Shown: piece by piece, positions 1 to 32,879 of the stretch | Position numbering within the stretch: position 1 is the stretch's first letter | Layout of the letters: each line of letters starts with the position of its first letter | DNA from: Bacteroidales bacterium | GTDB taxonomy: Bacteria > Bacteroidota > Bacteroidia > Bacteroidales > 4484-276 | Direction: 5' to 3' | Assembly (NCBI GenBank): GCA_012523265.1 | Contig: JAAYIU010000132.1 | Coordinates: 1-32,879, forward strand | Length of the DNA: 32,879 nucleotides | Made by a program: the position numbers and the translations under genes | Notes under the pieces: generated by a model | The model's database searches: none | What the model saw: the letters and a program-made list of their open reading frames with translations, nothing else | Told to the model about the DNA's origin: nothing

Positions 1-702
1 CTCAGCAGTGCGCTCTTTTACAAGCATCTCAAGATTGCTGTTTAGTTGATTGATGTGCAGCCGGGTAAGGTATTCGTTGCGGGTAATAATTTCGAGATAG
101 TAGGCGCCGTAAAGGCTAAGGAAGCTGCTGCCAACGATAAAAAACAGGCTATTTACAAATGTCTGGTTAAGATCGATGGGAGAATTGCCGGCAACAGGAT
201 GAATACAAAAAACAAACAGCAGCACATAGGTTCCTATTACAAACAGGTTGAGCAGTGCCGAATGTACAAAACGTAAGCGCAGATAAAAGGTAACGATGGC
301 CGAGGTGAGGATGAGGCCAGGATAGAAAAAGCTAAAGTCATAGCCGTTTTGATTTAGCAAACGCAGCTTCCAAAGTATTCCCAAGGCGGCTACAATGCCA
401 AAGAGCAAGAGGAAACATTGCATGTATCGGGCAAAAAATCGTGTAAACGAAAGGCAAAATATCACCGCAAAGATGCTGGTTACCAACAGCCTGTTGACCA
501 GAAGCCGGGGTTCTAACTCCGGAAAAACATTGATGTCGATAAAATAAAATATGAAGTAAATGAAGATGGCGATTAAGATTCCAAAGCGCACCTGCCGTTG
601 GAATCGCTTGAAGTAATCGAAGATGAACAGCCGCTCTTCTTCGCGATCTTCGAATCCATACAAGACATCCCGCAGGCTTACTTTCATAGCTGATCGAGTC
701 AT
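1..702 (-). CDS. Six-TM membrane signalling protein, N-terminal part (cut by window edge)
   Basis: The reading frame is open from an ATG at 702 through the left edge, giving 234 residues beginning MTRSAMKVSLRDV; the 3' end lies outside the window. A GGAG stretch about 8 nt before the ATG favours this start over the in-frame ATG at 687. After a short charged N-terminus there are six hydrophobic segments (for example LIAIFIYFIFYFI, CFLLLFGIVAALGILW, FFIVGSSFLSLYGAYYL). The last visible residues, ending LEMLVKERTAE, look like the start of a coiled coil. This layout is usual for 6-TM sensor histidine kinases, adenylate/guanylate cyclases or GGDEF proteins. The catalytic domain is not in view, so the class cannot be decided; the membrane topology itself is well supported. 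Confidence 0.75.
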   Translation of the reverse strand, partial: MTRSAMKVSLRDVLYGFEDREEERLFIFDYFKRFQRQVRFGILIAIFIYFIFYFIDINVFPELEPRLLVNRLLVTSIFAVIFCLSFTRFFARYMQCFLLLFGIVAALGILWKLRLLNQNGYDFSFFYPGLILTSAIVTFYLRLRFVHSALLNLFVIGTYVLLFVFCIHPVAGNSPIDLNQTFVNSLFFIVGSSFLSLYGAYYLEIITRNEYLTRLHINQLNSNLEMLVKERTAE

Positions 703-778
703 TTTTCTTTCTCCGCATCCTCAAACTTCGCAGGATAGGGAGAAATCCTAATTTGTAATGCACTAAAAATAATCAGCC

Positions 779-786
779 CAAAAATA
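779..786 (-). promoter_or_regulatory. Candidate -7 element for the membrane signalling gene
   Basis: TATTTTTG on the minus strand fits the Bacteroidota -7 consensus TAnnTTTG and lies about 75 nt before the ATG at 702. A second identical match sits at 838-845. No clear -33 element was seen for either, so the choice between them is open. Confidence 0.3.
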
Positions 787-902
787 GTAAATTACTTGCT
801 CGGTCAGCCACATCGCGGATAATAAAGGCGATCTTCACAAAAATAATCCTTGCAAAGGCACAATCGTTAGGGGGAATTTGTTCTGAAAATTTGTCCAAAA
901 CG

Positions 903-928
903 AAAAAACCCGGACACTGCTGTCCGGG
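903..928 (-). terminator. Rho-independent terminator of tRNA-Phe
   Basis: On the minus strand a perfect 8-bp stem (CCCGGACA / TGTCCGGG) with a 4-nt loop is followed by six T. It starts 8 nt after the CCA end of the tRNA-Phe gene, as expected for a single-tRNA transcript. Confidence 0.85.
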
Positions 929-935
929 TTTCGGG

Positions 936-1011
<76 letters not shown>

Positions 1012-1027
1012 TTGTTTTTTGGCGCTG

Positions 1028-1035
1028 CAAATGTA
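1028..1035 (-). promoter_or_regulatory. Candidate -7 element for tRNA-Phe
   Basis: TACATTTG on the minus strand matches TAnnTTTG and ends 16 nt before the mature tRNA 5' end. That leaves a short leader to be trimmed. The -33 element is not obvious. Confidence 0.45.
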
Positions 1036-1099
1036 ACTATGTTTTTTGTTCTGGAAAGAAAATTTTTTCTTTTAATGCAAATTTAAACCCAGTATAAAT

Positions 1100-1107
1100 T
1101 AACTTTG
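1100..1107 (+). promoter_or_regulatory. Candidate -7 element for coaX
   Basis: TAACTTTG matches TAnnTTTG and ends 21 nt before the ATG at 1129. It overlaps the TTG at 1105 that would give a longer frame, which argues that translation starts at 1129. Confidence 0.45.
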
Positions 1108-1128
1108 CCCCCACAGAAAGGATACTGC

Positions 1129-1917
1129 ATGGAAAAACTTCAACGACAACTCACTGCCTCAGAGCCTGCTGCCGCTCCCCGGCTGGTCATCGATTTTGGG
1201 AATACCCTCACCAAAACGGCTGTTTATAGCGGTGATGACGAAATTTTCTTCAGCAGCACGCCGCATCTCACCATCGACCAACTGGAAAAGGTACGGCAAG
1301 CGCATGCTCCGGTTTACGCCATTGCAGCAGGTGTTGTGGATATGCCCGACGCAGCGCGGCAGTATCTCATCCAAAATTTCCACTTTACCGAATTTACACA
1401 TCTCACCGCCATTCCCATCCAAAACCTTTACAAAACGCCTGAAACTTTAGGCCTCGACAGGCTGGCGGTGGCGGTGTACGCGGGCGTTGTTTTCGCGGGC
1501 ACGCCGTGCCTGGTGATAGACGCCGGCACATGCGTTACCTGGGATTTTGTGGATGCCGATAGCTGCTACCGGGGCGGCGGCATCACGCCGGGGCTGACGA
1601 TGCGCTACCGCGCCTTGCATACTTTTACAGAAAGGCTGCCGTTAGTAACTGATCAAAATTTTGAAGGCCTCGCCGGCACTACCACACAGGAATCGATACA
1701 GGCAGGAGTTGCCCTGGGAATAGTTGCCGAAATGGAGGGCATCATCCAACGTTTTGTATTTGACCATCCAAATCTTAAAGTATTGATAACCGGTGGTGAT
1801 CGTAATTTTTTTGCTAAGAAATTAAAAAGTAACATCTTTGCAATCCCAAATTTGGTGCTAAGAGGGTTGAATATAATTTTAGATTTTAATGTTAACAAAC
1901 AACAAGAAGGTAATTAA
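1129..1917 (+). CDS. coaX: Type III pantothenate kinase
   Basis: Catalyses the first step of coenzyme A synthesis, ATP-dependent phosphorylation of pantothenate, in the cytoplasm. The 262-residue product has type usual length. Visible motifs are the N-terminal phosphate-binding stretch VIDFGNTLTKT (near residues 20-30), the GLDRLAVAVYAG segment, the LVIDAGTCVTWDF motif followed by GGGITPGL, and a C-terminal TGGD. The start at ATG 1129 is chosen because the longer frame begins with a TTG inside the probable promoter. The product carries about 17 extra residues before the first motif compared with compact family members. The stop lies 29 nt inside the next gene, so the two are probably translationally coupled. 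Confidence 0.93.
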   Translation: MEKLQRQLTASEPAAAPRLVIDFGNTLTKTAVYSGDDEIFFSSTPHLTIDQLEKVRQAHAPVYAIAAGVVDMPDAARQYLIQNFHFTEFTHLTAIPIQNLYKTPETLGLDRLAVAVYAGVVFAGTPCLVIDAGTCVTWDFVDADSCYRGGGITPGLTMRYRALHTFTERLPLVTDQNFEGLAGTTTQESIQAGVALGIVAEMEGIIQRFVFDHPNLKVLITGGDRNFFAKKLKSNIFAIPNLVLRGLNIILDFNVNKQQEGN

Positions 1918-3181
1918 GCATTTCTTCCTTTTCATTCTGTTGGTTCTGATGGCGAGCGGCGTTAGTGCTCAAATTGCGGTCAATTCACCCTACTCACGTT
2001 TTGGCATCGGCGACCTTTCCAGCCGCAAAGACGCCTATCTTTTTTCGATGGGTGGCATCGCGATGGCTGTGAACAGCAACCGCCACATCAATCCTTACAA
2101 CCCTGCAGCCAACCACGCTTTCGATTCGCTTTCGTTTATCTTCTCCGGCGGCATCGTTGCCAGCACCGGCAATCTGAAAACTGACGAACTCACCGGACGC
2201 ACCAACTACGCCACCCTGGGCTATCTGCTTTTTGGCTTTCCCGTTACCCACTGGCTCAAAACCTCCATCGGGCTAACTCCATACAGCAACATCGGCTACA
2301 ATATCACCGCCAACGAAATAATTAGCGAGGTGGGCAGCACCGACTTCAAATATTCAGGCTCCGGCGGCCTCAACGAGTTTTACGCCAACGCCTCGGTGGA
2401 GCTGGTCGAAGATTTGGCTATCGGCGCTAAGCTTTCGTACCTCTTCGGAAAAGGGGACCTCACACGCACCATCTTCTTTCCCGATTCTGTGGGGCTGCTC
2501 AACACACGCGTGGACAACTACATAGAGGTAGGCGACCTGATTTTTGAATTGGGATTGCAATACCACCGCAAGGTCACCGACAAACTCACCCTGGGCTTTG
2601 GAGCCGTGTATGCGCCGCAACAAAAAGTTTATGCCACCGAAAACTATCTGGTTCGCTCCTTTTTTCCGACCAACCTCGGCATAGAAGCTTTTCGCGACAC
2701 CATCGTAAGCCGGCTCGAAAACGAAGGTACCATCACATTGCCCGACAAATACGGCTTTGGTTTTACTTTGCGCAGCAGCGACCAATGGATGGTGGGCGCC
2801 GATTACCAATGGCAAAACTGGAGCAACTACAAAGCTTTCGAGCGCAACGACTCGCTGCAAAACACGATGCAGATTTCATTGGGCGGAGAGTTTTCGCCCT
2901 CGCCAAATTTGATGGCAAGCTACTGGAGACGCGTGAAATACCGCGTTGGCTTCAGATACAACAAAACCTACCTCGACCTGCGCGACACCCGGATTAATGA
3001 ATTTGGTATAAGTTTTGGTTTGGGACTGCCCATTCCACGATCTTACTCAACGATGAATCTGGGATTTGAAATAGGAAGAAAAGGAACCACTGCTTCGGGG
3101 CTAATTCAAAATAACTTTTACAGAATCACCGTTGGGATTTCAGTTTGGGAGCGTTGGTTTGTTAAAAATAAATACAATTAA
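1889..3181 (+). CDS. Outer-membrane beta-barrel protein
   Basis: A 430-residue protein with a clear Sec signal (hydrophobic FFLFILLVLMASGVSA, cleavage before QIAVNSPYSRFG). Behind it come alternating, aromatic-rich amphipathic strands and glycine-rich turns typical of an outer-membrane barrel. The SPYSRFGIGDL start of the mature chain recurs in Bacteroidota barrel proteins encoded beside coaX. The fold resembles FadL/PorV-like barrels, but no substrate can be read from the sequence. It overlaps the end of coaX by 29 nt and is followed by TPR and lptC genes, which fits an envelope-assembly role. Alternative: a structural porin of unknown cargo. Confidence 0.8.
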   Translation: MLTNNKKVIKHFFLFILLVLMASGVSAQIAVNSPYSRFGIGDLSSRKDAYLFSMGGIAMAVNSNRHINPYNPAANHAFDSLSFIFSGGIVASTGNLKTDELTGRTNYATLGYLLFGFPVTHWLKTSIGLTPYSNIGYNITANEIISEVGSTDFKYSGSGGLNEFYANASVELVEDLAIGAKLSYLFGKGDLTRTIFFPDSVGLLNTRVDNYIEVGDLIFELGLQYHRKVTDKLTLGFGAVYAPQQKVYATENYLVRSFFPTNLGIEAFRDTIVSRLENEGTITLPDKYGFGFTLRSSDQWMVGADYQWQNWSNYKAFERNDSLQNTMQISLGGEFSPSPNLMASYWRRVKYRVGFRYNKTYLDLRDTRINEFGISFGLGLPIPRSYSTMNLGFEIGRKGTTASGLIQNNFYRITVGISVWERWFVKNKYN

Positions 3182-3199
3182 AAAGGAAAATAAATTTTT

Positions 3200-3207
3200 T
3201 AACTTTG
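3200..3207 (+). promoter_or_regulatory. Candidate -7 element for the TPR-lptC pair
   Basis: TAACTTTG, preceded by a T run, matches TAnnTTTG and ends 18 nt before the ATG at 3226. The same octamer precedes coaX. It also contains the TTG at 3205, an unlikely alternative start. Confidence 0.4.
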
Positions 3208-3225
3208 GTTTCAAAAAAAGCAAAA

Positions 3226-4605
3226 ATGAAAACAACAGCTAAAACAGTATTACTGGGATTGATAGCTCTGATATTTTCAGGGAGCATGGCCACTGCGGGC
3301 AACACTTTCGACAGCCCGCCAACAGCGCCACAGGATGTAGAGAAATTTGGTGAAGACAGCCTGACGTGTCTGCGCAACCTGTCGCTTTACCGCGAATTTT
3401 ACAAACAGTGGAAAGCAAGCAACTACACCAGTCCTGCGGTAAAAGACGCTATAGGCCCCTGGCGGTGGGTGTATAAAAACTGCCCACAGGCCTCTCAAAA
3501 TGCATACCTCGACGGACTGAACATGATGGAGCATTTTATGAAAAATGCCAAAACCGAAGAAGCCAAACTTCGATACGTCGATACGATGATGATGATCTAC
3601 GACCAGCGCATCAAGTATTTTGGACGCGAAGGCTACGTGCTGGGGCGCAAAGGCTCCGACCTGATGAAGTATGCCCCCCAGGAGTACGAGAAAGCTTATC
3701 ATATCTTTAAAAAATCCATCGACCTGCGTGGTAACAAATCAGAATCGTTTGTGCTGGTGTATTATTTCCGCTCCATCCTGAGCATGGTCGGCGACAACAA
3801 ACTCGACAAAGCTGTGATAATAGATACCTACGACCAGCTCAGCAACATCATCGACCACAACATAAAAGAGAGCCAAAACGACCCCAACTCTTTATCGGCC
3901 TGGGAAAACGTGAAAGGAAACATAGAGCTTTCATTTGAACCCTATGCCACCTGCGACGACCTGATTGGCATCTATCAGAAAAAATTTGATGAAACCCCGG
4001 ACGATATAGAGACGCTGAAAAAAATTACCAGCATGCTCGACAAGAAAAGCTGCACCGACAACGAATTGTTTTTTAATGCATCCATAAAACTCAACGAGCT
4101 GGAGCCATCGCCCAACTCGAGCTACCTTATTGCTAAGATGCTTATTAAAAAAGAAAAATTCGACGAAGCCATCCCGCATCTCGAAGAGGCGCTCAAAGTG
4201 GACGATGACAATACAAAAGCCGATGTCTTTATACTGCTCTCGAGTGTTTACCGCCACAACAGAAGCTACACCAAAGCGCGCTCCTATGCCTACAATGCTT
4301 TGGATTTGCGCCCCGACGAAGGCAACGCCTATCTGCTCATCGGCGACATGTATGCTTCCAGCGCTGCTGATTGCGGCGACAACGACCTAACAAAAAAAGT
4401 AGCTTACTGGGCTGCAGTGGATAAATACAGACAAGCTAAAAATATTGATCCCGACGTGACCGACATTGCCAATAACCGCATCGCTATTTATTCCGCTCAA
4501 TTTCCATCAAAGGAAACCATCTTTTTCTATGACCTCAACGAAGGCGACGAATACACCGTAGGATGCTGGATTAACGAGCGCACAACCGTAAGAGCAGTGA
4601 AATAA
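3226..4605 (+). CDS. Secreted/periplasmic TPR-repeat protein
   Basis: A 459-residue protein with a signal peptide (MKTTAKTVLLGLIALIFSGSMATAG). The body is alpha-helical. The C-terminal third shows tetratricopeptide repeats: helix pairs around LIAKMLIKKEKFDEAIPHLEEALKVD, then a unit with the YTKARSYAYNALDLRPDEGNAY pattern. TPR arrays hold partner proteins together, so a periplasmic or outer-membrane scaffold role is likely; the partner is unknown. It precedes lptC by 14 nt and follows the barrel gene, a conserved-looking Bacteroidota grouping. The start at ATG 3226 gives a well-formed signal peptide and lies just after the promoter element. Confidence 0.85.
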   Translation: MKTTAKTVLLGLIALIFSGSMATAGNTFDSPPTAPQDVEKFGEDSLTCLRNLSLYREFYKQWKASNYTSPAVKDAIGPWRWVYKNCPQASQNAYLDGLNMMEHFMKNAKTEEAKLRYVDTMMMIYDQRIKYFGREGYVLGRKGSDLMKYAPQEYEKAYHIFKKSIDLRGNKSESFVLVYYFRSILSMVGDNKLDKAVIIDTYDQLSNIIDHNIKESQNDPNSLSAWENVKGNIELSFEPYATCDDLIGIYQKKFDETPDDIETLKKITSMLDKKSCTDNELFFNASIKLNELEPSPNSSYLIAKMLIKKEKFDEAIPHLEEALKVDDDNTKADVFILLSSVYRHNRSYTKARSYAYNALDLRPDEGNAYLLIGDMYASSAADCGDNDLTKKVAYWAAVDKYRQAKNIDPDVTDIANNRIAIYSAQFPSKETIFFYDLNEGDEYTVGCWINERTTVRAVK

Positions 4606-4619
4606 TACAAAAGTCCAAT

Positions 4620-5210
4620 TTGACTTCTACAAAACATTATTTGCGTATAGCCGGCAAAAGCATTGTTGTGATACTAATCGCAGCAATGCTTTTTGCTTGT
4701 AAAAACGACATGAAGACCATCGACATGCTCACCCTGGCCGAAGACCGTCCCGACGAAACTGCACGCGAGGTGGAGATGACTTACAGCGATTCCGGGCGCA
4801 TTATGATACGACTGATTTCGCCGGCACTGAATCATTATCTTGGCGACGAGCCGTATCTGGAATTCCCCGAGGGGCTGCGTCTGCTGTTTTACGACTCTGC
4901 CATGCGCGTTCAGTCGGAGCTTACAGCCAACTACGGCATCAATTGGGAGAACAAGAAAATGATGGAAGTGAAAGATGACGTAGTAATCCAAAACTATAAA
5001 ACGCAGGAGACACTCAACACAGAGCATGTGGTGTGGGATCAGCAGACAAAAAAAATCTACTCAGATGTTTTTGTAAAACGAACCACTCCCGACGGGGTGT
5101 TGTATGGCAAAGGTTTCGATGCCGATGAATCGCTGCGCAACTGGAAGCTACGCGATGTAAGTGGTGAATTTATGTATGAAGAGGAACCCGCCCAGGATGA
5201 TAGCACATAA
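4620..5210 (+). CDS. lptC: LPS export ABC transporter periplasmic protein LptC
   Basis: A 196-residue LptC-family lipoprotein. LptC links the LptBFG transporter in the inner membrane to LptA in the bridge that carries lipopolysaccharide to the outer membrane. The N-terminus has a hydrophobic stretch ending LFAC (Cys27), suggesting lipidation rather than the membrane anchor of the E. coli protein. The rest is beta-rich with the typical order: an early REVEMTYSDSGRI strand, EFPEGLRLLFYD, a TANYG segment, and the late VLYGKGFDAD motif. No ATG fits upstream of the signal. The start is taken as TTG at 4620, 14 nt after the TPR stop; TTG 4647 is a weaker alternative. Confidence 0.85.
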   Translation: MTSTKHYLRIAGKSIVVILIAAMLFACKNDMKTIDMLTLAEDRPDETAREVEMTYSDSGRIMIRLISPALNHYLGDEPYLEFPEGLRLLFYDSAMRVQSELTANYGINWENKKMMEVKDDVVIQNYKTQETLNTEHVVWDQQTKKIYSDVFVKRTTPDGVLYGKGFDADESLRNWKLRDVSGEFMYEEEPAQDDST

Positions 5211-5231
5211 TAACCTGTTCGGGACATTAAT

Positions 5232-5239
5232 TATCTTTG
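5232..5239 (+). promoter_or_regulatory. Candidate -7 element for gldE
   Basis: TATCTTTG fits TAnnTTTG, ending 20 nt before the gldE ATG. It lies in the 49-nt gap after lptC, so gldE can be transcribed on its own. Confidence 0.45.
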
Positions 5240-5259
5240 CACCACAAAATCATTAACTG

Positions 5260-6525
5260 ATGAGTACGCTGCCGATTATTATTATCACACTTATTTTTTC
5301 CGCTTTCTTTTCGGGGATGGAGATTGCTTTCGTAAGCTCCAACCGGCTGAAGATAGAAGTTGATAAAAACAAAGGGCACTTTTCCGCGCGCATCATTTCT
5401 CATTTTACCAGGATGCCGTCGCGATTTATCGGCGCGCTGCTGCTGGGCAACAACGTGGCGCTGGTGATTTACGGCATTGCCATGGCACGCATTCTCGAGC
5501 CTGCCCTTCAGAATCTCATCCCCGGGTATGTGATGAGTGAAACGCTTATGCTCATAGTGCAAACGCTCCTGGCAACCTTCCTGGTGCTGGTGGTGGCGGA
5601 GTTTACGCCCAAGGTGCTTTTCAGGCTCAACCCCAACAAAATTTTAAATGTCTTCGCACTCCCGGCCGTGGTGTTTTATTATCTTTTTTATCCACTCATT
5701 TACATCTACATTGGCTTTTCAGAATGGGTTCTCAGAAATTTTATAAAAATAAAATTCTCGCGTGAGAATTTGATTTTCAGTGTTGTCGACCTCGACAATT
5801 ACCTCAAAGAATTTTCGCCCGACTACACGCGACAGGAAGACGTGCAGCAGGAGATTCAGATGTTTCAGAATGCCATCGAATTTCGCAACATCAAATTGCG
5901 CGAGTGCATGATACCACGCACCGAAATAGTGGCACTCGATAAGAATGATACCATCGACAATCTGCGGCAAGCTTTCATCACTTCAGGACATAGCAAGATC
6001 CCGGTCTATCAGCAATCCATCGACGACATCATTGGCTACGTGCACTCCGCCGACATGTTTAAAAACCCGCAGAGCATCCAGAGCATCCTGCGGCCTATCA
6101 TCGTGGCACCCGAAACCATGCCCGCCAACGTGGTGCTTTCGATGTTTATTCAGCAGAGCAAGAGCATTGCAGTGGTGGTGGATGAATTTGGCGGCACTTC
6201 GGGCATTATCACCATGGAAGATGTGATAGAGGAGATTTTTGGAGAGATCGACGACGAATTTGATGTGGAAGACCTCACAGAAAAGAAAATCAGCGACAAC
6301 GAGTATATTTTTTCGGCGCGGCTGGAGATTGATTATCTCAACGAAAAATACCAGCTCGACCTGCCCGAAAGCGAAGACTACGAAACCCTGGCAGGGCTTA
6401 TCATCAGCCATCACCAAAGCATTCCAGCACTTGACGATGAAATTCAGTTTGCTCCTTTCACCTTTATCATCCTCGAAGCCACCGAAGCACGCATAGAAAA
6501 AGTAAAACTTATCATTAGCAATTAG
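5260..6525 (+). CDS. gldE: GldE/CorC-type CNNM-CBS membrane protein
   Basis: A 421-residue protein with the full hemolysin-C/CorC layout. The N-terminal CNNM (DUF21) membrane domain, about residues 1-195, has the motifs SGMEIAFVSS, LLLGNNVALVIYG and EFTPK. A pair of CBS domains follows (about 215-335, with MIPRTEIVALD, SGHSKIPVY and VDEFGGTSGIITMEDVIEEI). A C-terminal transporter-associated domain ends the chain (about 350-421, SEDYETLAGLI). Related proteins handle magnesium or other divalent cations with nucleotide sensing by the CBS pair. In Bacteroidota the same architecture is annotated GldE, linked to gliding and type IX secretion. A T9SS substrate further along this window makes that reading reasonable, though a plain cation-efflux role cannot be excluded. 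Confidence 0.88.
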   Translation: MSTLPIIIITLIFSAFFSGMEIAFVSSNRLKIEVDKNKGHFSARIISHFTRMPSRFIGALLLGNNVALVIYGIAMARILEPALQNLIPGYVMSETLMLIVQTLLATFLVLVVAEFTPKVLFRLNPNKILNVFALPAVVFYYLFYPLIYIYIGFSEWVLRNFIKIKFSRENLIFSVVDLDNYLKEFSPDYTRQEDVQQEIQMFQNAIEFRNIKLRECMIPRTEIVALDKNDTIDNLRQAFITSGHSKIPVYQQSIDDIIGYVHSADMFKNPQSIQSILRPIIVAPETMPANVVLSMFIQQSKSIAVVVDEFGGTSGIITMEDVIEEIFGEIDDEFDVEDLTEKKISDNEYIFSARLEIDYLNEKYQLDLPESEDYETLAGLIISHHQSIPALDDEIQFAPFTFIILEATEARIEKVKLIISN

Positions 6526-6530
6526 GGGAG

Positions 6531-6710
6531 TAATTGATGGTAATTGGTAGTAATTTGTTGTAATTGGTGGTAATTTGTTGTAATTGATGGTAATTGGTAG
6601 TAATTTGTTGTAATTGGTAGTAATTGGTAGTAATTGGTTGTAATTTGTTGTAATTGATGGTAATTGGTAGTAATTGATGGTAATTGGTAGTAATTTGTTG
6701 TAAGGGAGGG
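6531..6710. repeat. Tandem array of 17 ten-base repeats
   Basis: Seventeen consecutive 10-bp units fill 6531-6700, all of form TAATTNRTNG or close, with one more degenerate unit at 6701-6710. There are five variants: A taattgatgg, B taattggtag, C taatttgttg, D taattggtgg, E taattggttg, in the order A B C D C A B C B B E C A B A B C. The A-B-C triplet recurs, so a 30-bp higher-order unit has itself been copied. The array begins 6 bp after the gldE stop. The minus strand is open across it only because the motif lacks stops in that register. Confidence 0.95.
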
Positions 6711-6714
6711 TGAT

Positions 6715-6979
6715 TTATTGTGGATTTGAAATACCGTCTTCAATTAATTCACTTTCAACGGTTTTCCCACCCTTCATTTGCTGTATCGATTGGTAAAGCT
6801 GTCGGCATTTGCTTTAGAACTCAACAAATGAACTGTTTCCAAAATTGAATTGTATTCCTCCAAAGAATTCATAACGTTTCCTCTCCCTGGTTTCCTTTTA
6901 ATAATAAAATTTCATGGTTGTTTTCAACCTTGCCGGGGAATTTTTTCAATCCGGTTCTGAACTCTGTAAATCATAGCAT
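6715..6979 (-). pseudogene. Decayed Phd/YefM-type antitoxin gene
   Basis: Reading the minus strand in three successive frames restores a full antitoxin of about 88 residues. It starts at ATG 6979 with an in-frame TGA as codon 3. Then comes FRTGLKKF and VENNHEILLLKGNQGEETL, a loss of one base near 6873, MNSLEEYNSILETVHLLSS, a second single-base loss near 6799, and LYQSIQQMKGGKTVESELI to a TAA at 6717-6715. The order (FRxxLKK, then SLEEYNSxxET, then ANADxLYxSIxQxKxGK) is that of Bacteroidota Phd/YefM antitoxins. Those normally neutralise a YoeB/Txe-like toxin encoded just downstream. No toxin gene remains; the ten-base repeat array lies there instead. Confidence 0.8.
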
Positions 6980-7196
6980 TCGCTTTTTTAGGTAATTATT
7001 TAAACTATTAAAGTGGGTACTTTTTATGGTTTTACAACTTTAACCGACAACAAAGAAGCCGGAAACATCAACATTAAAAAAGAAACCTTCCAACTTTGCG
7101 GTTAACGCTTCCCATATCATTATGTTACATGATGCGGGTTTGCTACATTTTTATGGCTTTAAGCCAAAAAAAACTTTCCTGTCTCATTATCTTATG
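6980..7196. other. Intergenic stretch before ppiD
   Basis: No gene, RNA or strong terminator was seen here. It is A+T-rich, and the frame upstream of ppiD that starts at 7122 has no protein-like character and precedes the probable promoter. Confidence 0.5.
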
Positions 7197-7204
7197 TATT
7201 TTTG
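7197..7204 (+). promoter_or_regulatory. Candidate -7 element for ppiD
   Basis: TATTTTTG matches TAnnTTTG and ends 28 nt before the ATG at 7233. It rules against the longer frame starting at 7122. Confidence 0.45.
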
Positions 7205-7232
7205 CACCCACTTTAAAAAAAATTGCATAAAA

Positions 7233-9350
7233 ATGGCAGCAATAGGACAAATCAGAAAACATTCAGGATTACTTATCGTAATAATCGGGGTAGCTTTAGC
7301 AGCTTTTGTGCTCGGGGATTTCCTGAAGCCAAGAAACACAAATCCACGTCTTTACGTTGGCGAGGTAGCCGGTGAAGAGATTTCGAGCGAGGCTTTCAGC
7401 ATGCGCGTGGAAGAACGCACACAGGCCACCAAAAATCAACGGCAGAGCGAAAACCTCTCACAAGACGATCTCTTTCAGATAAGGCAGGCTGTATGGAACG
7501 AAATGGTGAACGAAATACTTCTTACCCGCCAATACGAAAAGCTGGGATTAGCAGTAACTTCCGATGAACTGACCGACCAGATCGTGGGTGAGGAGCCACA
7601 CCAATATGTAAAGCAATCCTTTACCGATCCCAACTCGGGCAACTTCGACCCGTCGGTAGTAGTCAACTTTCTTCAGAACCTCGACAGAGCCGACCCGGAG
7701 ATGCGCAAGCGCTATCTCAGCCTCGAGGCAATGATAAAAGACGCCCTCAGAAAAACCAAATACCAAAATCTGCTTACCAAAGCCTGGTTTATGCCCACGG
7801 CATTTGCCAAACTCGACTACGAGCGCATCAACAGCACCGCCAATATTGTGTACACAGCCACCATGCTCAGCACAATAGCTGATACAGCCGTGACGGTCAC
7901 CGACCAGGATTTGAAAAAATATTATGACGACAATAAAGCGCAATACAAGCAGGAAGCAAGTCGCACCATCGATTATGTGGTGTTTCCGGTGCAACCCTCG
8001 TCAGATGATCGCAAAGAAATCGCTGCGCAGGTCAACGAACTTTACGCCGAATTTATAAACATAAAAGACGATGCTACTTTCGTAAATTCTTCAAGCGACA
8101 CACGCATCGACACCACCTACAAAAAAGAATCGGAATTGCCGGCACGCGTAGCATCCCAGCTCATGGAAGCAGAAATCGGCACCGTGGTAGGCCCTTACAT
8201 CGAAAGCGACGTTTATTACATGTCCAAAGTACTCGATCGCGCCGAGCGTTCCGACTCGCTCAAAATTAGTCAGATCTTGATAAGCTATGCCACCGCTCCC
8301 GCCGCTGCCGGCATCAGCGAGCGCACCGCAAAACGTGCCCGCACACTCGTCGACAGCCTTAACAATGTACTGCAGAAAAACCCCGGCAAGTTTGAGGAAA
8401 TTGCCGTTCAATTTTCTGACTATCCTTCGGCAGCCGATGATAAAGGCGACCTGGGTTGGGTTATTGATGGCAACGCCGGCATGTCGAATTTTTATAACAA
8501 AGGCAAAAATATGAAGGTGAACGAAGTGGCCGAACTGGAAACCGCTCTCGGTTACCATCTGGTGAAGCTCACCGACAAAACCAATCCGCTGATGAAGGTA
8601 AAAATTGCTACGCTTACGCGCAATATCGTCCCCAGCGATCTTACTTACCAGCAGGCTTACATGAAAGCCAACACCTTTGCCGGCGAAAACAACACCCGCA
8701 CTAAATTCGATACCGCTGTTGTGAGCCAGGGACTGAACAAACGCACCGCCGAGCGCCTCAACGAAAGCTCCAACCGCATCGCAGGTGTTGAGAATGCCCG
8801 TCAACTGGTACGCTGGGCCTTTGAGGAAAAGAGGCCAATCGACGCCGTTTCCAACGTATTTGAAGACGACGACCAATTTATCGTGGCAACACTCACCAAT
8901 ATCCGCGAAAAAGGCTTCACACCACTGGAGGAGGTAAAAGAACAAATTCGGCCGCTGGTTGTCAACCAGAAAAAAGCTGACCTGATTGCCAAACGCATCA
9001 GCGATCTCAACGCACAAAGCATTGAGCAAATCGCCGAAAGCATGAATCAAAATGTGGACTCTGTTGCCGTAAGTTACGCTTCACGAAACCTCCCGGGTTT
9101 TGGCAGCGAATACGAACTGATCGGAACCATCTTTACGCTGGAACCCGGCAAAGTTTCTGAACCCATCAAAGGCAACAACGCAGTGTTTGTGGTAAAAGTG
9201 ACCGATGTAACGCAAGCTACTCCCACCGAAGATTACTCAGCTACCGCCGGCATGCTTGAGCGTCGGTTTACCTCACGCGTGCCCAACAGCTACATGAACG
9301 TGCTGAAAGAGGATGTGAAAATAAATGATAACCGCCTGATGATTTATTAG
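7233..9350 (+). CDS. ppiD: PpiD-like periplasmic peptidyl-prolyl isomerase/chaperone
   Basis: A 705-residue membrane-anchored foldase that assists outer-membrane and secreted proteins as they leave the Sec channel. The N-terminus is cytoplasmic (MAAIGQIRKHSG), with one TM helix (LLIVIIGVALAAFVLGDFL, about residues 13-31). A SurA-N-like helical chaperone region follows. A parvulin domain covers about residues 340-460, with DSLKISQILISY, FEEIAVQFSDYPSA, KGDLGWV and ALGYHLVKLTD. The C-terminal region contains a second, degenerate parvulin-like segment (about 595-690). The start at ATG 7233 is 37 codons inside the longest frame and follows the probable promoter. It is the last gene of the plus-strand envelope block and has its own terminator. 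Confidence 0.9.
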   Translation: MAAIGQIRKHSGLLIVIIGVALAAFVLGDFLKPRNTNPRLYVGEVAGEEISSEAFSMRVEERTQATKNQRQSENLSQDDLFQIRQAVWNEMVNEILLTRQYEKLGLAVTSDELTDQIVGEEPHQYVKQSFTDPNSGNFDPSVVVNFLQNLDRADPEMRKRYLSLEAMIKDALRKTKYQNLLTKAWFMPTAFAKLDYERINSTANIVYTATMLSTIADTAVTVTDQDLKKYYDDNKAQYKQEASRTIDYVVFPVQPSSDDRKEIAAQVNELYAEFINIKDDATFVNSSSDTRIDTTYKKESELPARVASQLMEAEIGTVVGPYIESDVYYMSKVLDRAERSDSLKISQILISYATAPAAAGISERTAKRARTLVDSLNNVLQKNPGKFEEIAVQFSDYPSAADDKGDLGWVIDGNAGMSNFYNKGKNMKVNEVAELETALGYHLVKLTDKTNPLMKVKIATLTRNIVPSDLTYQQAYMKANTFAGENNTRTKFDTAVVSQGLNKRTAERLNESSNRIAGVENARQLVRWAFEEKRPIDAVSNVFEDDDQFIVATLTNIREKGFTPLEEVKEQIRPLVVNQKKADLIAKRISDLNAQSIEQIAESMNQNVDSVAVSYASRNLPGFGSEYELIGTIFTLEPGKVSEPIKGNNAVFVVKVTDVTQATPTEDYSATAGMLERRFTSRVPNSYMNVLKEDVKINDNRLMIY

Positions 9351-9371
9351 CGGTTACCTGCATCAAGACAT

Positions 9372-9408
9372 AAAAAAAGGGCTTCCCAAAAACGGAAGCC
9401 CTTTTTTA
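9372..9408. terminator. Bidirectional terminator between ppiD and glmS
   Basis: The 8-bp stem GGGCTTCC / GGAAGCCC with a 7-nt loop is flanked by an A run on the left and a T run on the right. It can therefore end the ppiD transcript on the plus strand and the glmS transcript on the minus strand. Confidence 0.9.
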
Positions 9409-9422
9409 TTTCGCCCTCTGTT

Positions 9423-9445
9423 TGGCCGAGGATGAGCCTCGGCCA
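9423..9445. repeat. Short perfect hairpin in the ppiD-glmS gap
   Basis: TGGCCGAGG and its exact complement are separated by ATGAG, giving a 9-bp stem with a 5-nt loop. No T run follows directly on either strand, so it is more like a palindromic repeat unit or an RNA-stabilising hairpin than a terminator. Confidence 0.6.
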
Positions 9446-9562
9446 TATTATCTTTACAGGCTTTGCCCCTGTTTAAAAAAAAATTTTCGGTGCGCTGCAC
9501 CTACTCATTTCGTGGACATGTCTTTCTACAAAATATCAGCGATAAATTGAAGGCTGTTTTTT

Positions 9563-11401
<1,839 letters not shown>

Positions 11402-11425
11402 AATTGATTGGGGGTTTTCGTATTA

Positions 11426-12769
11426 TTAATTAAGCCGGGTAAAAATAAGTTCCAGTTTAAGTCGCTGCGGGTTCTCCGCATTTGGCGAAGGCTCGAAGCC
11501 ATTGAGCACCACTCGGTTTGGCAAGATGCTGCCGGAGCTGGCACCCAGATAAAAGCGCGTGGCCAGGGTATCCTGAGTAAGTATTTTCTGCAATTGCTGG
11601 GTTATTCTGAACGAAAACTGATCGGTGCTGCGGTTGTAGCTTCCGCCATAATATTCGGCACCTTCTGTCTGGTCTTCGAGCAGCCGATACGTACCATCTT
11701 TGGTTACGTTGTAAAGCAGGTATTCGGCTGGTTCCATAAATGGCGAAACAGCTACCGGGTTGGTAAATGTGAGCTTTGCCTCATTCAGTGCCAGGTTGCC
11801 GTCGCGTGTGAGATTGCGGATGTAGGGAAATTCAAATATCACGGCAGTGCCCCCCATGGCTTGCACAAATAGTTGTTGCTGCCCCAGTGCGGTGTCGCCG
11901 TTGAGCTGACCCTGCAACTCAGCAGCAGCAAACTGGTAGTTGTGGGTAAAGTTCATAAAGCGCGCGCTCACACTGGTTATCGGGAAGTGATAGCGCAGCG
12001 AATCTTCGTCAGCATTTCGATAATAAAGCGTCATGCGTGAAGTTGTAGCGCCGACATTAAAAAATAAAATGGCACCACCTTGTGTCACTGCCTGGGGTTG
12101 GATGTAGAATCCTTTAAAAAACTGAAGAAATTTCTCTAACGACGAAATATCATCAGGGGCAGCGTCTCTGAACTTCTGCACAAAGGTGTCGTCCATTTTT
12201 ATGCGGAGCTTAGCCTGACTTTTCACACCATCGGCAAAGATGCTGTCGGTGGGATGCGGAACAAAAGTCGTGGTTGCTATTTCTCCACTTTTGAGTGCTA
12301 TCTGTGAAGTGCTGTAATAAATGCTGTCGGTATAAATCGGCTGGTCAAGCTCATACAAATTCCAGGTTTGTGCAGTAGTGGTATCGCCGTAGGCGCGCAT
12401 GATTGTATTGCTACCCATGGCCACAGTGGTATAATCCATCGAAAACACCATCGAATCGAGTACCGGCGAAGGTCCCAACTCAACGGCGGTGCTCTCCAGA
12501 CGCAACTGCATTGCCACGGCAGAAGTGCTGGTACCAAACACCGGATCGTAGTAGCTGCCCAGCATGGTGCGAGAAGTCTTGTCGGTACGCACCGAATCAA
12601 CGCGAATGGTATGCGCCAGCACGGTGACGGTATCGGTATAAAAAATGTTGAGCTTGTCGGCTTCAGGTTGCAGGTCGACACCTATTTTGTCGGGATCATT
12701 TTCACAACCAGATATTAATATTGCAACCACCATGAGTATCGACACGGCCTGCAGGGGGAGTTTTAGCAT
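11426..12769 (-). CDS. DUF4270 lipoprotein
   Basis: A 447-residue predicted lipoprotein: signal with lipobox LISGC (Cys22), then CENDPDKIGVDLQPE. The FYTDTV, VRTDKTSRTMLGSYYDPVFGTS and AVAMQLRL segments are the hallmark of the DUF4270 family of Bacteroidota. The body is beta-rich. Family members usually sit between a short glycogen synthase and glmS, exactly as here (37 nt from the former, 24 nt to the latter), but their role has not been defined to my knowledge. A surface or periplasmic location is likely. TACCTTTT about 20 nt before the start resembles a -7 element, so an internal promoter is possible. Confidence 0.88.
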   Translation of the reverse strand: MLKLPLQAVSILMVVAILISGCENDPDKIGVDLQPEADKLNIFYTDTVTVLAHTIRVDSVRTDKTSRTMLGSYYDPVFGTSTSAVAMQLRLESTAVELGPSPVLDSMVFSMDYTTVAMGSNTIMRAYGDTTTAQTWNLYELDQPIYTDSIYYSTSQIALKSGEIATTTFVPHPTDSIFADGVKSQAKLRIKMDDTFVQKFRDAAPDDISSLEKFLQFFKGFYIQPQAVTQGGAILFFNVGATTSRMTLYYRNADEDSLRYHFPITSVSARFMNFTHNYQFAAAELQGQLNGDTALGQQQLFVQAMGGTAVIFEFPYIRNLTRDGNLALNEAKLTFTNPVAVSPFMEPAEYLLYNVTKDGTYRLLEDQTEGAEYYGGSYNRSTDQFSFRITQQLQKILTQDTLATRFYLGASSGSILPNRVVLNGFEPSPNAENPQRLKLELIFTRLN

Positions 12770-12806
12770 ACGGGATTTTAGTTAAAAAGGTAAAGTGTTG
12801 TTTGTA

Positions 12807-13625
12807 TCAATGACCGGCGTCTTTTAAAAGCTCATTATAAAAATCGTTGTAAGCTTCGATGTATGTGTCGCCATCTTGAAATTTCAAAGTTGGTTTGTCG
12901 AGCTGCTGTATGTAGGCTTCAAAAATTGGTTCCAGTGTGTCGCTACCCACAATTATCGCATCAGCGTAATCCAAAGCACCTTTTACAATTCCCTCGTAAG
13001 TGGCTTTTTTGTAGCTCTTTAGTTCAGAGTCTTTAATTCTGTCGTACTTAAGTTTCTTCAGCATGCTGGTATTCAGCGTTTCATCAAACACATCGTTATA
13101 GATAGAATAAACCACTTTGGAGTCAGAAAAAAGCGGGTTGTCTTTAAAGGCAGTTTTGATGTAAAGCGGCAGCAAGCTGGTAAACCATCCATGGCAATGA
13201 ATGATGTCGGGAGGCCAGCCAAGTTTTTTTACCGTCTCGAGCACCCCGCGGGCAAAGAAAATCATACGCTCATCGTTGTCCTCGAAAAAGACACCATTTT
13301 TATCTCTGTAAAGAGCTTTGCGATGAAAATAGTCTTCGTTGTCGATAAAATAAACCTGCATGCGTGCCTGCTGTATCGAAGCTACTTTGATGATGAGCGG
13401 GTGGTCGGCGTCTTCGATAATAAGATTCATACCCGAGAGTCGTATCACTTCGTGGAGCTGGTTGCGCCGCTCGTTGATGTTGCCGTAGCGCGGCATGAAA
13501 GTCCTTATCTCACGTCCCCGCTCCTGAATGCCTTGCGGAAGATGCCGTCCAATATGACTGATGGGGTTTTCTTTGAGATAGGGAGTAATTTCCTGCATTA
13601 CGTACAGAACTTTTGCTTTATTCAT
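12807..13625 (-). CDS. GT5-domain glycogen/starch synthase-like protein
   Basis: A 272-residue protein covering only the N-terminal (GT5, starch-synthase catalytic) Rossmann half of GlgA, whose full length is about 480. Seen: KVLYVMQEITPYLKENPISHIGRHLPQGI, EIRTFMPRYGNINERR, the DNEDYF and PPDIIHCHGW motifs, VVYSIYNDVF, and a closing ADAIIVGSD. The second Rossmann domain that binds most of ADP-glucose is absent, and the KTGGL glucan/nucleotide loop reads KENPI. Short synthases of this type are normal in Bacteroidota and head the DUF4270-glmS operon. The annotation as glycogen synthase rests on fold; catalytic activity is not assured. Confidence 0.85.
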   Translation of the reverse strand: MNKAKVLYVMQEITPYLKENPISHIGRHLPQGIQERGREIRTFMPRYGNINERRNQLHEVIRLSGMNLIIEDADHPLIIKVASIQQARMQVYFIDNEDYFHRKALYRDKNGVFFEDNDERMIFFARGVLETVKKLGWPPDIIHCHGWFTSLLPLYIKTAFKDNPLFSDSKVVYSIYNDVFDETLNTSMLKKLKYDRIKDSELKSYKKATYEGIVKGALDYADAIIVGSDTLEPIFEAYIQQLDKPTLKFQDGDTYIEAYNDFYNELLKDAGH

Positions 13626-13656
13626 TGTTGTAGCAATTTTATTATTTCAAACCGCG

Positions 13657-13664
13657 CAAAGGTA
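13657..13664 (-). promoter_or_regulatory. Candidate -7 element of the synthase-DUF4270-glmS operon
   Basis: TACCTTTG on the minus strand matches TAnnTTTG and ends 31 nt before the synthase ATG. The rest of the gap up to 13921 holds no gene. It contains a perfect A/T palindrome AAAAAAGATCTTTTTT near 13866-13881 that might weakly terminate the MBL-hydrolase transcript. Confidence 0.45.
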
Positions 13665-13921
13665 CAAATTTTAAGATTAACTATTTTACGATTATCGCTG
13701 TTCAGGTGGCTTCAAGTGCCGGCTGAGGCAAATCCCTCTTTTTTTTTAACAAAAACATAACTTACCTCCGCATAGGATATTGTGGGTTACACTCGGAGGA
13801 TTTCGACTTCAGACAAAAGGAATAGTCACAAACATTTGATTTTTGCTTCGTGGAATTCATTTTTTTAAAAAAAGATCTTTTTTGTGATTTGCAATTTAAC
13901 TATTGGATTTTATTTGTGCTT

Positions 13922-14566
13922 TTATCCCATCACAAAGGGATTCGACTTCATTTCGATGCCTATGCTGGTTTCGGGGCCGTGGCCGGGATACACCACAAAA
14001 TCTTCGGGAAGGGTATAAAGTTTTGTGCGGATGCTCTCCTCCAGCAGGTCGTAATCGCATGTGGGCAGATCGGTGCGGCCAATGCTACCGCGAAAAAGCA
14101 CATCGCCCGAGAGCACAAAATTGTTGCTGTGGCTAACAAAGCACAGGTGCCCGGCGGCGTGCCCCGGCGTATGCAATACTTCCAGCACAGATTTTCCAAA
14201 CTTTACCTGGTCGCCCTCCTCGAGAAACCGTTCGGGCATCACCAGCTTTCCGGTTTTCACACCAAACATTTGCGCCTGCTCCGTAGCGTTTTCCAGAAAA
14301 GGTACCACATCGGCGTGCGCCTTTGGTTTCAGGCCATATTGCTCCCACACAAAGTTTACCCCCATCACGTGGTCGATGTGCCCGTGCGTAAGGATTTGGG
14401 CAACGGGCTTGAGTTGATGCTTTTGGATAAATCCGGACAACGCCTCGCCCTCCTGCTCATCGCTGCAGCCTGCATCTACTATTACTGCCTCTTTGCTCTC
14501 GTCGTAAAGCACGTAGGTATTTTCCTGAAAAGGATTAAAAATGAATCGATGGATTTGTAGCTTCAT
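13922..14566 (-). CDS. MBL-fold metallo-hydrolase (glyoxalase II/YcbL-like)
   Basis: A 214-residue single-domain metallo-beta-lactamase-fold hydrolase with a complete zinc site. Visible are THGHIDHVMG (the HxHxDH motif), HTPGHAAGHLCF (third metal His), LSGDVLFRGSIGRTDLP (bridging Asp) and VYPGHGPETSIGIE (last His). The early ENTYVLYDESKEAVIVDAGC strand pair is typical of the hydroxyacylglutathione-hydrolase-like subgroup. The size is that of short YcbL-type enzymes without the glyoxalase II C-terminal substrate domain, so the thioester substrate is unknown. It is transcribed alone, divergent from the large propeller-barrel gene. Confidence 0.92.
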   Translation of the reverse strand: MKLQIHRFIFNPFQENTYVLYDESKEAVIVDAGCSDEQEGEALSGFIQKHQLKPVAQILTHGHIDHVMGVNFVWEQYGLKPKAHADVVPFLENATEQAQMFGVKTGKLVMPERFLEEGDQVKFGKSVLEVLHTPGHAAGHLCFVSHSNNFVLSGDVLFRGSIGRTDLPTCDYDLLEESIRTKLYTLPEDFVVYPGHGPETSIGIEMKSNPFVMG

Positions 14567-14632
14567 GGTTTCTTTTCTTGTTGAGAATGTCGTTATTTTG
14601 TCGCTGTTGGAAATAAAATATTTTGAAATTTA

Positions 14633-14640
14633 CAAAGTTA
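14633..14640 (-). promoter_or_regulatory. Candidate -7 element for the MBL hydrolase
   Basis: TAACTTTG on the minus strand matches TAnnTTTG and leaves a leader of roughly 60-65 nt. It is back to back with the plus-strand element at 14684. Confidence 0.4.
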
Positions 14641-14683
14641 TGATTAATTGCTGCTTGTAACCGATTGGAAACACCAAGACCTA

Positions 14684-14691
14684 TAGATTTG
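14684..14691 (+). promoter_or_regulatory. Candidate -7 element for the propeller-barrel gene
   Basis: TAGATTTG matches TAnnTTTG and ends 48 nt before the ATG at 14740. The longer frame starting at 14665 would begin upstream of this element. Confidence 0.4.
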
Positions 14692-14739
14692 TTCGGTGCT
14701 CAAAAATGTGACAACAGCAGGTTAAGCAACGTTTACAGA

Positions 14740-17700
14740 ATGGATCAACGTTTATCACATCATCATCGGTTTTATTTTTTTTGGATAAAGACAGTGTTAT
14801 CCGTCCTGTTGCTTTTGCCATTGGTGGGCCATGCTCAGTTTTATAATGGCTATCAGATGGAATTTGGCCGCAGCCGAGTGCAATTCGAGGATTTTCTGTG
14901 GACCTACTACAAGTTCGACCGTTTCGACACCTATTTTTATCTCAACGGCAAAGAGCTGGCCGAGCATACCGCGCGCTATGGCGGGCAGCAGCTCCGCCAT
15001 TACGAAGATGAACTCGACACCTATCTGGAAGGAAAAATCCAGTTTATAATTTTTAATAATCTCAACGAATTAAAACAAAGCAACATCGGCCTTACTACCG
15101 GAGCTGAATACAATCCCGGCGGCGTGTCGCATATTCTCGACAACAAAGTGGTGCTTTATTTCGACGGCAGCATGGTCGATTTTGAACTGCAGATACGCCA
15201 GGGTGTAGTGCATGTGCTTTTGCAAAATGCCATCTTTGGCAGCAACATCGGCAGCCAGGTGATGAATAGTTTTTTACAGAACTTCCCCGAATGGTACACC
15301 CGTGGCTTGATAGCTTATCTGGCCGAAGATTGGAACACCGACATCGACAACCGCATCCGCAACGTGGTAAGCTCGGGCAGGTACAAAAAGTTTAACCGTC
15401 TGGTAATGGACGAAACGCTGGTGCAGGACGCCGGCCACAGCTTTTGGCATTTTGTGGCACAGCGCTATGGGCATCAGCAAGTCCTGAGCATCATCAACAT
15501 GACGCGCATCAGCCGCAGCGTCGAAACAGGCTTTCAGTATGTGCTGGGCATTACACTGGAAACGGTGTACGACGAATGGCTGCAATATTATCGGCAGCAA
15601 AATGAGGCAGTGGCAGCCACCACCAGCCTGCCCGACAGCGACAACAGAATAAAAGGAAAACGGGTATTAAAACGTAACGACATCAGCCGCAACTATTCGC
15701 AGTTGCAGGTAAGCCCCGATGGGATCCTGACGGCGCTGGTTACCAACGAAAGCGGTAAATACAAGGTATGGCTGCATAACCTCGAAACCGGGAAGATCAG
15801 GAAACTTTATGTAGATGGTTTTAAACTCGACGAAAAGGTTGACCTGTCGTACCCGTTGCTCGCGTGGCATCCTTCGGGGGCAGTGCTGGCCATGGTGCTC
15901 GAAAAAAAAGGCCTGCTGTGGCTTTACCTGTATGATGTGGACGAACGCCAATGGACCAGTAGAAACATCTACGGCTTCGAGAAAATTACTCACCTCACCT
16001 ATTCGCCCGATGGCCGGTCGCTGCTTTTTTCGGCCGTTCAGAAAGGACAAAACGATTTGTTTCTTTTTACCATCTCCTCATCAACCTACGAGCGCCTGAC
16101 CTACGACATCTACGATGACCTCGATCCGGCTTTCATCCACGGCGATCGCATCATCTTCAGCTCCAACCGCCCCACCGACACCCTTCAATACGGCCAAAAT
16201 ACACTGCCCGAAGATTTCGACAGCCAGTACGACCTTTTTATTTTCGATTTCCCTACCCGCAACCCGGTATTGCGACGCGTCACCAGCACGCCGCTGGCCG
16301 ACGAACGCCAGGCCATGCCTTATGCCGACGGGTATTTTGCGTTTTTAAGCAACCAAAATGGCATCAACAACCAATACCTCGGGCGCCTCGACAGTGCTGT
16401 TGCTTTTGTGGACACTACCGTACACTACCGCTATTTTACCTCTTCGTTCCCTATTACCAATTACAACCACAACATCACGGGTCATCACATTGCACCGCGC
16501 GCCGGATACAAGAAGATGTTTACAAACGAAAAGCTATACAACCAACTTTATCTGGAGCCAATGGTTCTGCCTTCGATGCTGCAACCTGTCGAACTATCAT
16601 CAACTCCCTACATGCTGGGTTTGCGACAACAAAAACTAAGAGAACCTTATCGGATTGCCCCCATTCCACCGGCATCAGCCGACACTGCTGTCAGGCCGCC
16701 GCCACCGCGGACGCCCGTGCAGCGCAAAAGCTTCAGAAATGTGCTGCGCAACGATACTTACTCACGCGATTCGGCAGAAGTAGCGAAACCTGCTGACGAA
16801 AAAATCAACATCGAAAATTACCAGCTTAGCCAGCAAGGAATCATAAGCCTCAGCCCCGACACAAAGACTTCGGGCCACGGCGGGCAGGTTGCGGCAAAGG
16901 GGAAACCCAAAGATGACTTTACACTTCCCAAACAACTGAATTATTACACCCAATACAGCATCAACCAGTTGGTGACGCAAATAGATTTTTCGTACCTCAG
17001 CCAGATGTACCAGCCCTATCCCGGCGCCACCAATAATGCGCTGGACGATGTGTTGCCAGGTCTGAGCATCATACCCGATTATCAAAACCCCGGGCTTAGC
17101 CCTACGTTTATGGTTGGCGTTACCGATCTGATGGAAAACTATCGGATTCTGGGCGGAGTGCGTATCGGCCTCGACCTGGTGGACAAAGAGTATTTTTTCA
17201 GTTTTGCTAATCTTAAAAAACGCCTCGACAAGGAGTTTGTCTTCCAGCGTCGCTCGCTCGAACAAGCGGTAATAGCAGCCTACGTGACAAGGCAAAAAAT
17301 CAACGAAGGCTTCCTGATCCTCACCTACCCGCTCAACAAAGTGCTCCGGGTTAGGGGCACCTTTTTGTTTCGCAACGAAAACCTGCTCTTCAGCGGCCCC
17401 GACGAGCTGGCTATTCGCTATCCCAACCAAACCAGAAACTGGGGCGGCGCCAAACTGCAACTTATCTACGACGACACCAAAGAGCTGGGCCTTAATTTGC
17501 CGGAAGGCACAAGATTTATGGTTTTTGGCGAATACAATCAGCAAATCGAACAGATCAACAAAAGTCTCCTCGTCGTGGGCTTCGACTTTCGCAACTACCT
17601 GCGCATCCATCGTCAGATGATTTGGGCCAACCGCCTGGCAGCAAGCAGCAACTTCGGCACCGAACGCCTGCTCTATTACATGGGCGGCACCGACAGTTGG

Positions 17701-18171
17701 ATGCTGCCACGCTTTGCCGACGACACCCGCACCGATCCCGACCAAAACTGGGTGTATCAGGCGCTGGCCACCAACATGCGCGGCTTTAAGCAAAATGCCC
17801 GCAACGGCAACACCTTCGTGGTGCTTAACAGTGAATTGCGGCTGCCGCTGTTTCGCTATCTGCTCAACAAGCCGATAAAGTCGGAGTTTATAAAAAACTT
17901 CCAGTTGGTAGGATTTGGCGACATTGGCACGGCCTGGAACGGCTGGAATCCTTACGATGCCGACAACGTCCTCTACACACGTTACGTCAATTCGGGGCCG
18001 TTGCGCATCAAAGTGCAATACGAAAAAGACCCGCTCATTGCCGGCATCGGCTTTGGCGCGCGCACCAAGCTGCTGGGCTATTTCCTCAAAGGCGACCTGG
18101 CCTGGGGCATCGAAGATGGTAAGATAAAACGTGATCCGATTTTTTACCTCTCCATGAGCCTTGATTTTTAA
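14740..18171 (+). CDS. Gluzincin-like / TolB-like propeller / outer-membrane barrel fusion protein
   Basis: A 1143-residue exported protein with a signal peptide (hydrophobic VLSVLLLLPLVGHA, cleavage near residue 32). Residues about 35-290 resemble the peptidase-MA (gluzincin) fold. The HExxH helix reads RQGVVH (153-158) and the downstream EGLAxY-type motif reads WYTRGLIAY (185-193), so two metal ligands and the general base are missing. Residues about 310-560 form a TolB/PD40-type beta-propeller (VSPDGILTALV, YSPDGRSLLFSA, IIFSSNRPTDT). After a low-complexity proline-rich linker, residues about 795-1143 are barrel-like with a terminal aromatic residue (LSMSLDF), similar to Omp85/surface-antigen barrels. 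Predicted location is the outer membrane, with the other domains probably periplasmic. Function unknown. The start at ATG 14740 gives a clean signal peptide. Confidence 0.82.
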   Translation: MDQRLSHHHRFYFFWIKTVLSVLLLLPLVGHAQFYNGYQMEFGRSRVQFEDFLWTYYKFDRFDTYFYLNGKELAEHTARYGGQQLRHYEDELDTYLEGKIQFIIFNNLNELKQSNIGLTTGAEYNPGGVSHILDNKVVLYFDGSMVDFELQIRQGVVHVLLQNAIFGSNIGSQVMNSFLQNFPEWYTRGLIAYLAEDWNTDIDNRIRNVVSSGRYKKFNRLVMDETLVQDAGHSFWHFVAQRYGHQQVLSIINMTRISRSVETGFQYVLGITLETVYDEWLQYYRQQNEAVAATTSLPDSDNRIKGKRVLKRNDISRNYSQLQVSPDGILTALVTNESGKYKVWLHNLETGKIRKLYVDGFKLDEKVDLSYPLLAWHPSGAVLAMVLEKKGLLWLYLYDVDERQWTSRNIYGFEKITHLTYSPDGRSLLFSAVQKGQNDLFLFTISSSTYERLTYDIYDDLDPAFIHGDRIIFSSNRPTDTLQYGQNTLPEDFDSQYDLFIFDFPTRNPVLRRVTSTPLADERQAMPYADGYFAFLSNQNGINNQYLGRLDSAVAFVDTTVHYRYFTSSFPITNYNHNITGHHIAPRAGYKKMFTNEKLYNQLYLEPMVLPSMLQPVELSSTPYMLGLRQQKLREPYRIAPIPPASADTAVRPPPPRTPVQRKSFRNVLRNDTYSRDSAEVAKPADEKINIENYQLSQQGIISLSPDTKTSGHGGQVAAKGKPKDDFTLPKQLNYYTQYSINQLVTQIDFSYLSQMYQPYPGATNNALDDVLPGLSIIPDYQNPGLSPTFMVGVTDLMENYRILGGVRIGLDLVDKEYFFSFANLKKRLDKEFVFQRRSLEQAVIAAYVTRQKINEGFLILTYPLNKVLRVRGTFLFRNENLLFSGPDELAIRYPNQTRNWGGAKLQLIYDDTKELGLNLPEGTRFMVFGEYNQQIEQINKSLLVVGFDFRNYLRIHRQMIWANRLAASSNFGTERLLYYMGGTDSWMLPRFADDTRTDPDQNWVYQALATNMRGFKQNARNGNTFVVLNSELRLPLFRYLLNKPIKSEFIKNFQLVGFGDIGTAWNGWNPYDADNVLYTRYVNSGPLRIKVQYEKDPLIAGIGFGARTKLLGYFLKGDLAWGIEDGKIKRDPIFYLSMSLDF

Positions 18172-18189
18172 TGTAAATTTTATAAAACC

Positions 18190-18558
18190 ATGAATATGTC
18201 GACGATCTTAATTTTGATAACCATCGGGCTGGCTGCCGGCATCCTGAGCGGATTTATCGGTCTGGGCGGCGCCATTGTGATAATTCCGGCGCTGGTGCTT
18301 TTCCTGGGCATGTCGCAATACATGGCACAGGGCACCAGCCTGGCGGTAATGCTGCCGCCCATTGGCCTGCTGGCGGCATGGAATTACTGGAAAGCCGGTG
18401 AGCTAAATCTGAAGTACGCCATGATCATAGCAACAGCGTTTATCATCGGTGGATACATCGGATCGAAATACGCACTCATGGTCTCTGAAAATATGCTGCG
18501 AAAGATTTTTGCCGCCGCTTTGTTTTTGGTGGCGGTGAATATGTTTTTTAAAAAGTAA
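18190..18558 (+). CDS. Half-size TauE/SafE family membrane protein
   Basis: A 122-residue, four-TM protein equal to one half of a TauE/SafE anion (sulfite/organosulfonate) exporter. The glycine-rich family signature AGILSGFIGLGGAIVIIPALVLFLG and the following AQGTSLAVMLPPI motif are intact, as is the AWNYWKAGELN loop. Full-length members are about 250 residues with an internal repeat, so this form would have to work as a dimer. It starts 18 nt after the propeller-barrel gene and is very likely co-transcribed with it. A functional link is not evident. Confidence 0.85.
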   Translation: MNMSTILILITIGLAAGILSGFIGLGGAIVIIPALVLFLGMSQYMAQGTSLAVMLPPIGLLAAWNYWKAGELNLKYAMIIATAFIIGGYIGSKYALMVSENMLRKIFAAALFLVAVNMFFKK

Positions 18559-18900
18559 ATGGCAGAGTGGCTGTACAACAATCACTTCCCACGCCGTTTA
18601 AAAAAAACCATCTTTTTTCCTTATATTTTCCTTTTCTCCCGAGATTTTCCTATTACAAAAATTACAAATGCCAAAGGCGGCAAATCGTACTTTTGTTTTC
18701 AACAGAAGCATGTTATTTTATTAATAAACAATAGATTGCGATTTATCAACAACCATTCGTTTAAAACTCATCTTGCCCAAAAGGGTCAAATGATTGTATC
18801 TTGCGCCACCTTTTTCGCTCTGCTTAAGACGGAAAAGTGTCGGCTGCAGAAGCTGATTTGTGAAAAGATAAACCTAGAAATTTTAAAGATATAAATCGTC
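18559..18900. other. Long leader region of nrdJ
   Basis: Contains no convincing gene. An open frame starting directly after the TauE stop (111 codons) has no domain-like features and ends just before nrdJ. I see no cobalamin riboswitch (no B12-box-like motif) and no strong terminator. TACTTTTG at 18688-18695 is a good -7 candidate, which would give nrdJ a leader of about 200 nt. Confidence 0.45.
18688..18695 (+). promoter_or_regulatory. Candidate -7 element for nrdJ
   Basis: TACTTTTG matches TAnnTTTG and lies about 205 nt before the nrdJ ATG. A nearer, weaker match (TATCTTGC, around 18797) could serve instead. Confidence 0.35.
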
Positions 18901-21603
18901 ATGGAACAAGACCTTTTTGCACAGATAGAGGAGCTTGAAAGAGAGCAGGAACAGCGAAAGATGGCACAACAATCGGCCATCAGCAAGCCCGCTGTCCCGC
19001 AAAGGGATCAGCCCAAAAACCGCGAGGCTCAGTTTCTGCCACCACAGCCAATCGTTTCGCCGCCACGGCTTTCGCCACAGCCCGACCTTAGGCCCGTTTC
19101 CCGTAAGGAGGCAATGCAGGCTTCGGTGGATTATTTTGGTGGCGACGAGCTGGCAGCCACCGTCTGGCTGTCGAAGTACGCCCTGAAAGACAGCGACGGC
19201 AACATCTACGAACGCACCCCCGACGACATGCACCGCCGCATTGCACGCGAGCTGGCCCGCATCGAACTGAAATACGCCAACCCCGTGGCCGAAGCGGATA
19301 TCTATGCCACGCTCAAAGATTTTAGATACATCGTCCCACAAGGCAGCCCCATGGCCGGTATCGGTAACAACTTCCAGGTGTCGTCGCTGAGCAACTGTTT
19401 TGTGATCGGCAACGGCACCAGAAGCGATTCGTATGGCGGCATCATGAAAATAGACCAGGAGCAGGTGCAGTTGATGAAACGCCGTGGTGGCGTAGGTCAC
19501 GACCTTTCGCATATTCGCCCTGCCGGCAGCCCCGTAAAAAATTCGGCGCTCACCTCCACCGGCATCGTTCCGTTTATGGAGCGCTACAGCAACTCCACCC
19601 GTGAGGTGGCGCAGGATGGCCGCCGCGGCGCGCTGATGCTCACCATCTCGATAAAACACCCCGACAGCGAAGACTTTATCGATGCCAAACTCGAAGCCGG
19701 CAAAGTGACCGGCGCCAACGTTTCGGTGAAGATTGATGACGAATTTATGCAGTGCGTCCGCGACAACAAGCCCTATACACAGCAATTTCCGATAGATGCT
19801 GACCAACCGACTTACAGCAAAACCATCGACGCCCGCAAGCTGTGGAATAAGATCATCCACAACGCCTGGCGCTCGGCCGAGCCGGGCATTTTGTTTTGGG
19901 ACACGGTAATCCGCGAATCGGTGCCCGACAGCTATGCCGATCAGGGTTTTACTACAGTTTCCACCAACCCGTGCGGCGAAATACCGCTTTGCCCCTACGA
20001 TAGCTGCCGGCTGCTGGCCATCAATCTGTATAGCTACGTGGAGCAGCCTTTTACAGAAAATGCAACATTCAACCGCGAACTCTTTGCAAAACACGCCCAT
20101 GTTGCCCAACGCATGATGGACAACATCATCGATCTGGAGGTAGAAAAAGTGGATGGCATCCTCCACAAAATCGATTCAGATCCGGAAGGCGATGAAGTGA
20201 AACGCGTCGAGCGCAAATTGTGGGAGAACATCCGCAAAAAAACGCTGCAGGGACGCCGCACCGGCATCGGCATCACCTCCGAAGGCGATATGCTTGCCGC
20301 TCTCAACCTGCGCTATGGCACGCCCGAAGCAACTTCTTTTTCGACAGACATCCACAAGCTGCTGGCTACCGAAGTTTACCGTTCGAGTGTGGCGCTGGCC
20401 AAAGACCGTGGCGCTTTTGAAGTTTTTGATTTTGAAAAAGAAAAAAACAACCCTTTTATCCAACGCCTGGGCAACGAAGATGCGCAGATAATTGAGGATA
20501 TGAAACAGCATGGCCGCCGCAACATAGCTTTGCTCACCATTGCTCCTACCGGCAGCGTGAGCATCTGCACACAAACTACCTCCGGCATCGAGCCGGTATT
20601 TATGCCTGCCTACAAGCGCCGCCGCAAAGTAAATCCCAACGACGTGGATGCCAGAATCACTTTCGTGGATGATATCGGCGACTCGTGGGAAGAGTACCAG
20701 GTGTTTCATCCCAAGTTTGATGTATGGCTGCGGCAACACGGACACGACCCCAAAGAGGTGCGCACCTACACCGAAACCGAAATAGAAAAACTGGTGAAAA
20801 AATCGCCTTATTACAAAGCTACTTCCAACGACATCGATTGGGTAGAAAAGGTGAAAATGCAGGGCGCGGTTCAAAAATGGGTCGATCACTCCATCAGCGT
20901 CACCGTTAACCTGCCCGCTGATGCTACTGAAGAGCTTGTGAGCAATGTTTACATGACCGCCTGGGAAAGTGGCTGCAAAGGCATGACCATATACCGCGAC
21001 GGCTCGCGCAGCGGCGTTTTGGTTTCCAACAAAAAGAAAGACGAAAACGCTTTTAAAGAAACGCAGGCACCACAGCGTCCGCGCAAACTCAAGGCCGACG
21101 TGATGTGGTTCCACAACGACGAAGAGCGTTGGGTAGCCGTGGTAGGCCTGCTCGACAACCGCCCGTACGAGATTTTTACGGGCAAAGCCAGAGGATTTTT
21201 TGTCCCGGAATGGGTCACCAAAGGATGGGTGATAAAAAACAAAGAAAACAACCAGTCGCGCTACGATTTCCAATTCCTCGACAGCGACGGTTATAAAATT
21301 ACCATGGAAGGCCTTTCGCGCCAGTTCAACAAGGAATACTGGAACTACGCCAAACTCATCTCGGGCATCCTGCGCCACGGCATGCCGTTGCCTTATGTGG
21401 TGGACATCGTCGAAAAACTCGTGCTCGACAACGACGCCATCAACTCCTGGAAAAAAGGCATCGTGCGCTCACTCAAGAAATACATCCCCGACGGCACCGC
21501 TGTGAAAAAAGAAGCCTGCCCCGACTGCGGAATGGAAGGAACCCTCGAATACAAAGAGGGCTGCAAAACCTGCAACAGTTGCAACTGGACAGCCTGCTCT
21601 TAA
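18901..21603 (+). CDS. nrdJ: Adenosylcobalamin-dependent (class II) ribonucleotide reductase
   Basis: Reduces ribonucleoside diphosphates to deoxyribonucleotides using a B12-derived thiyl radical, without an oxygen-sensitive glycyl radical or a diiron subunit. The 900-residue chain has a glutamine-rich N-terminal extension, then the ten-stranded barrel. SNCFVIGN carries a redox Cys (C166). NPCGEIPLCPYDSC (356-369) carries the radical Cys and catalytic Glu as well as the partner Cys. PTGSVSICTQTTSGIEP is the loop near the substrate phosphate. A TSCPD-like domain follows (ILRHGMPLPYVV). The C-terminal tail is a zinc-ribbon (CPDCGMEG ... CKTCNSCNWTACS), likely the reducing arm. Single-gene transcript with its own terminator. 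Confidence 0.96.
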   Translation: MEQDLFAQIEELEREQEQRKMAQQSAISKPAVPQRDQPKNREAQFLPPQPIVSPPRLSPQPDLRPVSRKEAMQASVDYFGGDELAATVWLSKYALKDSDGNIYERTPDDMHRRIARELARIELKYANPVAEADIYATLKDFRYIVPQGSPMAGIGNNFQVSSLSNCFVIGNGTRSDSYGGIMKIDQEQVQLMKRRGGVGHDLSHIRPAGSPVKNSALTSTGIVPFMERYSNSTREVAQDGRRGALMLTISIKHPDSEDFIDAKLEAGKVTGANVSVKIDDEFMQCVRDNKPYTQQFPIDADQPTYSKTIDARKLWNKIIHNAWRSAEPGILFWDTVIRESVPDSYADQGFTTVSTNPCGEIPLCPYDSCRLLAINLYSYVEQPFTENATFNRELFAKHAHVAQRMMDNIIDLEVEKVDGILHKIDSDPEGDEVKRVERKLWENIRKKTLQGRRTGIGITSEGDMLAALNLRYGTPEATSFSTDIHKLLATEVYRSSVALAKDRGAFEVFDFEKEKNNPFIQRLGNEDAQIIEDMKQHGRRNIALLTIAPTGSVSICTQTTSGIEPVFMPAYKRRRKVNPNDVDARITFVDDIGDSWEEYQVFHPKFDVWLRQHGHDPKEVRTYTETEIEKLVKKSPYYKATSNDIDWVEKVKMQGAVQKWVDHSISVTVNLPADATEELVSNVYMTAWESGCKGMTIYRDGSRSGVLVSNKKKDENAFKETQAPQRPRKLKADVMWFHNDEERWVAVVGLLDNRPYEIFTGKARGFFVPEWVTKGWVIKNKENNQSRYDFQFLDSDGYKITMEGLSRQFNKEYWNYAKLISGILRHGMPLPYVVDIVEKLVLDNDAINSWKKGIVRSLKKYIPDGTAVKKEACPDCGMEGTLEYKEGCKTCNSCNWTACS

Positions 21604-21642
21604 GCATCCTTAGTTTTTTTTGGATAACGTTTTTTTTAAAAC

Positions 21643-21709
21643 AATCCTCTGATCAGACCCGCTTCAACTAACATACTCCCCACCCCCGCTGCGTCGGGGG
21701 TTTTTTATT
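21643..21709. repeat. Direct repeat copy 1, carrying the nrdJ terminator
   Basis: Starts with AATCCTC and contains TTCAACTAACATACTCCCC followed by the terminator hairpin. It is matched by a diverged copy at 21981-22049; together they bracket the hairpin cluster. Confidence 0.6.
21683..21706 (+). terminator. Rho-independent terminator of nrdJ
   Basis: The stem CCCCCG / CGGGGG with a 6-nt loop is followed by six T, 80 nt after the nrdJ stop. Confidence 0.88.
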
Positions 21710-21767
21710 ATTCAAAATGGCTCTGCTATTATTTATTGTACGTAGCTCCTTCGCGACATGGCAATAA

Positions 21768-21935
21768 CCCTGTCCTTCAGGGCGGGGTCAGATAGCAGCC
21801 GGTCGGAAACCGGCGGGCTTTAGCCCGCTATTTTACATCAATATCTTTCCATGACCCTATCATAACGTGTCCTATTAGGGCTAAAGCCCACTGAAATATT
21901 TGCCTATTAACCCCGGCCTAAAGGCCGGGGTTAAT
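21768..21935. repeat. Cluster of REP-like palindromes
   Basis: Five hairpins lie in 168 bp. They are CCCTG/CAGGG (21768-21782), GCCGGT/ACCGGC (21798-21814), GCGGGCT/AGCCCGC (21813-21828, exclusive with the previous one), GGGCT/AGCCC (21878-21889), and a perfect 13-bp stem ATTAACCCCGGCC with loop TAAA (21906-21935). GGGCTTTAGCCC at 21815 and its exact reverse complement at 21878 face each other, as in paired REP units (BIME-like). No gene lies within. Confidence 0.8.
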
Positions 21936-21980
21936 GATCAAATGGCCGTAAATTTTCATATCAGAACCATTGTTTTTCAA

Positions 21981-22049
21981 AATCCTCGCTTTCGTTCCAG
22001 TTTCAACTATCATACTCCCCAGCCCCGCTACATCGCGTTTTGTTTTATA
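21981..22049. repeat. Direct repeat copy 2 with a broken terminator
   Basis: Matches 21643-21709 (AATCCTC, TTCAACTATCATACTCCCC, CCCCGCT), but the second stem arm reads CGCG, so the hairpin no longer forms. It lies beyond the hairpin cluster, just before the exbD terminator. Confidence 0.6.
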
Positions 22050-22071
22050 AAATTGTAAGATGTTAAACAAC

Positions 22072-22105
22072 AAAAAAAGAGCGCCTGGTGAAGCGCTCTT
22101 TTTTT
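22072..22105. terminator. Bidirectional terminator after the exbBD operon
   Basis: The stem AGAGCGC / GCGCTCT with an 8-nt loop is extended by A and T runs on its two sides. It ends the minus-strand exbD transcript 30 nt after the stop and can act on the plus strand too. Confidence 0.9.
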
Positions 22106-22135
22106 AATAAACAAAAACGGTTGCAAAATGAAACT

Positions 22136-22615
22136 TTAATTTATTCTTCCGAAATCAATATTTTTCACTTTACGGGTAGAGTAGTTAATTTTAAAAGCAC
22201 CGGCTTTACGCAATTCCTGCTTTACGTCGGTGACGATACCCATGCGGATATTTTGATCCACTTTGAGAGAGGTGGTGATGTAGCGGCGCTCGGCTTCGTC
22301 GCGTGCCTGGCGCTCGGCGGTAACCCACGAAGGAATATCTTCCACACGTGCAAAGGCATCGTTGAGTTGGATACGTGGTTTGGTACCAAAGTTTGTCTTT
22401 TTGGGTTCGCCAATGTAGATGTAGCTCACCAACGACTTGCGTTCGAGTTTTTCTACTTCGGTGGCCTCGGGAGGAAGCACTTTAACGATAAGCGTTACCT
22501 CACGCATCACCGTAGTTACCATAAAGAAGAACAACAACATGAAGATGATGTCGGGAAGCGAGGAGGTGTTGATGGTTTGTACACCCTTTTTCTTCGAGCT
22601 TTTAAATCTTGCCAT
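22136..22615 (-). CDS. exbD: ExbD/TolR family biopolymer transport protein (distal copy)
   Basis: A 159-residue single-TM protein, the channel-gating partner of ExbB/TolQ. The short basic cytoplasmic start MARFKSSKKKG is followed by one TM helix (SLPDIIFMLLFFFMVTTVM) with the proton-carrying Asp at residue 22, then a periplasmic domain. It is the last gene of the operon, starting 1 nt after the stop of the other exbD. The two ExbD copies differ strongly outside the helix, which suggests a mixed rather than redundant complex. TonB is not encoded in the window. Confidence 0.9.
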   Translation of the reverse strand: MARFKSSKKKGVQTINTSSLPDIIFMLLFFFMVTTVMREVTLIVKVLPPEATEVEKLERKSLVSYIYIGEPKKTNFGTKPRIQLNDAFARVEDIPSWVTAERQARDEAERRYITTSLKVDQNIRMGIVTDVKQELRKAGAFKINYSTRKVKNIDFGRIN

Positions 22616-22616
22616 A

Positions 22617-23192
22617 TTAATTCTCTCCTATATCTTCTGGTTCAGCTTCTGAAATCGGCACAGGGATGGCTTTTTGGATGGCTTTGATCTGATCTTCGGA
22701 GATGAGTTGACCGTATTTACGGCCAAATTTCTCCATGGCCAGCTCATCGCGAAGCTCGTTGATGGCTGCTGCCAGCTCATTCTGTACCGCTATATACATT
22801 TTGTAGGAGGTGCCCCGGTCGTTTTTGAGCGAGATCACCCCTTTCGAAACCCGCACATTGCCAAGCGGCGGAATGTTGCGGAGTGTCATTTCCGGCAGAT
22901 CCTCACGGTTCTGCGGGTTCGACATAAAGGTTTTGGTACGCTGGCGCAGTTCGCTGATGTTGATGGGTTCGCCATCCACGGCCAATCTGTCGCGGCTGTT
23001 TACCAAAACGGTAAAAATGTTACGTTGTCTGATGTCCGGAGGCTTAACGGATGGGTCGAGCGGCGGAGGTAGCTTTCGGCTGATACCGGTATCCACGTCC
23101 ATGGTGGTAGTCACCAGGAAGAATATCAGCAGCAGGAAAGCGATGTCGGCCATCGATCCGGCGTTAATCTCTTGTGTTGCGCGTCGTGCCAT
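22617..23192 (-). CDS. exbD: ExbD/TolR family biopolymer transport protein (proximal copy)
   Basis: A 191-residue ExbD with TM helix SMADIAFLLLIFFLVTTTM and the conserved Asp at residue 16. The periplasmic domain is longer than in the distal copy, with FTVLVNSRDRLAVDGEPI (the usual substrate-like strand) and a C-terminal acidic tail. The proton motive force drives ExbB/ExbD to energise TonB-dependent uptake at the outer membrane. It lies 15 nt downstream of the 4-TM gene and 1 nt upstream of the second exbD. Confidence 0.92.
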   Translation of the reverse strand: MARRATQEINAGSMADIAFLLLIFFLVTTTMDVDTGISRKLPPPLDPSVKPPDIRQRNIFTVLVNSRDRLAVDGEPINISELRQRTKTFMSNPQNREDLPEMTLRNIPPLGNVRVSKGVISLKNDRGTSYKMYIAVQNELAAAINELRDELAMEKFGRKYGQLISEDQIKAIQKAIPVPISEAEPEDIGEN

Positions 23193-23207
23193 ATAGCAAA
23201 TTCCTTT

Positions 23208-23630
23208 TTATTTTAATAAGCTGGAGATACCAGCATAAACAATCGATAGTATTGCCAGCCCACCCAGGATGTAAGTCATCCACAGGATGCCGCCAATCAA
23301 CTTGGACACTGCCGGGGTAATGGCAAATTGCTCATACACTTTCCCATCTACATTACCTTGGGCAATGCCATAGTAGGCAATGGCAAACAACACCGCGAAG
23401 CCCACCAGCGCTATGATAGCTGTAAGACCTTTCTTTGGATTGGAGATAAAATTAATAATGGGGAAGATGAGCGTAATGGCAATGGTGAAGATGAGCAGAA
23501 CGTATGCCCACCATAGGATGGTGTTGGTAAACTCTTCGCCCTGGATGTAGAAGTACACAAACAAGGCGGCAGAAACTACCAACAACGCTGTGAGAAAAAT
23601 TCTCAGTATTGTTGCTGTTTTATCTTTCAT
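23208..23630 (-). CDS. Conserved 4-TM membrane protein of the exbB-exbD operon
   Basis: A 140-residue protein of four hydrophobic helices (IFLTALLVVSAALFVYFYI, WWAYVLLIFTIAITLIFPIINFI, LTAIIALVGFAVLFAIAYYGIA, LIGGILWMTYILGGLAILSIVYAGI) with no enzymatic motif. The FISNPKKG loop between helices 2 and 3 is notable. It sits between exbB (15 nt) and exbD (15 nt), and proteins of this kind occupy this place in other Bacteroidota. An accessory subunit of the proton channel is the natural inference; there is no direct functional evidence. Confidence 0.85.
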   Translation of the reverse strand: MKDKTATILRIFLTALLVVSAALFVYFYIQGEEFTNTILWWAYVLLIFTIAITLIFPIINFISNPKKGLTAIIALVGFAVLFAIAYYGIAQGNVDGKVYEQFAITPAVSKLIGGILWMTYILGGLAILSIVYAGISSLLK

Positions 23631-23645
23631 GGTTTCGCCTTTCTG

Positions 23646-24479
23646 TTATCGGTTTAAAGCTTTGTGTTTGGTAAGGATGTCGATAAAAGAGATGGTGCTG
23701 TCTTCCATGCTGTTTACCAGTCCGTCGATTTTGGAGATGATGTAGTTGTAGAAAATTTGCAGGATGATAGCAACGATAAGACCAAACACGGTGGTAAGCA
23801 GCGCCACTTTGATACCGCTGGCTACAATGGTTGGCGAGATGTCGCCGGCAGCAGCAATATCGTCAAAGGCCTGGATCATCCCGATAACGGTACCCATAAA
23901 TCCAAGCATAGGTGCCAGGGCGATGAAAAGCGAAATCCAGGAGATGCCGGATTCGAGGCGTCCCATCAGTACGCTGCCGTAGCTTACGATAGACTTTTCG
24001 ACGATGTCGATGCCTTCGGTGTAGCGGTCAAGCCCCTGATAGAAAATACTGGCCACCGGGCCACGGGTATTTTTACAAACTTCTTTGGCTTTTTCTACGC
24101 CGCCGGTTTCCAGTGCCGACTCAACTTTGTTGAGCAGCTTGGTAGTGTTGGTGGTAGAAAGGTTCAGGTAGATGATCCTTTCGATAGACAGCGCCAGACC
24201 AAAGATCAGGGTGAGCAAAACGACACCCATGAAAGCCCAGTTACCTTCGATAAATTTCTCTTTGAGCGCTTGTTGAAAGTCTTTCGCCTCAGCGGGTTCG
24301 GCCGTCAAGGTGGTAGCAGGAGCTGCATCATCATCTTCAGCGTAAGCAGTGTCGGCCTGCATTTCGTCAGTCTGTGCCATTTCATTTTGTGTACCTGTTT
24401 GATCCTGAGCCTGAACAGATGCAACGAAGCCAAACGACAGCATGGCAACGATAGTTAATAAAGTGAATAATTTTTTCAT
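23646..24479 (-). CDS. exbB: MotA/TolQ/ExbB proton channel protein
   Basis: A 277-residue ExbB that begins with a signal-peptide-like segment (KKLFTLLTIVAMLSFGFVASVQAQ) and a Gln/Glu/Thr-rich stretch of about 45 residues. Three TM helices follow (GVVLLTLIFGLALSIERIIYL; ISLFIALAPMLGFMGTVIGMI; VALLTTVFGLIVAIILQIFYNYI). The APMLGFMGTVIGMIQAF signature is intact. With the two ExbD proteins it forms the pmf-driven motor for TonB-dependent transport. The N-terminal extension resembles the exported-N-terminus ExbB forms found in several phyla. First gene of a four-gene operon. Confidence 0.95.
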   Translation of the reverse strand: MKKLFTLLTIVAMLSFGFVASVQAQDQTGTQNEMAQTDEMQADTAYAEDDDAAPATTLTAEPAEAKDFQQALKEKFIEGNWAFMGVVLLTLIFGLALSIERIIYLNLSTTNTTKLLNKVESALETGGVEKAKEVCKNTRGPVASIFYQGLDRYTEGIDIVEKSIVSYGSVLMGRLESGISWISLFIALAPMLGFMGTVIGMIQAFDDIAAAGDISPTIVASGIKVALLTTVFGLIVAIILQIFYNYIISKIDGLVNSMEDSTISFIDILTKHKALNR

Positions 24480-24559
24480 GGTTTACTTCAGTTGATTAGA
24501 AAATAAATTTTGTTTTCTTTTTTAATTAATACTTCCTTTTAATAATTTACACAAAAAAG

Positions 24560-24650
24560 TGGCGGAGAGAGAGGGATTCGAACCCTCGGTACGCTTGTGA
24601 CGTACACACACTTTCCAGGCGTGCGCCTTCGACCACTCGGCCACCTCTCC
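24560..24650 (-). tRNA. tRNA-Ser (anticodon GGA)
   Basis: The minus strand folds into a 91-nt class II tRNA with encoded CCA. The acceptor GGAGAGG pairs with CTCTCC, the D arm carries GGCCGAGTGGTCGAAGGC, and the anticodon arm is CACGCCTGGAAAGTGTG with GGA in the loop. There is a long variable arm (GTACG/CGTAC) and the T arm contains GGTTCGAATCC. It lies 80 nt upstream of exbB on the same strand with no clear terminator between, so partial read-through into the operon is possible. Confidence 0.96.
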
Positions 24651-24691
24651 CGGTCGAATTGCACGCAATTCACCAGTCTTTTTTCGAGCGG

Positions 24692-24722
24692 CTAAAGTAG
24701 AAAAAATTTGGGTACCGCAAAA
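24692..24722 (-). promoter_or_regulatory. Candidate promoter of tRNA-Ser
   Basis: On the minus strand TTTTG (24722-24718) is followed after 18 nt by TACTTTAG (24699-24692). This is close to the Bacteroidota pattern TTTG, about 19 nt, TAnnTTTG. The tRNA starts 41 nt further down. Confidence 0.5.
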
Positions 24723-24812
24723 TAATCATCTTTTTTTTTAAATCTTATCTGTGAAAACGTTGCCCACGGTTTTGGTTAACTCTTTTTTGAAAATGATATT
24801 GTCGTGCTGTTT

Positions 24813-25850
24813 TCAACTGATTGTAATTTCTCCACACAAGCTGTTGATCAGCAACTGTTTGATGTCGTCAAAATTTTTATAATTGCCCAGCAAAAACATC
24901 AATTTGGTAACGGCTGCTTCGGTGGTGATGTCGGCGCCGCCAATCACGCCAATATTTTTCAGAGCGATGCCGGTTTGGTATTTCTCCATCTCCACGGCGC
25001 CGCCCAGGCATTGCGTTACGTTGAGTATCAGCAAGCCATCGGCAATGGCTTCGGCCAGCATTTGCAGAAACCAGGCATCGGTGGGGGCGTTGCCCGAGCC
25101 ATAAGTTTCGAGCACCAGCGCTTTCAAATCTTTTGTTTGCAAAACCGACCTTACAAAATTTTGCGACAGCCCGGGGATGAGTTTTAGCACGCCCACATTT
25201 GTATCCATTTCAGCCCTAAACTTCAATTTTTTGAAATTAGGCTTCCGCAAATCGTTTTTGTGATACCGAATGTAAACGCCCGCTTCGGCAAGGGAGGGAT
25301 AGTTGGGCGAGCGAAAAGCCTCAAAGTTCTCCGCGTTGGATTTGGTGGTGCGGTTTCCGCGCATGAGCTGATTCTCGAAATAGATGGCCACCTCTGCCAC
25401 CAGCGGCATGTCGTCTTCGTAGGCGGCGGCGATTTCGATGGCGGTGATAAAGTTCTCGCGGCCATCGGTGCGAATCATCCCAAGAGGAAGCTGCGAACCG
25501 GTAAGTATCACGGGCTTGTTGAGATTCTCAAGCATGAAGCTGAGCGCCGAAGCTGTGTAGGCCATGGTGTCGGAGCCGTGCAGTACCACAAAACCATCAT
25601 AGCTCTCGTAGTTTTCGCAGATCACCTGCCCAAGCTTTTGCCAGTGGCCGGGATTCATGTTGGATGAATCGATCACCGGGTCGAAGCAATAGTTGTCGAT
25701 GCGGGTGTTGATGAGCCGCAGCGCTGGCATGTGATCGTAGAGATGATAGAAGTTGAAGGGTTTCAGCACCCCGGTTTCCTGATCTTTTATCATGCCGATG
25801 GTGCCGCCGGTGTAGATCACCAACAATGAAGTTTCGCTTTTTTTATCCAT
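24813..25850 (-). CDS. ansA: Type I (cytoplasmic) L-asparaginase
   Basis: Hydrolyses L-asparagine to aspartate and ammonia. The 345-residue chain has no signal peptide, as for type I enzymes. The nucleophile loop is YTGGTIGM (Thr17). The second catalytic loop reads VVLHGSDTMAYTASALSFM, where E. coli AnsA has HGTDTM, so a Ser stands at the second catalytic Thr; the neighbouring Asp is kept. The lysine-bearing helix follows LTGSQLPLG. A C-terminal GNAPTDAWFLQML segment marks the dimer-forming smaller domain. The start is ATG 25850; one codon upstream is TTG. The downstream neighbour on the strand is tRNA-Ser and the upstream neighbour is tatD, 155 nt away across a repeat. Confidence 0.94.
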   Translation of the reverse strand: MDKKSETSLLVIYTGGTIGMIKDQETGVLKPFNFYHLYDHMPALRLINTRIDNYCFDPVIDSSNMNPGHWQKLGQVICENYESYDGFVVLHGSDTMAYTASALSFMLENLNKPVILTGSQLPLGMIRTDGRENFITAIEIAAAYEDDMPLVAEVAIYFENQLMRGNRTTKSNAENFEAFRSPNYPSLAEAGVYIRYHKNDLRKPNFKKLKFRAEMDTNVGVLKLIPGLSQNFVRSVLQTKDLKALVLETYGSGNAPTDAWFLQMLAEAIADGLLILNVTQCLGGAVEMEKYQTGIALKNIGVIGGADITTEAAVTKLMFLLGNYKNFDDIKQLLINSLCGEITIS

Positions 25851-25890
25851 CAATACTTTAGGTTTATTTTAAATTCTGTTTTCCTTTCTA

Positions 25891-26018
25891 ACTTTCCTCC
25901 GCGTCTCCGCGTCTCTGCGGTTTATCCTTTTTTAACTTTCCTCCGCGCCTCTGCGCCTCTGCGGTTTATTCTTTGTTTTCCTCCTCGTCTCTGCGCCTCC
26001 GCGGTTTATTCTTTAGTT
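25891..26018. repeat. Three tandem copies of a ~44-bp GC-rich repeat
   Basis: Copies begin at about 25891, 25935 and 25975. Each has the core CTCYGCGYCTCYGCGGTTTAT followed by YCTTTTT-like sequence (consensus positions written with Y for C/T). The third copy supplies the tatD stop codon (TAA within GGTTTATT at 26001-26010, read on the minus strand). The core itself contains repeated CTCTGCG units. It fills the tatD-ansA gap. Confidence 0.88.
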
Positions 26019-26785
26019 TTAATACCAAAAACCTCCCTGGCCGACTGGCTGGTGACCCGTGCCACTTCCCCGACGGAAACACTTTTTATCTCCGCCAACT
26101 TTGCTGCTATCAATTTCAGATAGGCGCTTTCGTTGCGTTTGCCGCGATAGGGCACCGGGGCAAGAAACGGCGCATCGGTTTCCAGAAGCAAATGCTGCAA
26201 GTCGATGCCCGCAAGCACCTCTGCCAGACCGGAGTTTTTGTACGTCACCACGCCGCCAATGCCAAGCTTAAATCCCCAACTGATAATTTTTTCGGCTTGC
26301 GCGAGGTTGCCCGTAAAACAATGAAACACGCCGGTAAGATTTTCGCCGGCAGCCGCACCGATGATTTCAAACACCTCATCAAACGAATCGCGCACATGCA
26401 ATACGATGGGCAAATGATTATCTTTAGCCATTTGCACCTGCGCCTCCAGCGCAAGCTGCTGCTGTGGGAGAAAAGTTTTATCCCAAAACAAATCGATGCC
26501 GGTTTCGCCGATGGCAATGTAACGCCCTGAAGTGAGTTCGCTTTTTACCACCTCCAGCTCCTGCTGATAATCCTCCCTCACATCGGTGGGATGCAGCCCG
26601 ATCATCGGAAAAACCTGCTGCGGAAACGCATCGCACAGTGCCAGCATGGGTCGGATGGTTTTACTGTCGATATTGGGCAGCAGCATTGCCTGCACGCCTG
26701 CGTCGAGCGCACGTTGCACCACCGCCGTCCGGTCGCCGTCGAACTGTTGGAGATAAAGATGTGTGTGGGTGTCGATCATCGCCAT
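26006..26785 (-). CDS. tatD: TatD family metal-dependent deoxyribonuclease
   Basis: A 259-residue TIM-barrel hydrolase, acting as a 3'-5' exonuclease on DNA/RNA ends in characterised relatives. Metal and catalytic motifs are complete: MIDTHTHL, GETGID, HVRDSFDEV, FHCFTG and LLETDAPFLAP. The start is either ATG 26785 or ATG 26779 (both in frame; the second gives the usual MIDTHTHL start). The probable promoter ends only 4 nt before 26785, so translation from 26779 on a nearly leaderless mRNA is likely. The last three codons and the stop lie in the third copy of the downstream repeat. Confidence 0.95.
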   Translation of the reverse strand: MAMIDTHTHLYLQQFDGDRTAVVQRALDAGVQAMLLPNIDSKTIRPMLALCDAFPQQVFPMIGLHPTDVREDYQQELEVVKSELTSGRYIAIGETGIDLFWDKTFLPQQQLALEAQVQMAKDNHLPIVLHVRDSFDEVFEIIGAAAGENLTGVFHCFTGNLAQAEKIISWGFKLGIGGVVTYKNSGLAEVLAGIDLQHLLLETDAPFLAPVPYRGKRNESAYLKLIAAKLAEIKSVSVGEVARVTSQSAREVFGIKTKE

Positions 26786-26789
26786 CGGG

Positions 26790-26797
26790 CAAAAATA
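26790..26797 (-). promoter_or_regulatory. Candidate -7 element for tatD
   Basis: TATTTTTG on the minus strand matches TAnnTTTG exactly but ends 4 nt before the first ATG. This would place transcription start at or very near the start codon. Confidence 0.4.
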
Positions 26798-26822
26798 GAT
26801 GTTTTCGCTTGGGAGGGTTTAC

Positions 26823-26830
26823 TATTTTTG
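26823..26830 (+). promoter_or_regulatory. Candidate -7 element for the GT9 gene
   Basis: TATTTTTG on the plus strand, the same octamer as the divergent tatD element, ends 15 nt before the TTG start at 26846. It makes the 85-codon extension of the frame (from 26591) untenable. Confidence 0.45.
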
Positions 26831-26845
26831 CAAAAAACAAAACGC

Positions 26846-27841
26846 TTGAAAAAGTATCTGATCATCCGTTTGAGTTCTATTGGCGACATCGTGCTTACCA
26901 CGCCGGTGGTGCGCTGCCTCAAAGAGCAAGGCGCCCCCTGCCGGGTACATTATCTTACACGCCGGGCGTACAAAGAGGTGGTTGCAGCCAATCCTTACAG
27001 CGACCGCGTTATTACCATCAACGACTCGGTGCAGGAAGTGCTACCGGAATTGCAAAATGAACATTACGACCTCATCATCGATTTGCACAAAAACTGGCGC
27101 TCGATGGCCGTGAGGCGCAAGCTGGGAATTAAAAGCACATCGTTTTCCAAACTCAATATCCGCAAATGGCTGCTGGTAAACTGTAAGATCGACCGGCTGC
27201 CACGTGTGCACATTGTTGACAGATACATGCAGGCGGTGGCTCACCTCGGAGTAACCAACGACGGGCGCGGGCTCGATTATTTCATCCCGCCCGAAATTGT
27301 CGTTCCGATGGAATCGTTGCCATTACCACACCGGCAGAAATATGTGGCCGTGGTAATTGGCGGACGGCACAACACCAAGCAACTGCCTGCCGAAAAAGCC
27401 ATCGCGCTGTGCCGTGGCATTAAGGCACCTGTAGTTTTGCTGGGTGGCCCCGAAGATGCCGCGCAGGGCCACGCAATCGCTGCCACCGATCCGCATCATA
27501 TTTTTAATGCCTGTGGCAAATTCAGCCTTAGCCAGTCGGCACGGCTTATCGAACATGCGTTGCTGGTAATTACCAACGACACCGGGCTGATGCACGTGGC
27601 GGCAGCATTCAACAAAAAGATCATCTCCGTTTGGGGCAACACCGTGCCGGAGTTTGGGATGTATCCCTACATGCCCAAGCATCCGGATAATTTTTCAATT
27701 TTTGAAGTGAAAGGCTTATCGTGCCGTCCCTGTTCCAAAATAGGTTTTGAGAACTGTCCGCGCGGCCACTTCAAATGCATGATGGAGCAGGAGATCGACG
27801 GAATGATTGCAATGGCTAACGGAGTGGTGAAGGGTAAGTGA
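26846..27841 (+). CDS. Glycosyltransferase family 9 (heptosyltransferase-like)
   Basis: A 331-residue GT-B enzyme of the ADP-heptose:LPS heptosyltransferase family, expected to add a sugar to the lipopolysaccharide core on the cytoplasmic face. Seen: the N-terminal KKYLIIRLSSIGDIVLTTPV, DLIIDLHKNWRS, AVVIGGRHNTKQLP at the domain hinge, VVLLGGPED, and the C-terminal donor-site motif VITNDTGLMHVAAAF. The late segment with several Cys (GLSCRPCSKIGFENCPRGHFKCM) is frequent in Bacteroidota members. The start is TTG 26846, because homology begins there, no ATG is nearby, and the promoter lies just upstream. It is divergent from tatD. Confidence 0.9.
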   Translation: MKKYLIIRLSSIGDIVLTTPVVRCLKEQGAPCRVHYLTRRAYKEVVAANPYSDRVITINDSVQEVLPELQNEHYDLIIDLHKNWRSMAVRRKLGIKSTSFSKLNIRKWLLVNCKIDRLPRVHIVDRYMQAVAHLGVTNDGRGLDYFIPPEIVVPMESLPLPHRQKYVAVVIGGRHNTKQLPAEKAIALCRGIKAPVVLLGGPEDAAQGHAIAATDPHHIFNACGKFSLSQSARLIEHALLVITNDTGLMHVAAAFNKKIISVWGNTVPEFGMYPYMPKHPDNFSIFEVKGLSCRPCSKIGFENCPRGHFKCMMEQEIDGMIAMANGVVKGK

Positions 27842-27968
27842 ATCGAAAAAACCAAAAAGGAACAAGAGAATTTTAAAAATCGTCCTAAAATTGGGTTTCA
27901 ACAGCATAAATAAAGATAGTCAGTTTTGTGCAGGTGCATGGAGCACTGTAAAGCATCCTCACCCTTTT

Positions 27969-28301
27969 TTATAGCAACCCTGCCAACCGAAGCAGGTTGT
28001 CGAGTTCTCTATCAGAAACGCTTTCTTTATGCGATTTGTCGTAAATGGTAAGTAGATAGGCGATTTGGTTTATAATTTTCACGCAGGTAATCACACGCGA
28101 ACTGCCAGTTTTTCCTTTGCCTTTAGAAGTTATGGCCATGCGAATCTTATAACAGTCTTTTCCTAAAGGTTCGCCTTGTATCGGATTTTCTTCGAGGGAA
28201 TCTATCAGTTTGTTAAGATCAGATTTAAGTGAACGGTGTTTCTTAGCAATGCTTTTGGCATTCTTTTTAAAACCATCGGTAACAACAATACTAAAGCTCA
28301 T
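27969..28301 (-). CDS. RelE/ParE-superfamily toxin of TA pair 1
   Basis: A 110-residue basic protein with the fold pattern of a RelE-like mRNA interferase. An N-terminal strand (FSIVVTDGF) is followed by a helical pair rich in Lys (KNAKSIAKKHRSLKSDLNKLIDSL), the ENPIQGEPLGKDCYKIRMAI segment, GSSRVITCVKI, and a last strand (AYLLTIYDKSHKESV). Proteins of this subtype pair with small MKQxVxxIPDxKxxFFMELVxNLGF antitoxins, as here. Its ATG overlaps the antitoxin stop by 11 nt, giving tight coupling. Second gene of its operon on the minus strand. Confidence 0.85.
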   Translation of the reverse strand: MSFSIVVTDGFKKNAKSIAKKHRSLKSDLNKLIDSLEENPIQGEPLGKDCYKIRMAITSKGKGKTGSSRVITCVKIINQIAYLLTIYDKSHKESVSDRELDNLLRLAGLL

Positions 28302-28500
28302 CGAGAAAATCCTTTGCAGATTGTAGTTTTATTTTTCCCTCCTGATGCTGGTTTACCTGTTGCAAAGAATGCTGCAAATCGGCAACAAATTGCTGTTGCT
28401 CTTTTGAAATCTGTTTTACTTTCGTAAAGCCAAGATTATTTACCAGTTCCATAAAAAAGCTGAATTTATTGTCTGGTATGTCAATTACTACTTGTTTCAT
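28291..28500 (-). CDS. Antitoxin of TA pair 1
   Basis: A 69-residue acidic-tailed protein starting MKQVVIDIPDNKFSFFMELV, then NLGFTKV, a glutamine-rich central helix, and a C-terminal SAKDFLDEL that probably wraps the toxin. It belongs to the short Bacteroidota antitoxins found with RelE-like toxins; there is no obvious DNA-binding domain beyond a possible N-terminal dimerising strand-helix. Its gene starts directly at the edge of the duplicated upstream region (28498-28622). Confidence 0.8.
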   Translation of the reverse strand: MKQVVIDIPDNKFSFFMELVNNLGFTKVKQISKEQQQFVADLQHSLQQVNQHQEGKIKLQSAKDFLDEL

Positions 28501-28622
28501 AATTCGTGTTGTTTTGTGGCAAACGCCTGTTTTGTTTCAACTATTGCTTTAGTAAATATGCGTTTACAATGCTTTTACAAAAATAATAGAAATAGCCCAA
28601 GTACAGAAATCTTCGATTTCAT
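28498..28622 (-). promoter_or_regulatory. Upstream control region of TA pair 1 (duplicate copy 1)
   Basis: Nearly identical to 29152-29276: 28501-28594 differs from its partner at only 5 of 94 positions, and weaker similarity continues to 28622. On the minus strand it carries TTTTTG, 19 nt, then TATTTACT (a promoter-like pair). It also has tandem TTGTAAA motifs 11 nt apart, an inverted GTAAA-N6-TTTAC, and the palindrome GGC-GTTT-GCC flanked by two ACAAAAC direct repeats. Those last elements are candidate operators. It begins inside the stop of toxin 2. Confidence 0.6.
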
Positions 28623-28918
28623 TTGCGCTCTTTCCATTTATTGGGATTCAGGTAGGTGTTGATAACGCCAAGAACTACCACTACTTTAGCGTCTTCTTCT
28701 ACAATAAAATGAATCATGTACGGGAATTTCTTCACCGGCAAGCAATGCACATCATCGTATCGTACCTGAAAAGCGGGTGCTTTCTTTAAAACAGCATACT
28801 CTTTTTCGATGGCTTCAAAGAAACGCCTGCCTAAGCCTTCTTGTTTACTATTGTACCAATCAATCCCCGACTGGATATCGGTGTAAACTTCAGGTTTAAT
28901 TACCAGTTTGTAAGCCAT
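28619..28918 (-). CDS. RelE/ParE family toxin of TA pair 2
   Basis: A 99-residue ParE/RelE-like toxin. Visible are an N-terminal strand (YKLVIKPEVYTDI), a helical hairpin (GIDWYNSKQEGLGRRFFEAIEKEYAVLKKAP), and the typical VRYDDVHCLPVKKFPYMIHFIVEED core followed by VVVVLGVINTYLNPNKW. In many relatives the last motif reads HxSRNPxxW; here the conserved Arg is replaced by Leu, which may reduce activity. It shares one base with the upstream antitoxin stop (TAATG). Its own stop overlaps the duplicated control region. Confidence 0.88.
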   Translation of the reverse strand: MAYKLVIKPEVYTDIQSGIDWYNSKQEGLGRRFFEAIEKEYAVLKKAPAFQVRYDDVHCLPVKKFPYMIHFIVEEDAKVVVVLGVINTYLNPNKWKERK

Positions 28919-29154
28919 TACCCCAATTTAAAACTATCTTTTACTTCATCCCAATCCAAGACCTTATCGGGATTTTCTCTGTAATCTTTAAGTCTTCGGC
29001 GTACTACTTCTTTTTGCCATTTTGGTATGGTAACCATCTTGCTTTCTTCTTGCTCCAGGCCGGCATACTTCTCTTTTAAGTTTTCCCAATCCTGGATGGG
29101 AATAAAAACGCCTGTTGGTTTCCCTGTACTATCCGAAATAAATTGTAGATTCAT
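28918..29154 (-). CDS. Antitoxin of TA pair 2
   Basis: A 78-residue acidic protein starting MNLQFISDSTGKPTGVFIPI, then an amphipathic helix (WENLKEKYAGLEQEE), an IPKWQKEVVRRRLKDY helix and an acidic-hydrophobic tail (WDEVKDSFKLG). This matches the addiction-module antitoxins that accompany ParE-like toxins in Bacteroidota. It is unrelated in sequence to the antitoxin of pair 1, although the two genes are preceded by almost the same DNA. Confidence 0.85.
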   Translation of the reverse strand: MNLQFISDSTGKPTGVFIPIQDWENLKEKYAGLEQEESKMVTIPKWQKEVVRRRLKDYRENPDKVLDWDEVKDSFKLG

Positions 29155-29276
29155 AATTCGTGTTGTTTTGTGGCAAACGCCTGTTTTGTTTCACCTATTG
29201 CTTTAGTAAGTATGCTTTTACAATGACTTTACAAAAATAATAGAAATACCTTACGTACCGCAAACGCTGATTTCAT
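29152..29276 (-). promoter_or_regulatory. Upstream control region of TA pair 2 (duplicate copy 2)
   Basis: Second copy of the 125-bp region, offset by 654 bp from copy 1. It keeps TTTTTG, 19 nt, TACTTACT, the GGC-GTTT-GCC palindrome and the ACAAAAC pair. One arm of the GTAAA inverted repeat is altered. Confidence 0.6.
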
Positions 29277-29527
29277 AATTCCCCTGGCATTGAATTCAAA
29301 GCAGCCCGGATTTAGCAACATCCTCGAAAAATTACTGATGATGATTTTCAAGGATATTGAACCCACCTTCCAAAAATTATCAAAAAAAATTTGAAATTTA
29401 TTTTCATTCTCAATAAGAGTTAACTCATTGATTATCACCTCCCCCCCCCCTGACATGCCTGATAAATTTTAAAGATTTCGCACTGAAAATAAACATTAGT
29501 TTTCATGGCTGGTAAGAAACTGTTTTG
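29277..29527. other. A+T-rich intergenic stretch with a C10 tract
   Basis: No gene could be supported on either strand. A run of ten C occupies 29441-29450, preceded by ATTATCACCT. Short open frames here have no start codon with protein-like content. Confidence 0.5.
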
Positions 29528-29535
29528 TATGTTTG
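29528..29535 (+). promoter_or_regulatory. Candidate -7 element for the lipoprotein-T9SS gene set
   Basis: TATGTTTG matches TAnnTTTG and ends 44 nt before the ATG at 29580. It lies downstream of the alternative ATG at 29505, which is therefore unlikely to be used. Confidence 0.4.
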
Positions 29536-29579
29536 CAATTATTTTAAACTTTTTTAATGCGAACCAAACAATAAATTTA

Positions 29580-30608
29580 ATGAAACACTTTAGACCAATC
29601 CCAACGATTTTAGCTGCCTTGCTCATCTCGGGCGCAGTAATGTTTAACGCCTGCAGCAAGCAGGAAACTGAAAGTCCCGCAAAGGTGGAAAACCCGCAAA
29701 AGGATTACACCATTTACAACAAGCTTTCTTCTTTTAGAACGCAAATGGAGTTTTACAAAAACAATCCCACACTAAAAAGCAACGAAAGTGTGGAGGTGGA
29801 TTCGGCCATTTGGTTGCTCGAAGGGGCTATGAACCTTACTTATGGATTCCCGCACAATGAGTACACTGATTTTGAATCAGGGGAAGCCACGATCATCCTG
29901 CAGAAAGACAACGAAGGCAGGATTAACTACAACGAGCTGGCTGCGAAATACCAGCAGGTGATCGATGAAGCAAGGGAGGATTACTACAACTCAGGTTTTG
30001 AAGAAAAGGGGCTTTATGTAGTAATCCTTGAAATTACCGAAGAAACCGAAACCGATGTTACTTTTATGGTTGAAACCATTACAGGTAACCTGGGTGGAGA
30101 CAATCCATCCTCGCCGATTTTTGAAAACTGGTGGTATGGAGAGAATGAGGGTGGCTGCGAGGGAAATAACGCTCTATTTTCTGATGCAGCCCAGGAGCTT
30201 AATAATGCCTATCCCCAAACTGAACTTACAGAAGAACAAACGCTGGTAGGGCCGATTGAAAAAACTATAACGGGAGGAGAGCCCTGGTTGCGAAGGCCAA
30301 ATGATGTACTGGATAATGAGTATGACTATTACATTTTTTGTGCAAGCGAAAATGTTGATCCTTTTATTTATGATTCAACCTTGTGCCTACTATCACCGGT
30401 GATGGGGCAGTACTATGTGTATCTGGACTATGTTGTGCAGGATTTAGCCCTAGATTGGTTTAACATCCCCTCCTCACACGAATTCATTCGTTTTACACGT
30501 GCACAAGGTATAAATCCAAATCAAACTGAAAAATACTTTCATGAGTTTGATTGTACCTTTGCCTTAAAGAGCGACCGACCAGGTAATGATCCGGCTATTC
30601 CTTTATAA
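29580..30608 (+). CDS. Hypothetical secreted lipoprotein
   Basis: A 342-residue predicted lipoprotein: MKHFRPIPTILAALLISGAVMFNAC, with Cys near residue 25, then a SKQETESP linker. A segment VDSAIWLLEGAMNLTYGFPHNEY resembles a motif seen in uncharacterised Bacteroidota surface lipoproteins. The middle is acidic, followed by an aromatic-rich region (FENWWYGENEGGCEGNNALF) and several Cys that could form disulfides. No known domain is recognised. The start at 29580 gives a proper lipoprotein signal and follows the probable promoter. It is 14 nt upstream of the type IX-sorted protein and likely in one operon with it. Confidence 0.75.
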   Translation: MKHFRPIPTILAALLISGAVMFNACSKQETESPAKVENPQKDYTIYNKLSSFRTQMEFYKNNPTLKSNESVEVDSAIWLLEGAMNLTYGFPHNEYTDFESGEATIILQKDNEGRINYNELAAKYQQVIDEAREDYYNSGFEEKGLYVVILEITEETETDVTFMVETITGNLGGDNPSSPIFENWWYGENEGGCEGNNALFSDAAQELNNAYPQTELTEEQTLVGPIEKTITGGEPWLRRPNDVLDNEYDYYIFCASENVDPFIYDSTLCLLSPVMGQYYVYLDYVVQDLALDWFNIPSSHEFIRFTRAQGINPNQTEKYFHEFDCTFALKSDRPGNDPAIPL

Positions 30609-30622
30609 TCAACAACATAGCA

Positions 30623-32059
30623 ATGAAAAAAATAACATTCATTAGTTTTCTACTGTTAGTCCTGGTTTATGAAGGGTTTGCCCAGGAATCGTTTTCCTAT
30701 GGAATTGGTTCTGAGCTCTACGATTACGGTTCATCAATTTTTGAATCCGAGGAATACTATTATATTGTTAATCTAAAAAATTCAGAAGATCGCTCTCATG
30801 GCGCTAGCGTAATCCGGTTTTCGAATGGTAACGATTTGATCGAACACGAAATCGTTAAAAAGGACACCCTTTGCAGGCTCGATTACGGAGCAACAACGGA
30901 TAATGGGAATATTATTTTGGTTGGCCGAGTTGATGTTGAAAACATGCATTACTTGTACACCTGCATTATGTCTGAGGATTTGGTTATTCTTACTGAAAAG
31001 TATTTTGATATTTTACCTGAAGGATATGATTGGTTTTATTTGTTTGACATGTCAAAGGATGAGAATGGGGATATTGTTATTGTGGGTCACATGGATGATC
31101 ATCTCCCTACAAGTTTGTATGGAATGATGATATTTAGAGTAGATCAGGAAGGGAACCTTCTCGACTTTGATTACTATGTATCACCGCAATGGTATGACAG
31201 CACCGGCGAATCTGATCTCTTAAGAAAAGCTGACGCAAGTGGATACTATTATTTTAAAGCCCAATCCATGAATATCCTCGAATTCAATAATGCGCTTGAT
31301 TTGGTCGATAGTAGCAATTGGTTGGGTAGTTATCCATATTCCCTTTCTAAACCAGTTACAGCAATCTACCTGGCTGATGGTAACTTTGGTTTTTTAGACC
31401 GAACCAGTTATCCCAATTACTTCTACGATATGCGGTTAATGATTTTCACTCCTGAATTTGAGCATGTTATGGATACCGTAATCGAAAAGGAAGGCCGACA
31501 ATGTCCGGCAATTTTAAAAGGTATGGACTATACCGATCCCAATCAAATATGGGTATTGATGCATAATGATATGCCCACTTACACCGGTGTTGAGGATTAT
31601 GAGATATTTTTGCTTGATTCACAGCTTAATATTATCGAAAGCAGAGTATTTGGAGGAGACAGCGATTACAGGTTTAACTATTTGCTTGCAACAAACGATG
31701 GAGGCTGCCTTGTAACAGGAAGTATCCGGCAGGAATATGGAACCAACCTCACCGATATCTTTATCCTTAAAGTAATGCCTGAAGACATCCTTACAGGGAT
31801 GGCTGAGGTTTCGTTGCCCTACTCAAAAGATGTGCTGGTTTATCCTAATCCATTCAACGAAAAGATTTTCACCAAAACAAATAACGAAGGTCTGGTTTTC
31901 AGTCTTTACAACTTAAAAGGTGAACGATTGCTTCAATCACCCATCCGTGCAACAAACACGGGAAGCATCAACACCAGCGGCATACTGCCAGGAGTTTATA
32001 TTTATTGCATCTACAATGAACAGGGTACGACCGTTCAAAGTGGAAAATTGATCAAATAA
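30623..32059 (+). CDS. Secreted protein with type IX sorting domain
   Basis: A 478-residue protein with signal peptide (MKKITFISFLLLVLVYEGFAQ) and a C-terminal type A T9SS sorting domain of about 75 residues: VYPNPFNEKIF, FSLYNLKGERLL, and INTSGILPGVYIYCIYNEQG ending in GKLIK. The body has repeated beta segments (ATTDNGNIILVGR, KDENGDIVIVGHMD, ATNDGGCLVTGS) typical of a propeller made of delta-60-like repeats. It should be exported by Sec, then carried across the outer membrane by T9SS and attached or released. The specific role is unknown. It lies between the lipoprotein gene and the fibre-like gene. Confidence 0.88.
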   Translation: MKKITFISFLLLVLVYEGFAQESFSYGIGSELYDYGSSIFESEEYYYIVNLKNSEDRSHGASVIRFSNGNDLIEHEIVKKDTLCRLDYGATTDNGNIILVGRVDVENMHYLYTCIMSEDLVILTEKYFDILPEGYDWFYLFDMSKDENGDIVIVGHMDDHLPTSLYGMMIFRVDQEGNLLDFDYYVSPQWYDSTGESDLLRKADASGYYYFKAQSMNILEFNNALDLVDSSNWLGSYPYSLSKPVTAIYLADGNFGFLDRTSYPNYFYDMRLMIFTPEFEHVMDTVIEKEGRQCPAILKGMDYTDPNQIWVLMHNDMPTYTGVEDYEIFLLDSQLNIIESRVFGGDSDYRFNYLLATNDGGCLVTGSIRQEYGTNLTDIFILKVMPEDILTGMAEVSLPYSKDVLVYPNPFNEKIFTKTNNEGLVFSLYNLKGERLLQSPIRATNTGSINTSGILPGVYIYCIYNEQGTTVQSGKLIK

Positions 32060-32088
32060 TATTTTTATTAAAGAAAAATAATCGAATT

Positions 32089-32879
32089 ATGAAAAGACTT
32101 TATTTTATTTTAACGATGTGTCTATTCTCTTATTCCTATTTGTTTGCACAGGTAGGGATTGGAGAAAAATGCGTGGATTGCATGAAAAATAGCATCAGCA
32201 ACACGTCAAGCGCATTGGGGATTCAAAACACGGCCTCAGGAGAAGCTTCCTTTGCTTCAGGAAAACTAAATATTTCACTGGGGAATTTTGCAACCTCCCT
32301 AGGATATAACAATACTGTACAGGGTATGTATTCGCTGGCAGGTGGCGGAGGTTCTATTGTGGCCGGTAAAAGATCGCTGGCTTGGGGCAGATATGCATCT
32401 GCCGAAAGCAGTATCAGTCTGGCACTTGGTAGTTTTCTCAGGGCTTACGGCACAAATGCTATCGCTATGGGATGCTTTGTGGAAACTACAAACGAAAATG
32501 CGGTAGTAATCGGACGAGGCTTAGCAAATGACGAAAGGATTATCAATAATATTTCAGGCTCCTTAATGGTAGGCTTTAACAGCAACCGGCATACGTTTTT
32601 TGTCAGTCAGGCATACGGGTTAAATTCAACGGGCGAAATTGGCATTGGGAACGTAACTGACCCATCGGCGAAGCTACATATTGTAGGTGATAGCGATTAT
32701 TTGCGACCTAACGATGCCTCACTGTACATCGAATCTGCCGGTAATTATTATTCCACAATCTACCTTGTCGACAAAAACCATTTCATCAAGACCAAGCCCG
32801 GCCAGGATTTGGAATTCAATGCTGCCGGTAAGGATTTTTTCTTTAATAACGGCAGTGTAGGCATCGGCACATCCTCCCC
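32089..32879 (+). CDS. YadA-head/tail-fibre-like surface protein, N-terminal part (cut by window edge)
   Basis: 263 complete codons are visible and the frame is open at the right edge. A signal peptide (KRLYFILTMCLFSYSYLFAQ) leads to VGIGEKC. Then come YadA-type head repeats of about 14 residues: ALGIQNTASGEASFASG, TSLGYNNTVQG, SLAWGRYASAESS, SLALGSFLRAYGT, AIAMGCFVET. Next come GEIGIGNVTDPSAKLHIVGD and DFFFNNGSVGIGTSS, the strand pattern of tail-fibre proteins that often end in an intramolecular chaperone domain. A trimeric surface fibre or adhesin is likely. It begins 29 nt after the T9SS-sorted gene. Confidence 0.8.
   Translation, partial: MKRLYFILTMCLFSYSYLFAQVGIGEKCVDCMKNSISNTSSALGIQNTASGEASFASGKLNISLGNFATSLGYNNTVQGMYSLAGGGGSIVAGKRSLAWGRYASAESSISLALGSFLRAYGTNAIAMGCFVETTNENAVVIGRGLANDERIINNISGSLMVGFNSNRHTFFVSQAYGLNSTGEIGIGNVTDPSAKLHIVGDSDYLRPNDASLYIESAGNYYSTIYLVDKNHFIKTKPGQDLEFNAAGKDFFFNNGSVGIGTSS

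Follow-up and report, generated by a model that had tools for sequence, protein, structure and literature searches.

The gene and its product

The window analysed here is the whole stretch of 32,879 nucleotides covering positions 1 to 32,879 of the forward strand of contig JAAYIU010000132.1 (assembly GCA_012523265.1) from a Bacteroidales bacterium. The gene under study is a single open reading frame with a stop-free translation (Table 1). It is present in one copy in its own genome and has orthologues in relatives which, where they carry names, are Bacteroidales or Bacteroidetes MAGs. We read its product as a member of the Omp85 superfamily, with no recognised POTRA domain, that resides in the outer membrane of Bacteroidota.

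Table 1 Features of the gene and its product, with positions in the window.
Feature	Residues	Position	Strand	Remarks and basis
Pseudo-gluzincin / TolB-like propeller / Omp85-barrel gene	1143 aa	14740..18171	+	Orthologues found
Sec signal peptide	1-32	14740..14835	+	Cleavage before QFYNG, without lipobox; from the sequence
N-terminal gluzincin-fold domain, predicted catalytically dead	33-290	14836..15609	+	Fold matches; Peptidase_MA_2 in orthologues
RQGVVH	153-158	15196..15213	+	xHExxH in relatives (alignment)
WYTRGLIAY	185-193	15292..15318	+	WxxEGxAEY in relatives (alignment)
TolB-like beta-propeller	about 295-615	15622..16584	+	PD40, TolB, PDB profile and fold matches
Low-confidence linker	about 616-782	16585..17085	+	pLDDT mostly under 50
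BamA-type Omp85 outer-membrane barrel	about 783-1143	17086..18168	+	Profile and fold matches
RGF, equivalent of the Omp85 L6 VRGF/Y motif	1014-1016	17779..17787	+	Invariant in orthologues
C-terminal IFYLSMSLDF, beta-signal-like, terminal Phe		18139..18168	+	Sequence; kept in orthologues

Residues Q33, F34, Y35, N36, and G37 at the predicted start of the mature protein are invariant in 19 orthologues. When the window protein was compared with Pfam and NCBIfam, only the propeller and a faint Omp85 match were seen. The propeller was recognized by PD40 (2.3e-6), by TolB (2.2e-12; 46.7 bits against a cut-off of 343, the match being confined to the propeller) and by a profile made from TolB in the PDB (1.6e-11). 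The Omp85 match covers residues 1012-1077 at 1e-4 and lies below the cut-off, the NF047779 score being 22 against 200 bits, and PF01103 gave no match on the contig of the window protein, whereas orthologues with an intact HExxH motif exceed the PF01103 cut-off (39-52 bits versus 24). The Omp85 membership of the window protein is based on fold and homology, not on a score cut-off. Among the orthologues Peptidase_MA_2 was matched with E values down to 5e-5. No POTRA domain was matched in Pfam, and the only stretch of the chain free to hold one is the linker, which is variable, yet contains a conserved VTQIDFSYLNQxYQPF stretch from residue 745 on.

Fold of the three domains

A full-length AlphaFold2 model was built on 19 orthologues and is of moderate confidence (pLDDT 67.9, pTM 0.51). 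Since the barrel and the propeller dominate the fold search with the whole model, the N-terminal domain was folded and searched separately (pLDDT 76.5, pTM 0.78). All of its best PDB matches are gluzincins, namely M9 collagenases, M1 aminopeptidases, and the M30 peptidase lugdulysin, with the M9 collagenase 7wss at the top (Z 16.3 over 228 residues, 3.7 A). TAF2 (7edx_B) was also among the fold matches; in this pseudo-M1 aminopeptidase of TFIID a gluzincin-fold domain serves as a non-catalytic scaffold, although TAF2 is a eukaryotic nuclear protein with neither a barrel nor a propeller fused to it.

The propeller region of the full-length model matched TolB with a Z score of about 21. The top matches of the barrel are BamA proteins (Z 21-23 over 282-316 residues), including 8xnb (Z 22.9, 316 residues, 4.3 A), F. 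johnsoniae BamA 9n2e (Z 22.6, 285 residues, 3.4 A), and P. gingivalis BamA 9hjm (Z 21.6). The modelled barrel has about 16-18 strands, a BamA-type barrel having 16. The RGF triplet, which corresponds to the described L6 VRGF/Y motif of Omp85 proteins (PMC12611786), is invariant across 19 orthologues, and the chain terminates in SLDF with an aromatic end. POTRA domains were absent from the matches of both fold searches (whole model and N-terminal domain alone), which is not proof of their absence.

Collectively, these matches bear out a preliminary description of the locus, in which a dead gluzincin, a TolB-like propeller, and a C-terminal barrel had been proposed to share one chain. The BamA/Omp85 character of the barrel had been missed there, and it supplies a concrete reason for the suggestion, also made there, of an assembly or export device.

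Loss of the zinc site and selective constraint

The segments RQGVVH and WYTRGLIAY had been taken from the sequence to stand where a gluzincin carries HExxH and the downstream Glu motif, and the alignment of 97 sequences agrees with this placement. HExxH is absent from the entire window protein and was found in 0/64 members of its clade, while H/E/H/E/E fills the catalytic columns of 24/24 orthologues belonging to other classes within the phylum, as it does in 9/9 paralogues. In the later two Glu columns single glutamates are left in 8/64 and 4/64 clade members, respectively. The would-be zinc ligand H158 is present in the window protein, and its column varies within the clade (E, R, H, K, Q). 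Since W185 and G189 are invariant in 97/97 sequences, the contrast between the clade and its relatives at the same columns argues that the loss reflects neither chance nor misalignment. Having neither HExxH nor the downstream Glu ligand, the window protein is, judged by its sequence, a pseudo-peptidase and not a peptidase.

Homologues with an intact HExxH had been named in the preliminary description as evidence that would speak against a dead domain. None occurs inside the clade; those outside it do exist, and they show that the N-terminal domain descends from a real gluzincin. In a tree with 98 members, a single branch (SH-aLRT 100) separates the 65 dead sequences from all others. The dead ones are divergent, span many families, and, among the genomes sampled, come from the class of the window only, and the HExxH orthologues belong to genomes of other classes. 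The simplest reading of these sequences is that the zinc site was lost once and that the fold was retained.

Some genomes of the same order also carry a paralogue family (A2) with the same three-part architecture and an intact site, which aligns with the family of the window protein over 924 profile columns (E 4e-47). A pairing of pseudoenzyme and active paralogue in one cell was considered and rejected, since no HExxH paralogue is found in the window's genome (93% complete); two other genomes (G054 and G055) have both proteins. Tricorn-type propeller proteins that turned up in the search (L049-L052) were set aside, as they contain neither a barrel nor a gluzincin domain.

When computed against the nearest relative (L004), dN/dS is 0.080 overall, with 0.063 for the dead domain, 0.090 for the propeller, 0.180 for the linker, and 0.040 for the barrel, so that the dead domain lies below the propeller. 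Mean identity is 29% in the linker and 56% in the barrel, the most conserved part. By the measure of dN/dS the dead domain is kept and not decaying. As purifying selection acts on a single polypeptide that holds the dead fold, the propeller, and the barrel, the N-terminal domain is most naturally seen as a binding module.

Distribution and gene neighbourhood

Of 296 genomes sampled from the phylum, 192 have a family match (E <= 1e-20), the A2 paralogues being counted in. Outside the class of the window, tamB, a gene of outer-membrane assembly, lies within 0.9-3.4 kb of the HExxH orthologue in 67/88 genomes belonging to 11 families, where the 88 are those genomes of other classes for which coordinates were listed for the best TamB as well as for the family gene. 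The neighbour is identified as TamB by PF04357 (7e-36; three of five members) and by NF047952 (2e-15 in G059), and in the loci that were read RNase R sits between it and the HExxH orthologue. This linkage may be inherited gene order, RNase R lying between the two genes. In the window's class, about 37 loci of the dead clade, spanning up to 19 kb, showed no TamB in the vicinity of the gene. Furthermore, the genomes of one family (f65) keep tamB and have no member of the present family at E 1e-20; whole families with tamB and without the protein argue that it is not a fixed TAM subunit.

In F. johnsoniae a stand-alone tamB, which is not in an operon with tamL, is essential (PMC12045153). One genome (G123) contains a separate Omp85-TamB operon (C1:1239468-1244581), which fits TamL2-TamB2 of that study. 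The tamB adjoining the family gene would then be the stand-alone tamB, an assignment based on operon structure and not on comparison with the F. johnsoniae sequences.

In the dead-clade loci a divergent MBL-fold hydrolase gene recurs (20 loci) and an M20 peptidase gene lies downstream in 13, neither of which yields a functional lead, and no dedicated partner gene adjoining the family gene is conserved among the loci compared. Two genes from the gene under study, between starch-synthase-type and glmS-type genes, the window encodes a DUF4270 protein (11426-12769, minus strand) whose N-terminal part matches BamH (9n2d_C, E 1.1e-9), an essential subunit of the Bacteroidota BAM complex. This proximity is conserved in the nearest relatives only and was not used as an argument. 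The window further contains a gene for a SurA/PpiD-like periplasmic peptidyl-prolyl isomerase with rotamase domains (7122-9350, plus strand) and a half-length TauE/SafE transporter gene (18190-18558, plus strand; profile positions 1-111 of 237), and half-size genes similar to the latter occur near the family gene in eight loci.

Elsewhere in the family, loci L144-L150 (families f57 and f58) carry a C25 (PorU-type) peptidase gene at a distance of a few genes, and in two loci an OstA/LptD_N-type gene is found directly upstream with overlapping reading frames (L061:3-1727 and L072:2-778). The genome of locus L077 (G000:C68:19149-19625) has a 1224-aa protein with an Omp85 match, and further genomes encode proteins of comparable length (1230-1266 aa).

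Relation to known proteins

No function assigned to this architecture was known to the preliminary description. WD40-like Omp85 proteins were still listed among the poorly characterised ones in 2024 (PMC11116518). The architecture itself, however, is partly known, since propeller-Omp85 fusions were catalogued in 2014 as the "WD40-Omp85" subfamily (Heinz and Lithgow, PMC4104836), likewise with a TolB-like propeller N-terminal to the barrel; they lack POTRA domains, none of which is recognised in the window protein, and a BamA-BamB-like role as a BAM platform was suggested for them. In the main text of that study, neither a peptidase-like domain preceding the propeller nor the inactivation of one is mentioned, nor is a linkage to tamB. 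In the openly accessible main texts searched, we found no description of the gluzincin domain, its inactivation throughout a class, or the tamB linkage.

With BamA from F. johnsoniae, P. gingivalis, and E. coli the window protein has in common the barrel fold, the L6 RGF/Y motif, and the aromatic C-terminus, but the identity is only about 13-16%, and a propeller and a gluzincin domain are present with no POTRA recognised. Besides BamA, five BAM subunits have been reported (BamD, BamG, BamH, BamM, and BamP only in F. johnsoniae), none of them described with the present architecture (PMC12611786); BamP was rejected as the identity of the window protein, being periplasmic and made up of two small domains with a linker. 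TamA and TamL also possess an Omp85 barrel, and the HExxH orthologues are genetically linked to tamB, but TamA/TamL have three POTRA domains and TamL a lipobox, whereas the window protein has no POTRA match in Pfam, its linker being of low confidence, and no lipobox cysteine in its signal peptide. In further contrast to TAM, the window's clade is unlinked to tamB and the protein is missing from some tamB-bearing families. The propeller resembles TolB in sequence and fold, with a barrel and a gluzincin domain replacing the N-terminal domain of TolB and a bit score far below the TolB cut-off. PlpD, a patatin-Omp85 protein, likewise joins an enzyme-fold domain to an Omp85 barrel and keeps this domain in the periplasm, with patatin and POTRA in the places of gluzincin and propeller. 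Finally, the M48 peptidase BepA (YfgC) of E. coli is a gluzincin that acts where outer-membrane proteins are assembled and whose chaperone-like role can be separated from its protease role; BepA is a soluble TPR protein from another gluzincin family with its active site kept, and the likeness is one of functional analogy only.

Discussion

The reading that we favour, and hold tentatively, is that of an Omp85 protein without recognised POTRA domains that serves in outer-membrane biogenesis; its periplasmic portion would formerly have been a protease as well and would now only bind clients or partners. The barrel would sit in the outer membrane with the propeller and the gluzincin-fold domain in the periplasm, a topology suggested by the signal peptide, the barrel type, and the Omp85 precedent. 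Omp85 barrels with a conserved L6 motif are most often assembly or translocation elements (PMC4104836, PMC11116518), and BepA, working at the BAM complex, can either promote or degrade a barrel protein during its assembly (PMC8423444). A barrel with the L6 motif combined with a gluzincin recalling BepA thus suggests a client-binding, formerly client-cutting part on an assembly barrel, possibly on the TamB route. The ancestor may have assisted in the assembly or quality control of outer-membrane proteins (or lipids) delivered along a TamB-type route; late or misfolded clients would have been bound at the barrel mouth and failures cut, much as by BepA at BAM. In the window's class the cutting step would have been lost once and the domain retained for binding or docking. 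The domain content, the folds, the single loss, purifying selection, and the tamB linkage of orthologues are results of the analysis; we infer the clients, the contact with TamB, and the persistence of binding. Counted against this reading are the lack of a neighbouring tamB in the loci of the dead clade, the chance that the linkage elsewhere is inherited gene order, the tamB-bearing families without the protein, the fact that TamL is already the outer-membrane partner of TamB (PMC12045153), scores of the window protein below the PF01103 and NCBIfam Omp85 cut-offs, and the moderate confidence of the full-length model.

Alternatively, the protein could form the outer-membrane terminus of a TamB-type bridge that delivers lipids (phospholipid or LPS), where the dead domain and the propeller merely hold the bridge. 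This we consider unlikely. The linkage of the HExxH orthologues to tamB, the OstA/LptD_N-type gene upstream in L061 and L072, and a reported promotion of lipid trafficking by TamB in E. coli (PMC11116518) would fit, but the OstA adjacency is rare, the HExxH kept in most orthologues points to protein clients, and a role of TamL as lipid transporter has been argued against (PMC12045153).

It is improbable that the protein serves as an envelope tether or scaffold in the manner of TolB/Pal, with the propeller and dead domain binding OmpA/Pal-type or peptidoglycan-bound proteins and the barrel a mere anchor. The closeness of the propeller to TolB and the conservation of the dead domain agree with such a role, whereas the strongest conservation falls on the barrel (56% mean identity, dN/dS 0.04), which also keeps the L6 motif, unlike a passive anchor. 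Export, by which the barrel would secrete or display either a partner protein or, in a type Vd-like manner, the N-terminal domains of the same chain, has a precedent in translocators such as FhaC among the Omp85 barrels (PMC4104836), and the C25 gene near the family gene in families f57 and f58 would fit; however, the patatin domain of PlpD, the model for this idea, stays in the periplasm (PMC11116518) and the loci compared show no conserved dedicated partner gene beside the family gene, which makes export quite improbable. A decaying remnant of an outer-membrane protease, to which the loss of HExxH in 64/64 clade members could point, was already disfavoured and is highly improbable given a dN/dS of 0.08 overall and 0.063 in the dead domain and the retention in 65 divergent members across many families.

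If the favoured reading of a biogenesis factor is extended to the phylum, most Bacteroidota would possess, on the TamB route, a single polypeptide uniting an outer-membrane insertase-type barrel with a metallopeptidase for an "assemble or destroy" function, and a single loss of the zinc site would have made it a pure chaperone in one class; we regard this extension as doubtful.

Bacteroidota are major gut and environmental bacteria, and their outer-membrane biogenesis differs greatly from that of E. coli (PMC12611786). To this picture the present analysis adds a widespread, uncharacterised Omp85 protein that is usually found beside what would be the stand-alone tamB outside the window's class. 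The apparent switch from enzyme to pseudoenzyme at the level of one class offers a natural experiment for setting a binding role against a cutting role.
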